Under the pieces are notes generated by a model. It was not told the DNA's origin, did no database searches, and saw nothing but the letters and a program-made list of their open reading frames with translations. A stretch of 64,000 nucleotides of DNA from Mesonia mobilis DSM 19841 (GTDB taxonomy: Bacteria > Bacteroidota > Bacteroidia > Flavobacteriales > Flavobacteriaceae), in NCBI RefSeq assembly GCF_000423405.1, contig NZ_AUHX01000001.1:372001-436000 (forward strand), read 5' to 3'. The position numbers and the translations under genes are program-made. Shown here piece after piece: positions 1 through 64,000 of the stretch. Numbering within the stretch: position 1 is the first letter of the stretch; each line of letters opens with the position of its first letter.

Positions 1-186
1 ACTTGTCTTTATTTAAATTCGGGAGATTGGGTTGAAAATTTAACTTCGCTAGAATACCATAAAGGTCGCTGGGATTTAAAACACTTCAACAAAGAAGAGT
101 ATGAACCCGAAGTTAGTGAAGAACAAGATTTTAAAGAAATGCAAAACTTGGTTGCCGCAATTACTATCACTTCGAAAAATCGATAA
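1..186 (+). CDS. C-terminal end of LpxH-like UDP-2,3-diacylglucosamine diphosphatase (partial)
   Basis: An open frame enters from the left edge and ends at TAA 184-186, giving the last 61 residues of a protein. The stretch YLNSGDWVENLTSLEY resembles the end of Bacteroidota calcineurin-type metallophosphoesterases annotated as UDP-2,3-diacylglucosamine diphosphatase, which makes lipid X in lipid A synthesis. The catalytic metal-binding motifs lie outside the window, so the family call rests on the tail alone. The end is rich in acidic residues. It is followed by a promoter for the next gene, so it is probably the last gene of its own transcript. Confidence 0.65.
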   Translation, partial: TCLYLNSGDWVENLTSLEYHKGRWDLKHFNKEEYEPEVSEEQDFKEMQNLVAAITITSKNR

Positions 187-197
187 AAAATAAATAG

Positions 198-205
198 TAT
201 ATTTG
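198..205 (+). promoter_or_regulatory. -7 box (TATATTTG) of the lipoprotein gene
   Basis: TATATTTG matches the Bacteroidota primary sigma -7 consensus TAnnTTTG exactly and lies 17 bases before the ATG at 222. No clear TTTG -33 box is seen at the expected spacing. Confidence 0.5.
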
Positions 206-221
206 TTGCAAAACCCAAGCA

Positions 222-1061
222 ATGAAGAAATTTAGATTATTTTTCCTTTTAATTTTAGTAACTACATTGGTTAGTTGCTCTAGTGATGACAGCAGTAACG
301 ATACTGAAGAAGTGGTTTCTAATCATTTCCCTTTAACCGTAGGAAATTCTTGGACCTATAATAATGAAACAGCTTATGAAGATGGGACTTTCGATAATTC
401 TCAAGAAACGATAAGTGTTGCTTCAAGTAATGAAGCTCAAGGTGTAACTTATTATAGCCTAACATCGAATCTGCCTCCTTTACAGCAAGGTTTTGTGACC
501 GGAATACTTACTAATGGTGAATTAACCGCTGCAGACAATCAATTAATTTATAATGGCGAATTATCGATTAACCTATCTGAAATGGGTATTCCCGATGCTG
601 AAAATTTAACGATACCGTTAGTTAATGTAATTATGTTTGATGCAGATGCGAATACAGGGAATACATTAACTGCAGATTTAGATAACAGTTTTACACAGTC
701 AATCCCTGTTCAAGGAACAGACATTCCCTTTACTTTTGAATATGATTTAGAAACTTTTCAAGGAGATTTTCTCGAAAGCTATACGACAAATGAAATGAGT
801 TTTGAAGATGTTTTTAGCGCTGATATTATTGTAACTATAGAGATTAATGCAAATTTTTCAGGAATCACTATTCCGGTTTTAGATAGTCAAGAAGCTATAC
901 AAATAACCAATTACTATGCAGATAATGTAGGAATGATCTACAGTGAAACTGCTATAAATTATAATTTTGAAGCTATCAATTTACCAACTGTTCCAGAAAT
1001 ACCTGATTACAGTGTAAATTATTCACAAACAATTGAATCATATACTATTGTTGAAGAATAA
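222..1061 (+). CDS. secreted lipoprotein of unknown function
   Basis: The 279-residue product starts with a charged MKK, a hydrophobic stretch and a lipobox ending LVSC at about residue 19, so it should be exported and lipidated. The SSDDSSND run after the cysteine is typical of Bacteroidota lipoproteins and resembles a surface-export signal. The rest is acidic and beta-rich, with a short HFPLTVGNSWTY segment seen in several flavobacterial lipoproteins of unknown role. It is a single gene with its own promoter and converges on the oxidoreductase gene with only 8 bases between. I do not recognise a functional family. Confidence 0.8.
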   Translation: MKKFRLFFLLILVTTLVSCSSDDSSNDTEEVVSNHFPLTVGNSWTYNNETAYEDGTFDNSQETISVASSNEAQGVTYYSLTSNLPPLQQGFVTGILTNGELTAADNQLIYNGELSINLSEMGIPDAENLTIPLVNVIMFDADANTGNTLTADLDNSFTQSIPVQGTDIPFTFEYDLETFQGDFLESYTTNEMSFEDVFSADIIVTIEINANFSGITIPVLDSQEAIQITNYYADNVGMIYSETAINYNFEAINLPTVPEIPDYSVNYSQTIESYTIVEE

Positions 1062-1069
1062 TTAAAGTT

Positions 1070-3988
1070 TTACTTTAATAAGAAATCTTTTAAAATGCTT
1101 ACCGGATGGTGAGCATTTTTTTGTGTCCCGTCTTTAATTTGATGCCGGCAACTTGTACCGTTAGCTACGATAATGGTATTCTTTTCTGCTTTTCTCACTG
1201 CCGGAAAAAGTGTTTGCTCTCCAATTTGCATACTGATCTCGTAATGCTGCTTTTCATAACCAAAACTACCGGCCATCCCACAACAACCAGACGGAATAAT
1301 GGTCACCTTAAAATTTTCAGGTAAGTTCAATAAGTCAAAAGTATGTTTTACGTTAGACATTGCTTTTTGATGACAATGTGCGTGAATTTTAATGTTTTTC
1401 TTTTCACTGCTGAATTGTGCTGAAGTAATTTTTCCTTTTTCTATTTCTGCGGAAAGAAATTCTTCAATTAAAAACGTCTTTCTCGCTAATGCGGAAGCTT
1501 CTTCCCTATCTTCAGCTAAACGCAAATATTCATCCCGAAAAGATAAAATAGCGGAAGGTTCGATCCCGATCAACGGAATTTCTTCAGAAACTATATCTTT
1601 AAAAACTTCAATATTCTTATTTGCTAATACTTTCGCTTCTTCCAGAAAACCTTTAGAAATATAGCTTCTGCCACTTTCTTCGTGAGCAACGACTTTTACT
1701 TCATAACCTAAACCTACCAATAATTCGATTGCATCGATCCCAATATTGGTATCAAGTAAATTGGTAAATTCATCTATAAATAAATAAACTTGCCCTATTT
1801 TTTTCTGCGGAATTAATTGAATCTTTCCTGTATCAATTAACTGTCGTAAACTCTTTTTAGCCACTTTTGGTAACGAACGTTCTGGAGCGACACCTATCAT
1901 TTTTTTGATAATTCCGCTAGAAATTTTATGGGTAAATAAGCTATTGGTGATTCCTGAAAATTTAGCACCGAATAGATTAGCTTTATTATTATTCGCAAAG
2001 AGTTTATTTCTAAAACTGAATCCGTTTTCTTTTTGATATTGGTATAAAAACTCTGCTTTATACGTTGCCATATCTACATTCGACGGGCATTCGCTTTTAC
2101 AACCTTTACAACTAATGCATAAATCGAGTACTTCTTTAATTTCTTGATGATTAAATTTATTGGGTCGATCACTTTGCGTTAAAAACTCTCGAAGCACATT
2201 AGCACGACCACGCGTAGTGTCTTTTTCATTTTTGGTGGCGCGATAGCTTGGGCACATCGTTCCGCCGGCTTCCACACTTTTTCGGCAATCTCCAGTTCCG
2301 TTACATTTTTCAATGGCTCTAAGGATTCCGTTTGAATCTGAAAAATCCTGAAAAGTAGTAATTTCAGGTTCTTGCCGATCGGGTTGGTAACGCAATGAAG
2401 TTTCCATCGGAGCTGCAAAAACAATTTTACCGGGATTAAAAATATGTTGCGGATCAAAAATTTTCTTCACTTCTACAAAAAGCTGGTAATTCTTTTTGCC
2501 CACCATTTCTTCAATAAATTCTGCTCGCACTCTTCCATCACCGTGTTCCCCACTTAATGACCCATTATATTTCTTCACTAATTGGGCTACTGCATGAGTA
2601 ATTTCTTTAAAAAGTTTTACGTCTTTACTCACTTTTAAATTCAAGATGGGTCGCAAATGCAATTCTCCCGCACCGGCGTGTGCATAATAAACAGCTCGCT
2701 GTCCGAAGTTTTTCATGATCGCCGTAAACTCGTTGATGTAATTGGCCAAATGCGGAATACTTACCGCCGTGTCTTCAATACAAGCAACAGCTTTTTCATC
2801 GCCATCCATATTACCCAGCAAACCGAGTCCGGCTTTTCGAAGCTCGATCGCCATTTCGATATGTTCTCCGGTTAATACAGGATTTGCATAGCTTTTTGTA
2901 TGTTCTTCTAATGCATTTAAAAGCGCTTGTAACTGAACTTCTAAATCTTTTTGATGATGATCGCGTACTTCTAGCATTAAAATCGCTTGCGGATCTTCTG
3001 CTATAAAAAAACGATTGTCTTTATATTTTAAATTGTTTTTCGTGCAATCTAAAATGGTTTTATCCATCATTTCACAAGTGAATAATGAACGTGCCATCAC
3101 TGGTTCTACGGCTGCCAAACAATCTTCAATCGACTTAAAATGTGCAGCGACCAAAGCAGAATGTTTGGGAGGTAAATCGTCTAATTGTAAGGTGAGTTCT
3201 GTGGTAAAAGCTAAAGTCCCTTCGCTTCCGGCTAATAGTTTACAGATATTTAATTTTCCGGTAGCTTCAGAAAAAACTTCTGTAGTAATTAATTCGTCGA
3301 TCGCATAACCGGTGTTTCTGCGGTGAATATCTCCCTTAGGAAATTGCCGATGTATTTCTTCCTGAACTTCTTTCGGCTTCAATAATTCATAAAGTTCCCG
3401 ATAAATATATCCTTCTAAATCCTGTTGTATGCATTTCTTTTGAAATTCTTCCAGAGTAATAGCTTCAAAAGTAACTTCACTCCCATCAGAAAGTAAACAT
3501 TTCATCGCGATAATTTTATCACGGGTAACTCCGTATTTAATTGAAGTGGTTCCGCTAGAATTGTTACCGGCCATACCGCCAATCATACAGCGATTAGAAG
3601 TGGATGTATTAGGAGCGAAAAACAAGCTGAAAGGTTCGAGATATCTATTTAGATCATCTCGAATAACGCCAGGCTGAAGTCTAACTGTTTTTTCTTTTTC
3701 ATTTAAATGAAGAATTTCGGTAAAGTTCTTAGAAATATCGACCACGATCCCATCACCCACACATTGCCCGGCTAACGAAGTCCCCGCTGCTCTCGGAATT
3801 AAACTCGTGTTATGCTTTGATGCAAAATTAATGAGCTGTTGAAGATCTTCTGTTGTTTTGGGTAAAGCGACCGCTAACGGAAGTTCTCGATATACAGAAG
3901 CATCGGTAGCGTAAAGAGCTTTCAGCAACGCATCACTATAGAATTCTCCCTGAAGGTTTTTGGCTAAATCTTGAAGTTTCTCTTTCAA
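1070..3988 (-). CDS. FAD-linked oxidase fused to an Fe-S/CCG-domain reductase (YdiJ-like)
   Basis: The 972-residue protein joins a GlcD-type FAD oxidase to a GlpC/GlcF-type iron-sulfur part. Residues about 25-170 carry the FAD-binding segment with RAAGTSLAGQ, and about 260-515 the oxidase C-terminal domain with SGEHGDGR. A ferredoxin-like segment follows with CISCKGCKSECP, and near the end are HCHQKAM and GCCGMAGSFG cysteine motifs. The fusion matches the YdiJ/D-2-hydroxyacid dehydrogenase type, which oxidises substrates such as D-lactate or D-2-hydroxyglutarate and passes electrons to the respiratory chain. The substrate cannot be read from sequence. The start is TTG, because an in-frame stop lies just upstream and no ATG fits. 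It is a stand-alone minus-strand gene. Confidence 0.88.
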   Translation of the reverse strand: MKEKLQDLAKNLQGEFYSDALLKALYATDASVYRELPLAVALPKTTEDLQQLINFASKHNTSLIPRAAGTSLAGQCVGDGIVVDISKNFTEILHLNEKEKTVRLQPGVIRDDLNRYLEPFSLFFAPNTSTSNRCMIGGMAGNNSSGTTSIKYGVTRDKIIAMKCLLSDGSEVTFEAITLEEFQKKCIQQDLEGYIYRELYELLKPKEVQEEIHRQFPKGDIHRRNTGYAIDELITTEVFSEATGKLNICKLLAGSEGTLAFTTELTLQLDDLPPKHSALVAAHFKSIEDCLAAVEPVMARSLFTCEMMDKTILDCTKNNLKYKDNRFFIAEDPQAILMLEVRDHHQKDLEVQLQALLNALEEHTKSYANPVLTGEHIEMAIELRKAGLGLLGNMDGDEKAVACIEDTAVSIPHLANYINEFTAIMKNFGQRAVYYAHAGAGELHLRPILNLKVSKDVKLFKEITHAVAQLVKKYNGSLSGEHGDGRVRAEFIEEMVGKKNYQLFVEVKKIFDPQHIFNPGKIVFAAPMETSLRYQPDRQEPEITTFQDFSDSNGILRAIEKCNGTGDCRKSVEAGGTMCPSYRATKNEKDTTRGRANVLREFLTQSDRPNKFNHQEIKEVLDLCISCKGCKSECPSNVDMATYKAEFLYQYQKENGFSFRNKLFANNNKANLFGAKFSGITNSLFTHKISSGIIKKMIGVAPERSLPKVAKKSLRQLIDTGKIQLIPQKKIGQVYLFIDEFTNLLDTNIGIDAIELLVGLGYEVKVVAHEESGRSYISKGFLEEAKVLANKNIEVFKDIVSEEIPLIGIEPSAILSFRDEYLRLAEDREEASALARKTFLIEEFLSAEIEKGKITSAQFSSEKKNIKIHAHCHQKAMSNVKHTFDLLNLPENFKVTIIPSGCCGMAGSFGYEKQHYEISMQIGEQTLFPAVRKAEKNTIIVANGTSCRHQIKDGTQKNAHHPVSILKDFLLK

Positions 3989-4110
3989 AAGAATTTTTTA
4001 CTAAAGTACAATTTTACAAATTATTGTGTTGGTTTGTTAATTTAACTTTTGTTAAGTAAGATTAACAAACTTTTGGCGAAGCCCCTATTTACGGCAGATT
4101 CCAAAGGATA

Positions 4111-4118
4111 TATATTTG
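4111..4118 (+). promoter_or_regulatory. -7 box (TATATTTG) of the small outer-membrane protein gene
   Basis: An exact TAnnTTTG box ends 23 bases before the ATG at 4142. It lies downstream of the earlier in-frame ATG at 4049, which rules that start out if this promoter is used. Confidence 0.5.
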
Positions 4119-4141
4119 TTTTAGAAACAAAAAAGCAAATT

Positions 4142-4645
4142 ATGAAAAAGTTATTTTTTACTTCTATTTTTATAGTAGGAACGTTTTTTACCATGCAGGC
4201 ACAAGAAATTGCAGACAATGCTTTAGGGCTTCGTTTGGGTGGCGCTAATGGTGTTGGAGCTGAAATTTCTTACCAAAGAAAAGTGGGAACCGATAATAAT
4301 CGTTTAGAATTTGATTTAGGTTGGCGTAACGATTCTCATTTCGACTTGGTTAAAACAACCGCTTTATACCAATGGGTTTGGAATATTGAAGGTGGTTTTA
4401 ATTGGTATGCCGGCGCCGGTGCTGGTTTAGGGATCGTAGATGATAACCACGATCACCACCCAGAAAATCACGGTCACGATGATGGAGCATTTTTATATGT
4501 TGCCGGAAATGTGGGAATAGAATATAGTTTTGATATCCCTTTACAGGTTTTTGCCGATTTAAGACCGGAAATTGGTTTTTCTGACTATGAAGTAATTGAT
4601 GATTTTGTTCCGGATTTTGCCATTGGAGTGAGGTATCAATTTTAA
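4142..4645 (+). CDS. small secreted outer-membrane beta-barrel-like protein
   Basis: The 167-residue product begins MKKLFFTSIFIVGTFFTMQA, a signal peptide cut near QAQE. The mature part has alternating beta segments (LRLGGANGVGAEISYQ, LEFDLGWRN, WYAGAGAGLG) and ends in the aromatic YQF typical of outer-membrane barrels. A His/Asp-rich loop (DDNHDHHPENHGHDDG) sits mid-protein at about residues 100-115 and could bind metal, though that is only suggested by composition. The start at 4142 was chosen over 4049 because the signal peptide begins there and a -7 box lies between the two. A strong terminator follows. Confidence 0.75.
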   Translation: MKKLFFTSIFIVGTFFTMQAQEIADNALGLRLGGANGVGAEISYQRKVGTDNNRLEFDLGWRNDSHFDLVKTTALYQWVWNIEGGFNWYAGAGAGLGIVDDNHDHHPENHGHDDGAFLYVAGNVGIEYSFDIPLQVFADLRPEIGFSDYEVIDDFVPDFAIGVRYQF

Positions 4646-4667
4646 GCTGAAAGAGTATTATAAATAA

Positions 4668-4700
4668 AAAGTCCGACTAAGATTTAGTCGGACTTTTTTA
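4668..4700. terminator. bidirectional rho-independent terminator
   Basis: AAAGTCCGACTAA, a 3-base loop (GAT) and TTAGTCGGACTTT form a perfect 13-bp stem followed by a T-run on the plus strand and, read in reverse, also by T's. It separates the convergent outer-membrane protein gene and bshA. Confidence 0.9.
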
Positions 4701-4718
4701 TTTTTCTGAAATGACATT

Positions 4719-5849
4719 CTATTTTACAGGCTGTAAAGCTTTTTCGTAAACTTTTTCATAAAGAGGAACAATAGCATTAATATCGAATTTAGAAGCCATT
4801 TCTTTTGCGTTATTTTTAAACTGTTGAAGCGTTTCTTTATCTTTTAAAATCGCTAAAGCATTTTTAGCCATATGTTCTACATCACCCACTTCGCTTAAAT
4901 AACCCGAGAAACCATCTTTATTTACTTCCGGCAAACCACCGGCGTTTGAAGAAATTACAGGAACACCGTTAATCATCGCTTCTAAAGCTGCCAACCCAAA
5001 ACTTTCGGTTTCTGAAGGCAATAAAAATAAGTCTGAAAAACAAAGAATTTTATTGATCTCGTTACTTTCCCCTAAAAACATCACACGTTTAGCAATCCCT
5101 AATTCATTCACTAATTGTTTTGCGGTAGAAACTTCAGGACCTTCACCAACCATAATGAGTTTGGCTTTCATTTCTTTTTGAATTTTATAGAAAATCTTTA
5201 CCACATCGTCGATACGCTTCACTTTTCTAAAGTTACTAATGTGCGTGACAATTTTTTCATCATCTTCTGCCATTAAACCACGTTGACATTCGGTAAACGG
5301 ATTATCGCGTTTAGATATATCGATAAAATTAGGGATGACCTGAATTTCATTTTTAATATCGAAAAACTTCAGCGTATCATCTTTTAAACTTTGAGAAACT
5401 GAAGTCACCACATCACTTTTATTAATGCTAAAGGTTACCGCCGGTTTATAAAAAGGATGGTTTCCTACTAAAGTAATATCGGTCCCGTGCAGAGTAGTAA
5501 CCATCGGGATATCGATACCTTCTTCTCGTAACATTTTTTTAGCCATATAACCTGCATACGCATGTGGAATTGCATAATGCACGTGCAATAGATCGATGCC
5601 ATAAAGCTTAATCGTATCTACTAATTTGCTTGAAAGTGCTAATTCGTAAGGTTGATAATGAAATAGAGGATATTCCGGTACATTTACTTCGTGGTAATAA
5701 ATATTTGAAGAAAGCTGCTCGAGCCTCACCGGTTGTTTATATGTAATAAAATGTATCTCATGTCCTCTTTTTGAAAGTGCCATTCCCAGCTCGGTAGCTA
5801 CTACTCCACTTCCGCCAAAGGTAGGATAACATACAATCCCTATTTTCAT
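4719..5849 (-). CDS. bshA: N-acetyl-alpha-D-glucosaminyl L-malate synthase BshA
   Basis: This GT-B glycosyltransferase of 376 residues, the normal length for BshA, joins UDP-GlcNAc to L-malate in the first step of bacillithiol synthesis, the low-molecular-weight thiol used by many Bacteroidota and Firmicutes. The N-terminus MKIGIVCYPTFGGSGVVATE is the diagnostic BshA start. Other marks are LHVHYAIPHA, LHGTDITLVG and the GT4 nucleotide-sugar motif ESFGLAALEAM near residues 285-296. It acts in the cytoplasm. It lies downstream of the GH3-hydrolase gene on the same strand with a 102-base gap, so it may have its own promoter. Other bsh genes are not in the window. Confidence 0.95.
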   Translation of the reverse strand: MKIGIVCYPTFGGSGVVATELGMALSKRGHEIHFITYKQPVRLEQLSSNIYYHEVNVPEYPLFHYQPYELALSSKLVDTIKLYGIDLLHVHYAIPHAYAGYMAKKMLREEGIDIPMVTTLHGTDITLVGNHPFYKPAVTFSINKSDVVTSVSQSLKDDTLKFFDIKNEIQVIPNFIDISKRDNPFTECQRGLMAEDDEKIVTHISNFRKVKRIDDVVKIFYKIQKEMKAKLIMVGEGPEVSTAKQLVNELGIAKRVMFLGESNEINKILCFSDLFLLPSETESFGLAALEAMINGVPVISSNAGGLPEVNKDGFSGYLSEVGDVEHMAKNALAILKDKETLQQFKNNAKEMASKFDINAIVPLYEKVYEKALQPVK

Positions 5850-5951
5850 GTGTCTTAGTTTAAAACGCTTGTTAACATTTGTCGCAATTCAATACTCAAA
5901 ATTACGGTTTTATGGTTTTAAATAAGCTGAAATTTAAATGAAGATGAAATT

Positions 5952-8870
5952 TTAATACATAATCGATTCATAAATAAGCTCTTGAATCTTGGTTCTTATG
6001 TCTTCTGAAATTAATTTTCGATTAGAAGCAAACGGATATGTACGATTCGACAAGAAAATATAAACGACTTCTTCTTCAGGATCTGCCCAGGCAAAAGTTC
6101 CTGTAAAACCACTATGCCCAAAGCTTGTCATTGAAACGCAACCACAAGTAGGACCAACTTCATCTAACTGCGGTTTATCGAAACCAACGCCTCTTCTTAC
6201 TTCTTTATCACAATAATAACAGGTGTTAAACTTATCGATCGTTTCTGGCTTAAAATATTTTACGCCACCGTAACGACCTTTATTTAAATACATCTGCATC
6301 ATTTTTGCAACATCATTAGCATTACTAAAAATACCGGCGTGACCACCAACACCACCAAACATCGCTGCGCCTTGGTCGTGTACCGTCCCTTGTATTTTAT
6401 TAAAGCGCCAATAATCATCAACTTCGGTTGGAGCAATTTGATCGAGCGGATATTTTTCTGTTGGTAAATAACCTAAATAATTGGCTCCTAAATGTTCATA
6501 AAAATGCTGTTGCGTTAATTCGCTTAGCGGTCGCTCGTAATAATATTCAATAAATCTTTTTAATAAATAATACGGAAGGTCACTGTATTTATATTCTTTT
6601 TTTGTTCGAAGATCACTGTCTATAATTTGCTGATAAATAGAATCTTGGTAATCTTTACGCATATAAAACTTCTCACTTACAGGAACGTTGAATAAATCTG
6701 AAGCTTCTGAACGATAATACTTAGCTGAAGCGTGAGTGCGATCTTCAGCAAGTGTTTCTGTATAAAAAGGGATCCAAGCTTTTAATTGCGCATAATGACT
6801 CAACATTTCCTTGAGTGTTATATTAGCTTTATTAGATCCTTTTGTTTCGGGTAGAATTTCTTTTAGTTTAGTATCTAAACCAATTTTTTCAATTTCTTCT
6901 AACTCCATTACTAACGGTAAGGTTGCCATAATTTTTGTTAGAGAAGCTAAGTCGTAAATCGTAGAATCGGTTACCGGTAATTCTTTTTCATAAGTATGGT
7001 ATCCAAAATTTTTCTGATAAATTACTTTACCTCTTCTAGCTACCAACATTTGTACTCCCGGCGTCATTTCTTCATCTACCGCTAATTGCGCCAACGAATC
7101 AATTTTATGCAATTTTGCTGAATTAATCCCAACGCTCTCAGGCATTCCGTAAGCCAAGCGATGTAAGTTTTGCGTCGTAAATTTTGTACCTACCGGAAAA
7201 TTTTCACCTAAACTTACCGGTAATTTACCAATGGCAGGAAGTGCTCCAAAAATAACTTGTGCGGTTTTTTCTTGAGCAATCTGACTATTTTGATAACCTA
7301 AGACAATTCCGTCTAAATTGGTAGTCGACTTGATATCCAACACCGCGTAGGGTCGAGCAAAAACACTTAAAATAGTAGTATTTTTTCTAGCGATCTCGTG
7401 TAACCAAACCAACTCGTTATCACTAAACTGGTACGATGCCCAAGGCGAACTATTCGATTTATGATAACCAACAATGACTAAGTTATAAGCTTCTAGTTTG
7501 GTGAGTAAATCATTTAAATGTTCAGCTTTTACGTGGTCGACTTTTGTATATTTTTTTAATTGCTGAAGAAAAGAGGTTTCTGTTAAACTATCTCCTAAAT
7601 TCACATAAGCAACTTTTTGTTTTTGTAAATCTCGCACCGGTAAAACGCCCTTGTTATTTTTAATAACGGTGATGGCATTTTCCATTAATTCTTCATACAA
7701 AAGATCGTTATGAAGGCTGTTTAGATCTTCAATTAAATAGTTAGTATCTACCGGTTGGTAGTTATTGAGGCCTACTTTATATTTTGCAGACAGAATTTTT
7801 TTAACCGATTTTGCTAAGCGTTCTTCAGAAATTTCGTTTGCTAAATAGGCTTGCTTGATTTTTTCTGCAGCTTTGGGAACATCTTCAGAAATCAATAAAA
7901 TATCATTTCCTGCTTGAAAGGCTGCCAAATCGATTTCACCGGGTTCATCATAATCGGCAACGCCACGCATATTTAAAGCATCGGTAAATACTAAACCTTT
8001 ATAATTTAATTTTTCCTGAAGTAAATCGGTCACAATTGGTTTTGATAATGAAGAAGGAAAGTTTACTCTCGATTCTAAGGCCGGAACATTTAAATGACCG
8101 ATCATTATGCTAGAAACATCTTCAGCAATCATTCGCTTAAACGGATAAAGTTCTAAACTGTCTAAACGTTCTTTTGAAAAATCTAAACTCGGTAAGGATT
8201 TATGCGAATCGACATCGGTATCGCCGTGACCGGGAAAATGCTTTGCTGAAGATAAAACACCTTCACTATGCATACCTTGCATAAAAGCGATGGCTTTTTC
8301 GGTTACATTTATTTTGTTTTCACCAAAAGATCGATTTCCAATAATTGGATTGTCTGGATTGTTATTTACATCGGCTACCGGGGCAAAATTTATATGAACG
8401 CCTAATCGTTTACAATGCTTAGCAATTTGAGCTCCCGTTTTTTTAATGAGTCGATTATCTTCTATCGCACCCAAAGTCATATTCCAAGGAAATGCATAGG
8501 TCGAGTCTAAACGCATGGCTAATCCCCATTCTGCATCCATCCCGATTAATAAGGGAACATTTGCGAGTTCTTGATATTCGTTATTGAGTTTGGCTTGACG
8601 TATAGGTCCGCCTTTCGAAAATATAATTCCGCCAATATAATTTTCTTTGATAAGTTCTTTGATCTTATCTGTTTCTGCCTTGCTTTTACTCGAAAAAATA
8701 TCGACCATAAACAACTGACCGATTTTCTGGTCTAAATTCATGGCTTGATACGTACTATCTACCCAAGCTTTTTGAACGCGGAAATCTTCTGTTTTTAAAG
8801 GATGACTTTCTTGAGCGAAAATACCTAAACTGACTATAAAAAATAGATAAGAAAAAAGTTTGACTTTCAT
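5952..8870 (-). CDS. GH3 beta-N-acetylglucosaminidase fused to a serine beta-lactamase-family hydrolase
   Basis: This 972-residue exported enzyme begins with a signal peptide (MKVKLFSYLFFIVSLGIFAQ). Residues about 35-370 are a GH3 catalytic domain of the NagZ type, with KHFPGHGDTDVDSH and TDALNMRG carrying the expected His and Asp nucleophile. A GH3 C-terminal-type domain follows to about residue 560. From about 590 the protein is a class C beta-lactamase/penicillin-binding-type hydrolase with SxxK as SLTK, KYSD in the place of YxN, and HSG near the end. GH3 enzymes of this group release GlcNAc from murein fragments, and the second domain would act on peptide or ester bonds, so a role in periplasmic murein turnover is likely. 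The fusion is common in Bacteroidota. It lies just upstream of bshA. Confidence 0.88.
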   Translation of the reverse strand: MKVKLFSYLFFIVSLGIFAQESHPLKTEDFRVQKAWVDSTYQAMNLDQKIGQLFMVDIFSSKSKAETDKIKELIKENYIGGIIFSKGGPIRQAKLNNEYQELANVPLLIGMDAEWGLAMRLDSTYAFPWNMTLGAIEDNRLIKKTGAQIAKHCKRLGVHINFAPVADVNNNPDNPIIGNRSFGENKINVTEKAIAFMQGMHSEGVLSSAKHFPGHGDTDVDSHKSLPSLDFSKERLDSLELYPFKRMIAEDVSSIMIGHLNVPALESRVNFPSSLSKPIVTDLLQEKLNYKGLVFTDALNMRGVADYDEPGEIDLAAFQAGNDILLISEDVPKAAEKIKQAYLANEISEERLAKSVKKILSAKYKVGLNNYQPVDTNYLIEDLNSLHNDLLYEELMENAITVIKNNKGVLPVRDLQKQKVAYVNLGDSLTETSFLQQLKKYTKVDHVKAEHLNDLLTKLEAYNLVIVGYHKSNSSPWASYQFSDNELVWLHEIARKNTTILSVFARPYAVLDIKSTTNLDGIVLGYQNSQIAQEKTAQVIFGALPAIGKLPVSLGENFPVGTKFTTQNLHRLAYGMPESVGINSAKLHKIDSLAQLAVDEEMTPGVQMLVARRGKVIYQKNFGYHTYEKELPVTDSTIYDLASLTKIMATLPLVMELEEIEKIGLDTKLKEILPETKGSNKANITLKEMLSHYAQLKAWIPFYTETLAEDRTHASAKYYRSEASDLFNVPVSEKFYMRKDYQDSIYQQIIDSDLRTKKEYKYSDLPYYLLKRFIEYYYERPLSELTQQHFYEHLGANYLGYLPTEKYPLDQIAPTEVDDYWRFNKIQGTVHDQGAAMFGGVGGHAGIFSNANDVAKMMQMYLNKGRYGGVKYFKPETIDKFNTCYYCDKEVRRGVGFDKPQLDEVGPTCGCVSMTSFGHSGFTGTFAWADPEEEVVYIFLSNRTYPFASNRKLISEDIRTKIQELIYESIMY

Positions 8871-8935
8871 TTATATATACAAGGTTTTATCTTGATTACT
8901 CAAGAATAACGCCATAAAACAGAAAAAAATTATGA

Positions 8936-9418
8936 TTAAAGAAAACGATTATGCCAACTATCTTTAAGCGGCACTTCCCAATCGTGGGTAAATTCTCCTT
9001 TAGTGTTTACTAAGTTATTAAAAACAATGGTATTAGCAGATACAGATTTGTTTTTTACCAACTTTTTAAAGTCGGCTAAATCTTTATGCGCTACAAATTC
9101 TCCTTGTTTAAAAGTAACGTTCATTTTATCTAATAAATTAAGGTTGTATTTTTTCTCCAACGACTGGATGAAATGAACACTAGCATCGATAGAACAACCA
9201 CTGGCCGCTGTAATTTCTTGATCTAAACCAAAAACAATAAAGCGGTTATAAGGCATTTGATAGCCTGCTTTTAAGCTTGAACCATGCGCCGTCCAAGCAG
9301 TGAGGAAATTTTCTATTTCGGGTTGTACTTCTTTTAACTCTTCTTCGGTAAAAGGTCTGTTGGCTTGATATATCCAGATTCTTGCTTCTGAAGGTAAGTC
9401 TTTAAAATCAATCAGCAT
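8936..9418 (-). CDS. conserved flavobacterial protein of unknown function
   Basis: This 160-residue soluble protein has no signal peptide, no membrane segment and no Walker motifs. Homologues are often labelled ABC transporter ATPase in flavobacterial genomes, but nothing in this sequence supports ATPase activity. It contains GCSIDASVHFIQ, with one Cys and one His that could be functional. It is 25 bases downstream of the CCG-domain Fe-S gene and read in the same direction, so it is probably co-transcribed with the Fe-S pair. Confidence 0.7.
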   Translation of the reverse strand: MLIDFKDLPSEARIWIYQANRPFTEEELKEVQPEIENFLTAWTAHGSSLKAGYQMPYNRFIVFGLDQEITAASGCSIDASVHFIQSLEKKYNLNLLDKMNVTFKQGEFVAHKDLADFKKLVKNKSVSANTIVFNNLVNTKGEFTHDWEVPLKDSWHNRFL

Positions 9419-9443
9419 ATTCGGTATTCTTCAACATTAAAAT

Positions 9444-10235
9444 TTATAAATCGTCTGCGTCGGCTATCATTTCAGCAACATCCATTACTTCAATTTGGCC
9501 TTCTTTGTCTTTGCCTTTAACGCCATCGGTCATCATCGTATTACAAAACGGGCAACCGGCTGCAATTACTTCCGGTTTGGTTTCGATAGCTTGCTCGGTA
9601 CGTAAGATGTTAACGTCTTTATTTCCTTTTTCAGGTTCTTTAAACATTTGTCCGCCACCGGCTCCGCAACAAAGTCCGTTAGATTTGCATTTACGCATTT
9701 CAACTAATTCAACTTCTAGTTTTCTTAGTAGATCTCGCGGTGCTTCATATTCGTTATTGGCTCTTCCTAGATAACACGGATCGTGAAAGGTAATTCGTTT
9801 TCCTTTAAATTTTCCACCTTCAACTTTTAAGCGTCCTTCTTCTAAAAGGCTTTTTAAAAATTGTGTGTGGTGCATGACCTGGTAATTTCCGCCTAATTCG
9901 GGATATTCATTTTTTATGGTATTAAAGCAGTGCGGACAAGCAGTTACGATTTTTTCAATCTCATAGCCGTTTAATACTTCAATATTTGTAACCGCTTGCA
10001 TCTGAAAAAGAAACTCGTTACCAGAACGTTTTGCAGGATCGCCGGTACAACTTTCTTCGGTACCTAAAACGGCAAACTCAACGCCGGCTTTGCTTAATAG
10101 TTTTACAAAAGCTTTGGTGATTTTTTTTGCGCGATCGTCGAAACTACCGGCGCAACCTACCCAAAATAAGACTTCAGGCTTTTTGCCTTCTGCCATATAT
10201 TCTGCCATTGTAGGAACTTTAATTGCTTCTGCCAT
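9444..10235 (-). CDS. (Fe-S)-binding protein with two CCG domains (HdrB/LutA-like)
   Basis: The 263-residue protein has paired cysteine-rich CCG motifs of the heterodisulfide-reductase B / GlpC C-terminal type: CPHCFNTIKNEYP, HDPCYLGR, CCGAGGGQMF and GCPFCNTMM. Such subunits bind Fe-S clusters and pass electrons between dehydrogenases and quinone or thiol partners in the cytoplasm. It lies one gene downstream of a membrane protein with two 4Fe-4S sites; together they resemble the B and C/E subunits of Hdr-like complexes common in Bacteroidota. The electron donor is not evident. The spacing of 25 bases to the gene for HAD-like 10261-10701 supports one operon. Confidence 0.88.
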   Translation of the reverse strand: MAEAIKVPTMAEYMAEGKKPEVLFWVGCAGSFDDRAKKITKAFVKLLSKAGVEFAVLGTEESCTGDPAKRSGNEFLFQMQAVTNIEVLNGYEIEKIVTACPHCFNTIKNEYPELGGNYQVMHHTQFLKSLLEEGRLKVEGGKFKGKRITFHDPCYLGRANNEYEAPRDLLRKLEVELVEMRKCKSNGLCCGAGGGQMFKEPEKGNKDVNILRTEQAIETKPEVIAAGCPFCNTMMTDGVKGKDKEGQIEVMDVAEMIADADDL

Positions 10236-10260
10236 AAAATTTATTTTTTAGTGAAAAGAA

Positions 10261-10701
10261 TTAATCTTTAAACACTTGAATTTTTACACTTTTTTCTACT
10301 AGATCTGTAAACTTACCTTTGTAACGTGTGGCTTTTACCAAGTGATTATCGATCCAATGATAATTACCACCTCTAGGTTTACCCATTAATAAACTGTGAT
10401 ATTTAAAACCACTATAGTCTAACCACTTTTCTGTGATCTCACGATGTTCTTCTGTACGAGAAGTAAAGAAGCAAATGCGATGACCTTTATCGTACCATTT
10501 ATTAATGGTATGCAAAGCATCTTCGAAAGGGGCGCAAGTTTTCATACGTTCCGGCTCTTCGTTAGGAACGTCTTCTGTAATTGTACCGTCGATATCGATC
10601 AGGTAATTTTTAACCTCTTTAGGAAGAACAGGACTTATAAGTTCTCCGTTTTCTGATTTATCTTTAAGTAAATTGTCTAAGTCTTTGTTTTTGTCTTCCA
10701 A
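10261..10701 (-). CDS. HAD-superfamily phosphatase-like protein
   Basis: This 146-residue protein carries DIDGTITED, a HAD motif I with both aspartates, then FFTSRTEE with the motif II Thr/Ser, and a late IDNHLVKATRYKGKF where acidic motif IV would be. The length fits a minimal HAD without a cap domain. Homologues in Flavobacteriia are sometimes labelled phosphoheptose isomerase, which the motifs do not support. It sits between the two Fe-S subunit genes, 6 bases after the membrane subunit, so it is co-expressed with them, but a functional link is not visible. The substrate is unknown. Confidence 0.8.
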   Translation of the reverse strand: MEDKNKDLDNLLKDKSENGELISPVLPKEVKNYLIDIDGTITEDVPNEEPERMKTCAPFEDALHTINKWYDKGHRICFFTSRTEEHREITEKWLDYSGFKYHSLLMGKPRGGNYHWIDNHLVKATRYKGKFTDLVEKSVKIQVFKD

Positions 10702-10707
10702 AATATT

Positions 10708-12051
10708 TTAATTTTCGTTTGCCCAGTTTAATCTATCCATCTGGTTGTAAGGCCAAGGTGCGCCGTTATTTTCAATATTACCCATAGCAATATTTAATTC
10801 GTTTGGTGCAGCACTTTGTTCCATCACCAAATATCTTCTCATATCTAAAATAATCGACAAGGGATCGATACCAATTGGGCACGCTTCTGTACAAGCATTA
10901 CAAGTGGTACACGCCCAAAGTTCTTCGTTGGTAATATAATCGCCCAGTAATTGCTTACCGTCGTCTTTAAATTCTTTATTTTTTTCAATGTTCTTGCCAA
11001 CTTCTTCTAAACGATCACGCGTATCCATCATAATTTTTCGCGGAGAAAGTTTTTTACCCGTTTGATTGGCAGGACATTCTGAAGTACAACGACCACATTC
11101 TGTACACGTATAAGAATTTAGTAATTGCACCCAGTTTAAGTCTTGTACATCGCTGGCTCCAAATTTTGCAGGTACATCATCTTCTCCTTCAGAAGCTTCT
11201 GGAGCGGCAAAAGGATCTGCATTAGGATCCATCATTAATTTTACTTCGTTGGTCACCGCTTCTAAGTTATCTACTTCTCCTTTTGGTTTTAATTTTGCGA
11301 AATAGGTATTTGGAAAAGCTAATAAGATATGGAGGTGTTTAGAGTAGTATAGGTAATTTAGAAAAAATAAGATTCCTACAATATGTAACCACCACGCGGC
11401 TCTTTCAACAATAATTAATGTAGAAACACTTAATCCGTCAATTAAAGGAACGAGAAACTGACTTATAGGAAAAGCTCCCATAATACCCGCTTCACTTGCA
11501 TAATGATCGGCTCCCAACATTTGTAACTGATAATCTGCGGCATTCATTAATAAAAATAAAGCCATTAAGATCATTTCAAAGTAAAGAATGTAATTGGCAT
11601 CGTTTTTTGGCCAACCTTTCATTTCGTTTGCCCAGAATCTTTTCAGCTTAATTACGTTTCTTCTAATCCAGAAAACGATCACACCTACTAATACCAATAG
11701 TGCTAAAACTTCAAAAGAAGCAATAAGTACATCGTAAGTACCTCCTAAAAATGAAAAAATTCGATGAGTACCAAAAATACCATCGATAACGATTTCTAAA
11801 ACTTCAATATTTATAATAATGAAGCCTACATAAACCAAAATATGTAAAAAACCGGCGATGGGTCTTTTTACCATTTTAGATTGACCTAAAGCTACTCTTG
11901 CCATATTGGCAAAACGCTCGTTGGGTTGATCTTTTCTATCGACCGATTTCCCTAACTTGATGTATTTAATTAGCTTTTGAATGTTCTTGGTGAAGAAACC
12001 CACTCCAAAAACAAGAATGATAACAAATAGAATTTGAGAAACCAATTGCAT
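10708..12051 (-). CDS. membrane-bound (Fe-S) electron-transfer protein with two 4Fe-4S clusters
   Basis: The 447-residue protein has several hydrophobic helices in residues about 1-245, similar to a quinone/heme-binding NarI- or HdrE-like membrane domain. A cytoplasmic part follows with two ferredoxin motifs, CTECGRCTSECP and CTTCNACTEACP, at about residues 315 and 378. This is the expected partner of the CCG protein at 9444-10235: electrons would pass between soluble donors and the quinone pool. The acidic linker near residues 275-292 is typical of a flexible hinge. It follows the mlaD-like gene by 5 bases, so one transcript from the amidase through to the 8936 gene is likely. Confidence 0.87.
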   Translation of the reverse strand: MQLVSQILFVIILVFGVGFFTKNIQKLIKYIKLGKSVDRKDQPNERFANMARVALGQSKMVKRPIAGFLHILVYVGFIIINIEVLEIVIDGIFGTHRIFSFLGGTYDVLIASFEVLALLVLVGVIVFWIRRNVIKLKRFWANEMKGWPKNDANYILYFEMILMALFLLMNAADYQLQMLGADHYASEAGIMGAFPISQFLVPLIDGLSVSTLIIVERAAWWLHIVGILFFLNYLYYSKHLHILLAFPNTYFAKLKPKGEVDNLEAVTNEVKLMMDPNADPFAAPEASEGEDDVPAKFGASDVQDLNWVQLLNSYTCTECGRCTSECPANQTGKKLSPRKIMMDTRDRLEEVGKNIEKNKEFKDDGKQLLGDYITNEELWACTTCNACTEACPIGIDPLSIILDMRRYLVMEQSAAPNELNIAMGNIENNGAPWPYNQMDRLNWANEN

Positions 12052-12056
12052 ATGAT

Positions 12057-13004
12057 TTATTTTAATGAATCTTTTGGCGCTTCATATTCTCCTGCATTTT
12101 TACCAAATACAGAGAAATGTACATATCGCTTAGGATTTAATTTAATGTCTTGAAGTAATTCTTCTAACTGTTTGGTCGCACGATCTAAATTATCGTAAAC
12201 TTTATCGTCTTTTAATAATTTACCGGCTGTTCCTTCTCCATTATTAAGTCCGTCAGCAATGCCTCTAAAATCTTTAATTACACCTTCAAACTCTCCCACT
12301 AAACGATTAACTTCTACTTTAGAAAGTGTGTCTGAAAACGAGTTTAAATTTGAAGATAACTCATCTAAATTAGTAAATGTACGATCTAATTTACCTGAGT
12401 TTTTTTGTAAAATTCCGTCTAAATTATTAGCTGCACTTTTAAACGAAGCCATGGTTTCATTTAAATTCGCAATCGAACCTTTGATGTTATCTCTAGTTTC
12501 AGGTTCTAACACCTGATTAATGCTGGTAATTAAAGAATCTGCACTTACTACCGCATTTTCAATTTTTTCTTGTAAAGGTTTTAATCGATCGTTCACTAAT
12601 TCTAATAAACCTTCATCAATATCACCTACTAAGGTGTCGCCAGATTTAGCATTTTCACCTTGATAATCGGGAATAATTGCCATCGATTTACCACCAATTA
12701 AATCTCCTCCATAAATTCTGGCTTTACTATCTTTTGAAAACTGAAAGTCATTCTGAACATTCATCGTCACCAAAATTCTTCCTTTACCGTCAAGAAAATC
12801 GATATCGGTCACCGTTCCTACCTGCAAACCGTTAATTGTTACAGGAGAAGAAACTGCTAATCCTTCTACATCGTTATAAACAGCAAAGAAATTTCTGTTA
12901 TTATCTAAAAGATTGTTTCCTTTTAAGAAACTATAGCCAAATACTAAGAGTACAATAGCAACAATGGCAAGTAATGCAGTTTTAACTTCGTTGGTTAATT
13001 TCAA
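12057..13004 (-). CDS. MlaD/MCE-domain lipid-transport protein
   Basis: This 315-residue protein has a single N-terminal anchor (about residues 8-26), an MCE domain at about 35-115 with VSSPVTINGLQVGTV, and a long helical C-terminal part rich in Asn, Leu and Ser (residues 130-290). MCE proteins form rings or tubes that carry phospholipids between inner and outer membrane with an MlaEF ABC transporter. The MlaE and MlaF genes are not in the window. In Flavobacteriia this gene commonly follows an N-acetylmuramoyl-L-alanine amidase, as here, with 54 bases between. Confidence 0.9.
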   Translation of the reverse strand: MKLTNEVKTALLAIVAIVLLVFGYSFLKGNNLLDNNRNFFAVYNDVEGLAVSSPVTINGLQVGTVTDIDFLDGKGRILVTMNVQNDFQFSKDSKARIYGGDLIGGKSMAIIPDYQGENAKSGDTLVGDIDEGLLELVNDRLKPLQEKIENAVVSADSLITSINQVLEPETRDNIKGSIANLNETMASFKSAANNLDGILQKNSGKLDRTFTNLDELSSNLNSFSDTLSKVEVNRLVGEFEGVIKDFRGIADGLNNGEGTAGKLLKDDKVYDNLDRATKQLEELLQDIKLNPKRYVHFSVFGKNAGEYEAPKDSLK

Positions 13005-13058
13005 AAGTGTAAATTTTGGTTATTAGCAAATTTAAGGATTAAAAATAGAAAAGCAGTT

Positions 13059-14177
13059 TTATTTCGTCTTACTTTTTAACGCCTCATTAACGCTAATCTT
13101 TTTATCTCCTTTAAAAGCAACAATATAACAATTTTTATATCCGGTCTGTTTGGCTTCGCGTTGTTTATTTTGAATAGCGATATAATCTGAAGTACTTCCG
13201 TAGTAATACTTATATAGATTCCCTTCTTTATTTCTAGAAACTCCTTCTAAACCTTTAAAATTATAAGATTTAGTTTCGATAGCTGTTGAACCGGCTGCTA
13301 ATTGCACTTTAAACTTAATACCGTCATATACTTCTGAAGCTGTGGAAGCATTTTCGACCGTTTCTTGCGGGATCGGAATATTATCCACCTCTAGCGAATG
13401 CATATTGATACTATTAATATAATCTTCGATACCTTCTTGTATAGAGGCGGCGATATTCAATTTTCCTTTGTTAGAATTTAAATAAGAACCTTCTGGTTTG
13501 TAGCTTAAAAAACCAACTTCAGTGAGTACGCTTGGCATAAAGGTTTCGCGCAGTACTAAAAAACCGGCTTGTTTTACGCCGCGATCAACACGTTTTAAGG
13601 TTCCGGTATATTCTTTCTGAATAAAATCTGCCAATAAAATACTTTGGTCTAAATATTCTTCTTGCATTAGCGTCATCCCGATATACGACGAAGGATCTTT
13701 AGGATCGAAGTTACCATAAGAAACCTTATAATCATCTTCCAGATAAATTACCGAGTTCTCCTTCATCGCCACTTCTAAGTTATCTTTACTACGGTGTAAA
13801 CCTAACACAAAGGTTTCTGTACCGTGCGCGTTAGAGTCATGACCATTACAATGAACACTTACAAATAGATCGGCTTCAGCTTCATTTGCAATGTCTGCTC
13901 TTTTATGTAAAGGAATAAATACATCGGTTTTACGCGTATAGATTACCTTTATGTTTTTATTTTTTTCTAACTCCTTCCCTACTTTTAAAGCAATATCTAA
14001 AGCAATGTGCTTTTCATAAAACCCATGCCAGCTATTGCCAGAATCTTTACCACCATGACCGGCGTCTAAGACTACGACAAATTGTTTGGTAGGAGGTTCA
14101 TTTTTTGCCATCGAAGAAAAACCTCCTGCAAGAAATAAAAAAGTGAAAGCAATAAATAAATACTTATACGTTTTCAT
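13059..14177 (-). CDS. N-acetylmuramoyl-L-alanine amidase with C-terminal SPOR-like domain
   Basis: The product hydrolyses the bond between MurNAc and L-Ala in peptidoglycan, acting in the periplasm at cell separation. From the start at 14177 it is 372 residues with signal peptide MKTYKYLFIAFTFLFLAGG. The Amidase_3 domain covers about 35-255: VLDAGHGGKDSG with the zinc His, the Glu of YEKHIALDIA, and SVHCNG with the second His. The C-terminal 80 residues (KVQLAAGS, YKYYYG, GYKNCYIVAF) look like a SPOR septal-murein domain. An upstream in-frame ATG at 14198 would put MATNYFI before the signal peptide and is less likely. Confidence 0.9.
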   Translation of the reverse strand: MKTYKYLFIAFTFLFLAGGFSSMAKNEPPTKQFVVVLDAGHGGKDSGNSWHGFYEKHIALDIALKVGKELEKNKNIKVIYTRKTDVFIPLHKRADIANEAEADLFVSVHCNGHDSNAHGTETFVLGLHRSKDNLEVAMKENSVIYLEDDYKVSYGNFDPKDPSSYIGMTLMQEEYLDQSILLADFIQKEYTGTLKRVDRGVKQAGFLVLRETFMPSVLTEVGFLSYKPEGSYLNSNKGKLNIAASIQEGIEDYINSINMHSLEVDNIPIPQETVENASTASEVYDGIKFKVQLAAGSTAIETKSYNFKGLEGVSRNKEGNLYKYYYGSTSDYIAIQNKQREAKQTGYKNCYIVAFKGDKKISVNEALKSKTK

Positions 14178-14255
14178 AATGAAATAGTTAGTGGCCAAAT
14201 TTTTGATAAATTTTCAATTTTATAAAATTGTACGTTTACCTTTAAAAAATATATG

Positions 14256-14263
14256 TAATTTTG
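14256..14263 (+). promoter_or_regulatory. -7 box (TAATTTTG) of the lptD-like gene
   Basis: TAATTTTG fits TAnnTTTG and would start transcription near 14270. This is downstream of the ATG at 14191 and so favours a later start codon for the LptD-like protein. Confidence 0.45.
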
Positions 14264-14310
14264 GGCTTTCAAAAAGCAGGCCAAACAATACAAAAATAGT
14301 ACTATTAGCA

Positions 14311-17019
14311 TTGCAACCAAACTTAAAATACATACTTTTCATTTATTTTCTACCCGTATTTTTTTTTGGTAGTTTATGGGCGCAAGAAAGAGATAGTATA
14401 ACTCCTTTAGACCGAGAACTCAAGACTCCGCAACGCATACCTTACAACGATTCAATTGAAGTAAATTTTACTGAAAATGATTTAGTTGAATTAGACACTG
14501 TAAAACTCGATACAGTCAAACAAAAGAAAGAAAGCTTTCTTACCGATAATGTAACTTCAACAGCGAAAGATTACATTCGATTTGATCGAAAAAACGGAAG
14601 AGCTTACCTCTACAATCAAGGAAAAATCGTGTATGGTGATATTACCATTGAAGCCGGACTCATCATTCTTGACAATAATAAAAAAGAAGTTTACGCTTTC
14701 GGTATTCAAGACACTAGCGGAACTTACACCCAAAGGCCTGTATTTACGCAAGGTCAAAACGTAGTTGAACCCGACAGTATTCGTTTTAATTTTGAAACTG
14801 AAAAAGCCTTAGTTTACAACTCCAGAACCGATCAAGGAGCGTTTAAAGTAAAAGGTGAAGTTACCAAGCGACAAAATGATTCGGTTTATTACATGAAAAA
14901 TGTAAAATTCACCACTTCTGAAGATGTCGACGATCCTGAATATTATTTCTATGCGCGAAAGATTAAAATGGTTCCCGATAAGAAGATCGTTACCGGTTTT
15001 GTAAATATGTACATCGCCGATGTGCCTACTCCACTTGGATTGCCATTTGGTTATTTTCCGTTAACCGAAGATCGTGCTTCCGGTTTTATTGTTCCGTCGT
15101 TTGGTGATAACAACCAACGAGGCTATTTTTTACAAAACGGAGGTTATTATTTTGCGGTGAACGATTATTTTGACCTGGCAACTTTAGGAAGTTATTATAC
15201 AAATGGGAGTTACGATTTTCGAGTTCAGTCAAATTATAAATTGCGTTACCAGTTTAGCGGAGCTTTCAACTTTAGGTATGAAAAGCTTTTAAATAGCGAA
15301 CCCGGTTTCCCAGATTTTTCAGAAAGAACTGTTTATAATGTTACTTGGACGCATTCTCAAGATGCCAACGCCAATCCGAATTCTCGTTTTTCTGCCTCGG
15401 TTAACTTAGGTAGTAGTCAATATTACCAACAAACCATTAACCAAACCAACACCGGAAACTTCTTGAACAACACCATGAATTCTTCGGTGACTTATAATAA
15501 AACCTTTCAAGGCGAACCGCAAGTTAACTTAACTGTTGGTGCAACACATACGCAAAATAGTAATACGGGAGATATTAATATGACGCTGCCAACGGTAAAC
15601 GCGAGTATGTCTAGAATTTATCCGTTTGAACCAAAATCTGGGACTAAAAAAGGAGCTATTCAGAACATTAACTTTCAATATAGTGTTCGAGGAGAAAACA
15701 GGTTTAGAACAAACGATTCGGTTTTTTTTCAACCGGAAATGTTTAGAGAAGCGGTAAGCGGTATTCAACACACCATCCCAATCAACACCAACTTTAAGGT
15801 TTTTGATTATTTTAGTGTAAGTGCCGGAACTTCTTTTCAAGAAAATTGGGTGTTTAAAACCTTTGAGCGTTCTTACGATGAAAACAGACAAGAAGAGGTG
15901 ATCGATACCGTAAGAGGTTTTGATGCTTATAGAACTTACAACTTCAATACAAGTGTTGGTACTACAATTTACGGTATTTTCGACTTTGGTAAAGACAAGA
16001 AAATACAAGCGATTCGTCATACCGTTCGACCTAGTGTAAGTTATACGATTAATCCAGCTTTTGATGAATTTTACGATACCTATCTCATTCCGGGAACTTC
16101 CGGTTTAGAAGATGAAATTGTAGAATATTCTAGATTTCAAGGTTCTTTATACGGAGCGCCGGGTAACCGTTATTCAAGCAGTATTGGCTTTAGTGTTACC
16201 AACGATTTTGAAGCAAAAGTACGTTCAAAAGATACTTTAGCAGAAGAACCCGAAAAGCGAAAATTACTTAGTAACCTCTCTTTTAGTTCTTCTTACGATT
16301 TGGCGGCAGATACTTTAGCGATGGCGCCTGTTCAAGTTAGAGGTACTTTACCGATAATTCCGAGTAAATTAGACATTAACTTTAATGCAGCCTTAGATCC
16401 TTACGCACTCGACAATAATAACCGAAGGATTGATGAGTGGAATATAAATAACGGCGGAAGTTTATTTAGGCTTACCCGTGGTAACGTAAGTTTTGGCTAC
16501 TCTTTCTCCGACAAAGATTTTGCGACCGGTGGCGATAAAAATACCGATAAAGTAGAAAACGATACCTTTAGGCAAGGTGGTCGTACCGACGATTTATTTG
16601 GTAAAGGAATGAATTATGACGGAACTTTTGAAGATGAAGAAGAGGAAGAAAAAACCGTTGAAAATGATACCGAAAGATATAATTATAAAATTCCGTGGGA
16701 TTTACGTTTATCGTACACCATGACTTACAATAACCTAAATAGGCAAAATGAAATCTCTTCGCACTCGCTTATGTTCTCGGGGAATGTAGAATTATCGCCA
16801 CGTTGGTCGGTTGGGGCTTCTTCAGGTTATGATATAAAAAACCAAGGATTTACTTTTACCCAACTTCGTTTTCAGCGTGATTTAGAAAGTTGGCGCTTAA
16901 GTTTTAACTGGACACCTTTTGGTACACGAGAGTCTTGGTATTTCTTTATCGGGATCAAAGCCAGCGTCTTGAGTGATATTAAATACGATAAGAACAGAGA
17001 ACGAGACAGAAACCTATAA
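14311..17019 (+). CDS. lptD: LptD-like LPS-assembly outer-membrane protein
   Basis: The frame is open from 14191, but the signal peptide (LKYILFIYFLPVFFFGSLWAQ) begins near the TTG at 14311 and a -7 box at 14256 lies between, so I take TTG 14311 as start, giving 902 residues. Residues about 80-250 form an OstA/LptA-like beta-jellyroll (RAYLYNQGKIVYGDITIEAG, TKRQNDSVYYMKN), and the rest is a long beta-barrel with LPFGYFPLTEDRASGFIVPSFGD, a hallmark of LptD. It inserts LPS into the outer leaflet. The periplasmic cysteines needed for disulfides in E. coli LptD are not seen, which is normal in Bacteroidota. An acidic insert (about residues 770-785) is likely an extracellular loop. Confidence 0.88.
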   Translation: MQPNLKYILFIYFLPVFFFGSLWAQERDSITPLDRELKTPQRIPYNDSIEVNFTENDLVELDTVKLDTVKQKKESFLTDNVTSTAKDYIRFDRKNGRAYLYNQGKIVYGDITIEAGLIILDNNKKEVYAFGIQDTSGTYTQRPVFTQGQNVVEPDSIRFNFETEKALVYNSRTDQGAFKVKGEVTKRQNDSVYYMKNVKFTTSEDVDDPEYYFYARKIKMVPDKKIVTGFVNMYIADVPTPLGLPFGYFPLTEDRASGFIVPSFGDNNQRGYFLQNGGYYFAVNDYFDLATLGSYYTNGSYDFRVQSNYKLRYQFSGAFNFRYEKLLNSEPGFPDFSERTVYNVTWTHSQDANANPNSRFSASVNLGSSQYYQQTINQTNTGNFLNNTMNSSVTYNKTFQGEPQVNLTVGATHTQNSNTGDINMTLPTVNASMSRIYPFEPKSGTKKGAIQNINFQYSVRGENRFRTNDSVFFQPEMFREAVSGIQHTIPINTNFKVFDYFSVSAGTSFQENWVFKTFERSYDENRQEEVIDTVRGFDAYRTYNFNTSVGTTIYGIFDFGKDKKIQAIRHTVRPSVSYTINPAFDEFYDTYLIPGTSGLEDEIVEYSRFQGSLYGAPGNRYSSSIGFSVTNDFEAKVRSKDTLAEEPEKRKLLSNLSFSSSYDLAADTLAMAPVQVRGTLPIIPSKLDINFNAALDPYALDNNNRRIDEWNINNGGSLFRLTRGNVSFGYSFSDKDFATGGDKNTDKVENDTFRQGGRTDDLFGKGMNYDGTFEDEEEEEKTVENDTERYNYKIPWDLRLSYTMTYNNLNRQNEISSHSLMFSGNVELSPRWSVGASSGYDIKNQGFTFTQLRFQRDLESWRLSFNWTPFGTRESWYFFIGIKASVLSDIKYDKNRERDRNL

Positions 17020-17029
17020 ACTTTTTAAG

Positions 17030-17416
17030 ATGAAGAAAATTATCACCACCACTAACGCTCCTGCTCCAATTGGCCCATACAACCAAGCAGTTCTTACCGG
17101 AAATATGCTTTACACTTCCGGGCAAATCGCGATCGATCCTGAAACAAACGAATTATTTAAAGGCTCTTTAGAAGAAGAAACTCATTTGGTGATGAAAAAC
17201 CTTAAAGGCATTCTTACGGAAGCCGGGTTAACGTTTGAAAACGTGATCAAAACTTCAATATTTATTAGTGATATGAATAACTTCAGTATTATTAATAAAA
17301 TTTATGCTGAATATTTTAATGAAGCAACCGCTCCCGCTAGAGAAACTGTTGAAGTAGCAAATCTCCCAAAATTTGTAAATGTTGAAATTAGCGCAATTGC
17401 TGTAACAGACATTTAA
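17030..17416 (+). CDS. ridA: RidA family enamine/imine deaminase
   Basis: The 128-residue protein is the full RidA/YjgF length. It hydrolyses reactive 2-aminoacrylate and other enamines released by PLP enzymes, in the cytoplasm. The family marks are present: NAPAPIGPYNQAV near the start, the substrate-binding Arg104 in APARETVEVANLP and Glu119 in VNVEISAIA. The ATG at 17030 was chosen because it lies 10 bases after the lptD stop and gives the standard N-terminus MKKIITT; an in-frame codon at 16973 would overlap lptD. Co-transcription with lptD is likely. Confidence 0.95.
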   Translation: MKKIITTTNAPAPIGPYNQAVLTGNMLYTSGQIAIDPETNELFKGSLEEETHLVMKNLKGILTEAGLTFENVIKTSIFISDMNNFSIINKIYAEYFNEATAPARETVEVANLPKFVNVEISAIAVTDI

Positions 17417-17459
17417 TCTTCAATCTTTTTATTACATTTAGCAACCAAATTAAAAGCGA

Positions 17460-19187
17460 ATGTTGCTATCTACTCTAGACTGGCTATTTATTATAGCCTT
17501 TTTTTTAATTAGCTTAATCATAGGAATTGTTGTTGCCCGCCGCAGCGGAAAAAATGCTAAAAACTTTTTTCTTTCCGGCAGAAATATGCCGTGGTGGATT
17601 TTAGGCGTTTCGATGGTCGCCACAACTTTTGCTGCCGATACGCCGGGTCTGGTTGCCGGTATCGTTAGAAAAGACGGTGTTTTCGGGAATTGGATTTGGT
17701 GGAGCTTCTTACTCACGGGAATGCTTACCGTTTTCTTTTACGCTAAGCTTTGGCGCAAAAGTAACGTCACCACCGATTTAGAATTTTATGAACTTCGATA
17801 TAGCGGTAAAAGTGCCGCATTTCTTCGGGGTTTTCGAGCATTATATTTAGGCGTGTTTTTTAATGTTGTCATTATGGCTTCTGTTTGCTTGGCAGCTATA
17901 AAAATTGGACACGTCATGTTTAATTTTTCAGCTTTAGAAACCCTAGCGATAGCTTCTGTAGTAACCGTCACTTATTCGATGTTGGGTGGTTTGCAAGGCG
18001 TTTTAATTACCGATTTTATTCAGTTTATTATTGCAATGGTTGGGAGTGTTTGGGCAAGCATTTATATTATTAATCTACCCGAAGTTGGCGGTTTAGATGC
18101 TTTACTTTCTCATCCTGAAGTGACAACTAACACCCATCTTCTCCCCGATTTTTCAAAACCCGAATTATTTATTCCGTTATTAATTATTCCGTTAGCGGTA
18201 CAATGGTGGAGCGTTTGGTATCCCGGTTCTGAGCCTGGTGGCGGCGGTTATATTGCGCAGCGTATGTTGGCTGCAAAAAATGAAAAACACGCGGTAAAGG
18301 CAACTTTATTTTTCAACTTAGCACATTATGCGATTAGACCTTGGCCGTGGATTTTAATTGGTTTAGCTTCGATCGTGGTTTTTCCTGATCTGGCAAGTTT
18401 ACAAACTGCCTTTCCAGATCTAGATAGTTCTTTTGTGAAAGATGATCTTTCATATTCGGCAATGCTTACCTATTTGCCACACGGTTTATTAGGGATTGTG
18501 GCTACTTCGTTGATCGCTGCGTTTATGAGTACAATTTCAACCCATTTAAATTGGGGAAGCAGTTATGTGGTGAACGATTTTTACGCTCGTTTTATAAAGC
18601 CGGAAGCTACAGAAAAACAAAAAGTACAAGTTGGTAGACTTTCAACTTTTTTAATGATGATCGCCGCAGGTTCACTCTCTTTAATTTTAGAAGAAGCCAG
18701 AGATGCGTTTAATTTATTATTACAAATTGGTGCGGGAACGGGACTGCTTTTTATTTTACGCTGGTTTTGGTTACGTATTAATCCGTATAGCGAGATTGCA
18801 GCGATGATCAGCTCTTTTGTGGTTGCGATTTTCTTTTTTGTAAATAGTAAATTAACAGAGCCTTTTATAAATTGGGAAAGCCATTGGGAATTAGTTTTCG
18901 GGGTGGTTTTTACAACCATCGTTTGGGTAGTGACAACACTAATAACGCAGCCTAGTGACCAAAAGACTTTGGAGAATTTTCAAAACCTAGTTTTTGATCA
19001 AGAAGGAAAATTTCATTATTTCAACTATAAAGTATTGGCATTTTTTGCAGGTACGGTAGGCATTTACGCCATTCTCTTCGGAACCGGTTTTTGGATCTAT
19101 ACTGAAATTACTTCAGCAATTATCGCGTACGTTATCGCAACAATTTGCAGTCTATTTATTTGGAAGAATTGGAATAAGATTGTTTAA
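17460..19187 (+). CDS. sodium:solute symporter family protein
   Basis: The 575-residue integral membrane protein has about 13-15 hydrophobic helices and the LeuT-fold SSS family pattern: FFLSGRNMPWWILGVSMVATTFAADTPG at residues 37-64, where the first helices bind Na+, and a conserved TVTYSMLGGLQGVLITD segment. It would import a solute with sodium across the inner membrane; the solute cannot be read. It begins 43 bases after ridA on the same strand and converges on the TamB-family gene with only 5 bases between stops. Confidence 0.9.
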   Translation: MLLSTLDWLFIIAFFLISLIIGIVVARRSGKNAKNFFLSGRNMPWWILGVSMVATTFAADTPGLVAGIVRKDGVFGNWIWWSFLLTGMLTVFFYAKLWRKSNVTTDLEFYELRYSGKSAAFLRGFRALYLGVFFNVVIMASVCLAAIKIGHVMFNFSALETLAIASVVTVTYSMLGGLQGVLITDFIQFIIAMVGSVWASIYIINLPEVGGLDALLSHPEVTTNTHLLPDFSKPELFIPLLIIPLAVQWWSVWYPGSEPGGGGYIAQRMLAAKNEKHAVKATLFFNLAHYAIRPWPWILIGLASIVVFPDLASLQTAFPDLDSSFVKDDLSYSAMLTYLPHGLLGIVATSLIAAFMSTISTHLNWGSSYVVNDFYARFIKPEATEKQKVQVGRLSTFLMMIAAGSLSLILEEARDAFNLLLQIGAGTGLLFILRWFWLRINPYSEIAAMISSFVVAIFFFVNSKLTEPFINWESHWELVFGVVFTTIVWVVTTLITQPSDQKTLENFQNLVFDQEGKFHYFNYKVLAFFAGTVGIYAILFGTGFWIYTEITSAIIAYVIATICSLFIWKNWNKIV

Positions 19188-19192
19188 CTGAA

Positions 19193-22100
19193 TTATTTCC
19201 CAGGAAAGTTAATATAATCAGGGGCTAAAGATTTAGGATTCTCCTCTACTTCTTCTGGTACTTGTTCAAGTTTCATTTCTTTATTCAAAATCTTATAAAT
19301 CAATTCTTTAAAAGTATCGAAATCTACCGCGTAAGAAAGTCCGACTCCTTGCGTGTAACCCCATTGCTGACCAATATACTGAATGTTATTCTCGCGATTA
19401 AAAAGATTTGCGCGTAAGGTTCCGTCTTCATTCAACAACATTTCTACTTCAACATTACCTACAACTACAGATTGGGTAACGCCGCCAATAGGAACCCCTA
19501 CTCGACCATTAATTAAGATTTTTTCGCTAATTTGAGTTGAAAGCGTTACCCCAAAACGATCGGCTGTATCTTGATCTGGAGTTCTATCTCCTTGTACATA
19601 ATCGATACCTACTTTAAACTTCCCGTCGTCGTCTGCAAAAATATCGTCAAATAAACCGGAAGCTCTTTCTGCTAAAAGATTACCCGGCGCATTTTGACCA
19701 ACACTGTATTGACTGTAAAAACTCCCTTGTGTGATTAACGATAATGCTTGTATTTCTGTATTCTGGCGATCGCTAATTCGGTATTCTAACTCAGACTTTA
19801 CGACCGAACTTAAGTTAGGATATTCTAAATTAAAGGTTAGATCGGTTTCAGTAAGTTCTCCGTTTAAATCGATATAAACTTCCACCGGAATATTTCTGTT
19901 GATCGTTGGGTTTTCTAGCAATATGGCAGGGTTTGCATCTACTTTATACAAAGCTCGAACGTTTAGATCTGCTCGTGTTGGGCTACCATCCCAAGTGATA
20001 TTTCCGCCAGAAACTACTTGAAATTCTTTTTGTACCAAGCCGGCATATTTAAAATTATAAACCCCGTCGTAAACCACAAAATCTCCCCACATATTAAATT
20101 TACCGTTGGTATTAATTTCGATAAGTAAAGTTCCCGCTCCGCTACCTCTTAATGTACTTCCGCTGGTTTGATCGACCACGATTTCTACTTCAGCATCATT
20201 TGTAACATCTAATTCAAAATTTAATTCTAAGCCTTTTACTTCTTTCACATTAATTTCTTTCCCTTGTTGGCGTGCTAATTTTTCTTCAGGAGTTAAGAAG
20301 TAAATAAAAGAGTTGTTACCAATAGTTTCGGTATCGTTCAACGGAATTTTAAATACGGTTCCTTCTTGTGTTTCTGCTACAACATCGATCACCAACTCAT
20401 CGGTAGGACCACCAATATTTGCACTTCCGCTTATAAAACCGGTTCCGTAATACAAGGATTCTTCCGTATAATCGGTATCTAGAACGAGTAGTTTTTCTGG
20501 TGCGATAATATCCAAATCCATACTCCACTCAGAAAAACCTTCGTGAGAAATTCGACCATCGATCACCCCTTTGGTATTGTATTTAGTATCGGTAACATCG
20601 ACGTGGTTAAATATAAAATCTTGTTTCGTTAAATCGACCACGGCATTATCTTGCAGGTTTAAATCGACATTTAAATAAGGTATTTTTAAACCGGCTTCGC
20701 TTAAGGTTAATCGCCCAGACATTTCGGGATTTCGATAATCTCCTGTAATTTTTGCATTTCCGAAAGCTAAGCCTCGAATATCTGAAATTACATCGGCGCC
20801 CAACGCACTAAAAGCATTCAGCTTAAAACTATCGAAGTATAAATTTAGATCGATATTCGGGTTCTCATCGCTAACGTTAATGCTTCCGTTACCTCGTAAA
20901 AAATCATATTCATCGTCACCAAGTAAGGCATTGATGTTATATTGCGTTAAACTTTCGTTACCTTCAATATCTAATTTTAAATTTCCGTAGGTCACATCGT
21001 TTACCGCTATATCTTGTATTTTAAGAGAAGATGTAGGGTAATAAACTCCGTTTTCTTGGTAAAAATCGAGTTTACCGTTTACAATTCCGTTTAGGTCTAA
21101 GCTGTCTAAACTAGGAGTAATTTTAGCGAGATCGACTTCCTTAAAGTTCAGTTTAAAATCTTTATAGGTCGAATCTCTTGCTTCTCCCGTTAAACTAATT
21201 AGTTCATCTTTGTGATTGAAAGTAAGCGTATCGATCTTAAAACTACTTAAATCTTTCTCGAAAACGATGGTTTGATTTTTAGTGTTTTTTTGATTGATAA
21301 ACCAATCACTTTCTTTAAATCTAATATTCGATTTACGTAACCCGATCACCGATTTTTGCTCTTCGTTAATGGTGTGGAATAAACTAAAATTGAAATCGTC
21401 ATTATTATTTTTACCACCTTTAAATTCTGACCTGATAAATAAGGTATCGTTTAGCGTTACGTTGATCAAGTTGAAATCTGAGGCGTTATAATATTGGGTT
21501 GAAATACTATCTACTTCAACATAGGTATTGAATAAGGGGTTAGAATTATCGATTTGTAAATTCACCTTTTCGAACATATTCTCGAATACATTGATTTGTG
21601 GCGAACGAAATGTAAGTTCAAAATCAGATTCTTCAGACTCTACGCTACCGCGAATAAAAGTATTGGGTGCTAATTCTATATCTGGAAAAAATACTTCAAC
21701 AATCTTATTGTAAATATCGAAGTTAAAATCGAGGTATTGATTACCTTCAATAGCAATAGGTTTGTAATTGGTATATAAACTTCCCACCGCATTTTGAAAT
21801 AGCGCAGGAACCTCATTGATATTAAAAATTCCTTCTACTTCCCCACTAATTACATCTGGAGAATTGATCTGTATTTTACGAATTTCATTATTAAAAGATG
21901 AAATTACTTTAAGCTCTTCAAACTCAAATAATTCTTCGTGATTTTGATAAGAAAAATTGTTCAGCGATAATTCTCCTCGTGCATCGTTAAGGTTATTTCC
22001 TTCTACATTCATCACGATATCACCTTTCATCACGGCAATACTATCACGTCTCACAAAATTTAAAGCATTTAGATCGGCGTAAGCCACGCTTGCTTTAAAA

Positions 22101-23623
22101 TCGTAAACATTTTGCGTTCGAGAAACATCGGCTAAACCATTAAATTCAAATTGAAAATTAGGATCTTTACTTACCAGTTTTCCGTTGAAATAAGGATTAT
22201 CTAAAACCCCTAAAACTTCAATATTTGTATAGGTATAACCATTAAAATGTAATTTTTTAATGGTTCCTTCTAAGCGCGTGTTTAACGTGGCTTGCGTAAA
22301 ACCAATCCCATCTACGTCTAAATTGAACGTAGCTTTTCCTAAAGATGAATTACCAAGTAATCGACCTAAATTAAATTGGTTAAATTGAACATTTCCTTTG
22401 TAACGTGCAAAATCTGAATCGTTTAAATCGTCCAGAGTAAGGTTTAGATTGGCATTTCCTAACTGAGTGGTGATCGTTGAATTAGTCACGACTTTACTTG
22501 GAGTCGCACTTAAAAAACCGCTAAGATTGGCGCTTCCTATTTCTCTAAGTTTCTCCGGTAAATTGTTGCCTAATATATTCGGAAGTAAATTGACCAAGTC
22601 GTAATAATTGGTAGAAAGCTCTTCAAAATTTCCTGAAAGTTCAAAGGTTTTTTGTTGATCGACCAAATCTGTAAAATGTAAATTTCCATTCACGACCGTA
22701 CGATCCATACCGGTTAGTCTCCAGTTTTGAAGTTCAAAATCGTTGAGTGTTCCTTTAAAATCTCCGGTGAAGTTAAAATCTTCTGTGGTTCCAAATTCAG
22801 CATAAAGTTTTTTTAGATCCCGAGTATCTGCTGAAGATTCTTTGAAGTTTGCCGTAATCATCACATTATTTTCAAAATCGGCTAAACCTCCTTCTTCATA
22901 ATCAAATCTAATATCGCTTACCAATTTAGAGTTTGGCGTTTCTAACACCAAATCTTCAAAATCCATACTTTCTAGCGTATAGCGAAAGTTAGTCGCTAAA
23001 TTGGTGATCTCAATACCACGTTGCTCTTTTGCTTTTAAACTTTCTATATCTACCGAAACATTAGGACCTTCAACTACTAAATTTGCCGCATTAATATTGA
23101 GATCATTAAAAAATAATATTTCTGGGTTATCGAGATTTTCATCAACATAACTCAACTCACTATCGTAAGCAATAATATGGCTTATAGTTAATACAAAAGG
23201 TTGTTGCTGTGGTTTTCCGGTATCAAACTTATCGCCAAAAATGCTTAGGTTATCTTTTTTTTCGCCTTTATAATGTCTAATATTCAGCTTTAGACGATCT
23301 GCGGTTAAGTCACCAAAATCTAAATGACTTCCACTTAAAATCGCCGGAACATTAATTAGAGATGTATTAATTTCTTTAGCACTTATAAGACTATCTTGAT
23401 GATGATCGGCAATATAAACTTCATCTAAAACTACTTTTCCGTTGTAAGAAATACTAATGGCTTTTACATTAATATCGGTGCCGTATGTTTCGTTTAACGA
23501 GTTGGTTACCTTTTTTGCGACAGAAGTTTGTACTGCCGGTATCGAAAACACAAGTACTAAAACAATAAACAATAGTAAGATGGCTACTATTATTCTACCT
23601 AATATTTTAAAAAATCTTTTAAT
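19193..23623 (-). CDS. TamB-family translocation/assembly protein (apparent ATT start)
   Basis: This very large protein (1476 residues from ATT 23623, or 1459 from TTG 23572) has one N-terminal membrane anchor and then repeated beta-strand segments, the AsmA/TamB-type lipid-conducting groove. The C-terminal TamB domain at about 1080-1440 has GTLLIEINTNGKFNMWGDF, YNFKYAGLVQKEFQVVSGG and SILTWDGSP-like strands. Such proteins bridge inner and outer membrane and help barrel assembly or phospholipid transport. The TTG start cuts the anchor and removes its basic N-end (KRFFKILGR), while the ATT keeps it; an in-frame stop lies six codons before TTG-17. It is divergent from tsaD. A second TamB next to tamL is at the right edge. 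Confidence 0.88.
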   Translation of the reverse strand: MKRFFKILGRIIVAILLLFIVLVLVFSIPAVQTSVAKKVTNSLNETYGTDINVKAISISYNGKVVLDEVYIADHHQDSLISAKEINTSLINVPAILSGSHLDFGDLTADRLKLNIRHYKGEKKDNLSIFGDKFDTGKPQQQPFVLTISHIIAYDSELSYVDENLDNPEILFFNDLNINAANLVVEGPNVSVDIESLKAKEQRGIEITNLATNFRYTLESMDFEDLVLETPNSKLVSDIRFDYEEGGLADFENNVMITANFKESSADTRDLKKLYAEFGTTEDFNFTGDFKGTLNDFELQNWRLTGMDRTVVNGNLHFTDLVDQQKTFELSGNFEELSTNYYDLVNLLPNILGNNLPEKLREIGSANLSGFLSATPSKVVTNSTITTQLGNANLNLTLDDLNDSDFARYKGNVQFNQFNLGRLLGNSSLGKATFNLDVDGIGFTQATLNTRLEGTIKKLHFNGYTYTNIEVLGVLDNPYFNGKLVSKDPNFQFEFNGLADVSRTQNVYDFKASVAYADLNALNFVRRDSIAVMKGDIVMNVEGNNLNDARGELSLNNFSYQNHEELFEFEELKVISSFNNEIRKIQINSPDVISGEVEGIFNINEVPALFQNAVGSLYTNYKPIAIEGNQYLDFNFDIYNKIVEVFFPDIELAPNTFIRGSVESEESDFELTFRSPQINVFENMFEKVNLQIDNSNPLFNTYVEVDSISTQYYNASDFNLINVTLNDTLFIRSEFKGGKNNNDDFNFSLFHTINEEQKSVIGLRKSNIRFKESDWFINQKNTKNQTIVFEKDLSSFKIDTLTFNHKDELISLTGEARDSTYKDFKLNFKEVDLAKITPSLDSLDLNGIVNGKLDFYQENGVYYPTSSLKIQDIAVNDVTYGNLKLDIEGNESLTQYNINALLGDDEYDFLRGNGSINVSDENPNIDLNLYFDSFKLNAFSALGADVISDIRGLAFGNAKITGDYRNPEMSGRLTLSEAGLKIPYLNVDLNLQDNAVVDLTKQDFIFNHVDVTDTKYNTKGVIDGRISHEGFSEWSMDLDIIAPEKLLVLDTDYTEESLYYGTGFISGSANIGGPTDELVIDVVAETQEGTVFKIPLNDTETIGNNSFIYFLTPEEKLARQQGKEINVKEVKGLELNFELDVTNDAEVEIVVDQTSGSTLRGSGAGTLLIEINTNGKFNMWGDFVVYDGVYNFKYAGLVQKEFQVVSGGNITWDGSPTRADLNVRALYKVDANPAILLENPTINRNIPVEVYIDLNGELTETDLTFNLEYPNLSSVVKSELEYRISDRQNTEIQALSLITQGSFYSQYSVGQNAPGNLLAERASGLFDDIFADDDGKFKVGIDYVQGDRTPDQDTADRFGVTLSTQISEKILINGRVGVPIGGVTQSVVVGNVEVEMLLNEDGTLRANLFNRENNIQYIGQQWGYTQGVGLSYAVDFDTFKELIYKILNKEMKLEQVPEEVEENPKSLAPDYINFPGK

Positions 23624-23668
23624 GTGATTTAAGATTTAGTTTGTTTTCTTTAATCTCGTTAATGTTAC

Positions 23669-23676
23669 TAATTTTG
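23669..23676 (+). promoter_or_regulatory. -7 box (TAATTTTG) of the tsaD operon
   Basis: TAATTTTG fits TAnnTTTG, 91 bases before the tsaD start, in the 144-base space between the divergent tamB-like and tsaD genes. Confidence 0.45.
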
Positions 23677-23767
23677 CATCGTCAAAAAGACGTACAATTT
23701 TTACTGCAATGCAAATTTAAGTAGCTTTGTCAACAATATTAACAATTTCTGTACCTAAAAATACATA

Positions 23768-24790
23768 ATGGCTTCACAAAATATTTATATACTTGGTATT
23801 GAGTCTTCGTGTGACGATACGGCAGCTGCTGTACTTTGCAACGGAAAAATAAAAAGTAATATTGTAGCTACCCAAAAAATACACGAAGAATATGGTGGTG
23901 TGGTGCCAGAATTAGCGTCGAGAGCGCACCAACAAAACATCGTTCCGGTGATCGATCAAGCTATCAAAAAAGCAGGAATTACCAAAGAAGAGCTTTCTGC
24001 GATCGCCTTTACACGCGGCCCGGGTTTAATGGGTTCTTTGCTTGTAGGAACTTCGTTTGCCAAATCGATGGCGATGGCGCTCGATATTCCTTTAATTGAA
24101 GTGAATCACATGCAAGCGCATTTACTGGCGCATTTTATTGAAGAAGATGGTTTTGAAAAGCCTAATTTTCCTTTTTTAGGATTAACCATTAGCGGCGGTC
24201 ACACGCAAATTGTAAAAGTAACCGATTATTTTACGATGGAAGTAATTGGCGAAACTCTTGATGATGCGGTTGGAGAAGCTTATGATAAATGCGGAAAAAT
24301 GCTGAATCTCCCCTATCCAGGCGGACCTCTAATCGATAAATATGCCCAAGAAGGGAATCCGAAAGCATTTCCTTTTCCGAAGCCTAACGTGAAAAATTTA
24401 GATTTTAGTTTTAGCGGACTCAAAACTTCGATGCTTTATTTTCTAGAGCGAGAACAAAAACTGAATCCTAATTTTATCGAAGAGAACTTAAAAGATATTT
24501 GTGCTTCTTTTCAATTTACGGTCGTAAAAATTTTGATGGATAAACTTAAAAAAGGCGTTAAACAAACCGGAGTTAAAGAAATTGCCATTGGTGGCGGCGT
24601 TTCTGCCAATTCGGGTGTTAGAACCGCACTTACAGAAGCACAACAAAAATTTGGCTGGAAAACCTACATTCCTAAATTTGAATATACCACCGATAATGCG
24701 GCAATGATCGCCATTGTAGGTCATCATAAATATCTGAAAAAAGAATTTTCAGACGCCAGTATTACCGCAAAAGCTCGTTACGCTCTTTAA
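23768..24790 (+). CDS. tsaD: tRNA N6-threonylcarbamoyladenosine transferase TsaD
   Basis: The 340-residue enzyme transfers the threonylcarbamoyl group to A37 of ANN-reading tRNAs, in the cytoplasm with TsaB and TsaE. The ASKHA fold marks are all there: GIESSCDDTAAA at residue 10, the metal-binding HMQAH (His114, His118), SGGHTQIV, and AIGGGVSANSGVR near residue 276. Length and motifs are complete. It heads a plus-strand run tsaD-rsmE-DUF4159-trmH-AI-2E-methyltransferase with short gaps. TsaB and TsaE genes are not in the window. Confidence 0.97.
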   Translation: MASQNIYILGIESSCDDTAAAVLCNGKIKSNIVATQKIHEEYGGVVPELASRAHQQNIVPVIDQAIKKAGITKEELSAIAFTRGPGLMGSLLVGTSFAKSMAMALDIPLIEVNHMQAHLLAHFIEEDGFEKPNFPFLGLTISGGHTQIVKVTDYFTMEVIGETLDDAVGEAYDKCGKMLNLPYPGGPLIDKYAQEGNPKAFPFPKPNVKNLDFSFSGLKTSMLYFLEREQKLNPNFIEENLKDICASFQFTVVKILMDKLKKGVKQTGVKEIAIGGGVSANSGVRTALTEAQQKFGWKTYIPKFEYTTDNAAMIAIVGHHKYLKKEFSDASITAKARYAL

Positions 24791-24800
24791 CCTTATCGCT

Positions 24801-25511
24801 ATGCAATTATTTTATAATCCGGCAATTTCTTCAGAAGATAAAGAAGTTATTTTTCCTAAAGACGAGAGTAAACATATCGTTAAGGTTTTGCGTAAACAAG
24901 AAGGTGATAACTTGAACATTACCAACGGTAAAGGCTTTTTGTTTTCTGCTGAAATTATTGAAGCTAATCATAATAAATGCAAAGCAAAAATCACCGCTGT
25001 CGAGCAAGAACGTGATAAAAAGTATCATATTCATTTAGCGGTGGCGCCGACCAAAATGAACGATCGTTTTGAAACCTTTTTAGAAAAAGCTACCGAAATT
25101 GGTCTCGATAAGATCACGCCTATAATTTGCGATCATAGTGAAAGAAAAGTGGTAAAAATAAATCGTTTTGAACGTGTTTTACAAAGTGCGATGAAGCAAT
25201 CACTTCATTATTCGATGCCAGAAATTTCTGAAGCAATATCTTTTCAAGAATTTATTCAGCAAGAACAAAACGAACAGAAATTTATAGCGCATTGCGAAGA
25301 AAATGAAAAAAAATCACTACAAAAAGAACTAGAGCCCGGTAAAAGCTACACCATTCTTATTGGTCCTGAAGGCGATTTTTCTTCAGAAGAAATAAAAAGT
25401 GCCATTAAAGCAGGTTTTATTCCTGTAACTTTAGGAAATACGCGTTTACGTACCGAAACTGCTGCCATTGTTGCTGCGCATACGGCTGCTTTAATTAATG
25501 AGTTTCAGTAA
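24801..25511 (+). CDS. rsmE: 16S rRNA m3U1498 methyltransferase RsmE
   Basis: The 236-residue SPOUT methyltransferase methylates N3 of U1498 of 16S rRNA. The N-terminal PUA-like part has FPKDESKHIVKVLRKQEGD, and the C-terminal knot has LIGPEGDFSSEEI and LGNTRLRTETAAIVA at about residues 190-225, the SAM-binding loops of RsmE. It begins 10 bases after tsaD, so the two are coupled. Nothing odd. Confidence 0.96.
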   Translation: MQLFYNPAISSEDKEVIFPKDESKHIVKVLRKQEGDNLNITNGKGFLFSAEIIEANHNKCKAKITAVEQERDKKYHIHLAVAPTKMNDRFETFLEKATEIGLDKITPIICDHSERKVVKINRFERVLQSAMKQSLHYSMPEISEAISFQEFIQQEQNEQKFIAHCEENEKKSLQKELEPGKSYTILIGPEGDFSSEEIKSAIKAGFIPVTLGNTRLRTETAAIVAAHTAALINEFQ

Positions 25512-25549
25512 TAAAATTCTCTTTATATTTATTGAAATTTTCAACAGCT

Positions 25550-26191
25550 ATGCAAAAGCTTTTTACGCTACTTTTTTGTTTAACTTTTACATTTTTACAA
25601 GCGCAAGATATTGCCGTTTTAAAATATAGCGGTGGCGGCGATTGGTATGGTAACCCAACGGCATTACCCAATTTAATAGAGTTTTGTAATCAGAATATTG
25701 GTACCAAAATCAATACAAAACCAGAAAGTGTTGAACCCAAAAGCACCGATATTTTCAGCTATCCTTTTTTGCATATGACGGGACACGGAAATGTGTTTTT
25801 TTCTGAAGAAGATGCTCAAAATTTACGGAATTACTTAATTAGTGGAGGTTTTTTGCATATCGACGACAATTACGGAATGCGACCTTATATTGAAAAAGAA
25901 CTTAAAAAGGTGTTCCCAAACCTAGAATTACAAGAATTACCGGCAGATCATCCCCTATTTTCTTCAGCCTTTAATTTTCCTGAAGGTTTACCAAAAATCC
26001 ATGAACACGATGGTAAACGTCCGCAAGCTTTCGGAATCACTTACCAAAATCGTTTGATCTTATTATTTACTTTTGAGAGTGATCTAGGTGATGGTTGGGA
26101 AAATCAAGAAGTACATAACGACCCGCAACAAGTGCGTGAAAAAGCTTTAAAAATGGGTGCGAATATCGTAAAATATGCTTTTGAAAATTAG
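25550..26191 (+). CDS. secreted DUF4159 domain protein
   Basis: The 213-residue product has a signal peptide (MQKLFTLLFCLTFTFLQAQ), then a DUF4159 domain over nearly the whole length, with YPFLHMTGHGNVFFSEEDA and GGFLHIDDNYG, a Rossmann/ThuA-like pattern. No enzymatic function is established to my knowledge. The ATG at 25550 was taken because the signal peptide begins there; an in-frame TTG at 25532 adds six residues. It sits between two RNA methyltransferase genes in the tsaD run, an arrangement I believe is common in Flavobacteriia. Confidence 0.85.
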   Translation: MQKLFTLLFCLTFTFLQAQDIAVLKYSGGGDWYGNPTALPNLIEFCNQNIGTKINTKPESVEPKSTDIFSYPFLHMTGHGNVFFSEEDAQNLRNYLISGGFLHIDDNYGMRPYIEKELKKVFPNLELQELPADHPLFSSAFNFPEGLPKIHEHDGKRPQAFGITYQNRLILLFTFESDLGDGWENQEVHNDPQQVREKALKMGANIVKYAFEN

Positions 26192-26194
26192 GTT

Positions 26195-26722
26195 ATGAGT
26201 GAGCAATTAGACCATTATTCTACAAATTTTTCTTCAGAGAAATTTCCGATCATCTTAATTACAGATCAAGTCAATAGCCCGGCGAATTTGGGCAGTTTAT
26301 TTCGATTGGCCGATGCTTTTCATATTGAAAAAATTATTTTCTGCGGAATTGATGAAGAAGTCATTAATAGTAATCGTTTAAAACGCACCGCTCGATCTAC
26401 CCAAAACAGTGTAGCTTTTCAGTTTGAAGAATCTATTGAAACAGTTATTGAAGAGCTTCAGCAACAGAAAATAGAGATTTTCGCTTTAGAAATTACCAAC
26501 GATAGTATTCCGGTAGAAGAAATTCAACTTCAAGAAAATAAAAAGATTGCTTTAATTATTGGTGATGAAAATTTAGGCGTGAATCAAAATTTGCTCGAAA
26601 AAACTTCAGCCAACTTACATATAAAAATGTTCGGTAATAATAGTAGTATGAACGTCGCACAAGCAACCGGCATTGCATTATATGAAATCACAAAAAAGTT
26701 GAGTTCATTTCAGCAGAAATAA
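26195..26722 (+). CDS. TrmH/SpoU-family RNA 2'-O-methyltransferase
   Basis: The 175-residue protein is a single SPOUT domain without an N-terminal RNA-binding extension. The three family motifs are seen: NSPANLGSLFRLADAF (about residue 28), ALIIGDENLGV (about 127) and NNSSMNVAQATGIALYE near the end, which form the SAM-binding knot. It should methylate a ribose 2'-OH in tRNA or rRNA; the target is not evident. It begins 3 bases after the DUF4159 stop. Confidence 0.9.
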   Translation: MSEQLDHYSTNFSSEKFPIILITDQVNSPANLGSLFRLADAFHIEKIIFCGIDEEVINSNRLKRTARSTQNSVAFQFEESIETVIEELQQQKIEIFALEITNDSIPVEEIQLQENKKIALIIGDENLGVNQNLLEKTSANLHIKMFGNNSSMNVAQATGIALYEITKKLSSFQQK

Positions 26723-26734
26723 TATCTTTACACT

Positions 26735-27832
26735 GTGAGCAAATCTTTAAGTAAATCTATCGCCTTCGGAATATTAAAAGCACTTGCCGTTGTGTTGGGT
26801 GTTTTGGTATTCTGTTATTTTATATATCAAGTACAATCGGTCATCGTATATATCGCCATTGCTGCGGTAATCGCCTTAATTGGCAGACCGGTAGTTATTT
26901 TCTTAAAAGATAAATTACGAGTTCCCAACCGAATAGCGGTCGTTATTGTTTTGCTTTTGTTTTTAGCCGCTTTTGTGGGACTTATCGCACTTTTTGTCCC
27001 GATTATCGTTCAGCAAAGTGAAAATTTAGGTCAGATAGATCTCGATGCCTTTAAAAAAGATTTGAATGCGTTAAATGCTCAAGTTCGTGAGTTTTTAGGT
27101 GTTAAACAAATTGACATTATTGAAGGTTTTAGGCAAACCAGTTTTGTAAAAAACTTTGATCTTCAAGTGATTCCCGACTTTATGAATCTACTTTTTGGCG
27201 GATTAGGTACGGCTTTAATTGGAGTATTCTCTATAATTTTTATTTCATTCTTTTTACTTTCAGACAGTTCGTTAATGCTGAATAGCGTTTTGGTATTTTC
27301 TAATTATGGCGACGAAGGCCGTTTTAAACGTGTTTTCGATAAGATTAAAGTGTTGCTTTCTCGCTATTTTGTGGGATTAACGCTTCAAATTTTAGTCTTA
27401 TTTATTTTATATACCATTTTGCTTACAGTTTTTGAAGTTGATAACCCGATTGCGATCGCATTTATTTGTGCGTTTTTAAATATCGTTCCTTATTTAGGTC
27501 CGCTTTTCGCCGGTATTTTAATGATGCTTTTTGTAATTTCAAGTAACTTAGGAGCCGATTTCTCAACGGTAATTCTTCCACGACTTATCTATGTTTTGAG
27601 TGGTTATGCGATTGCACAGCTTATCGATAACTTTATCAATCAGCCTTTAATTTTCGGAAAAAGTGTAAAATCGCATCCGTTAGAAATATTTTTGATTATT
27701 CTCATTGCCGGGCTTTTATTTAATGTCGTGGGAATGATCGTGGCTATTCCTGTTTATACGGCGATTAAAGTGATTGCGAAAGAAGCTTTTAGCGAATATA
27801 AAATCGTTAGAAACCTTACCAAAGATTTATAA
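26735..27832 (+). CDS. AI-2E family transporter (PerM-like)
   Basis: The 365-residue inner-membrane protein has about 8 hydrophobic helices with the AI-2E/PerM layout: two helices, a soluble loop at about residues 95-145, then a six-helix block containing FLNIVPYLGPLFAGILM and NFINQPLIFGKSVKSHPLEIF, both typical of the family. Members export small molecules or act as Na+/H+ antiporters; the substrate is unknown. The start is GTG, 12 bases after the methyltransferase gene. The next gene's ATG follows its TAA directly. Confidence 0.92.
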   Translation: MSKSLSKSIAFGILKALAVVLGVLVFCYFIYQVQSVIVYIAIAAVIALIGRPVVIFLKDKLRVPNRIAVVIVLLLFLAAFVGLIALFVPIIVQQSENLGQIDLDAFKKDLNALNAQVREFLGVKQIDIIEGFRQTSFVKNFDLQVIPDFMNLLFGGLGTALIGVFSIIFISFFLLSDSSLMLNSVLVFSNYGDEGRFKRVFDKIKVLLSRYFVGLTLQILVLFILYTILLTVFEVDNPIAIAFICAFLNIVPYLGPLFAGILMMLFVISSNLGADFSTVILPRLIYVLSGYAIAQLIDNFINQPLIFGKSVKSHPLEIFLIILIAGLLFNVVGMIVAIPVYTAIKVIAKEAFSEYKIVRNLTKDL

Positions 27833-29026
27833 ATGTTGAATAAAGGACTACTTCAGCCGGAAGTTCAGGAGTTTATCAACAACAATTTAAAAACAGATCT
27901 TCCGCAGTTAATTTTAAAAGGGAGTCCGTTTCCTCAGGTTTCTATACAAGAGATCGCCACACAGATCGAAACCAAGCGAAAAGCTGAAAAGAAAATACCA
28001 AAGTGGTTTTCTACGGAAAAAATAATCTATCCCAAAAGTCTTAATTTAGAGCAAACCTCTTCTCAAATTACCGCGACTTATAAAGCTGAACAAATTGAAG
28101 GCGAATCGTTGATCGATCTCACCGGTGGTTTTGGGATTGATAGCTTTTTCTTTGCTGAAAAATTTCACGAAGTGATACATTGTGAACTTAACGAAGAACT
28201 TTCAGAGCTTGTAAAACATAACTTTCAATATTTATCTAAAAAAAGCAATCTAGAATTCTATACCGGCAGTGGAATAGATTTTTTGAAAAACACCAATCAA
28301 ATTTTTGATTGGATCTACATTGATCCTTCTCGTAGAAATGAGGTTGGCGGTCGCGTATTTCGTTTAGAAGATTGTGAACCTGATATTCTTCAACATTTAG
28401 AATTGTTGCTGAAACATGCTCGCAACGGAGTTTTCATGAAAACTTCCCCACTACTTGATTTAAGTTTAGGGTTAAATGAACTGAATTATCAGGTAGAAGA
28501 AATTCAAATTATCGCGGTAAATAATGATGTAAAAGAATTATTATGGAAAATCACGTCAAAAAAAAATGAAGATGAACTTCCTGTAAAATGTATCAATTTT
28601 AATAAAGAAACTCAACAAGAATTTCAGGCAGATTTTTATAATGAAACTACTGCGGAAGTCAATTACAATGAACCTCTTCAATATTTGTACGAGCCAAATG
28701 CAGCCATTTTAAAAGGCGGATTTTTTAATTCGGTTGCAGAAAAATTTCAACTTCAAAAAATCGCTCCACATAGTCATTTATACACTTCTGAAGAAAAAAT
28801 TGAATTTCCCGGTCGCGTATTCAAAATCGAGGAGCAACTTCCTTTTCAGAAAAAAAGTTTTAAAAAACTCGGTATTTCGAAAGCCAATGTTACTACGAGA
28901 AACTTTCCGTTAACGGTAGAACAGATCAGAAAGAAACTTAACATCAAAGATGGCGGAAATACTTATTTATTTTTTACTACAAATTCAACTAACGAGAAGT
29001 TGATTTTGGTTTGTAAGAAGGTTTGA
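27833..29026 (+). CDS. class I SAM-dependent methyltransferase with THUMP-like/ferredoxin-like ends
   Basis: The 397-residue protein has a Rossmann methyltransferase core with motif I as DLTGGFGIDSFFFAEKF at about residue 98 and a DPSRRNEVGGRVFRLEDCEP stretch at about 163 where motif IV lies. Homologues in Bacteroidota (PG_1098 type) are annotated as THUMP-like methyltransferases and are presumed to act on RNA. The target is not known from sequence. The ATG directly abuts the stop of the AI-2E gene, so translation is coupled. It is the last gene of the plus-strand run and converges on the pigment operon with 5 bases between. Confidence 0.88.
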   Translation: MLNKGLLQPEVQEFINNNLKTDLPQLILKGSPFPQVSIQEIATQIETKRKAEKKIPKWFSTEKIIYPKSLNLEQTSSQITATYKAEQIEGESLIDLTGGFGIDSFFFAEKFHEVIHCELNEELSELVKHNFQYLSKKSNLEFYTGSGIDFLKNTNQIFDWIYIDPSRRNEVGGRVFRLEDCEPDILQHLELLLKHARNGVFMKTSPLLDLSLGLNELNYQVEEIQIIAVNNDVKELLWKITSKKNEDELPVKCINFNKETQQEFQADFYNETTAEVNYNEPLQYLYEPNAAILKGGFFNSVAEKFQLQKIAPHSHLYTSEEKIEFPGRVFKIEEQLPFQKKSFKKLGISKANVTTRNFPLTVEQIRKKLNIKDGGNTYLFFTTNSTNEKLILVCKKV

Positions 29027-29031
29027 CTAAG

Positions 29032-29712
29032 CTATTTTAATCGATCACTCAAAGCTTTGATCAATGCCTTCTTTTCTATTAAATCTTCTAAATTGGCTTC
29101 AAAAGAGATCGCTTTTCTCAAATTAGGAAGGGCTAATTTTCGTTTTGCCATCGAGTTAGAGGTTAGTAAATTGAAGTAATTCATCGATAAAATCAATAAT
29201 TGTACGCCATCAATTTTACGAGTTTTAAAACCTAATTTTTCAGCGGTTCGTGCATTTAAAATATAAGTAGTCCCGGTAAATTTCACTTGCTTGTTTTCAC
29301 CGTTTTCATAAGTTTCGATAAGATTAAACAAACCTTCTAAATATTGTTGAAGAATATAATTTGTTCGTTGTTGACCGTTCCATTTAAAATCCAATACAAA
29401 ATAATAATCTAATAAGGTTCCGCCATGTATTTTCACCACTCCGTTTTTCTCTTTTTCAGTAATCAGAAAATTAGAATAGTAAATCAATCTTCCGGTTTTT
29501 TGATTGGTCGGTACATCGATAAACGGAGCGATAATCGTAATCAACAAGTAAAAAACAAAAATGGCAATAAAGAAAATTTTAGCATGCCAAGCAAGGATCA
29601 AACTCGGTATAAATAAAAGAATTGCAATCGCAATTACCTTAAGCTGAATTACTTTTTTATCTTTTTCCGTTTTTTGATAAAAAGGATGACTATTTTCTAA
29701 CTTAAACTTCAT
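29032..29712 (-). CDS. conserved membrane-anchored protein at the tail of the pigment operon
   Basis: This 226-residue protein has two adjacent hydrophobic helices (about residues 22-62) followed by a basic/beta-rich soluble domain. No motif I recognise. Its start overlaps the end of the ligase gene by 11 bases, so it belongs to the operon. Proteins of this layout accompany aryl-polyene/flexirubin loci in Flavobacteriia, but I have no basis for a reaction. Confidence 0.75.
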   Translation of the reverse strand: MKFKLENSHPFYQKTEKDKKVIQLKVIAIAILLFIPSLILAWHAKIFFIAIFVFYLLITIIAPFIDVPTNQKTGRLIYYSNFLITEKEKNGVVKIHGGTLLDYYFVLDFKWNGQQRTNYILQQYLEGLFNLIETYENGENKQVKFTGTTYILNARTAEKLGFKTRKIDGVQLLILSMNYFNLLTSNSMAKRKLALPNLRKAISFEANLEDLIEKKALIKALSDRLK

Positions 29713-30985
29713 CAGTTTTCATTCTTTCATCTAAAAAACGAATAGGTTTACGATGATTCGGGTTAAAAATAGTTTGCTGAAGTTTTTTTGTTTTCCAAAA
29801 ACTAATTTCCGGCAGAACCCTTAATTTTGCTCGAAGATGAGCTTTTAAAGCAGCTAATTTTTCCTGTTGAAAAGAATCCGGTAAAATAACTTCTAAATGA
29901 TCAGTTCCCACTTGACTGATAGAAACTTTTACCAAATGCAAATCGATTCCCGGCCAATCGGCCAAAGCCTCGGTAATTTGTGGCGGATAAATACTGGTGC
30001 CTTTATATTTAATGAGCTGTTTTTTTCTACCCAAAACCGAACTCAATCGCGCTCCTTCCCGACCACATTTACAAGGTTCAATAATTTTCTTAACCAAATC
30101 GCCGGTGGCGTAACGTATAAGCGGCATCGTTTCGATCCCGAGCGTGGTCACGACCAACTCTCCTACTTCACCGTCGTTGACTAAATTACCTCGTGCGTCG
30201 ACAATTTCGGTATAAATGAGATCTTCCAGAATATGATTTCCTTCGTGTGCTTCACATTCGGTAAAAGCGGTGCTCATTTCTGTGGAAGCGTAGGTTGAAT
30301 ACAATTCGATTCCCCACAATTCTTCAACTTTCTTCCCTAAAGCATTGAGTTGAAAATTCTCATCTCGTAAAGATTCACCAATGCAAATCGCAGCTTTAAT
30401 CGAGGTATTTTTACAATCGATTCCGTTGGCTTTGGCATAATTACCTAACTTAATTAAAAAGGAAGGAACTGCCACTAAATATGTCGGCTGAAAGCGATTA
30501 ATTGAATCCCACTGCAACTCCGGCACTCCCGAACCAACCCGAACCAAACCGGCACCAAGCTTTCGCAATCCCAGAAAATAAGCCATTCCTGCGATAAAAC
30601 GACGATCTAAAGTGGTTGTAATTTGCACCACATCGTCCGGAGTGACTCCCGCTAATTGAAAGGATTTTTCTTCATTCGCCGCCAAACGTTGCAAGTCGGC
30701 TTCATTTAAAGCAAAAGTCACCGGTGCTCCCAACGTACCGGAAGTAGTCACGTAATCGATAATTTCTCTTTTGGGAACACAAATAAAATCCTCATTTCTT
30801 GAAGCTAGATCATCTTTCGTGGTGATAGCTAACTGCGTTAAATCTTCCGCTTTTAAGTTATTGGCAGAAACCCCTAATTGCTGAAATTTTTCCTGATAGA
30901 AAGCAGAATTTTCTTCCACATATTTTAATTGCTGTTGAAGTAATTTCCAGGTTGCTGAAGGGATTTGCGTTTGAATAGGTTTCAT
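29702..30985 (-). CDS. phenylacetate-CoA ligase-like AMP-dependent acyl/aryl ligase
   Basis: The 427-residue protein belongs to the ANL superfamily, PaaK branch: the phosphate-binding loop DYVTTSGTLGAPVTFA at about residue 80, YSTYASTEMSTAF at about 228, and YATGDLV near 290 are seen. In this cluster the natural job is adenylation of the p-coumarate made by the ammonia-lyase and loading it onto CoA or the ACP as the starter of polyene synthesis. That assignment is inferred from context. The gene begins exactly at the end of the C45 gene (TAATG type junction), so translation is coupled. Confidence 0.85.
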   Translation of the reverse strand: MKPIQTQIPSATWKLLQQQLKYVEENSAFYQEKFQQLGVSANNLKAEDLTQLAITTKDDLASRNEDFICVPKREIIDYVTTSGTLGAPVTFALNEADLQRLAANEEKSFQLAGVTPDDVVQITTTLDRRFIAGMAYFLGLRKLGAGLVRVGSGVPELQWDSINRFQPTYLVAVPSFLIKLGNYAKANGIDCKNTSIKAAICIGESLRDENFQLNALGKKVEELWGIELYSTYASTEMSTAFTECEAHEGNHILEDLIYTEIVDARGNLVNDGEVGELVVTTLGIETMPLIRYATGDLVKKIIEPCKCGREGARLSSVLGRKKQLIKYKGTSIYPPQITEALADWPGIDLHLVKVSISQVGTDHLEVILPDSFQQEKLAALKAHLRAKLRVLPEISFWKTKKLQQTIFNPNHRKPIRFLDERMKTDEV

Positions 30986-32634
30986 TAAATTTTTCGGTAA
31001 CTTTTTTTAATTCGTTTTTCGAGCATTTCTACATCGGGCAAAGTCGTCACTTCTCTTCGCAAAGCTTGTTTATAGTAAACAATGGCTTTTTTATAATTTT
31101 TTTGCTGAAAGTAATACTCGCCCACCCAATAATAAGCTTTCCAAAAATCAGGATTTAAAGCGACAAAACTTACTAATTTTTCTTCAGAAATTTCTTCTTC
31201 TTGCTGAATTTTATGTTGAATCTCCCGACTTTCCTTACGATAAAGTTCATAGTTTTTAAATGCTTCAGAGTCTAAAAATGGATCTTTTTTAATCAATAAA
31301 GAATCAATGCTTTTTAACGAATGATCACCGTTTTCAAATTCAGCAAAAACTTCATCTAGATCATACGCTACAAAAGCTCCTAATTGGTACGGACTTGAAG
31401 AAACCCATACCTTGCGCTCTTCGGGTTGAAAAATAATACCATGATGCGCTAACAATTGATTGATCGCCAACTCATTTCCGAAACCTAAAGTTTTGTCTTC
31501 AACTCCTTTTTTATCGCGTAAAATTGCGGCGGCTTTTTCGGGGTTGAGTTGTTCATTTTCAGCTAATAATTCTTTCATACGGTCGTAGCGTTGTTGCGTA
31601 TGACTGTTTTTTATCGCCGATTGATTTCTTGAATCTTCGGCATAAGCTTCACTTTGAAAGTGATTCGAACAAATTAATTCCGAAGAATTTTCAACTTCAT
31701 AAACTCCAAAATTTTTAGGGGAAACTTCAATTAAAATGGCTTTTATCTCTTCTGCACTTCCCACCATAATCGATTCTGAAACAAAAACTTCTCGCTTTTT
31801 AGCAATGGCAATGGCTTCTTCAGTCGTTCTGGCGTATTGTAAAATTTCTCTTGTAACCAGAGAAATAGGCGTTTTGGCAATCAACGGGATTTTAGATTTC
31901 CCCGCGTTGATGGTTACGGTAAGTCCGTGCTCGTTCATCCCGCTTACCGAACCAATAAATCCCGGCCAAGAGTACATCATAAATTTATAACCGCTATCCG
32001 GATTAAAAAATTCGATGATTTTTTCTTCGTTAAAGGTATCCCCGGCATAAAAATCAAAATTCCTGCCGATCAATAATTGTCCGTTTTCGGTATGCTCATC
32101 CCAAGCGGCAAACGATGTACAACCCACCAACATCAAATCGCTCAGCGCGTGACCGATATCATGAGCGCCGTGCAAATACAACGAAAGCACATAAGGCTTG
32201 GCAAACTCATCATAATCGTGCGAATTGAATCGGGAAATCCCGTAAATTTCCTGCTTGTATTCTTCAGGAATATGCAGGTACATTTTTCGGTTATACCATT
32301 TCACGACCTTACTTAAAAACTTTTTCTGTTGGGGAGAATCGACAAAATCGTCAAGTTTTCCCATAAAAGCTTTTTCTTGTTTCTTTAGTAAATCCTGACT
32401 TAAACTACCGATCGCTAAACCGCGTTCTAACGGATTTCCTTCGACATACAATTCCCATAAACCGTACTGATTTTTTTGAAGGGAATTATTACCTAATCGA
32501 TAATATTCTTCACCTTGCTGAACACGAACCGTGTCGATCAATTCTATTCCGGTGAGATCGGGTCGGTCTTCCAAGGATTTTTTTACTCCACAAGAAGTGA
32601 GAAATACTATGAAAATGAAAGCTAAATATCGCAT
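30985..32634 (-). CDS. C45 peptidase / acyl-CoA:6-APA acyltransferase (AAT)-like lipoprotein with TPR tail
   Basis: This is an Ntn-hydrolase-fold lipoprotein of about 549 residues with the AAT signature: LMLVGCTSFAAWDEHTENGQLLIGRNFDF, in which the Cys (about residue 172) would become the N-terminal nucleophile after self-cleavage. The first 15 residues (MRYLAFIFIVFLTSC) are a lipoprotein signal with lipobox LTSC, so it should sit in the periplasm on a membrane. The C-terminal about 70 residues contain a TPR (WVGEYYFQQKNYKKAIVYY). Members of this family form or break amides. Here it may join the polyene chain to an acceptor, which is inference. An upstream ATG at 32664 overlaps the MMPL stop as ATGCGTAA and is an alternative start. 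Confidence 0.83.
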   Translation of the reverse strand: MRYLAFIFIVFLTSCGVKKSLEDRPDLTGIELIDTVRVQQGEEYYRLGNNSLQKNQYGLWELYVEGNPLERGLAIGSLSQDLLKKQEKAFMGKLDDFVDSPQQKKFLSKVVKWYNRKMYLHIPEEYKQEIYGISRFNSHDYDEFAKPYVLSLYLHGAHDIGHALSDLMLVGCTSFAAWDEHTENGQLLIGRNFDFYAGDTFNEEKIIEFFNPDSGYKFMMYSWPGFIGSVSGMNEHGLTVTINAGKSKIPLIAKTPISLVTREILQYARTTEEAIAIAKKREVFVSESIMVGSAEEIKAILIEVSPKNFGVYEVENSSELICSNHFQSEAYAEDSRNQSAIKNSHTQQRYDRMKELLAENEQLNPEKAAAILRDKKGVEDKTLGFGNELAINQLLAHHGIIFQPEERKVWVSSSPYQLGAFVAYDLDEVFAEFENGDHSLKSIDSLLIKKDPFLDSEAFKNYELYRKESREIQHKIQQEEEISEEKLVSFVALNPDFWKAYYWVGEYYFQQKNYKKAIVYYKQALRREVTTLPDVEMLEKRIKKSYRKI

Positions 32635-32656
32635 CGACAACAAATATATAAAACCC

Positions 32657-35089
32657 TTACGCATTCGACTTTCGGTAAAGTAATCGAAATAAAAAAGGTT
32701 GCACGGTAAACGAAACCAAAACCGCAGAAAATATACCGATCAAAGAAACTGAAGCGATTGATCTCAACGCCGGATGTTGAGCAAAAATCATTACGCCCAT
32801 TCCTAATAAAGAGGTGATCACCGAAAGTAAAATAGAGGTTTTATAGCTTGATAAAACTTCATTTTTATGATTCAACTCATACTTTAATCCGCTAGTTATA
32901 AATATTGAATAATCAACCCCTAAGCCAAAAATAAAAGTGGAGACAATGATATTCAATACATTAAATTGAATGCCTAAAATATACATGATAAATAAGGCTA
33001 AAACCCAAGTGATCGCAATCGGTATCAAGGTTAAAAAAACAAGTTTCAGATTTCGAAATGATATGATTAAAATGAAGAAAACCGCAATAAAAGAATACAA
33101 CAGTAATTCATTAAAATCGTCTTTTAAACTGCCTAAAAAAGATTCATTCATCGCTTTTCGATCGATCGCTAAAACTCCTTCTTCTTGATTAAATTTTTCG
33201 ATCACATCGGCTGAAATTCGTTGACGAACTTTGATAGAAGATGTAATCGTTACTAAATTTTCTTCGGAAGATTGCTGAATAAAATCGTCAATAAATAAAT
33301 TAGAAACTTGCTGATAATCTTGAAGGTTCAACGTTCTAAAATCTTTCTTTAGTAATTTTTCAAAACCTTGAAAGGCGTTTCTTTTCAATCCTAATGAATC
33401 TGAAGTCGTTTCAATTTGTTGAAGCAATTTTTCTCGTTTAGCAACCGACCAGAAATTTTTCCATTTTTCGATACGTTCCTGTTGCTCTTGCGTCGATAAA
33501 ACTACTCCGCCAATACTACTAAAACTGGTAATCGCTTCATTTTCTTTCGCTTTTTGAAGCTTTTTATAAAGCATTTGGTTGGTGAGCAACGCATCGTTTA
33601 AGGTATTACCATAACTGGCTAAATAAAGCGTTTTATTTTGGCCTTCTTCCAAAGCTTGCAACTGTTTTTCAGCAGCTATTAATACTTTCGGTTGGTAATT
33701 AAGTTGTGCTAAGTCGTTATTAAATTCAACTTTATGCATAAAAAATAAGCCAACTAGAAAAGCTAAGCCAAGGCTTCCCAACAATAGTTTATTTTTAGAG
33801 AATTCATAAGCTCCTAATCGATCTAAAAATGTTTGCTGAGGAAGAATGGTATCTTTTTTTCGATACAAATGCGGAATAATGAATAACGCCACCATTGCAG
33901 AACCTATCACGCTTAAGCCAGCAAATAAACCTAAATCTGCTAAAGCTTCGGTATTTAAAAATAGTAAACAGAAAAATGCGATCGCCGTCGTAAAACAGCT
34001 AATTAAAACCGGTTTTGTAATTGTTTTATATAAAGATTTTACGTTGGGTTGGTTGCGGTAATGCGTTAAAATATGAAGTGAATAATCCAACGAAATTCCT
34101 AAAAGAATGGCTCCGATCCCTAAACTGATTAATGAAACTTCGCCATTCAATACATAAATAAATGCTAACGCAAAAATACCACCGACCAAGGTCGGTAAAA
34201 ATAAAACGAGCGGAATATAAATTTTTCGGTAGAAGAAAATAAGGATTCCAAACAAGATAAAAACAGCAATCCCAACGGTGAAAAGGATGTCTTTTTTGAT
34301 CTGATTAGCATTCGCAACACTATACAATAAACTCCCAAAAAGACTAGCTTTAACGTCGTTTTTTTGATTAAGTTTTTCAACTGTTGAATTTAAATAATCG
34401 GCAAAATTGGCTTGACTTGCCGCATCTGAATAATTTGAATTTGGCGTAATTAACAGTAAAAGATTTTTACCGTTTTTATGTACTAAAAAATTCTTGTAAA
34501 TACGAAAACCGGTTTGTAGTTCGAGACTTTTCAACTTCGTTAAACCTAAGCTACTTAACTGAAAAGGATCGTTTAAAACGAATCTCTTTGTGAGAATGCC
34601 CGACGGACTTACCAAACTCTTGTAAACTCCTTCTATACTTGATTGTACACTATCTTTGGCAATTCGTTGCTGAATTATCTCGTAATCTTCGTCGGTAAGG
34701 AAAAGTGGTAAATTTTCAAGAATAAAATCGTAGGTCTGTTGTACTTCGCGATCTGCAACTTTTCCTTGTATTTTTTCAATAAAAATTGAATCGGGTGATT
34801 GCTGAATTTGTTGCAGAAAAGCTTCCGCATAACTTACCAAACTATCTTCATTATGTGTTTTTTCCGAAGAAATATTCACCACGATCTTATCGGTAAATTC
34901 TACGGTTTTTAAAATTCGCTGTAACCGATTAGACGCTTCCGTTTTTGGGATAAGTTGTTGAATGTCTTCTTGGAAATTCAACTGGGAAGCGCCAAACACA
35001 AAACATAAAACCAATAAGAAAAATCCCAAAAAAGCAAAAGATTTATGAGATTGAAAATATTGATAAAGTTGAAACAGCCACTTATGCAT
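32657..35089 (-). CDS. MMPL-family RND exporter
   Basis: The 810-residue protein has 12 predicted helices in two repeats, each with one helix, a large periplasmic domain (about residues 45-265 and 455-640) and a five-helix block, the RND/MMPL plan. GEVSLISLGIGAILLGISLDYSLHILTHY and NVLNIIVSTFIFGLGVDYSIFI carry the conserved GxxxDY segments in the proton path. Such exporters in aryl-polyene clusters move the acylated polyene lipid toward the outer membrane together with a LolA-like carrier, which is also in this operon. It overlaps the GT2 gene by 8 bases. Confidence 0.9.
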   Translation of the reverse strand: MHKWLFQLYQYFQSHKSFAFLGFFLLVLCFVFGASQLNFQEDIQQLIPKTEASNRLQRILKTVEFTDKIVVNISSEKTHNEDSLVSYAEAFLQQIQQSPDSIFIEKIQGKVADREVQQTYDFILENLPLFLTDEDYEIIQQRIAKDSVQSSIEGVYKSLVSPSGILTKRFVLNDPFQLSSLGLTKLKSLELQTGFRIYKNFLVHKNGKNLLLLITPNSNYSDAASQANFADYLNSTVEKLNQKNDVKASLFGSLLYSVANANQIKKDILFTVGIAVFILFGILIFFYRKIYIPLVLFLPTLVGGIFALAFIYVLNGEVSLISLGIGAILLGISLDYSLHILTHYRNQPNVKSLYKTITKPVLISCFTTAIAFFCLLFLNTEALADLGLFAGLSVIGSAMVALFIIPHLYRKKDTILPQQTFLDRLGAYEFSKNKLLLGSLGLAFLVGLFFMHKVEFNNDLAQLNYQPKVLIAAEKQLQALEEGQNKTLYLASYGNTLNDALLTNQMLYKKLQKAKENEAITSFSSIGGVVLSTQEQQERIEKWKNFWSVAKREKLLQQIETTSDSLGLKRNAFQGFEKLLKKDFRTLNLQDYQQVSNLFIDDFIQQSSEENLVTITSSIKVRQRISADVIEKFNQEEGVLAIDRKAMNESFLGSLKDDFNELLLYSFIAVFFILIISFRNLKLVFLTLIPIAITWVLALFIMYILGIQFNVLNIIVSTFIFGLGVDYSIFITSGLKYELNHKNEVLSSYKTSILLSVITSLLGMGVMIFAQHPALRSIASVSLIGIFSAVLVSFTVQPFLFRLLYRKSNA

Positions 35090-36281
35090 CTGCTGAATTT
35101 TTCTTGCTAAATAAACTGAAAATTAAGAAAAATAATATTCCTAAAACAATTGCACTCACGGCAGCTAAGGCAAAACTTCCTATCAAATATTGCTTCACGC
35201 CCATTAAAATATCGAGCGCATTTTCAATATTTTCAATATTTAAGGTGGCATCAGGCTCGTTTCCTAAAATGATCGCTCCAAATTGATAACTGAAATACAA
35301 CAAAAACGGAATCATTGGCGGAATGCTCACATTTGAAGCGAAAAATGCCAAGACTTTATTCAATTTAAAGTATTCTGCAGCAAAAAAAACGATTAACGAA
35401 TGTAAACCCCAAAATGGCGAAATACCAATAAAAACGCCCAAAGCAATCGCTTTTGCCTTTTGTAGCGGAGTCTCCTGAATTTTTAAAATATCTTCTCGCC
35501 AGAAACGCTTCCCTCCTTTTTGCTGAATTTCTTTGAGTTTTCTAACCGGTTTTACAAAGAAAAAAGAGACAAAAACAAACCAAATATTCAATAAAGTAAT
35601 TCGGGTAATATCGATCACTGGGCGAAAATGCGTCACCCGCTCCTTAGGATCATACAATACATCGATAGGTATGTTTTCTAGCTCGACACCACGCCAGGCA
35701 CTTTTCACCATAATTTCGATCTCAAACTCAAATTTAGGCGTAAATAACTTGATATTATTCACGATTTCGAGCGGATATAATCGAAAACCACATTGCGTAT
35801 CTTTTAAATTGTAACCCGTTTCAATATAAACCCACCAACTCGAAAAAATATTCCCGAAACTATTGCCCTGTGGTACGCCGGGACTATCCATTTGTCGAGA
35901 ACCAATGATTAATAAAGGTTTTTCGTGAGGCTGCTGTAATTGCTCTATAAATTTCGGTAAGTCTTTGGGATAATGTTGCCCGTCTGAATCTAAAGTAATT
36001 GCATACTTAAATCCCAGTTTTTCGGCTTCTTGAAAACCTTTTTTTAGAGCATTTCCTTTCCCTCTATTTTCCTTAAAATGAATCGTATGAATTTGCGGAT
36101 AATCAGCTAAAATAGTTGGTGTATCGTCGGTAGAACCATCGTTGATCACCAAAAGATTCTCCGTATATTCTAAAACGCCGTCGATCACCCGTTTTAACGT
36201 GTTTTGATTATTATACGTTGGAATAATCACACAGCATTTTAACGCATTGAAAATAGGTATGTAAGCCGAATTTTCTTTCAA
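35082..36281 (-). CDS. GT2 glycosyltransferase with C-terminal DUF2062 membrane domain
   Basis: This 399-residue fusion has a family 2 glycosyltransferase domain at about residues 12-240 (VIIPTYNNQNTL, ITLDSDGQHYPKDL with the DxD metal site, DTQCGFRLYPLEI) and a DUF2062 domain with several helices at about 275-395 (ALGVFIGISPFWGLHSLIVFF). The same architecture recurs in aryl-polyene and flexirubin clusters, where it is thought to glycosylate or build the lipid anchor of the pigment. The exact sugar donor and acceptor are unknown. It overlaps the MMPL gene and follows the small dehydratase by 9 bases. Confidence 0.9.
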   Translation of the reverse strand: MKENSAYIPIFNALKCCVIIPTYNNQNTLKRVIDGVLEYTENLLVINDGSTDDTPTILADYPQIHTIHFKENRGKGNALKKGFQEAEKLGFKYAITLDSDGQHYPKDLPKFIEQLQQPHEKPLLIIGSRQMDSPGVPQGNSFGNIFSSWWVYIETGYNLKDTQCGFRLYPLEIVNNIKLFTPKFEFEIEIMVKSAWRGVELENIPIDVLYDPKERVTHFRPVIDITRITLLNIWFVFVSFFFVKPVRKLKEIQQKGGKRFWREDILKIQETPLQKAKAIALGVFIGISPFWGLHSLIVFFAAEYFKLNKVLAFFASNVSIPPMIPFLLYFSYQFGAIILGNEPDATLNIENIENALDILMGVKQYLIGSFALAAVSAIVLGILFFLIFSLFSKKNSADA

Positions 36282-36290
36282 TTTCTTGAT

Positions 36291-36662
36291 TTAATGGTCG
36301 ACAAAAGTCGTGAAAATCAATTTTACTTTGGCAATAACTTTTAGAGAAGTTTTGGCTATCGCTTTTAAAATAAACTTATTCTCTTGTTTTTCAATACTTC
36401 CGGTACAAATTAAAACGTTTTCTTGATCGGGATCGAGTACGTTTAAAAATTTAAGATTTGAAGCTTCTTCAAGCTGAAGTTCTTCCGCAGAAAAATCTTC
36501 AGCAATTTGCTTAAATAAATGAATCATCACCACGGCCGGCGTTACTTTTTGATCGGGAAAATGACCTTTATACAATTCGTGATCGGCATTCAGTTTTAAT
36601 CGAACTTCAAATTGATCTTCTTCAAATTGCTGCTGAATGATTTCTGAAAAATTTTTAAGCAT
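36291..36662 (-). CDS. hot-dog 3-hydroxyacyl-ACP dehydratase-like protein (ApeI-like)
   Basis: The 123-residue single hot-dog protein has YKGHFPDQKVTPAVVMIHL, matching the FabA/FabZ active-site His in HFP; the usual Glu five to ten residues later in FabZ (VEA) is replaced by His (MIH). In pigment clusters such ApeI-type proteins dehydrate 3-hydroxyacyl-ACP to the enoyl group that builds the conjugated chain. It is separated from the next operon gene upstream by a 129-base gap holding a dispersed repeat. Confidence 0.78.
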   Translation of the reverse strand: MLKNFSEIIQQQFEEDQFEVRLKLNADHELYKGHFPDQKVTPAVVMIHLFKQIAEDFSAEELQLEEASNLKFLNVLDPDQENVLICTGSIEKQENKFILKAIAKTSLKVIAKVKLIFTTFVDH

Positions 36663-36690
36663 AACTTTTTACAATGATAATTTTATCTGT

Positions 36691-36790
36691 GGTCACACTG
36701 AGCTTTTCGAAGTGTAAGTTGGCAATTTTGTAACTATTCCTGAAAATTAATGAAGATGAAATCCTGAAACAAGTTCAGAATAACAAAGAT
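36691..36790. repeat. degenerate copy of a dispersed intergenic repeat
   Basis: The gap between the dehydratase and LolA genes contains GGTCACACTGAGCTTTTCGA followed about 60 bases later by TCCTGAAACAAGTTCAGAAT. It is a worn version of the repeat at 42934-43012, which has GTCACCCTGAACTTGATTC and TGCTGAAACAAGTTCAGCA. Two copies in one operon suggest an old mobile or REP-like sequence. Confidence 0.55.
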
Positions 36791-36791
36791 T

Positions 36792-37433
36792 TTATTTTTC
36801 AACTTCAAAAACACTTTCAGCAATCGGTTGATTCACCTTTAGATCATTAAGGCAAATAAGCACATAACTTTCTTCTCCTTCTACCAGCTTAATTTGTTCC
36901 ACTAAATAATCACTATTAAAATACAATTCAATTTGGCTGAATAGCTGCTGTTGCTGTGAAATTGGTTTTAAAATCGTCTTGGTAAAATCGCCTGCTTTCG
37001 TATACGTAATTTCAAAATCTTGTTGCTGAATAATTTTCCCATTAATACTTTTAGAAATAAGCTCACTTAACTGGTCGAACATTTTATAAGCAGAAACATC
37101 AATTTCTCTCGCTTTACCATTTTCGGTAAGAAATAATTTGCCATCGGTAAAAAGAATTCCCATCGCAAATGGTTCTATATACGTCCAATTTAACTGGTTG
37201 TTGGTATTGTAGTAAAATTTGCCGGAGCTTTCTGCGGGTGAACTCAAAAACTCTTCGTGTTTAGTTTGTATAAAAGTTCCCTGCAAGTTTTCAACCTCTT
37301 CAGCTTTTGCAAAAACTTGTTGCTGAAAATTTTCGATTTCTATGGAAGTAAGCTCAGTTTGAGCATTTGAATAGAAACTAATAAGCAACAACGCTAAAAA
37401 ACTAAGCGTAAGCTTTGATATGGAATAATTCAT
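36792..37433 (-). CDS. LolA-like outer-membrane lipoprotein/lipid carrier
   Basis: The 213-residue protein has a signal peptide (MNYSISKLTLSFLALLLISFYSNAQ) and then a LolA-type half-barrel: LQGTFIQTKHEEFLSSPAESSGKFYY and LNWTYIEPFAMGILFTDGK are typical strands. LolA proteins carry lipidated cargo across the periplasm. Copies inside aryl-polyene clusters are thought to carry the polyene lipid received from the MMPL exporter. It overlaps the end of the deacetylase gene by 32 bases in another frame. Confidence 0.87.
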   Translation of the reverse strand: MNYSISKLTLSFLALLLISFYSNAQTELTSIEIENFQQQVFAKAEEVENLQGTFIQTKHEEFLSSPAESSGKFYYNTNNQLNWTYIEPFAMGILFTDGKLFLTENGKAREIDVSAYKMFDQLSELISKSINGKIIQQQDFEITYTKAGDFTKTILKPISQQQQLFSQIELYFNSDYLVEQIKLVEGEESYVLICLNDLKVNQPIAESVFEVEK

Positions 37434-38175
37434 CTATGGTCACAGATTTAAAATTATGTTCTTGTAAAAATACCAATAATCGCTCCAAAATTACCAAGGT
37501 ATGTGCTTGATTATCGTGCAATAAAACCACATCGCCTTTTTTTAATCGTTTGGTAATGTTTTTAAATAAAAGATCTTCGGAAGAAAATAACGCATCAAAC
37601 GAGCGTAAACTCCAGCCAATGGGTTGCATTTCTGTAGCTTTTAGAGCTTTTTTAATATTCGGGTTCGCTACACCAAACGGAGAACGGAATAATTTTAAAT
37701 CGACATTCCCATGCGTTTTTGCCGCTTGATTACAAGTTTCGATTTCTCGAATAATGGTTTTCGATTTTAAAAAACCGTAATTTTTAGGATGTGCATAAGT
37801 ATGATTTCCAACCGTATGACCTTCAGCAATAATTTGTTTGAAAATTTCAGGATGTTCGTCAATACAATGACCGATACAAAAAAATGTCGCTTTGGCGTTA
37901 TACTTTTTCAATAGCTTTAAGATCTGAATTGTATTTGTGTGTGGACCATCATCAAAAGTCAAGGCAATTTTTTGCTGAACAATTCCGGGATTTTTATGTA
38001 ATGCGGAATAAAAATAATTCAGTTGAACGTTCGTAGAGCCAATAATGGTGAGTAAAAACCAAGTTCCACCAAGAATTAAAAACCAATAAATTGGCCATTG
38101 GTATTGAAAAACCGCGTAGGTTAATAAAACCAATAAGATAAAAAAAACTGTATTTACCGGTTCACGTTTAAACAT
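37402..38175 (-). CDS. polysaccharide deacetylase family protein (NodB domain)
   Basis: This 257-residue protein has two hydrophobic helices near the N-terminus (residues 8-47), then a NodB CE4 domain with TFDDGPHTNT (metal Asp), GNHTYAHPKN (the HxxxH metal pair), FRSPFG and LLHDN near the end. The active-site set looks complete. CE4 enzymes remove N- or O-acetyl groups from sugars. In this operon it may trim the sugar anchor of the pigment. It follows the KS-like gene with an 8-base overlap. Confidence 0.88.
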   Translation of the reverse strand: MFKREPVNTVFFILLVLLTYAVFQYQWPIYWFLILGGTWFLLTIIGSTNVQLNYFYSALHKNPGIVQQKIALTFDDGPHTNTIQILKLLKKYNAKATFFCIGHCIDEHPEIFKQIIAEGHTVGNHTYAHPKNYGFLKSKTIIREIETCNQAAKTHGNVDLKLFRSPFGVANPNIKKALKATEMQPIGWSLRSFDALFSSEDLLFKNITKRLKKGDVVLLHDNQAHTLVILERLLVFLQEHNFKSVTIDELFHIKAYA

Positions 38176-39244
38176 ATTCTAATAGAATCCAACTGTGATT
38201 TTTACCTCTAAATTGGTTATAAAGTAAAACTTTTTTAATTGTTTTTTGAGGTTGAACATTATTCAATCGATAAGCTTCCGGGAGATGTTGAGATTTTAAA
38301 ATTTTTACTCCTAATTGCATTCCAAAAGCAGAAGCTGTGTACGATTCACCTACCAAATGCTTATAATATACCAGAGGAATTTCTATAAATTCTTGCTGAA
38401 GCGGCTGAAAATACGCATCAAAATCTACATCGCCATTATTGCCTAAAATAACCAGATCAATATCAGCAATTGCTAGCTTATTTTCAGCTAAAAACGCTTT
38501 TGTTTTGAGGAGAACTTCTTCTGTTGCTAAACTATTTTCTAAATGAAGATCAATAAGTTGAGCGTAAGAATTTTGACTTTTTTCTTCTGAAATCACAAAA
38601 AAATGAGCCCCTTCTCCAATTATACTTCCTTTAGATTTATAATCGAGTAATTTTAAATTTTCAAGTGAAGTTTCACTTTTAATTTGTTGATCGAGTTGCA
38701 ACAAACCAATCGTATTTTCCGAAATTTCATCGATTCCGCCTACTAAAATTTGATGTTTTTTTTCTTCTGTAAGGATTGTTAATTGCGCATCAAGCAAGGC
38801 GCTTTCAAACGAAGCAGAACCTTGTACATACGTAAAATTATAAGCTTTACTTTTTAAGTATAACGCTACCTGGCCGCCAACCGTGTTGTGCGTCGATTGT
38901 ACAAATTTACTGGGAGAAAGCAATTCTTCATGTTGCAAAAGTAAATTTTCTAAGAAAATATCAGAATCTTGCTTGCAACCCATTCCGGTTCCTGTTAAAA
39001 TGGATGTCGGTTCTTTTATATTAGCATCGATCAACGCAGAGGCTGCTGTAAAAACGCCCATTTTTACCGATTTCGACATGCGTCGCATCGCAGCAGGTTT
39101 TATTAGTTTCTTATAACCCTTAAACGCAACTTGCAACACCGGTTTTTCGAAAGTTTGAATTTGCTGAAAATCAAAATTTTCTTCTTCAACTGTTGATTGT
39201 GGCGACAGCGAACTGATTCCGTTAATGTAGCAAGTTTTTATCAT
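38168..39244 (-). CDS. non-catalytic ketosynthase partner (chain-length-factor-like)
   Basis: The 358-residue protein has the thiolase/KS fold length but lacks the triad. Where the Cys of TACSS is expected it reads YVQGSASFES; the first His site reads VILGNNGDVD; and the GH of the second reads LVGESY. It should form a heterodimer with the catalytic KS encoded directly upstream, as in KS-CLF pairs of aryl-polyene and type II polyketide systems. The start is the ATG at 39244, which overlaps the KS stop as ATGA, giving MIKTCYINGISS, a normal KS start; the further upstream codon at 39271 would add nine unrelated residues. Confidence 0.82.
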   Translation of the reverse strand: MIKTCYINGISSLSPQSTVEEENFDFQQIQTFEKPVLQVAFKGYKKLIKPAAMRRMSKSVKMGVFTAASALIDANIKEPTSILTGTGMGCKQDSDIFLENLLLQHEELLSPSKFVQSTHNTVGGQVALYLKSKAYNFTYVQGSASFESALLDAQLTILTEEKKHQILVGGIDEISENTIGLLQLDQQIKSETSLENLKLLDYKSKGSIIGEGAHFFVISEEKSQNSYAQLIDLHLENSLATEEVLLKTKAFLAENKLAIADIDLVILGNNGDVDFDAYFQPLQQEFIEIPLVYYKHLVGESYTASAFGMQLGVKILKSQHLPEAYRLNNVQPQKTIKKVLLYNQFRGKNHSWILLEYV

Positions 39245-40428
39245 ACCGCCGAAAATAGTAAAGAAGAACAATTACCCCCAAACCCGAATGAATTTGATAA
39301 TACTTTTTCGATTTTCTGTGGAACGATCTCTGTTTCCGGAGAAAAAGATAATTCCGGCATTTGTGCTTTAAAATTTAAATTTGGCCAAATCTTTTGCTCT
39401 TGAATTGCTAATAAAGAAAAAACCGCTTCAATTGCTCCGGCAGCGGCCAAGGTATGTCCGGTAAATGCTTTGGTGGAAGAAATTTTTGGTAGATTTTCTT
39501 CAAAAATACGTTGAATTGCGATACCTTCAGAAAGATCATTATTTTCAGTTGCCGTCCCGTGAGCATTGATATAAGAAACTTCTTCAGCATTAATTTTTGC
39601 CGAATTTAACGCGGCTTGCATTGCTAAAAAAGAACCTTCTCCGGTTGCGGAAGATGCCGTTTGATGGAAAGCATCGTTCGCATTCCCATAACCGTCTAAA
39701 AAGCCTAAAATAGTTTTGTTTTGAGCTGTTGCTTTTTCTTCGGTCTCTAAAACCAGATACGCGGCGCCTTCACCTAAATTAAGTCCGCTTCGATATTCAT
39801 CAAAAGGTTGACAAAGTTTTTCAGAAAGAATTTTCAAACTATGAAACCCGTTTAAGGTGAATTTAGAAAGACAATCTGTTCCGCCGGCTAACACCGTTTC
39901 AGCTTTCCCGGCTTTTAATAGTTTGGCTCCGGTAATTAAGGCATTAGCTCCCGAAGAGCACGCGGTACTTACTGTGGTTACTAAACCTGTTATAGCTAAA
40001 TGATGTGCGATCGTATCGCTGGTAAAACCAGGATGTTGTGCTTCAATATATTTTGTGGTATGCGGATTTTTAGAAAAATCTTGGTACAATTTCTCTGTAT
40101 AATCCATTCCGCCAACGCTGGTTCCGTTAACGAAGGCTATTTTAGTTGTAGAGGATATTTTTGCTTGTTGCAAAGCTTCTTCCGCAGCTTTCACTCCTAA
40201 CAAAGCCGCGCGAGTAAAGGTTTCATCTTGCTTCACCTTTAAAACTTCAACTAAATGCGTATTCGTTAATTTAATTTCGCCACAAGGGAATTTTTGATGT
40301 ATAGTTTCTAACAATTCTAGTTGACCAATCCCCGATTTTTGCTGTGTTAATGCCAACAAATTTTCTTGAACATTATTCCCAATAGCAGAGACAATGCCCA
40401 TCCCGGTTATGGCGATGCGTTGAATCAT
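39241..40428 (-). CDS. beta-ketoacyl-ACP synthase (catalytic, FabF-like)
   Basis: The 395-residue KS has the complete Cys-His-His triad: Cys157 in VSTACSSGANA, His290 in INAHGTATEN and His325 in FTGHTLAAAG. It condenses malonyl-ACP with the growing aryl polyene. The N-terminus RIAITGMGIVSAIGNN is standard for FabF-type enzymes. It is followed in a 4-base ATGA overlap by a non-catalytic KS partner, which strongly suggests a KS-CLF heterodimer. Confidence 0.93.
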   Translation of the reverse strand: MIQRIAITGMGIVSAIGNNVQENLLALTQQKSGIGQLELLETIHQKFPCGEIKLTNTHLVEVLKVKQDETFTRAALLGVKAAEEALQQAKISSTTKIAFVNGTSVGGMDYTEKLYQDFSKNPHTTKYIEAQHPGFTSDTIAHHLAITGLVTTVSTACSSGANALITGAKLLKAGKAETVLAGGTDCLSKFTLNGFHSLKILSEKLCQPFDEYRSGLNLGEGAAYLVLETEEKATAQNKTILGFLDGYGNANDAFHQTASSATGEGSFLAMQAALNSAKINAEEVSYINAHGTATENNDLSEGIAIQRIFEENLPKISSTKAFTGHTLAAAGAIEAVFSLLAIQEQKIWPNLNFKAQMPELSFSPETEIVPQKIEKVLSNSFGFGGNCSSLLFSAV

Positions 40429-40449
40429 TAGTTAAATTTTAATTGAATA

Positions 40450-40476
40450 CCTACAAGGTTTTGAAAACCTTGCAGG
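40450..40476. repeat. near-perfect 13-bp inverted repeat between ACP and KS genes
   Basis: CCTACAAGGTTTT, a single G, and AAAACCTTGCAGG form a hairpin with one mismatch in the 52-base gap between the ACP and KS genes. There is no T-run after it on the minus strand, so it is not an ordinary terminator; it resembles short palindromic repeats scattered in Bacteroidota genomes, or could stabilise the mRNA. Confidence 0.55.
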
Positions 40477-40480
40477 AAAT

Positions 40481-40732
40481 TTAGGAATGTTTTTCGATGT
40501 AAGTCGCCATCGTTTCTACGCTATAAAAAACTTCTTTTCCTTCTTTAGGATCGGTGATTTTTATGCCGTAATCTTTTTCTAATAAAACGATCAATTCTAA
40601 AGCATCGATCGAGTCGAGCCCAATTTCATCTCCAAAAAGCTCATCGTTATCGTTAATATCTGTAATTTCTAAATCTTCAAGATTTAATTGTTCTATAATT
40701 TGTGCTTTAAGCTCTTGTCTTAAATTGCTCAT
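40481..40732 (-). CDS. acyl carrier protein of the pigment cluster
   Basis: The 83-residue acidic protein has the ACP helix pattern with GLDSIDALELIVLL; Ser41 in DSI would carry phosphopantetheine. It should hold the growing aryl polyene for the KS, reductase and dehydratases encoded next to it. It overlaps the KS-like gene upstream by 26 bases. It is the only ACP in the window, whereas aryl-polyene loci often have two. No phosphopantetheinyl transferase gene is seen. Confidence 0.93.
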   Translation of the reverse strand: MSNLRQELKAQIIEQLNLEDLEITDINDNDELFGDEIGLDSIDALELIVLLEKDYGIKITDPKEGKEVFYSVETMATYIEKHS

Positions 40733-41330
40733 AGTTTTCTTTTAAATTTTCGGCAGTCAAGGCCTTGCCTTTATCATCTTGCGTTATCAGGCTCAAAAAT
40801 ACATTATATCCTTCTTTATCCAAATCTAACCAACCACAAATTGCAGCATTTGCCTTGTTGGTACTGAATAGATTTTGCAAATAAACAATTAAAAATGAAG
40901 CGTCAAATTTTTCAGAAATAAAAAAAGCATTTTCTGTTTGTAATTGTTGTCGAATGCTCAATTCTCCCAACACAATATTCGGTAAAGTGTACACAAAAAC
41001 TGAAGGCGAAGCAAAAGCATTTTCATTAGAAATGCTTGCTTGATAATTAAGATCGGTCTCTAAACTTCCAGAACTATTTTGTAGAATTAAAGCCGTTTCC
41101 GGGGTTAATTTTTGATCTTTTGCTAGATATTCTGAAGCGATAAATCCTAATTTAGAAAGTAGGTCCATTTTATAGAATTTAGCATAATCGATTTCTAAAT
41201 CTTGATAGCAAGCTTTTAAAAATGCCAGTAATTCTAGATCTTCAGCAGTTTCAAAAATAACCTTTCCGTTGAAGATCACTTGATGATTTCTAAGGATGAC
41301 CGATGCCGAAATTTGATGATTTTTATGCAT
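40707..41330 (-). CDS. short KS-like partner protein without catalytic residues
   Basis: The 207-residue protein resembles only the N-terminal half of a ketosynthase: LTPETALILQNSSGSLETD matches the KS strand before the dimer interface, and SPSVFVYTLPNIVLGELSI aligns with the segment before the Cys. It has no TACSS-type Cys and no His motifs. Its position between the ACP and a catalytic KS, overlapping both, suggests that it pairs with the KS at 41323-42471 as a truncated chain-length factor. I rate the family link as probable, not certain. Confidence 0.72.
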   Translation of the reverse strand: MHKNHQISASVILRNHQVIFNGKVIFETAEDLELLAFLKACYQDLEIDYAKFYKMDLLSKLGFIASEYLAKDQKLTPETALILQNSSGSLETDLNYQASISNENAFASPSVFVYTLPNIVLGELSIRQQLQTENAFFISEKFDASFLIVYLQNLFSTNKANAAICGWLDLDKEGYNVFLSLITQDDKGKALTAENLKENYEQFKTRA

Positions 41331-42471
41331 ACATCAAGTTTTTAAAAATCATCGCAAAATTACAACCTCCAAAGCCTGATGCGGTTTTTAAGGCGTATTT
41401 TAATTTTTTTTCTTCTAAATTCTGCTGAATATTTAATGGTGGCTCCACTCCTATTTCCGAACAACCCAAGGATGGAAATAATAGGTTTTGCTGAAGAGAT
41501 TTGATACTCAAAATACTTTCGATCAAAGCTGAACCTCCAAATGTATGTCCGTAATGAGCTTTATAACTGGTCAAGGGTTTTTGCTGAAGGTTTAATCTGC
41601 CAAAAGCTTGCGCTTCCATCGCGTCGTTGTAAAGTGTTGCCGTTCCGTGCGCAGAAATGTAATCTATCGCTGAGGATTCTAAATGAGCTTCTTTTAAAGC
41701 TGAAGAAATGGCTTTAACCAAACCTTCACCTCTTCGCGACGGACCTGAAATATGGTTTGCATCATTTGCTATGGCTTCCCCTACAATTTGAATGGTTGAA
41801 TTTTGTATTTCTGTACTCAATAAAACTCCGGCTGCAGCTTCCCCCAGATTAATGCCTTTTCGATTTTTGTCGTAAGGTTTACAAATTTCACTATCCATCG
41901 CTTGCAATAATTGAAAACCGGAACGTGTAAATTTAGAAACCACATCGCCACCTAAAACCAATGCATTTTTATAGGCATTTTCTTCTAGCAAACGTTTACC
42001 AACACTTAACCCTAAACCACCGGAAATACAAGCATTAGAAAGTGTGATCGGTTCATTTTTGATGTTAAAATATTTCTGAATGGTTTTCCCTAAACTGTAC
42101 AGTTTTGATTTTTCAGGAATAGAATTTTCAGCATTTTCGAGTAATTCTACATTTCCTTTGGTTGTAGAAATAATTAAAACTGTTTCCTCTAAATTAATAG
42201 GATTTCGTTCTAATAATTGATGAACCGTTAATAAGAATAACTTTTCTAATTTGGTGAAATCTTCCGCATTCGAAAATGATAATTTCTTAAAATTTTGCTG
42301 AAGTTCTTCTTCTTCAAAAAGTGCCGCGTAATAAAAATTTTCCGCAGAAATCTTATGTTTTTTAATAGCAGTTTGTCGCTGCTTAATTTGCGCTATATTA
42401 GCTGAAGTTCCCCAACCTAGCGGCGCGATAATTTCATCGTCAATAATATGTACAGCGGGTTTCTGTCTCAA
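41323..42471 (-). CDS. second catalytic beta-ketoacyl-ACP synthase
   Basis: The 382-residue KS has Cys148 in LSNACISGGLG, His275 in ISAHGTATLY and His309 in YGHTFGGSA, so the triad is complete, although the flanking residues (SNACIS) differ from FabF (TACSS). This is the diverged KS type seen in aryl-polyene clusters, possibly used for the first condensation or for a different chain length. It overlaps the small KS-like gene by 8 bases and lies 15 bases after the dehydratase. Confidence 0.9.
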   Translation of the reverse strand: MRQKPAVHIIDDEIIAPLGWGTSANIAQIKQRQTAIKKHKISAENFYYAALFEEEELQQNFKKLSFSNAEDFTKLEKLFLLTVHQLLERNPINLEETVLIISTTKGNVELLENAENSIPEKSKLYSLGKTIQKYFNIKNEPITLSNACISGGLGLSVGKRLLEENAYKNALVLGGDVVSKFTRSGFQLLQAMDSEICKPYDKNRKGINLGEAAAGVLLSTEIQNSTIQIVGEAIANDANHISGPSRRGEGLVKAISSALKEAHLESSAIDYISAHGTATLYNDAMEAQAFGRLNLQQKPLTSYKAHYGHTFGGSALIESILSIKSLQQNLLFPSLGCSEIGVEPPLNIQQNLEEKKLKYALKTASGFGGCNFAMIFKNLMYA

Positions 42472-42486
42472 ATTGATGGCGTTTAT

Positions 42487-42909
42487 TTAAGACGAAAGTA
42501 CAGTTTTTATTTCAGCCCAAGCTAAAAGTTCTTGAGAAGAATTAAAGACTTCTACCTTAGCTAACTGAATACCAATCGCTTCGTATTGTTTTTCTACTTT
42601 GCCAAAAATTCGCGTAGCTACCTTTGGAAATGCTAGAATCTCTGCTTTTTTAATAGCGCCAATAAATCCGACTTTCGCCTCTTTTTGAGCTTCTTCCATA
42701 AATGCAGAAGAAACCGCAATGCTTTGCGCCATAAACTCTAATAAACCAGCTTCAGAAAAACGGTTTCTACTGACCAACAAATTATCTTCTGCAATCTTTA
42801 AAGTTGAAAATACTTCCCTATTTATTTCAACTAAACCATCAACCATCGCGAATGGAGCTTTTTGTGGTAGAAGGTTTTCAACCTGAGATTTAGTAAGAAG
42901 TGTTTTCAT
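42487..42909 (-). CDS. hot-dog dehydratase-like protein (ApeP-like)
   Basis: The 140-residue protein has a FabZ-type N-terminus (VENLLPQKAPFAMVDGLVEI) and a central helix SEAGLLEFMAQSIAVSSAF with the Glu, but the catalytic His of HFP is replaced in LVSRNRFSEAG. This matches the ApeP group of aryl-polyene loci, which works with an ApeI-type dehydratase; the operon has one of each. Whether it is catalytic alone or acts as partner is open. Confidence 0.8.
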   Translation of the reverse strand: MKTLLTKSQVENLLPQKAPFAMVDGLVEINREVFSTLKIAEDNLLVSRNRFSEAGLLEFMAQSIAVSSAFMEEAQKEAKVGFIGAIKKAEILAFPKVATRIFGKVEKQYEAIGIQLAKVEVFNSSQELLAWAEIKTVLSS

Positions 42910-42933
42910 AGCGAATGAGCTAATTTAACTTTT

Positions 42934-43012
42934 CGTCACCCTGAACTTGATTCAGGGTCACATCAAAGATTTTCTTATTTTGATGAGATGCTGAAACAAG
43001 TTCAGCATGACT
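42934..43012. repeat. dispersed intergenic repeat with two hairpins
   Basis: GTCACCCTGAACTTGATTC begins one hairpin (CCTGAA...TTCAGG) and ATGCTGAAACAAGTTCAGCAT forms a second, with about 35 bases between. This pair resembles an intergenic repeat I remember from many flavobacterial genomes. A worn copy is at 36691-36790. It fills most of the 123-base gap between the acyltransferase and dehydratase genes. Confidence 0.65.
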
Positions 43013-43032
43013 TTTGGTTTTCAATTCAATAA

Positions 43033-43899
43033 TCAATCCCAAAAATCGTAAAAATTGAACCATTGTGTAGGATATTTTTTTACCATTTTTTCTAAATTTT
43101 GTAAATATCCTTTTAGAATTTTTTGTGGTTCGTGATTTTCGACTTCTAATTTTCTGGCGTAAAAATGGTAATGATAATTAGGTTCTCGCATAATGTACAC
43201 CATTAAGGTGGGCAGTTTTTTTAAGGCTGCCAATTTAAACGGACCTTCAAAAAACCGCGACTTTTCTCCTAAAAAGTCAGCTTTTATATGTTTACCTTCT
43301 CCACTACGATCGGCGGCAAAAACTAAAAGCTCATTATTATTTAAAGCCTCGTTAATTTGAAATAAATGCGATAGATCTTCTTTTACCACAATTAAGTTGA
43401 GTTTTGTTTTCCCGGTAACTGACTCTAAATAATTTTTAATGTTTTTGTGTTCGTGATCGGTCACCACCATATTGATAGCAGCTTCGTTCCCTAATTCTTC
43501 AAAAAATGTTCTCGAAATATTAAAATTTCCAATATGCGCAGTAAATAAAATTCCGCCTTTTTTCTGCTGAATTAATTCTTTTATATGATGAATTCCGTCG
43601 AAATTCATGGTGAATTTATCGCGCTTGCCTACGGTTACCGCAACCCGATCGATTAAACTTTGCCCAAAAACATAATAAGTTTGAAAAATTTTGAAAACTG
43701 AAGTGACAACCGAATATTCTAATCTTCGATGAAAATAGTAAAACAAGGCTTTGGACGCCTTTGGAGCAGCGATCACAAAATAAGGAACCGGTAAACTTAG
43801 TAAGAGATAAGCCGCTCGGAGTCCAAAATTTTTGATAAAAAACACAAAAACCTTAATGCCAGAAACGCTTCCGCGAGATTTACCGTTCCACTTAGCCAT
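43033..43899 (-). CDS. LpxL/LpxM-like acyltransferase of the pigment cluster
   Basis: This 288-residue protein belongs to the lysophospholipid/lipid A acyltransferase family with one N-terminal helix (about residues 27-47). The active-site block reads TAHIGNFNISR at about residue 120; the usual HX4(D/E) is therefore HX4N (His122, Asn127), an atypical acidic position. In aryl-polyene loci this enzyme is thought to acylate the lipid that carries the pigment. It begins 9 bases after fabG. The rest, including LLVFAADRSGEG and FFEGPFKLA, is typical of the family. Confidence 0.85.
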   Translation of the reverse strand: MAKWNGKSRGSVSGIKVFVFFIKNFGLRAAYLLLSLPVPYFVIAAPKASKALFYYFHRRLEYSVVTSVFKIFQTYYVFGQSLIDRVAVTVGKRDKFTMNFDGIHHIKELIQQKKGGILFTAHIGNFNISRTFFEELGNEAAINMVVTDHEHKNIKNYLESVTGKTKLNLIVVKEDLSHLFQINEALNNNELLVFAADRSGEGKHIKADFLGEKSRFFEGPFKLAALKKLPTLMVYIMREPNYHYHFYARKLEVENHEPQKILKGYLQNLEKMVKKYPTQWFNFYDFWD

Positions 43900-43908
43900 A
43901 AGTTGATT

Positions 43909-44646
43909 TTAATGAAGACCGCCGTTAATGTTAATTACTTCTCCGGTAATGTAATTGGCTTTTTTTGAAGCTAGAAAACTCACCAAATCTGCCACTTCTT
44001 GAGCTTCACCAAAACGATTTGCGGGAATAATTTTCTTCAATTCTTTTTCATCTAGATCTTGCGTCATATCAGAATTTATAAACCCTGGTGCAACGGCATT
44101 TACGGTTACTTTACGTTTAGCAATTTCTTTCGCCAAAGCTTTTGTCGCTCCGATAATTGCTGCTTTTGCCGCAGAATAATTGGTTTGCCCCGCAGTTCCT
44201 TTAACTCCGGAAACCGAAACAATATTAATTACCCGTCCAAAACGTTGCCTAATCATCGGCGTAATGAGTGGTTTTGTGATGTTATAAAAACCCTGAACGC
44301 TAGTGTTGATCACTTGATCCCAATCATTTTCACTCATCGCCATAAATAAACCATCATGCGTCACTCCGGCATTATTCACGATCACTTCAATAATCGAATC
44401 TGGATGATCTTCTTGCCAATTCTCTAAAACGTTTTGCGTTTCATTTCTATTAGCAACGTCAAATTTTAAAGTTTCGCAACTTGCATCAGTTTCAGCTTCA
44501 ATTTCTGCTTTGGTTTGGGCTGCCGCTTCATCATTATTTAGGTAAGTAATCAAAATATGATAACCTAAATCTTTGGCAATTTGCTTGGCGATTGCTTTCC
44601 CAATTCCGCGTGAACCGCCGGTAACTAATGCATATTTAATTTTCAT
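43909..44646 (-). CDS. fabG: 3-oxoacyl-ACP reductase, FabG-like
   Basis: The 245-residue short-chain dehydrogenase has VTGGSRGIGKAIA at residue 8, NNAG at about 91 and the catalytic Ser144/Tyr157/Lys161 set (NYSAAKAA). It reduces 3-oxoacyl-ACP with NADPH after each condensation. The name fabG here means the cluster-dedicated copy; whether it also serves fatty-acid synthesis is not known. It overlaps the ammonia-lyase gene by 11 bases. Confidence 0.92.
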   Translation of the reverse strand: MKIKYALVTGGSRGIGKAIAKQIAKDLGYHILITYLNNDEAAAQTKAEIEAETDASCETLKFDVANRNETQNVLENWQEDHPDSIIEVIVNNAGVTHDGLFMAMSENDWDQVINTSVQGFYNITKPLITPMIRQRFGRVINIVSVSGVKGTAGQTNYSAAKAAIIGATKALAKEIAKRKVTVNAVAPGFINSDMTQDLDEKELKKIIPANRFGEAQEVADLVSFLASKKANYITGEVININGGLH

Positions 44647-46168
44647 AAGAATCGTGATTTTTCAAATAATGGGTGGTTTCTTCGATTAACGAATACAAAG
44701 GCTGATCTTCTTCGATCTTCGGAATAAAGATTTGTAACTGCTGAAGAATACTTCTTGTTTTTGGTGCTAATTTTTCTACTTCCTCTAAATAATACGCCGC
44801 TTGCACTAAACTAATTACTTGCACCGATAAAACTTCAAAAGAATTATTGATCACACGTTTGGTTAGCGTTGCCGCATTGGTGCCCATACTCACAATATCT
44901 TGATTGTCGTTATTGTTTGAAATACTATGAATGTACATGGAGTTTGACAAGGTTTGATTTTCTGCTGTTGTAGAAACCGCGCTGAATTGAGCACCTTGCA
45001 TCCCAAAATTGAGTCCGAGTTTACCGTGATTTAAAAATGGCGGAAAAGTATCGTTCAGCTTCGCATTCATTAAATAGTTAAGTTGTCGCTCTACCAACAT
45101 TGAAAGTTTAGTCGTTGCCAAACGCATTTTATCCATTTCTAAAGAAATATAATCTCCGTGAAAATTACCGCCGTGATAAACCTGTTGTTTTTCAGCATCG
45201 ACAATTGGGTTATCGTTGGCAGAATTCACTTCATTCAACAAAACTTTTAATACATTTTGATACGTGTCTTTTATCGGACCTAAAATCTGCGGTACGCAAC
45301 GTAAACTATAATATTCTTGTACTTTTTCTTTAAAAAATTCTTCTTCAACAGACTTATACAAATGTGCTTCGCGTTTTTTTATGAGTTGACTTCCCGATAA
45401 AAGTTCACGCATTTGTTGAGCGACTTCCTGTTGGCCTTGATGCAATTTCGCTTCATTTAATTCAGCAGAAAAATGATCGTCGTAAGCGCTTACCAATTCA
45501 TTAAGCAAACTGCTGGTAAAAATTGACCAATTCAGTAAACGTTCAGCGTAATAAAAATTGAGTAAACCAATACCCGTCATTACCGAAGTACCGTTAATTA
45601 AAGCCAAACCTTCACGCCCCTGAATAGGAATCGGCGTTAAATTTTCAGCTTTAAAAACTTCTGAAGTCGAGGTTCGCTTTCCTTTATAAAACACTTCGCC
45701 TTCACCAATTAATACCAAAGCTAAATGCGCTAATTGCACTAGATCTCCGCTTGCACCAACGCCGCCATGTTCAAAAATTACCGGATAAATTTCTCGATTA
45801 ATGAGCTCTTTCATTATTAAAATAACTTCGGAAGAAATTCCGGATTTCCCTAAACTCAACGTCTGCAAACGAGCCAACATTACCGCTTTTACTTCATCTT
45901 CAGCTAAAATATTTCCGGTACCTGAAGCGTGACTTCTAATTAAATTATATTGTAGGTCTTTTAAGCTTTCTTTCGGAATTTTATATTGCGCCATCGGCCC
46001 AAAACCTGTGTTTACGCCATAAATCACTTTGTCTTCAGCAAAACTTTTGAGAAACTTAAAACTCTCTTCCATTTTTTGAAGTGTAGCTTCTGCGATTTCA
46101 ACTTCTTTCTGCTGAAAAATAATGGCTTTAAATTCTGAAAAACTAAACGAATACGGAGCTTTCGGCAT
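44636..46168 (-). CDS. tyrosine ammonia-lyase (HAL/PAL family)
   Basis: The 510-residue MIO enzyme deaminates an aromatic amino acid. Tyr50 in VIYGVNTGFGPM and the cofactor-forming Ala139-Ser140-Gly141 in GGVGASGDLVQL are present. The selectivity segment LIRSHASGTG matches the form in the biochemically characterised Flavobacterium johnsoniae tyrosine ammonia-lyase as I remember it (LIRSHSSGTG), and the whole protein reads as closely related. It would make p-coumarate as starter for the aryl polyene. It is the first gene of the operon, 26 bases or more downstream of a -7 box. Histidine ammonia-lyase is the alternative but is less likely in this cluster. Confidence 0.9.
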   Translation of the reverse strand: MPKAPYSFSFSEFKAIIFQQKEVEIAEATLQKMEESFKFLKSFAEDKVIYGVNTGFGPMAQYKIPKESLKDLQYNLIRSHASGTGNILAEDEVKAVMLARLQTLSLGKSGISSEVILIMKELINREIYPVIFEHGGVGASGDLVQLAHLALVLIGEGEVFYKGKRTSTSEVFKAENLTPIPIQGREGLALINGTSVMTGIGLLNFYYAERLLNWSIFTSSLLNELVSAYDDHFSAELNEAKLHQGQQEVAQQMRELLSGSQLIKKREAHLYKSVEEEFFKEKVQEYYSLRCVPQILGPIKDTYQNVLKVLLNEVNSANDNPIVDAEKQQVYHGGNFHGDYISLEMDKMRLATTKLSMLVERQLNYLMNAKLNDTFPPFLNHGKLGLNFGMQGAQFSAVSTTAENQTLSNSMYIHSISNNNDNQDIVSMGTNAATLTKRVINNSFEVLSVQVISLVQAAYYLEEVEKLAPKTRSILQQLQIFIPKIEEDQPLYSLIEETTHYLKNHDSYEN

Positions 46169-46193
46169 TAAAAATTGCTTAAGGTTTACCCGA

Positions 46194-46201
46194 CAAATGT
46201 A
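46194..46201 (-). promoter_or_regulatory. -7 box (TACATTTG) of the pigment operon
   Basis: On the minus strand TACATTTG fits TAnnTTTG, 25 bases before the ammonia-lyase ATG. It would drive the whole 46168-29032 operon. Confidence 0.5.
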
Positions 46202-46202
46202 G

Positions 46203-46210
46203 TATATTTA
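46203..46210 (+). promoter_or_regulatory. possible -7 box (TATATTTA) of the halogenase-like gene
   Basis: TATATTTA differs from TAnnTTTG in the last base and lies 18 bases before the ATG at 46229, divergent from the pigment operon promoter. Confidence 0.35.
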
Positions 46211-46228
46211 CCTAGCAAAAAAAATTAG

Positions 46229-47464
46229 ATGAATACAGAAAAAGTAGATGTTTTAATTATTGGCGCCGGTCCTTCGGGTTGTGTTTCTGCTTCGTATCTC
46301 GCGCAAAAAGGTTATCGAGTTACGATTTTAGAGAAAAGTAAATTTCCTCGTTATACGATCGGGGAAAGCTTGATCCCGCGTTGTATGGATAATTTTGAGG
46401 AGGCCGGACTTCTAGAAGATTTACAACAACAAAATTACCAAAAAAAGTACGGAGCTAAGTTTATAAGAAACGGAGTTGTGGGCGCATTCGATTTTGCTGA
46501 AAAGTTTGGTGAAGGTTGGAATTGGACTTGGCAAGTACCTCGAGATGATTTTGATCTGGTTTTAGCTGAATCTTGTCAGAAAAAAGGTGTCAAAATTCTT
46601 TTTGAAACTGAAGTAACTGCGGTAGATTTTTCTGCGAAAGAAAAAGTAACGATCTCCTATCGTTCTAAAACTATTTCTGAAACGATAACTGCTCGATATA
46701 TCATTGATGCCAGCGGTAACGGAAGAGTTCTTGCCAAACAACTTGGTTTAGAAGCTGAAGCGAAAATAAGTTCGCATTCTTCGATTTTCACTCAAGTGAA
46801 AGATATAGATCGAGAAAACTTTAAACATCAAAATACGATTACTTTTGATATTTTAGAAAAAGAAGTTTGGATGTGGTATATCCCTTTTTCTAACGGAAAT
46901 ACAAGTTTAGGCGTAGTTGCTCCAACCGATTGGTTAGCCCAATTTTCTGAAGATAACGAAACTGCTTTTCGACAAATATTAGCTTTAAGTCCGGAATTTA
47001 AAGAACAGTTTGAGAAGGTAAAATTTAACTTCGCTCCTATTCAAATTAAAAATATTGCTAAAAATGTGACTCAGCTATGCGGTAATCGCTTTGTATTAAC
47101 CGGTAATAGCGCCGAATTTTTAGATCCGGTATTTTCTTCCGGAGTTTCTTTTGCGACCGAAAGTGGTTTATTAGCAGCAAAATTAATCGATAAGGAATTG
47201 AAAAGAGAACAAGTTAATTGGCAGAAAGACTACGTAGATTATATGAATGCCGGGATCAAAGTTTTTTCAACTTATGTAAAAGAATGGTACACCGGTAATT
47301 TGCAAGAAATAATTTTACATCAACAACCCAACTTAGAAATAAAGAAACAACTTTGTGCAGTTTTGGCCGGATATGTATGGAATCAAGAAAATCCGTTCGT
47401 AAAAAAACACCAGCGAATCGTGAAAAATGTAGCGAAATTAATAAGCTTAGAAAAAAGTTTATAA
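46229..47464 (+). CDS. flavin-dependent halogenase-like FAD oxidoreductase
   Basis: The 411-residue protein has an N-terminal FAD-binding IIGAGPSGCVSASYLAQ and a second flavin motif GNSAEFLDPVFSSGV, and carries WMWYIP at residues 214-219, which fits the WxWxIP signature of flavin-dependent halogenases. A Lys (about residue 77, in YGAKF) lies where the catalytic Lys of tryptophan halogenases is expected. Such enzymes chlorinate or brominate phenols and pyrroles with FADH2 and halide; related cluster enzymes may instead hydroxylate or reduce. Being divergent from the tyrosine-ammonia-lyase operon makes the aryl head group of the pigment the likely substrate. The full-length frame is intact. Confidence 0.78.
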   Translation: MNTEKVDVLIIGAGPSGCVSASYLAQKGYRVTILEKSKFPRYTIGESLIPRCMDNFEEAGLLEDLQQQNYQKKYGAKFIRNGVVGAFDFAEKFGEGWNWTWQVPRDDFDLVLAESCQKKGVKILFETEVTAVDFSAKEKVTISYRSKTISETITARYIIDASGNGRVLAKQLGLEAEAKISSHSSIFTQVKDIDRENFKHQNTITFDILEKEVWMWYIPFSNGNTSLGVVAPTDWLAQFSEDNETAFRQILALSPEFKEQFEKVKFNFAPIQIKNIAKNVTQLCGNRFVLTGNSAEFLDPVFSSGVSFATESGLLAAKLIDKELKREQVNWQKDYVDYMNAGIKVFSTYVKEWYTGNLQEIILHQQPNLEIKKQLCAVLAGYVWNQENPFVKKHQRIVKNVAKLISLEKSL

Positions 47465-47532
47465 AAAATATCGTTTATAACTATTTGCGCTTAAGTAAGA
47501 TATAATTTAACTCAAAAAAAGCTTATTTTTTG

Positions 47533-47564
47533 TTTGGTGAGAACGTAAAGAGGTTATATATTTG
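47533..47564 (+). promoter_or_regulatory. promoter of tRNA-Ser: TTTG, 20 bases, TATATTTG
   Basis: TTTG at 47533-47536 and TATATTTG at 47557-47564 form a full -33/-7 pair with a 20-base spacer. Transcription would start about 30 bases before the tRNA. Confidence 0.7.
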
Positions 47565-47600
47565 CATCCGCAAAATGATTTGCAAAGTTCATAATTTTTT

Positions 47601-47686
47601 GGAGAGGTGGCAGAGTGGTAATGCAGCAGCCTGCTAAGCTGTCATCCTTCTTGGATGCCCGGGTTCGAATCCCGGTCTCTCCGCCA
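47601..47686 (+). tRNA. tRNA-Ser (GCU anticodon)
   Basis: The 86-base cloverleaf has acceptor GGAGAGG pairing with TCTCTCC (one G-T), anticodon loop with GCT, a long variable arm as in class II serine tRNAs, the T-loop GGTTCGAATCC and an encoded CCA end at 47684-47686. It precedes the tRNA-Pro gene, but each has its own promoter. Confidence 0.95.
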
Positions 47687-47697
47687 CAAAAAAAGTG

Positions 47698-47728
47698 TTT
47701 GGTAGTTTAAAAAATAGTTTTATATTTG
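47698..47728 (+). promoter_or_regulatory. promoter of tRNA-Pro: TTTG, 19 bases, TATATTTG
   Basis: TTTG at 47698-47701 and TATATTTG at 47721-47728 repeat the layout before tRNA-Ser with a 19-base spacer. Confidence 0.65.
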
Positions 47729-47756
47729 CCGCTCCAATCACAAGACGATTACCACT

Positions 47757-47831
47757 CGGGGTGTAGCGTAGCCCGGTCATCGCGCCTGCTTTGGGAGCAG
47801 GAGGTCGCAGGTTCGAATCCTGCCACCCCGA
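47757..47831 (+). tRNA. tRNA-Pro (UGG anticodon)
   Basis: The 75-base cloverleaf has acceptor CGGGGTG pairing with CACCCCG, anticodon TGG in the TTTGGGA loop and T-loop GGTTCGAATCC. The discriminator is A at 47831 and CCA is not encoded (next bases are CA), unlike the serine tRNA before it, so CCA must be added by tRNA nucleotidyltransferase. A strong terminator follows directly. Confidence 0.95.
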
Positions 47832-47832
47832 C

Positions 47833-47867
47833 AAAAAGCCTTAGATAAAATCTAAGGCTTTTTTTAT
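47833..47867 (+). terminator. rho-independent terminator after tRNA-Pro
   Basis: AAAAAGCCTTAGAT, loop AAA, ATCTAAGGCTTTTT is a perfect stem followed by a T-run. Confidence 0.92.
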
Positions 47868-47937
47868 TTTTAAGCTTATTTTTCTTGCTTAATTCTTCTT
47901 AGAATATCTTATTTTATTTTTTATTAATTCTTAACTT

Positions 47938-48840
47938 ATGAAACTAAAATTTTTACTTCCTCTACTCTTTTTATCCTTATTTTGTAAAGCACAAACTAGA
48001 TATATTGATGATCTCTTTCAGCCTAAAAAAGCAATTGAAAAAGTTTATGCTACAAAAGATGGTGAGCAACTCAAATTATACGTTTACGAACCTAAAAATG
48101 ATTCCGCAAAAAAAAGACCGATCATTATATTTATGCACGGTGGCGGCTTTGGTGTAGGTTCTCCACACAATCCTGCTGAAGTAAAATTTGCAAAAGAATG
48201 TGCTAAAAAAGGTTATGTTGCTGTACAAATTGGTTATAGACTTACAAGAAAAGGTAAAGGCTTTGATTGTGATTATTCTGCAGAAGGAAAACGAGAAACC
48301 TTTAAAAAAGCTGCGGAAGATTATTTAGATGCGGTAAAATATATGATTCAGCATCATGAAGAATTTAATATTGATCCAAATCAGATTATAGCCGGAGGAA
48401 GTAGCGCCGGAGCTGAAGCAGTTCTGCACGCAGTCTATCAACAAAACTTACTTTTTGAAGATGCTTCTGCTTATGAAAACATCAAATTTAGCGGACTTTT
48501 CTCTTTAGCCGGAGCGATGCTTGATGTGCGTTATTTAAATGAAGAAAATGCCACTCCTGCTGTATTTTTTCATGGAACTGCAGATAATTTAGTACCTTAT
48601 GCTACAGCACCTCACCATTACTGCGATAAAAATGCTCCCGGTTATTTAATTTTAGATGGTTCTAAGACTATAACTGAAAGATTAAAACAATTAGAAACTT
48701 CTTATATGCTTTATACTTTTAAAGAGGCCAAACACGAAATTTCAAGTATTCCTTTTGATTATTTAGATCAGGTATTTCCTTACTTTAAAGAAGTGTTTTT
48801 AGAAAAGAAACATATTCAGTCTGAAGTTACTATTGAATAA
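47938..48840 (+). CDS. exported alpha/beta-hydrolase (esterase/lipase-like)
   Basis: The 300-residue protein has a signal peptide (MKLKFLLPLLFLSLFCKAQ) and the hormone-sensitive-lipase/carboxylesterase pattern: HGGG at residues 67-70 for the oxyanion hole, GGSSAG with nucleophile Ser156, a late Asp in HGTADNLVPY and His in EAKHEIS. It should hydrolyse a short-chain ester in the periplasm or outside; the substrate is unknown. It is a single gene between the tRNAs and a strong terminator. Confidence 0.88.
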   Translation: MKLKFLLPLLFLSLFCKAQTRYIDDLFQPKKAIEKVYATKDGEQLKLYVYEPKNDSAKKRPIIIFMHGGGFGVGSPHNPAEVKFAKECAKKGYVAVQIGYRLTRKGKGFDCDYSAEGKRETFKKAAEDYLDAVKYMIQHHEEFNIDPNQIIAGGSSAGAEAVLHAVYQQNLLFEDASAYENIKFSGLFSLAGAMLDVRYLNEENATPAVFFHGTADNLVPYATAPHHYCDKNAPGYLILDGSKTITERLKQLETSYMLYTFKEAKHEISSIPFDYLDQVFPYFKEVFLEKKHIQSEVTIE

Positions 48841-48876
48841 AAAAAATCCTGAAGCTGTGCTTCAGGATTTTTTTTT
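48841..48876. terminator. bidirectional terminator
   Basis: ATCCTGAAGC, loop TGT, GCTTCAGGAT is a perfect 10-bp stem flanked by A's and T's on both sides. It serves the esterase gene and the convergent aldehyde dehydrogenase gene. Confidence 0.92.
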
Positions 48877-48879
48877 ATT

Positions 48880-50262
48880 CTAATCATTTAATCGCATTAC
48901 AGCTTTAGCATTTACAAATTCTCGAATACCAAAACCGCCGTGCTCATTACCGTAACCAGAGTCTTTTACTCCACCAAACGGCATATTAGGCTGTGCGACA
49001 CCAAATGAGTTGATAAATACCATACCGGTATCAAAATGTTTTTTTGCTAATACAAAAGCTTTTTCTTCATCTTTGGTGAAAATTCCGCCACCTAATCCAA
49101 AATTACTGGCGTTAGCAATTTTAAATGCATCTTCTTCATCTTCTGCTTTTATCAAGGAAGCTACAGGTCCAAAAAGTTCATCGTCATAAGCCGGCATTCC
49201 GGGGCTTAGGTTGTCTAAAACGGTAGCCGGGTAGTAATAACCTTTTTGATCTGGTACTTCTCCCCCACATAAAACTTTAGCTCCTTTATCAATACTTTTT
49301 TCGACTTGTTCATGAAGTTTTTCACGAAGATCTTTACGAGCCATTGGTCCAATATTAGCATCATTACTCGTAGGATCTCCAAATTTTATAGCTTTCATTT
49401 TCTTTACGAAAGCTTCTTTGAAATCTTCATAAATTTCAGCTTCAACAATAAAACGTTTAGCTGCTACACAAGTTTCTCCGTTATTGTAAACTCTACCATT
49501 CACGCAACTCTTTACAGCTGTTTCTAGATCTGCATCCTTCAATACAATATAAGCATCGTTAGAACCTAACTCTAACACCGTTTTCTTAAGGTTTTCTGCT
49601 GCTTTTTTTGCTACAACTTTTCCGCCGGCTGCACTACCGGTAAAAGTTACCCCTCTTACCAAATCGTGTTCGATAATTTTATCAGATTGATCATGATCTA
49701 CAAGAATTACTTTGAAAATATTTTCTGGTAAACCAGCATCTTTTAAAACTTTTTCTATCATTAATGCTGATCCGGTAACATTTTCTGCATGCTTTAATAA
49801 AACTCCATTACCGGCCATTAAATTTGCGATCGTGTAACGGATAACTTGATAGACTGGAAAATTCCAGGGCTGAATACCATAAATAACTCCGAGCGGTGAA
49901 TACGTGATTAAACCTTTACCGCCATTAGGTAAAGTACGTTGTTCATCTTTTAGACTTTCTGCTCCGTTTTCTGCTGTATAATCACAAATGCTAGCGCAAA
50001 GTTCTATTTCTTGTTCTCCTTGAGAAATAAGTTTTCCCATTTCTTTCGTCATCAATTTGGCAAATTCGGTCTTGTTCTTTTTAAGTTCAACACCAATCGC
50101 CTTCAATTTATTTGCGCGTTCTTCAAATGATGTAAACTTCCATTTTTGGAAAGCTTGATGACAATCTTTTACAGCTTGATCTGCTTCAGCATCATTTATA
50201 AAAGAATATTCTTTTATTGTTTCTTCTGTTGCTGGGTTAATTGTTTTAAATGTTTTAGACAT
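48880..50262 (-). CDS. NAD(P)-dependent succinate-semialdehyde dehydrogenase-like aldehyde dehydrogenase
   Basis: The 460-residue ALDH has Asn134 in QPWNFPVYQ, Glu231 in LELGSNDAY and the catalytic Cys265 in NGETCVAAKRF, so the active site is complete. Length and the N-terminus (KTINPATEETIKEYSF) match the short SSADH type of Bacteroidota, which oxidises succinate semialdehyde to succinate; the substrate is not proven by sequence. It is a stand-alone gene on the minus strand. Confidence 0.9.
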   Translation of the reverse strand: MSKTFKTINPATEETIKEYSFINDAEADQAVKDCHQAFQKWKFTSFEERANKLKAIGVELKKNKTEFAKLMTKEMGKLISQGEQEIELCASICDYTAENGAESLKDEQRTLPNGGKGLITYSPLGVIYGIQPWNFPVYQVIRYTIANLMAGNGVLLKHAENVTGSALMIEKVLKDAGLPENIFKVILVDHDQSDKIIEHDLVRGVTFTGSAAGGKVVAKKAAENLKKTVLELGSNDAYIVLKDADLETAVKSCVNGRVYNNGETCVAAKRFIVEAEIYEDFKEAFVKKMKAIKFGDPTSNDANIGPMARKDLREKLHEQVEKSIDKGAKVLCGGEVPDQKGYYYPATVLDNLSPGMPAYDDELFGPVASLIKAEDEEDAFKIANASNFGLGGGIFTKDEEKAFVLAKKHFDTGMVFINSFGVAQPNMPFGGVKDSGYGNEHGGFGIREFVNAKAVMRLND

Positions 50263-50348
50263 AGCTTTTTTTATAAAGCTAGAGAAAACAAACCATCTTA
50301 AGTCTTAAAAGTGTGTTATGTAACATTTTTTTGACATTTCTGTTAAAA

Positions 50349-50382
50349 CCATTCATCGACACTTAAGTCTAATTGAACGATA
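50349..50382 (+). promoter_or_regulatory. LytTR-like direct-repeat element, copy A
   Basis: CCATTCATCGA followed 21 bases later by ATTGAACGA. The box lies 41 bases before a weak -7 (TACCTTAA at 50390-50397), the same distance as in copies B and D. It precedes the response-regulator gene. Confidence 0.5.
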
Positions 50383-50462
50383 TTGCACTTACCTTAAACG
50401 ATTAATGAAACTACAAAGGCTTTAATTATTGATATTTGTTTGCAAAACCTACTAATGTTAAC

Positions 50463-50876
50463 ATGAGAAATAAATTAAGAATTCTATTAATTGAAGATGA
50501 TATGATTGAAGTGATGAAACTTAATCGTACCATCGGCTCATCTCAATTACCCCACGAGGTTATAGAAGCTAAAAAGGGAGAAGAAGCTTTAGACTTTCTT
50601 AGAAGCGATGCAAAATTACCAGATATTATTTTGCTCGATTTAAATATGCCTAAGATGAATGGCATTAAATTTTTAGAAACCCTTAAAAACGATGAAACAC
50701 TCAAGTACTTGCCTACAATTATTTTAACAACTTCTGCCAACCAAAAAGATATTTTAGCTTGCTATAAAGTTGGTATTGCCGGTTATGTTATAAAGCCATT
50801 AAAATATGAAGATTATGTAATTAAGCTCAAATGTCTACTTGATTACTGGAGTTTAAACGAGCTTATTAAAGGATAA
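50463..50876 (+). CDS. single-domain response regulator
   Basis: The 137-residue protein is one CheY-like receiver domain: acidic pocket LLIEDDM near the start, phospho-Asp in DIILLDLNMPKMNG, the Thr in ILTTSA and Lys in GYVIKPLKYEDY. There is no output domain, so it passes the signal to a partner, as in the Rcp type linked with hybrid kinases. The ATG at 50463 was used; an in-frame TTG at 50436 is earlier but has no family support. It precedes an H-NOX gene by 6 bases, and the pair with the following PAS-kinase remnant resembles H-NOX/kinase/response-regulator NO-signalling loci. The regulator is intact while its partners are not. Confidence 0.9.
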   Translation: MRNKLRILLIEDDMIEVMKLNRTIGSSQLPHEVIEAKKGEEALDFLRSDAKLPDIILLDLNMPKMNGIKFLETLKNDETLKYLPTIILTTSANQKDILACYKVGIAGYVIKPLKYEDYVIKLKCLLDYWSLNELIKG

Positions 50877-50882
50877 GTAATT

Positions 50883-51424
50883 ATGAAAGGAATTGTATTT
50901 ACCGAATTTCTCGAAATGGTTGAAGAGAAATTTGGACTAGAAGTTGTCGATTACATTATCGAAAGCTCTGAGTTAGCTTCTGAAGGGATTTATACCGCTG
51001 TTGGGACTTACGATTTCTTTGAGATGCAACAATTACTAGTTCATCTAAGTGAAGTGAGTAAAATACCTATTAATGATCTAATTTATACCTACGGTTTATA
51101 TTTTTTTAAAACGCTCACCTCGCATCACGGAGATATTTTTAAATATTATAATTCGCCTATAGATATGGTGGCTTCCATCGAAAATCACATTCACGTACAG
51201 GTTAAAAAATATATCCTGAGGCTGAATTACCGACTTTCAAAATCGTAGAACAAAACGAGCAATCGCTTAGTTTAATCTATAAGTCTGAAAGAGCCATGTT
51301 CATGTTTGCCCAAGCTTTAATGGAGAAAACATTTGAGTATTACCACGAAAATGTCGACATTCAATACAACTTACTTAACGACAAAGGAACTGAAGTAAAG
51401 TTTTTAATAAATTCCCATGAATAA
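50883..51424 (+). pseudogene. H-NOX (heme NO-binding) protein, frameshifted
   Basis: The first 121 residues (MKGIVFTEFLEMVEEKFG) match the H-NOX family, heme sensors of NO. The frame then breaks at about 51210 in a run of six A's and stops at 51246-51248. Reading one base on, the protein continues KIYPEAELPTFKIVEQNEQS and LIYKSERAMFMF, where YKSER is the YxSxR heme-propionate motif, and ends at TAA 51422-51424, the normal total of about 180 residues. One missing A therefore restores the family. The following kinase remnant carries several more lesions, so it is probably real decay, though a sequencing error in the A-run or slippage cannot be excluded. Confidence 0.82.
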
Positions 51425-52542
51425 TTTATCGAAAAAGGTTGAAATTCTTGAAAAAGCACTTGAACGAGAAAAAAAAGCTCGTAAGAAAGCGGAAGATATT
51501 CTTGAAGAAAAATCGACTGAATTGTATGCACTTTCTGAAGCTCTAAAAACTTCGAACCAAAAATTATCTCATTTATTAAAAGAAAAAACCAATCAGTTAG
51601 AAGATGTTTTCACTAACATTTTAGATGCCTATGTGGTGATCGATATTAGTGGTTATGTGCTTACGATGAATGATGCCGCTATTCAGCTTTTGGGATTCGA
51701 TCACAAAAAAGAAAACGTAAATCTAATTGAACTTGTAAAACCAGAATTTAAAGATTACACCTTAAACGCCTTTAGGACACTTTACGAGCAAGGAACTTTT
51801 TCTAATTATAAAGCAAAGCTACTTACTAAAAACAACCAAGAAAGAATCGTTCAAATTAACGCGAGTATTATTTACGACGATAATGGTAAGCCTATTGCCG
51901 CACAAGGTATTGCTCGACATCACTAACGAAACTCAGCTTAAAAAGCAGTTAGAAGAACAAAAAAAGCAATTAGACTTAGTGATGGATAACTCCCCTATCG
52001 GGATTAGTCTATCTAAATCTAATTACGAAGGTTTAGTGATTGCCAACAAAACGCTTTCTAAACTTTTAGGGTATTCTCAAGAAGAATTAAACCATATAGA
52101 TGCTACCACAATCACACATCCTGAAGACCGTGATTGGTCTTTAAAATATTTTGAAAACCTTAAAGAAGGTAAAATAGATCATTATTCTGTATAGAAAAGA
52201 TATATTAAGAAAGACGGCTCGATGATATGGGTAAAAACTTCTGCCAAAGCTGTTCGATCTTCAGATACAGATGAAACCTATATGGTAGCGACTTTCGAAG
52301 ATATTTCAAAAGAAAAACAAGCCCTAGAAAAACTTAAAGAATCTGAAAACAGACTTGCGGCATTAATTGTAAACCTACAAACCGGAATTCTCTTAGAAGA
52401 TGAAAATAGAAATATCTTACTTACCAACGAGCGTTTCTGTAATATGTTTGGTATCGATGCTCCGCCGGAGGCTTTAAAAGGTTTAGATTATAGTAATGCT
52501 GCAGAAGAAACTAAATCACTCTGCACTAAAAGTGCAGAGTGA
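51417..52542 (+). pseudogene. PAS-domain sensor (histidine) kinase, decayed and truncated
   Basis: The gene starts at 51417, overlapping the H-NOX end by 8 bases. It has an N-terminal coiled coil (LEKALEREKKARKKAEDILEEK), a PAS domain (LEDVFTNILDAYVVIDISGY) and then a frame break near 51917, where ARDIT of a PAC motif would be restored by two extra bases. A second PAS (LDLVMDNSPIGISLSK) follows, then an in-frame TAG at 52192-52194 where a Glu codon is expected (before KRYIKKDGSMIWV). A third PAS (AALIVNLQTGILLEDE) ends at 52542. No HisKA or ATPase domain follows anywhere, so the kinase end is lost. H-NOX-coupled hybrid kinases are the natural parent. Confidence 0.82.
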
Positions 52543-52549
52543 TTTAGTT
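52509..52549. repeat. perfect 19-bp inverted repeat at the broken kinase end
   Basis: AACTAAATCACTCTGCACT (52509-52527), loop AAA, and its exact reverse complement at 52531-52549. The left arm is in frame with the kinase (AEETKSL), and the right arm copies it backwards. No T-run follows. Confidence 0.85.
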
Positions 52550-52632
52550 AAAAAATTCTAATATCTTCTCGTAAAATTTATTTCAAAATTACATTTATCT
52601 AAACTATAGCTATAATCATCGAAACATAACGA

Positions 52633-52681
52633 CCACTCAACGAAAAACAGGTATTTAAAAAGGAAAAGCTAACGATATTTG
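52633..52681 (+). promoter_or_regulatory. LytTR-like promoter, copy D (upstream box plus GATATTTG)
   Basis: CCACTCAACGA at 52633-52643 (9 of 11 match to CCATTCATCGA) is 41 bases before GATATTTG at 52674-52681, the same spacing and same -7 as copy B. The second half-site is weak. A terminator follows 46 bases after the -7 box. Confidence 0.45.
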
Positions 52682-52686
52682 AACTG

Positions 52687-52757
52687 AGCTTAAGTAATTA
52701 TTTCATAAGTTTTTATTGGTTTTTTTAGGTCGGGAGATAAATCTCTCGATCTTTTTT
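52687..52757 (+). ncRNA. candidate small RNA (about 70 nt)
   Basis: The stretch between promoter copy D (start expected near 52687) and the terminator hairpin ending at 52757 contains no open frame. The hairpin (AGGTCGGGAG, loop, CTCTCGATCT) takes up its 3' third. It could be a stand-alone RNA or an attenuator leader of the lipoprotein gene at 52822. Confidence 0.35.
52727..52757 (+). terminator. rho-independent terminator
   Basis: An 11-bp stem with two G-T pairs and a TAAA tetraloop, followed by TTTTTT, upstream of the lipoprotein gene. Confidence 0.8.
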
Positions 52758-52821
52758 GTTTTAAATAAGCAACCTTTCAAATAATTAATCATCTTAAGGA
52801 TGTAAATCTAAAGATCTAAAG

Positions 52822-53256
52822 ATGAAAAAATTACTTCTACTTCTCGTAATTACTATGGTTGCTGCTTGTCAAGATTGTGAAGATGATTCCGGTTCTATAA
52901 ATTTGTTAGATTGTAATCTAAATACAACGGTAAGTACGCTCGCTTATCAAAATTCAACTTCAGATCCTGTTACTATATCTTTTCATGCGATTACAGAAAA
53001 TTGTTTGGCGCTAGATTATACCGCTAGTGGTTGCGATGGGTCTTCTTGGGAAGTTGAATTAATAGCTTCAGAAGATATTTTAGAAACTAACCCACCACAG
53101 CGAAATTTAAAATTCATACTGACTAATCAAGAACTTTATACAGCAGTGATCCAACAAGAAATGTCTTTCGATATTTCTAATCTTCAAGTAGCAAATAATA
53201 ACTCTGTATTGCTAAGTATTGATGGAATTACAGAACCTATTCTATACGAATACTAA
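52822..53256 (+). CDS. small lipoprotein of unknown function
   Basis: The 144-residue product begins MKKLLLLLVITMVAACQDCED with a lipobox VAAC at residue 16, so it is exported and lipidated. The mature part has four further Cys (CEDD, LLDC, ENC, GC) that could form two disulfides, and an acidic, beta-rich sequence. I recognise no family. It stands alone between two terminators or promoters and starts 64 bases after a terminator. Confidence 0.72.
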   Translation: MKKLLLLLVITMVAACQDCEDDSGSINLLDCNLNTTVSTLAYQNSTSDPVTISFHAITENCLALDYTASGCDGSSWEVELIASEDILETNPPQRNLKFILTNQELYTAVIQQEMSFDISNLQVANNNSVLLSIDGITEPILYEY

Positions 53257-53353
53257 TAACTATTTATATATTAACTAATTAAAGTTGAATTACTTCAAAA
53301 AATATAGATAACTGTTCCTACCTAAATATAACGTATTCGTCTATATATAATTG

Positions 53354-53402
53354 CCATTCATCGAAATTTAAGTTAGTTGGGCGATTAAATACAAGATATT
53401 TG
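53354..53402 (+). promoter_or_regulatory. LytTR-like promoter, copy B (upstream box plus GATATTTG)
   Basis: CCATTCATCGA at 53354-53364, then a second half-site GTTGGGCGA, then CGATTAAAT and GATATTTG at 53395-53402. The spacing from the first box to -7 is 41, as in A and D. It precedes the STAS-like gene by 31 bases. Confidence 0.55.
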
Positions 53403-53432
53403 ATTCACTAACAACAAACAAAATTTTGAATT

Positions 53433-53738
53433 ATGGCTTTCGCAATCTCCTTTGAAAATGGCAAGTTTTGGTTACGAGGTAACCTTACAGCTAATAACGC
53501 AAATTTAGTTAGAAAACATTTTGAATTAATTTTTCAAACTCAAAATGAAGCGATAATACATCTAGGTGCTTTAGATAAAATTGATACCGCAAGTGTTTTT
53601 GAAATTCAAAAATTATTGAAATATACCAATCAAAGGCATCTTCATTTGTCGATAACCGGTACAGAAAATCCGAAATTGAAGGGAAAATTACCGTTAAACG
53701 GTATGTTTTTTAATCTCGATTATCTACAAAGTGCATAA
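53433..53738 (+). CDS. STAS-domain-like small protein
   Basis: The 101-residue soluble protein has a STAS/anti-anti-sigma-like pattern: a strand and loop FWLRGNLTANNANLV, a middle IHLGALDKIDTASVFEIQKLL with a short helix where anti-anti-sigma proteins carry the phosphorylatable Ser, and LHLSITG. Whether it acts in a partner-switch pathway is unknown; no anti-sigma kinase or sigma gene lies beside it. It is expressed from its own promoter (copy B). Confidence 0.68.
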   Translation: MAFAISFENGKFWLRGNLTANNANLVRKHFELIFQTQNEAIIHLGALDKIDTASVFEIQKLLKYTNQRHLHLSITGTENPKLKGKLPLNGMFFNLDYLQSA

Positions 53739-53833
53739 TTTCTATTTAACACTTAAATCTCTTATTGATTCATTATCAATCATTTAAATGTTACATAAAT
53801 GTTAATAGCTTTATTAAATGTTAAAAAAATCAG

Positions 53834-53881
53834 CAATTTATCGAGTAAAGTTGTTTTTAGTCGATTAAATTTTTAGTTTTA
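53834..53881 (+). promoter_or_regulatory. LytTR-like promoter, copy C (upstream box plus TAGTTTTA)
   Basis: CAATTTATCGA (53834-53844), second half-site TTTAGTCGA, shared tail CGATTAAAT with copy B, and a -7 box TAGTTTTA at 53874-53881, spacing 40. Transcription would begin near 53887, after the ATG at 53884, which favours the glycosyltransferase start at 53917. Confidence 0.5.
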
Positions 53882-53916
53882 CAATGCAAACGTTTTACAG
53901 ATTAAACTCAAACCCT

Positions 53917-55056
53917 ATGAAATTAGCTGTCGTAACCAATTTTACTCCAAATAAAACTAATGTTAGTGAGTACGGATATCATTTAGCTAAAAATTTTGCT
54001 AAAAATCAAGATGTTTCAGAATTAATTGTTTTTACAGAAAACTCAATTGATCAAACCAACACGAATGATTATAGCAAAATTAATGGGTGTACAGTTAAGA
54101 TAAATGAATGTTTAGATCGTAAAACCACTAAAAATGCATTTAGCATTTTAAAAGCTGTTAAAGAAGAAAAGCCAGACGCTATTCTATTTAATATACATTC
54201 AACCCAACCAAACAGTAATAGTCTAATGAGTGTATTATTACCATTAGTATTAAAACTGAAAGGTATTTCAACTATCGTATTATTACATCAAGTTAAAACT
54301 GAAGGCTTTTTAAATAAAGCTTTTACACGTTTACTTTTACAAGCAGATTTAGTAACGGTAACTTTAGAAGAGCAAGCTCGTTTGCTTAGAGAGAATTTTA
54401 ATGCGCATAATGTTTCTGTAGTTCGTCACGGTTCTTTTAGTACTCCGGTTTTTCCACAGCCTGTAAAAAAAGATGAGCCTAAAAAAGTTTTAGCTTTTGG
54501 TAAATTTGGAACCTACAAGCGTGTAGAGATTTTAATTGAAGCGATTGAGCAAGTAAGAAAACGCACTGAGGAAAAAATTGAACTCATTATCGCAGGAATA
54601 GATGCACCTGAAGCTCAGGGTTATCTGGATAAAGTAAAGAAAAGTTATCATGATGTAGAAGATATTTTCTTTACTGGTTATGTTGAAGAGAATGATGTAA
54701 AGCATGTATTTAAAGAAAGTACAATTGTTGCATTCCCGTATACATCTTTAGAAGGTAATGCCGGTATTCTACACCAAGCAGGAGCTTACGGTAAAGCAAC
54801 TGTTTTACCGCAAACTAAAGATTTTGAGATTATTTCTCAAGAAGAAGGTTATACAGGAGCATTTTTTAATGAACGTAGTATAAGTTCACTCGCAACAGCA
54901 ATTGAAAGCCTTATCGTAAACGATGAATATAGAACAGAAGTTGCAGAAACTAATTATCAAGCAGCTTGTAAAAATACATTGGCATCTGTAACGTCTTCGT
55001 ACATTACATTATTTAAGAATATTATCGATAACAAATATTCTTATGCCTTGGTATAA
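53917..55056 (+). CDS. GT4-family glycosyltransferase
   Basis: The 379-residue protein is a GT-B glycosyltransferase: N-terminal Rossmann strand MKLAVVTNFTPNK, LLHQVKTEGFLNKAF, and the nucleotide-sugar-binding half with VLAFGKFGTYKRVEILIEA at about 185 and YTSLEGNAGILHQAGAYGK at about 280, where the GT4 EXFGXXXXE pattern is partly changed (LEGNAGILHQ). The sugar and acceptor are unknown. The start at 53917 was chosen on promoter copy C; an in-frame ATG at 53884 is only 3 bases after the -7 box. A terminator follows. Confidence 0.85.
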   Translation: MKLAVVTNFTPNKTNVSEYGYHLAKNFAKNQDVSELIVFTENSIDQTNTNDYSKINGCTVKINECLDRKTTKNAFSILKAVKEEKPDAILFNIHSTQPNSNSLMSVLLPLVLKLKGISTIVLLHQVKTEGFLNKAFTRLLLQADLVTVTLEEQARLLRENFNAHNVSVVRHGSFSTPVFPQPVKKDEPKKVLAFGKFGTYKRVEILIEAIEQVRKRTEEKIELIIAGIDAPEAQGYLDKVKKSYHDVEDIFFTGYVEENDVKHVFKESTIVAFPYTSLEGNAGILHQAGAYGKATVLPQTKDFEIISQEEGYTGAFFNERSISSLATAIESLIVNDEYRTEVAETNYQAACKNTLASVTSSYITLFKNIIDNKYSYALV

Positions 55057-55083
55057 GACATATCCCATTAATAAATTTGAATG

Positions 55084-55111
55084 AAAAGAGGACAAACGCC
55101 CTCTTTTTTTT
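55084..55111 (+). terminator. rho-independent terminator of the glycosyltransferase gene
   Basis: AAAGAGG, an 8-base loop, CCTCTTT and a T-run. Confidence 0.8.
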
Positions 55112-55270
55112 ATACCTAAAATTCACTTAATTAATTCTCGTAATTATACTTCACAGAAACTATAAAAGTCATCAAAATTTGACCAAAAAACACTGGTCTA
55201 AAGATAGTTACATTTCATCTACACTTAGTATGTAACTGGCTAAAAAACAAATTGCATTGCATATTTCACC

Positions 55271-55278
55271 TATTTTTG
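55271..55278 (+). promoter_or_regulatory. -7 box (TATTTTTG) of the candidate ncRNA
   Basis: TATTTTTG is an exact TAnnTTTG match, 16 bases after a TTG at 55252-55254. No gene follows before a terminator. Confidence 0.4.
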
Positions 55279-55283
55279 AAATA

Positions 55284-55460
55284 TAGATTAACAATCTAAA
55301 AATTTAAAGTGTTTTTATTGAGATTTTGATAGCCCAACGTATAAATAGTATTTTTCAAGTTGAGTTCTAGATGTGGGTTTTCATAATTGTTAGTTTTTAA
55401 ATGTTAGTAAGTTTACCCCACGTCGAGAGTCGGTTTCACTTTGTGAGCCGGCGCTTTTTT
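55284..55460 (+). ncRNA. candidate structured small RNA (about 177 nt)
   Basis: The transcript would run from a -7 box at 55271 to the terminator at 55429-55460, before the FNT gene's own promoter. GATGTGGG (55370-55377) can pair with CCCACGTC (55417-55424) directly before the terminator stem, giving a closed structured 3' half. No reading frame is evident. I do not recognise a known RNA family. Confidence 0.4.
55429..55460 (+). terminator. strong rho-independent terminator
   Basis: GTCGGTTTCAC, loop TTT, GTGAGCCGGC with a T-run. It lies upstream of the FNT promoter, so it ends a different transcript. Confidence 0.82.
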
Positions 55461-55506
55461 GTTGTTAAAAAAATGCTTATTATTTTTAGTCTTTAACGCT
55501 TCGCCC

Positions 55507-55514
55507 TAAATTTG
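55507..55514 (+). promoter_or_regulatory. -7 box (TAAATTTG) of the FNT gene
   Basis: TAAATTTG matches TAnnTTTG, 17 bases before the ATG and after the terminator at 55429-55460. Confidence 0.5.
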
Positions 55515-55531
55515 AGTATTATATCTCAACG

Positions 55532-56395
55532 ATGACAAAACAAGAAGAACAAACCCAACATCATATCGATTCTGAAATTCACGATTCTGCTAACGATTCA
55601 AAAAAAAGTGCTAGTACAAAAAAATCTCATGGAGAGATTTTAAAAGATCAGATCTGTGAAGGCCAAGAAACTTATAATAAGAAACCAAGCAGTATTATAT
55701 TAAGTTCGATGACCGCTGGTTTAGAAATTGGGTTTAGTTATTTGCTTATTTGTAGCTTATTTTATTTTTTGAAAGACACTTTCGATAATACTACATTATT
55801 CAAACTTATTGCTTTTGTATATCCGGTAGGATTTATTTTAGTGATTTTAGGACAATCTATACTTTTTACAGAGCAAACATCCTTATTAACCTTACCGGTA
55901 TTAAATAGAAAAAGAAGTGTAAAAAGCCTATTCAAAATATGGAGTCACGTTATCCTAGGGAATTTAATCGGTGGAATTTTAATGGCATTAACCCTAATTT
56001 GGATAGGACCTCAGCTAAAATTATTCGATTTAAATACAATTGAAACCATTGCTAAACACGTTACAAAACCCGATACAATTACCATTTTTATAAGTGCAAT
56101 TTTAGCCGGTTGGCTTATGGGACTTTTGTCTTGGTTATTATCTTCTGCGACAGAAACGGTTAGCAGAATTATCATTATTTTTATTATTACTGCAACGATG
56201 TCTTTTACCGGTCTGCATCATAGCATTATTGGTAATGTTGAAGTATTCTCTGGAATGATCACCTCAGAAAGTATTCAGTTTTTAGATTATATAAGATTTC
56301 AGTCTTTTGCGTTATTAGGTAATGCCATTGGCGGTGCATTTTTTGTGGCTTTGCTCAAGTATCGAGCGTTTGTTTACAATGTAGATATTAATTAA
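55532..56395 (+). CDS. formate/nitrite transporter (FNT) family channel
   Basis: The 287-residue protein has a charged N-terminal tail of about 60 residues, then about six helices of the FNT pentameric channel, with GLEIGFSYLLI, LGQSILFTEQTSLLTLPVLNR, LGNLIGGILMA and FTGLHHSIIGNVEVF, in which a central His sits after TGLH as in FNT pores. The Asn/Thr loop positions match the YfdC-like branch rather than the FocA group, so the transported anion is uncertain. It ends in a 4-base convergent overlap with the PAP2 gene. Confidence 0.87.
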   Translation: MTKQEEQTQHHIDSEIHDSANDSKKSASTKKSHGEILKDQICEGQETYNKKPSSIILSSMTAGLEIGFSYLLICSLFYFLKDTFDNTTLFKLIAFVYPVGFILVILGQSILFTEQTSLLTLPVLNRKRSVKSLFKIWSHVILGNLIGGILMALTLIWIGPQLKLFDLNTIETIAKHVTKPDTITIFISAILAGWLMGLLSWLLSSATETVSRIIIIFIITATMSFTGLHHSIIGNVEVFSGMITSESIQFLDYIRFQSFALLGNAIGGAFFVALLKYRAFVYNVDIN

Positions 56396-57246
56396 AAAGT
56401 ACCGATCACTCCTATTCTATTTCCACCGAATTGTAATTGCCAAGAGATTTTATTGTTACGCTCTTTGTAAGCAGGATCATTGCTCATCGTTCGGTCTAAA
56501 TATTTATCGATAGAATCGACTACCACAATCGTTAAAGCTGTACTTAAAGCTACATCGGTTAGCCAGTGGGCTTCTGCCCAAAGTCTTGATACCGGAGAAA
56601 CCATTCCACCGGCGATTAGTGCGCCTTTCACCCATATATTATCAAACTGTTTCGACAAGGCATAAAAGGTGGTAAATGATAAAATTGTATGTCCAGATGG
56701 GAAAGAATGATAACCACCTTCATTACTAAAAGGCCTAAACGTAGCTTTACTTCCAGAATTTGGTCTTGCCCTACCGGTAGCGGTTTTACTAATGGTTTGT
56801 ATAAGTCCGGCAGCACTTGCAGAAGATATCATGAGAATACCGGTTTTTCGTAACTTTTTACTTTTGGTAAATAAACCGGCTAGGTAAATTGCTCCGTTTA
56901 CGCCGTAATTATTTTGAGGAGAACCAAAATACCAACCAAAATCTTTTACTACACCGGGAATATCTTCGTTTTGTCGAGCAAAATAATCGTGTGCATCGTC
57001 ATCAATAATATTTAAACCTGCAGTTCCTACCGCAATACTCGCTGCAATTGCCCAGTCATCTTGATCCCATTTAAACGGACTCGTATACACTTGTTTAAAA
57101 CCACCCCACATTAAACCGGCATCGTATTTAGCTAATTCCCAAGTGGTTATTTTTTCTTCGGAAATAACTTGAGTAGTATCGATTTGAGCAAAAACTGAAT
57201 TTGTAAAGCTTAAAATTATGATCAGACTAGTAAGAATTATTCTCAT
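56392..57246 (-). CDS. exported PAP2-family phosphatase
   Basis: The 284-residue protein has a signal peptide (MRIILTSLIIILSFTNSVFAQ) and all three PAP2 motifs: KTATGRARP (KX6RP), FPSGHT and SRLWAEAHWLTDV (SRX5HX3D). It dephosphorylates lipid or other phosphomonoesters in the periplasm; the substrate is open. The N-terminal part (about 30-125) contains a shorter helix set typical of Bacteroidota PAP2 proteins. The ATG at 57246 was chosen over an in-frame TTG at 57264 because the signal peptide starts there. Confidence 0.9.
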   Translation of the reverse strand: MRIILTSLIIILSFTNSVFAQIDTTQVISEEKITTWELAKYDAGLMWGGFKQVYTSPFKWDQDDWAIAASIAVGTAGLNIIDDDAHDYFARQNEDIPGVVKDFGWYFGSPQNNYGVNGAIYLAGLFTKSKKLRKTGILMISSASAAGLIQTISKTATGRARPNSGSKATFRPFSNEGGYHSFPSGHTILSFTTFYALSKQFDNIWVKGALIAGGMVSPVSRLWAEAHWLTDVALSTALTIVVVDSIDKYLDRTMSNDPAYKERNNKISWQLQFGGNRIGVIGTF

Positions 57247-57324
57247 TGTAAATATTTTATGCAAATAAAAAGTTATTCAGTTTAATTTAAATAAAAATTC
57301 ACTAAAGTTTCACATTTGAAATTT

Positions 57325-57353
57325 TTTGCGTCAAAAAGAAACAATTAGGTTTG
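57325..57353 (+). promoter_or_regulatory. promoter: TTTG, 17 bases, TAGGTTTG
   Basis: TTTG at 57325-57328 and TAGGTTTG at 57346-57353 form a full pair. The start would be near 57359, after the in-frame codon at 57326, favouring the ATG at 57374. Confidence 0.6.
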
Positions 57354-57373
57354 CCGGGAAAAAATTACCCCTT

Positions 57374-58090
57374 ATGAAAAGAAATATAATTACCTCACTC
57401 TTCTTATTTTTCACCATTTACTCGTTTTCACAGGTTGCAATTGGTACTACCAACCCAAGTGAAGGTTCTGCCTTTCAGATCGATAGTGAAACCGGAGCTC
57501 TTGTACCTCCTAGAATGACTGCAACTCAAATGGCAAATATTCAAAATCCATTACAAGGAGCAATGGTTTTTAATACAACTTCACAACATTTATTTACCTA
57601 TAATGGTTTAGAATGGCACGAAATGGTAAGATCTTTACCAACCATATTAATGAATAGAGATGGTGGGACTAATTTTACACTATCGGAAGATACTTACTAT
57701 CAATTTCCATTAGGATCATCTCACGTAAATTATATTGATTCTGATTATTATACTGTAGTTAGTGCTGGTAAAATTGAGATATTACAAGATGGCATCTATA
57801 ATATTTCATGCGGATTATCAACGAATAATCTTCCTGTAGGAAATAGAAAATATGTTATAGGAATTTACCGCAACGGAACTTTAATAGGATATCCTAACCG
57901 TGGTGAAATTAGCATTTTAAATGACGATCCTTCTGGTAACTACTGGGGTTCATCGGGAGTATTAACTTACCAATTTAATGCTAATGATATTGTAGATATT
58001 CGTTATGTAATAAATAAAGATTCAGGTGTTTCTGGTACTCAATCTGCTCCAGTTAGAATACTAAATTTAGCTATTACGAAAGTAAACTAG
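57374..58090 (+). CDS. secreted protein with an adhesin/tail-fibre-like N-terminal repeat and a beta C-terminal domain
   Basis: The 238-residue product has a signal peptide (MKRNIITSLFLFFTIYSFSQ) and then VAIGTTNPSEGSAFQI and GALVPPRMTATQMANIQNPL, the segment found at the start of many Bacteroidota surface proteins with a tail-fibre-like shaft. The last 130 residues form a beta-rich domain (DGIYNISCGLST, YVIGIYRNGTLIG, GSSGVLTYQFNANDIVDIRY) similar to C1q/TNF-like jelly rolls. Binding or adhesion is likely; no enzyme residues are seen. It is a single gene that overlaps the tamL stop by 4 bases on opposite strands. Confidence 0.75.
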   Translation: MKRNIITSLFLFFTIYSFSQVAIGTTNPSEGSAFQIDSETGALVPPRMTATQMANIQNPLQGAMVFNTTSQHLFTYNGLEWHEMVRSLPTILMNRDGGTNFTLSEDTYYQFPLGSSHVNYIDSDYYTVVSAGKIEILQDGIYNISCGLSTNNLPVGNRKYVIGIYRNGTLIGYPNRGEISILNDDPSGNYWGSSGVLTYQFNANDIVDIRYVINKDSGVSGTQSAPVRILNLAITKVN

Positions 58091-60399
58091 AAAGGATACC
58101 CAATTGCAAAATTTAAGACCGGTGAATCATATTCAAATTCGAATGATTTAGCCGGTCTTTTTAATGGCGATGCTAAATCGAAACGTATTACAAAACCTTG
58201 AATATCTACCCTCACTCCTACTCCGCTACCAATACCTAATTCATTGGTGAAAGAAGAACTAAACTTTCCTCCCGGTAAGGCATCATTTTCTCTTAACAGC
58301 CAAACATTTCCGGCATCGGTAAAAATGGCTCCATTCACATAATTAAATAACGGAAACCTATATTCTAGATTCGCTTCTAAACGAATATCTCCTGCTCTAT
58401 CAAAATAAGCATTGTAACTAGATTCATCGGTGGGTTGATAGCTTCCCGGTCCTAAACCTCTAATTCTAAAAGCACGAACACTATACGGTCCGCCGGCAAA
58501 GTATTGTTTTACAAAGGGTAAAGATTCAGAATTGCCGTAAGAATAACCTAAACCACCAAACAGTCGAGCAATAAGCACTTGCCCATCATCATTCAACTTA
58601 TAATGATAGCGAATATCAATATCGCCTTTAGCATATTGTGCGTATTGTAAGCCTAAAAATTCATTGATAGCATTACCATCTTCATCGGTAGCAGATTGAT
58701 CAAAAAGACTTAAGGTATTTCCTGCGATATCAAAATTGAAGTTGAAGTATAAAGCGCCGGTTCGATAATTATCTACCAATTCATTATACGTAAAACCATA
58801 CGTTAAACCGGCAATAAATTGTTGCTCAAAACTTCTTCTTAAAAATTGATTTTGATTGAGAATCTCATTGAATTCTTCGGTCACATTTCCTAATCTTACG
58901 TAATTGATATTAATAGGGTTGAGTTGATGAGTAACATATCGATTTGCCTTCCAAATGTAACCAAATGAGGTTTGGTAAGAGTTTAAACTGTAAAGCTGAC
59001 TTCTATTTAAATAATCGATCCCTAATTTTACTTCGGTCTGCGGAATGCTATACTTAAAGCGTTTATTTACATCGACAATAGGAAATAACAATCTTGGGAA
59101 ACGTACCGAGGTTTCTAAACCCAACTGTAAACTACTTAAACCCGATTGTTCGCCTGAAGAAAATTGTTTTTCGTAAGCTACACTCCCTCTAATATTTAAT
59201 TGTTCTCCGCCTTTAAACCAATTTCTGTTGGTATAAGTTAAACCTAAACCGGGACCGGCAAAGTTGTTTGATTTAGTGACGCCTTGTAATTCTGCTCGTA
59301 ACGAACGCTTCTGCAAAGGTGAAAGTTCGATAATGGCGTCTAAATGCCTAAATCCATTTTCATCGACGACAGTGTCATTTTCTTTGTAATGAATATTTAC
59401 AAATTTATAAGTACCTATCGACGATAACCTTCTACTGGTATATTTGGAAAGAATAGGGTTGTAACGCTGCCCAGGCTTCAAAAGGATATAAGGTGATAAT
59501 CGTTTTGGTTTAAAAAACTCTTTAGCTTGTATAAAATCTAAACTATCTAAGCTTACAGTATCTTTCTCTTGGTCTCTAGTTTCTATAGATTCGTTGGGAT
59601 AAACATCTACATCATCTATAATATAAGGTACTTTAGATTTATCGGGTACATTATCTTTCAGTCTTAAAAATAAATCGAATTTTTTATTATCGTAAGTATT
59701 AGTATCGGCTTCAAAAATTAGAAAATTACCATTAAAATTATAATAACCTTCTTGCTTCAAAAATTCGTCGATACGTTCTCTTTCTGATTTAAAATCTGCC
59801 AGATCGAAACGCATTCCTTTTTTGATGACAGAATTTTCATCAACAACCGCTTTTTCAAGCTTTTTAACCAATTCTAAACTGTCTGTACTTGGTAAACTAT
59901 CTTTCTCTAACTGATAGGTTTCTAAAACATAGGGTTTCTTAAGCGTAACTTCATAATTTACTTTTGCCGTATGCGAAGAAGAATCGATGGTAGAATTAGA
60001 TTCTATTAAACTATAGAAAAAACCACGATTTTCTAATCGGTTATAAATTAATTCTTCAGTTTCAGAAACTTCTACAGCAGAAAAATATACCGGCTCCTCT
60101 CCTATTTTTTTGTTGAAAAATTTATTGATGATCCCCGGATTTTCACGTTGCGCTTTATAATGAAAATACAAGCCGGGATACATTCCTAAAAAACGAGAAT
60201 TGGGTTGAGGGTAAAGCACACCTTCTGTTTCGGTTTTAACTTCTTTGTAATTTTTATCTAAAACCGTATCGATAAATTTTAAATTTGCTCCACGATACAA
60301 AAATTCATCTTCGGGTATGTATTTTTCAACACTACAAGAATATACTGCTAATGCAACTAACAGTATCCCGATTTGATATGTTTTAAAAGGTAATTTCAT
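58087..60399 (-). CDS. tamL: TamL: BamA/TamA-family outer-membrane lipoprotein
   Basis: The 770-residue protein has a lipoprotein signal with VYSC at about residue 22, then POTRA-like periplasmic domains (about 40-350) and a 16-strand C-terminal barrel with VRAFRIRGLGPGSYQ, the VRGF-type loop, and ends GYPF, an outer-membrane signal. In Bacteroidota this lipidated TamA variant, TamL, pairs with TamB, whose gene precedes it here by one base on the same strand. Together they should help insert outer-membrane proteins or move lipids. Confidence 0.92.
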   Translation of the reverse strand: MKLPFKTYQIGILLVALAVYSCSVEKYIPEDEFLYRGANLKFIDTVLDKNYKEVKTETEGVLYPQPNSRFLGMYPGLYFHYKAQRENPGIINKFFNKKIGEEPVYFSAVEVSETEELIYNRLENRGFFYSLIESNSTIDSSSHTAKVNYEVTLKKPYVLETYQLEKDSLPSTDSLELVKKLEKAVVDENSVIKKGMRFDLADFKSERERIDEFLKQEGYYNFNGNFLIFEADTNTYDNKKFDLFLRLKDNVPDKSKVPYIIDDVDVYPNESIETRDQEKDTVSLDSLDFIQAKEFFKPKRLSPYILLKPGQRYNPILSKYTSRRLSSIGTYKFVNIHYKENDTVVDENGFRHLDAIIELSPLQKRSLRAELQGVTKSNNFAGPGLGLTYTNRNWFKGGEQLNIRGSVAYEKQFSSGEQSGLSSLQLGLETSVRFPRLLFPIVDVNKRFKYSIPQTEVKLGIDYLNRSQLYSLNSYQTSFGYIWKANRYVTHQLNPININYVRLGNVTEEFNEILNQNQFLRRSFEQQFIAGLTYGFTYNELVDNYRTGALYFNFNFDIAGNTLSLFDQSATDEDGNAINEFLGLQYAQYAKGDIDIRYHYKLNDDGQVLIARLFGGLGYSYGNSESLPFVKQYFAGGPYSVRAFRIRGLGPGSYQPTDESSYNAYFDRAGDIRLEANLEYRFPLFNYVNGAIFTDAGNVWLLRENDALPGGKFSSSFTNELGIGSGVGVRVDIQGFVIRFDLASPLKRPAKSFEFEYDSPVLNFAIGYPF

Positions 60400-63300
60400 T
60401 TAATTTTCTTCTTCTTCAACAGCTTCTTTGTTTGCTGAATTTTTAGCTTCTCGCTCTTTTTTCTCCTGTTCTCGTTTTTCTTGTTCTTGCTCTTGTGCTA
60501 ATTCTTCCGCAGTTTTTTTAAATAGCTCATTAAATTTGTTGAATTCTCGCGTAAAAATTAAAGCTACTCCGTTAACAAACACTTGACCGTCGATAATATT
60601 TTCGTACTGACTTTTTCTAAATCCGCGTAAACGCCAACGGCCGTCTTCGGTTAATAAATATTCGATACTCACATTACCAATTACAGGATTGGCTTCACCG
60701 GGACGATTTTCTCCTTGCACACCAATTTCACTTCCTGCTTGCACCACTAATCGATCATTCATCAATTTTTTGCGCGCACTCACATTTAAATCGGTACGAT
60801 CTTGCGGCGCATTTCCTTGATAATCGGTATAACTATTTAAGCCAAAACTCAGCTCGATACCCGTATTACCGGTTAAACGATCTGAAAATACATTTAATTG
60901 ATCTGAAAGTGCCTGGTTTAAATTATCTCTAGCTACTGTTGCCGCACCACCTTGGCTACCATCGGCGCCTTGCTCTGGGTAAAAACGATTTAATACGAGT
61001 AAAGAAAATACTTGTTTATTAAGTTGACCTTCTTGCTGATTAAGTTGTCGAACGCGACCGTAAACCGTACCACCAATAGCTCCTTGTTCATTTTCAGGCA
61101 TATCTAAACCAAAATTTAGCTGCGGTTGCATAAGTTCTCCATCTACATTTAAATACACTAAAAATGGAAGTTTTTGTCGGTAGCGATCTTGAATGTTACT
61201 TGCAGAGCCTGCTGTTTGACTTGCCATTAACGAGGAAGCTGAAGTTTCTACTTTATAAATCGCTCGCACATCTAAATCTGCATTCATCGGGTCGCCGCTC
61301 CAAGTAATCGTGCTTCCTTTAGCAATATTAAATTTACGCTTCACTAAATTGTAAAGATTCATCTCGTAATGACCGTCGTTTACCTGATATCTTCCCGTAA
61401 GTGACGTTCTGCCATTACGCTCAATATTAAATTTTAAATCACCTTGCCCGACAAGTTTTAAATTATCACCTGTTCTTTCATTTAAAATCACATTAACGGT
61501 TGCTCCCGGTTCAATTTTTAAATTAGAAGCTAGCTCTAATCCGGTTAAAATAGCAGAAGTATCATCGGCATCATTACGCGTTAAAATAGCATCGGGATTT
61601 TCTTTATTTACAAAAACCACAACTCCGTCACGCTCGGTCATTCCAACCTGAGATGGTGGTACAATATAGGTTACATTTGTTTTTTCGTTAATGGTAACGT
61701 CAACATCCAATTCAGGGAAACTAAGTTTACCACCAAGTTTAGCATCGATATCAAAAATAGCTTTCCCATAGTATAGATCGTTATCTTCTTCTGTTGAATT
61801 TAACGCCTGAAAATCGTTCGCATTAATACTTAAATCAAATGCAGGATCGATCATACTTTCTTGGGTTGAAACATTTCCTTTAACAACAAACTCATTGTTA
61901 TTGGCATCTAAAATTAAAAAACGAGAGAAATTAATTCCGTCGTTATTCACTTTAATGGTTTCATCTGAAATTGAAAATTCTGAATTTAATTTGCTTACTA
62001 CAAATTGAGTATTGTTGAATTTAAATTCACCGGAATACTCAGGATTTAAAGTTGTTCCGGTAATGTTTACATTTCCGCTTAAATTTCCTTTAGCTTCTTC
62101 TAATTCTTCAGGAACAAATTGCTGAATAAGCGGTAAACCTAATTTCTGTAAGTTTAACTTTAAATCTAAATTGGCAGCAGTTGGGTTAGCTTTATAATCT
62201 CCATTTAACGTTAGATCTACTTCTTCTCCTTGTAAACCTAACTGAAAATCATAATTGCTGCCACCTTTCGATTTCGCATCGATCGCTAATTCACCTAATG
62301 GAATTTGAGTGACTTTAAAATCTTGAATATCTAGATCTGCGATCATCCCAAGATCTTCGAACGGATTAACTAGAATCAAATTACCTTGAACTATTCCTGA
62401 AGATAAATATTCATCGGGATTAAAATAACCTAGCAAAGTAGAGAGTTTAAAATTCTGAATTTCTGCACCGAAATGTTCTGCTTCAATATTAAAATTATTA
62501 TTGAAATCTATCTGCTGATTATTTCTGCTGAAATTAAAATTATTGAATACGATAGTCTTATCTTCAAAAATCACCGAATTATCTTGCGGAGTTTGCCATT
62601 CATTTTTATTAAGAATTAGATTCTCCGGATTTATAGAAAACTGAATTTTACCATCGTTACTCGTCATCATACTCGAAATATGATATAGTTCTTGGTTGCC
62701 TTTATCTGAGTTAAAATCTAATCGAAGTGTATCTCTGGTAAGATGACCTTTAAAAAAAGTTTTTTCGATTGATAAAGGTCCAGCATCGATCCCGGAAAAA
62801 CCGAAAGTAAAATCGGCTTTTTTAGCGGTTGAATTGAGTTTTAACTGTAAACTATCTAATGTATTTTCTTTATATTTTACGTAGGGTAAATTAAAATCTG
62901 CCACTAACTCTTCTTTCTCTTCACTAAAGCCCATTTTTATATGAATGCTATCCATTTCTTCAATCCCGTCGATAAAAACTTCAGAAATTATTGGGCGCTG
63001 AGAAATACTGGTTTCTACATATAAACGAACAGGTTTTTGCAAGCTATCGCGAGGTTCCGGCTCTTTAAAATAATGCGCAGCATGGCGTTGTAAAGCTTTT
63101 AAAAATTGGGTTGGATTGCTATTAGAAAATAATTTAGCATTTAAAAATCCTCCATTTACCGTAACTGCCGTACTATCTTGTGCGATTCTCGTATGTATAT
63201 CTAAATCGCCAATGTAATAAGGATTGTTGTCGTAAACCGCAATGGCTTCATCTACTTTTGCATCGACCATAAAAGCATCTTTCTCGCCTTTATAAGTTCC

Positions 63301-64000
63301 ATTCAGCATTAATTTACCGCGAATTTGTTTTTGGGTAAACCCTAAAGCATATAGATCGATACCTTGTAAATCTACTTTAAAATCTGCCTCGGGAGCAACG
63401 CTGTCTAGCTTTACAAAAGCGTCGACATTTAAATTTACATTTTCATCTTTAAAAGCCGCTTTTACATCGCCTTTGCCATTTTTAATTTTACCGGATAATT
63501 GTAAATCTGAAAGATCGTAATCGTTATACGTGAGTTTTGTAAAGTTAGAATTTAACTCAGCATCCAAGGTATTGATAGAACTTCCGCTACCTTTTGTAGT
63601 AATTTCAGCTGAAATTTTGCCTAAACTTTCATTTTGCAGCAACGTACCCAGATCGAGTTCTATCGTTTTTACTTCAGCATCAAAAGCTAAACCATCGGTA
63701 TTTTTATAATCTCCAACAACTTCTATTCGACCTTCAGGCATTTGTAAAACCGCATCGGCAGTAAGATTAGCTAAACTTCCTTGTAAATTACCGGTAAGCT
63801 GAATTTTCTTCGGAATTGAAATTCCCAAATCTTTTTCACTTACAAATTGCTGCAAATCACTTTTGGTAGAAGTAATATCGATCGATCGCAAATCTAGCTG
63901 AAGCTGTTCAGGATCAGTTACCGAAACCAATCTACCGTGGGTACTAATTTTAGTAGTCATTCCCCATTGTAAAAGTAAATTATTTAGCTGAAGATCTTGC
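60400..64000 (-). CDS. tamB: TamB translocation/assembly protein (partial, N-terminus outside window)
   Basis: The frame stays open from 60400 to the right edge: before the ATG at 63960 it reads LQDLQLNNLLLQWG, so 63960 is an internal Met. About 1199 residues are seen. They are repeated amphipathic strands that build the AsmA/TamB lipid groove, then a TamB C-terminal domain (about the last 330 residues) with VNDGHYEMNLYNLVKRKFNIAKG and ITWSGDPMNADLDVRAIYKVET. The C-terminal tail is a charged, Glu/Lys-rich helix (EEEEN end). The gene ends one base before tamL, so they are co-translated. The paralogue at 19193-23623 lacks a tamL neighbour. Confidence 0.93.
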   Translation of the reverse strand, partial: QDLQLNNLLLQWGMTTKISTHGRLVSVTDPEQLQLDLRSIDITSTKSDLQQFVSEKDLGISIPKKIQLTGNLQGSLANLTADAVLQMPEGRIEVVGDYKNTDGLAFDAEVKTIELDLGTLLQNESLGKISAEITTKGSGSSINTLDAELNSNFTKLTYNDYDLSDLQLSGKIKNGKGDVKAAFKDENVNLNVDAFVKLDSVAPEADFKVDLQGIDLYALGFTQKQIRGKLMLNGTYKGEKDAFMVDAKVDEAIAVYDNNPYYIGDLDIHTRIAQDSTAVTVNGGFLNAKLFSNSNPTQFLKALQRHAAHYFKEPEPRDSLQKPVRLYVETSISQRPIISEVFIDGIEEMDSIHIKMGFSEEKEELVADFNLPYVKYKENTLDSLQLKLNSTAKKADFTFGFSGIDAGPLSIEKTFFKGHLTRDTLRLDFNSDKGNQELYHISSMMTSNDGKIQFSINPENLILNKNEWQTPQDNSVIFEDKTIVFNNFNFSRNNQQIDFNNNFNIEAEHFGAEIQNFKLSTLLGYFNPDEYLSSGIVQGNLILVNPFEDLGMIADLDIQDFKVTQIPLGELAIDAKSKGGSNYDFQLGLQGEEVDLTLNGDYKANPTAANLDLKLNLQKLGLPLIQQFVPEELEEAKGNLSGNVNITGTTLNPEYSGEFKFNNTQFVVSKLNSEFSISDETIKVNNDGINFSRFLILDANNNEFVVKGNVSTQESMIDPAFDLSINANDFQALNSTEEDNDLYYGKAIFDIDAKLGGKLSFPELDVDVTINEKTNVTYIVPPSQVGMTERDGVVVFVNKENPDAILTRNDADDTSAILTGLELASNLKIEPGATVNVILNERTGDNLKLVGQGDLKFNIERNGRTSLTGRYQVNDGHYEMNLYNLVKRKFNIAKGSTITWSGDPMNADLDVRAIYKVETSASSLMASQTAGSASNIQDRYRQKLPFLVYLNVDGELMQPQLNFGLDMPENEQGAIGGTVYGRVRQLNQQEGQLNKQVFSLLVLNRFYPEQGADGSQGGAATVARDNLNQALSDQLNVFSDRLTGNTGIELSFGLNSYTDYQGNAPQDRTDLNVSARKKLMNDRLVVQAGSEIGVQGENRPGEANPVIGNVSIEYLLTEDGRWRLRGFRKSQYENIIDGQVFVNGVALIFTREFNKFNELFKKTAEELAQEQEQEKREQEKKEREAKNSANKEAVEEEEN

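Follow-up and report, generated by a model that had tools for sequence, protein, structure and literature searches.

Response regulators that activate regulatory RNAs include VirR of Clostridium perfringens and RgaR of C. difficile, both of which have LytTR domains, and LuxO of Vibrio, an NtrC-type σ54 activator. RNAIII of Staphylococcus aureus is another such RNA output; it is much longer than the RNA described here and encodes a peptide.

The locus examined here resembles the VirR/VirS-VR-RNA and RgaR-SpoZ systems, in which paired direct repeats are used by a response regulator that activates a regulatory RNA. The VirR repeats lie on one helix face at a fixed place before the promoter (PMC2838878), and the critical G positions for RgaR are -51 and -72, which are 21 bp apart (PMC10602386). 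These systems differ from the present one in that they are found in Firmicutes, have other inputs and another box sequence, and lack heme-based nitric oxide sensors or an Hpt protein. In addition, the available parts of both papers describe no tandem RNA units (PMC2838878, PMC10602386), and the RNA at our locus, which had no Rfam match, is unrelated. The Agr system of S. aureus is similar in that AgrA activates a regulatory RNA, RNAIII (PMC10602386), and a structure of the AgrA LytTR domain with DNA is named in the available text of PMC2766830; the Agr input, however, is a quorum peptide.

On the sensing side, there is a likeness to the Vibrio NosP/H-NOX-LuxU-LuxO-Qrr circuit, in which kinases act through an Hpt protein and a response regulator on several small RNAs. 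The text available for this circuit describes H-NOX- or NosP-controlled kinases, Hpt, small RNAs, and a biofilm-related output (PMC6769237). The Vibrio kinases are hybrid kinases according to the same source, whereas neither kinase of the operon described below has a receiver domain (Pfam). Our locus also falls outside the LuxO/Qrr class because its regulator consists of Response_reg and LytTR domains and its RNAs have no Rfam match. In the NosP/NosK operons of Burkholderia pseudomallei, a FIST gene likewise lies beside a kinase without a recognized sensor domain, but the output given in the available part of that paper is an HD-GYP-type regulator (PMC12570481) rather than a DNA-binding LytTR regulator and small RNAs. 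Finally, the Rfp series of Flavobacterium psychrophilum consists of flavobacterial small RNAs with a TAnnTTTG -7 box; the terms "LytTR" and "direct repeat" are absent from the available main text (PMC9723704).

Box elements in the Mesonia mobilis window

The window is the 64,000-nucleotide stretch of Mesonia mobilis DSM 19841 that was analyzed (contig NZ_AUHX01000001.1, positions 372,001 to 436,000). The features of interest, in window coordinates, are as follows.

50351..50401, + strand: site A, boxes ATTCATCGA (50351), ATTGAACGA (50372), and a poor CTTAAACGA (50393, 6/9 matches), 21 bp apart
50431..50438, + strand: promoter A -7 box GATATTTG, 38 bp past the start of the last box
50463..50876, + strand: single-domain response regulator, operon gene 1, apparently intact (Pfam Response_reg; 88% identity to L044_2011)
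50883..51421, + strand: H-NOX (HNOB) gene, frameshift near 51209
51417..52515, + strand: PAS histidine kinase remnant lacking the 3' half, with a frameshift near 51917 and an in-frame TAG that ends at 52194
52509..52549, strand unassigned: palindrome at the deletion junction
52593..52643, + strand: site B, boxes ATTTATCTA (52593), AATCATCGA (52614), and ACTCAACGA (52635)
52674..52681, + strand: promoter B -7 box GATATTTG, by sequence match
52686..52762, + strand: predicted small RNA, approximate ends; intrinsic terminator stem at 52727-52752 plus a T run
52822..53256, + strand: small lipoprotein-like protein, 50% identity to a G010 protein adjoining the locus; no Pfam family
53335..53364, + strand: site C, boxes ATTCGTCTA (53335) and ATTCATCGA (53356)
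53395..53402, + strand: promoter C -7 box GATATTTG, by sequence match
53433..53738, + strand: STAS-domain protein (Pfam STAS 23.1 bits, cut-off 22.6); relatives share the promoter
53836..53844, + strand: site D, single box ATTTATCGA, 38 bp before TAGTTTTA (53874); a weak site without support as a pair
53917..55056, + strand: glycosyltransferase (group 1), homologous start ATG at 53917
55192..55221, + strand: site E, boxes ACTGGTCTA (55192) and TTTCATCTA (55213); -7 box TATTTTTG at 55271
55532..56395, + strand: formate/nitrite transporter family gene downstream of E (Pfam Form_Nir_trans)

The first-pass annotation had proposed three or four copies of a promoter element, with boxes at 50349, 52633, 53354, and 53834, and boxes were present at or beside all of these positions. 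The repeat unit was a 9-bp box, ATTCRTCKA, with a period of 21 bp (9 + 12). We scored each intergenic stretch for two boxes 21 bp apart (maximum score, 18) and compared the result with 500 mononucleotide shuffles per stretch, which preserve only single-base composition. The pairs at A, B, and C scored 16, 16, and 18, respectively, and 0/500 shuffles reached each score; the box element at these three sites is genuine. The proposed fourth copy did not survive as a pair, since D scored 11/18 and 444 of the 500 shuffles were equal or better. A fifth, weaker site, E, scored 15/18, a value reached by 5/500 shuffles.

The fixed spacing between box and -7 box was borne out: the distance from the start of the last box was 38 bp at A, 39 bp at B and C, 38 bp at D, and 37 bp at E. 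Some details needed correction. The -7 box of A is GATATTTG at 50431 and not TACCTTAA, and the three second half-sites that had been assigned to A, B, and C are actually located in A, C, and D. In the case of C, the partner is the upstream box ATTCGTCTA at 53335. The half-site quoted earlier, GTTGGGCGA, starts 20 bp downstream, which is out of register, and the relatives that were read do not preserve it as such.

In the whole 3.2-Mb genome, C was the only pair without a mismatch. Fifteen matches, including A and B, had at most two mismatches, compared to five for a reversed-pattern control. With up to three mismatches, there were 120 matches and 65 in the control, which indicated that many of the weaker genome matches were due to chance. 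A further typical box-pair site was found at C15:11552.

The signaling operon and its partial deletion

In relatives, the typical gene order of the operon that follows site A is response regulator, (H-NOX), PAS histidine kinase, FIST (NosP-type), second histidine kinase, Hpt, and LytTR response regulator. The first gene encodes a receiver-only response regulator, and the last gene encodes the LytTR regulator. The operon is intact in the relative G010, where LytTR, Hpt, HNOB, and FIST domains are encoded beside the kinases (Pfam), although the Hpt match was slightly below the Pfam cut-off (24.0 versus 24.6 bits). H-NOX was clear in 14 of 52 loci, with five more at 24-25% identity, and FIST was found in 37/52; some loci end at contig ends. 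The operon in related marine bacteria is a predicted nitric oxide-sensing cluster.

The observation that the window holds no gene for the regulator was correct, and a deletion accounts for it. The deletion, which is 4.7-5 kb in size, took the LytTR regulator, Hpt, FIST, and kinase 2, and the H-NOX and kinase 1 genes are broken by frameshifts and the deletion. The arm of the junction palindrome occurs in three other genomic places, where it is part of a longer repeat. The sites have stayed behind together with a single small RNA gene, and they lack their regulator unless a paralogue took over.

Such a takeover, in which a paralogous LytTR regulator (at C4:63983, or on C1 or C3) uses the same boxes and the regulon is not orphaned, seemed unlikely but deserved consideration. 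Three LytTR genes are present in the window genome, the C4 product shares 38-39% identity with the lost regulator, the RNA core and the sites show good preservation, and there is the further typical site on C15. Against this idea, C4 matches of similar score also occur in Mesonia genomes without an RNA match, and the 3.3-kb loci of the three paralogues yielded no box pair. Furthermore, box pairs with zero or one mismatch numbered only one in total across seven Mesonia genomes that lack the regulator class, versus 11 across six genomes that carry it (three of the 11 seem to represent a single conserved coding segment).

Among the Mesonia genomes, the agreement between box pair and regulator was partial. 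Two of the six regulator-bearing genomes, G003 and G013, departed from it: pairs with at most two mismatches were near the control level (6 versus 7 and 12 versus 10, respectively), and neither genome yielded a STAS match. These findings suggested that the outputs vary or that the boxes differ in these genomes.

A predicted small RNA behind promoter B

The stretch behind one copy of the element had been described as gene free. It in fact holds a predicted small RNA gene of about 75 nt with its own promoter and intrinsic terminator, as judged from sequence only. A model of this RNA gave 14 matches in 7 of 16 Mesonia genomes, and 12 of the 14 (one weak, E 0.005) had a LytTR gene of the class no more than about 0.6 kb away on their 5' side; the other two were the window copy and a match at E 0.084. 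Six of the seven RNA-bearing genomes retain the LytTR gene just upstream of up to three tandem copies, and the seventh is the window genome. Viewed from the regulator, the RNA lies behind 8/9 of the intact Mesonia LytTR genes of this class.

The RNA contains invariant blocks separated by 1-nt length changes, which would break any reading frame, and a coding role was rejected; the stretch is conserved and noncoding. In the terminator stem, four pairs are preserved via two-sided changes. An extra 5' helix proposed by RNAalifold was discarded because none of its pairs showed two-sided changes.

A B transcript could instead be the attenuated leader of the downstream lipoprotein gene, which is on the same strand about 60-70 bp past the terminator. 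We considered this quite unlikely because G010 and G004 contain three complete promoter-RNA-terminator units in tandem and because the next open reading frame varies by species (827 amino acids in L050, 808 in L052, and 191 in L051).

An Rfam search of the window returned only two tRNAs at the gathering score and no family for the predicted small RNA; for L044 and L045, there were only three matches, all below the gathering scores of their families. When the Mesonia model was run with strict filters on a 397-genome sample of the family, the window genome was the sole match and none was found outside Mesonia; the six other RNA-bearing Mesonia genomes were absent from these matches, being either unsampled or missed. 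Duplex-energy prediction of targets near local start codons in five loci gave a different top match in each, and no target was common to the species.

The stretch behind the LytTR gene was examined in 51 of the 52 loci; it was too short in the other one. A terminator scan flagged none in the candidate small RNA stretches of Flavobacterium (L072) and Gillisia (L057). By eye, the L072 stretch has an 8-pair palindrome and then six T.

Association of the boxes with the operon in relatives

For the box statistics, we used 52 of 80 loci retrieved via the LytTR gene, leaving out 28 weaker relatives (≤43% identity). Arrays stand before this operon in Mesonia, Aquimarina, Lutibacter, Flavobacterium, Leeuwenhoekiella, Gramella, and Kordia, which makes at least seven named genera. 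A strong pair (≥15/18, exactly 21 bp apart) was found upstream of 38/45 first-gene matches, which corresponds to 38 of 42 loci, compared to 1/900 shuffled first-gene upstream regions, for which, again, only the base composition was preserved. Strong pairs also preceded STAS (7/12) and glycosyltransferase (12/23) genes. Upstream of genes inside the operon, they were found for H-NOX in 1/19 cases and never for kinase 1 (0/48), FIST (0/36), kinase 2 (0/41), Hpt (0/44), or LytTR (0/51); flippase (0/24) and TPR (0/29) genes had none. Other genes, which served as controls, had a strong pair in 14/294 cases. At least seven of these 14 encode the large protein directly 3' of the LytTR gene; they appear to be genuine members of the regulon but stayed in the control count. 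The placement of copies relative to genes is far from random in the relatives; most weak matches in the window genome are chance-like.

Distances between boxes peaked at 21 bp (226 pairs; other distances average 69) and 42 bp (128). Five of 30 permuted boxes also peaked at 21 bp, at lower levels, and a commoner permuted box, TTGCAACT, gave 195 at 21 bp and 203 at 12 bp. Around 57 promoters, TAnnTTTG (5/6 match) was located 38/39 bp from the second box in 14 cases and 59/60 bp in 28 cases, peaks that are one repeat apart; the remaining distances from 15 to 74 bp totaled 37.

In published LytTR sites, according to the text available in PMC2766830, repeats of 9 bp are separated by spacers of 12 bp. 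The elements described here are direct repeats of 9 bp separated by about 12 bp, arranged in arrays in fixed phase upstream of a promoter, and a LytTR gene is nearby in the relatives, whereas it has been deleted from the window genome. The earlier reading of the boxes as LytTR-type direct repeats is supported by the 21-bp spacing, the LytTR gene beside the arrays, and the range of genera. That a regulator of a different family binds the boxes and the LytTR gene is co-localized by chance is very improbable. The link of the boxes to LytTR is sequence based, and gathering loci by the LytTR gene builds the association in to some degree; against this, 21-bp direct repeats are a LytTR signature, and the arrays are located at the promoter of the operon that includes the regulator gene, as well as behind that gene, and seldom before other genes. 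Single boxes are common in these genomes, D being such a case, but a chance likeness of AT-rich promoters is refuted for A, B, and C by the shuffles and by the strict spacing and phase in 38 loci.

Predicted regulatory circuit

The best overall explanation, which we consider probable, is that A, B, and C, together with E and, weakly, D, are arrays for one LytTR regulator that has been deleted from the window genome. The sequence itself shows the arrays, their geometry, the genes that they accompany, an operon that is intact in relatives, and a conserved noncoding stretch carrying a promoter and a terminator; binding, phosphate flow, nitric oxide as the signal, transcription, and the action of the RNA are inferred. 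The heme sensors would modulate both kinases, and phosphate would pass from the kinases via Hpt to the LytTR regulator. The phosphorylated regulator would bind the 9-bp boxes every 21 bp and activate RNA polymerase from a fixed helical position, the -7 box being 37-39 bp past the start of the last box. At A, it would turn on its own operon; at B, the small RNAs directly behind the regulator gene; and at C and D, the STAS, glycosyltransferase, and other surface polysaccharide genes.

A broader proposal, which we make tentatively and would put at slightly short of an even chance, is that the Flavobacteriaceae independently built a Qrr-like circuit, in which H-NOX/FIST and Hpt act through LytTR on small RNAs in a slot behind the regulator gene. 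The content of the slot would differ between genera, with one RNA family in Mesonia and an unrelated one in at least three Flavobacterium genomes, and would be duplicated in tandem in some; the RNA in the window would have outlived its regulator.

Significance

To our knowledge, few activator-controlled small RNAs have been described in Bacteroidetes, and our literature search found no paper on this phylum that connects an H-NOX/FIST relay and a LytTR regulator with small RNAs. The box model (ATTCRTCKA every 21 bp and a -7 box 37-39 bp from the start of the last box) is usable as a regulon search tool, and it applies to an environmentally important, polysaccharide-handling family. The window genome amounts to a naturally occurring deletion mutant in which the regulator is gone and the sites and the RNA have been kept, and thus the fate of a regulon after the loss of its regulator is testable by comparison with close relatives.

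Arrays of LytTR-type boxes lie in fixed phase to the promoters

Box scoring of the window region identified a 9-bp box, ATTCRTCKA, repeated in steps of 21 bp. Boxes were found at five sites, and site E was absent from the first-pass annotation.

Candidate LytTR binding sites in the window (box scoring)
Site A: + strand, good boxes at 50351 and 50372, poor third at 50393; precedes a response-regulator gene
Site B: + strand, three boxes at 52593, 52614, and 52635; precedes a predicted small RNA
Site C: + strand, two boxes at 53335 and 53356; precedes a STAS gene
Site D: + strand, single box at 53836; precedes a glycosyltransferase gene
Site E: + strand, two boxes at 55192 and 55213 and a poor third; precedes a formate/nitrite transporter gene

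The 9-bp boxes and 21-bp step fit the LytTR rule of 9-bp repeats with a 12-bp spacer, as described in part of PMC2766830, in line with the LytTR-type direct repeats originally proposed. Each of the five intergenic stretches was subjected to 500 mononucleotide shuffles. The scores of A, B, and C were each matched in 0/500 shuffles, that of E was reached in 5/500, and that of D was reached in 444/500. Thus, three of the claimed copies held up, and the possible fourth, site D, is weak and degenerate.

The perfect box pair occurred once in the whole window genome, at site C. Pairs with at most two mismatches numbered 15, versus 5 for the reversed pattern; A, B, and C were three of the 15, with starts within 3 kb on one strand. 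With three mismatches allowed, the count rose to 120 pairs versus 65 in the control, so the weaker matches were largely chance. Outside the window, a typical pair with one mismatch (contig C15:11552) preceded a short 59-codon open frame.

Geometry was analyzed in 52 of 80 fetched loci, all of which encode a close LytTR-regulator homologue. Same-strand box distances peaked at 21 bp (n = 226; the remaining distances between 9 and 60 bp averaged 69), with a second peak at 42 bp (n = 128). Five of 30 permuted boxes also peaked at 21 bp, at a lower level, and at least four of the five retained parts of the motif; a more frequent permuted box gave 195 at 21 bp and 203 at 12 bp. In 57 promoters, matches to the −7 box TAnnTTTG (5 of 6 positions) lay 38/39 bp (n = 14) or 59/60 bp (n = 28) downstream of the second-box start, and all remaining distances from 15 to 74 bp together held 37. 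These two classes are one repeat apart, and their clustering indicates that the last box of an array is in fixed phase to the promoter, the 59/60 class having a further degenerate box. The last box in the window lay 38 (A), 39 (B), 39 (C), 38 (D), and 37 bp (E) before the −7 box, which matches the phase in relatives and bears out the fixed spacing initially claimed.

Genes behind the arrays in relatives

A gene was scored positive when two boxes exactly 21 bp apart matched at 15 or more of 18 positions. Such a pair was found upstream of the first gene of the signaling operon for 38 of 45 matching genes, or 38 of 42 loci (38/44 upstream regions once near-identical ones were removed). Pairs also preceded 7/12 STAS genes and 12/23 glycosyltransferase genes, and one was found 3' of the LytTR gene at 17 of 51 loci (shuffles, 0/51). 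Among operon-internal genes, 1/19 H-NOX genes and none of the others had a pair; the counts were 0/24 for flippase genes, 0/29 for TPR genes, and 14/294 for other genes. From these associations, sites A, B, C, and D correspond in position to the four places where relatives carry the element. As first noted, it precedes the response regulator, STAS, and glycosyltransferase genes; the copy at the last is degenerate. The stretch described as gene free holds promoter B, which fronts a predicted small RNA with a terminator, conserved in Mesonia.

At seven loci (L056, L066, L067, L068, L089, L096, and L101), large proteins of 810 to 1145 aa are encoded directly 3' of the LytTR gene. Their genes carry strong arrays, the proteins have signal-peptide-like starts by eye, and they look like further regulon members.

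Within Mesonia, the co-occurrence of boxes and regulator is imperfect. Pairs with at most two mismatches numbered 77 versus 37 in the control for six genomes with the regulator, and 35 versus 25 for seven genomes without it. Two genomes with the regulator, G003 (6 versus 7) and G013 (12 versus 10), had no STAS match either.

Predicted small RNAs

The consensus of the conserved Mesonia sequence 3' of the promoter B −7 box was GGUUAAGUAA, U(n), AUUUCAUAAGUUUUUAUUGG, U(n), and then a terminator, in whose stem pairing was kept via two-sided changes at four pairs. A coding role for this predicted transcript was rejected because one-base length changes separate the invariant blocks, which excludes a conserved reading frame. 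RNA model R1 gave 14 matches at E ≤0.1, spread over 7 of the 16 Mesonia genomes. Twelve of these, including one with E 0.005, followed a LytTR gene of the class on its 3' side at no more than about 0.6 kb; the other two were the window copy and one match at E 0.084. The RNA was found 3' of 8/9 intact Mesonia LytTR genes of the class (the exception was in G007), with three tandem units each in G010 and G004. Rfam held no family for it, and local pairing tests yielded no consistent target.

In three Flavobacterium genomes, the corresponding stretch behind the LytTR gene held a block of about 35 conserved bases, a terminator-like palindrome, and a T run, unrelated in sequence to the Mesonia RNA.

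Other candidate RNAs
L072 10790-10930, L073 10795-10932, and L084 10772-10910: putative Flavobacterium small RNA, directly 3' of the LytTR gene
Window 55192-55465: site E and conserved element TTTACCCCACGT, then a terminator, before the formate/nitrite transporter gene

These Flavobacterium candidates, and additional ones at L070 and L057, were recognized by eye and by alignment of three sequences; a terminator scan flagged none in L072 or L057. The TTTACCCCACGT element, which may be another small RNA or else an attenuated leader, was also associated with boxes in G002, G004, and G013, and in a diverged form in G010.

The window genome has lost the regulator

The locus is intact in Mesonia sp. 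UWMA-0090 (G010; L044/L049), in the order response regulator, H-NOX, PAS histidine kinase, FIST, histidine kinase, Hpt, and LytTR response regulator, followed by three small RNA units, a lipoprotein, STAS, and a glycosyltransferase. Across 52 loci, some ending at contig ends, FIST was present in 37 and Hpt in 44; H-NOX gave a clear match in 14 and a weak one in 5. Identity of the window to G010 is 83% as far as 52515, after which the match skips to the stretch directly before site B. The regulator gene is indeed missing from the window, as first noted, within 4.7 to 5 kb of absent G010 arrangement, the size depending on which RNA unit is equated with the surviving copy. The window H-NOX gene carries a frameshift, as does the kinase gene, which is further interrupted by an in-frame stop.

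Palindrome at the deletion junction
Window 52509-52549: palindrome, with an arm that recurs at window-genome contig positions C2:170993, C3:319553, and C14:40830

At these three places the arm forms one end of a longer repeat, roughly 78 bp by eye, which may be a miniature transposable element. Because the arm recurs within this longer repeat, we infer that the deletion may have arisen through a mobile short repeat. The best regulator-profile score left in the window genome (59 contigs) was 174 bits, versus at least 439 for six intact orthologues; three second-class copies in the genus scored 347 to 380. It seems unlikely that a paralogue has taken over the sites. A second Mesonia, G012 (L046, 327-4323), has the same operon decayed, with the kinase and LytTR genes split and no small RNA match there; this decay is seemingly independent of the window lesions.

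A proposed signaling relay

FIST proteins sense NO via haem and control an adjacent kinase, according to part of PMC12570481, and H-NOX likewise acts as a kinase-controlling NO sensor in Vibrio and Shewanella (PMC6769237, in part). Regulatory RNAs of Clostridium are activated via paired direct repeats (parts of PMC10602386 and PMC2838878). Searches of the open-access literature returned nothing joining an H-NOX/FIST relay, LytTR, and small RNAs in Bacteroidetes; the terms H-NOX and LytTR co-occur in PMC6769237 and in a Geobacter chemotaxis review (PMC8396549). Because Hpt and the LytTR regulator share an operon with FIST/H-NOX, the simplest reading of the sequences is a relay that would run from FIST/H-NOX-controlled kinases via Hpt to the LytTR regulator and end at the arrays. 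Such a relay would be alike in design to the Vibrio circuit, in which kinases of H-NOX or NosP signal via LuxU and LuxO to several Qrr small RNAs (PMC6769237, in part), but would differ in its parts because the regulator here is LytTR.
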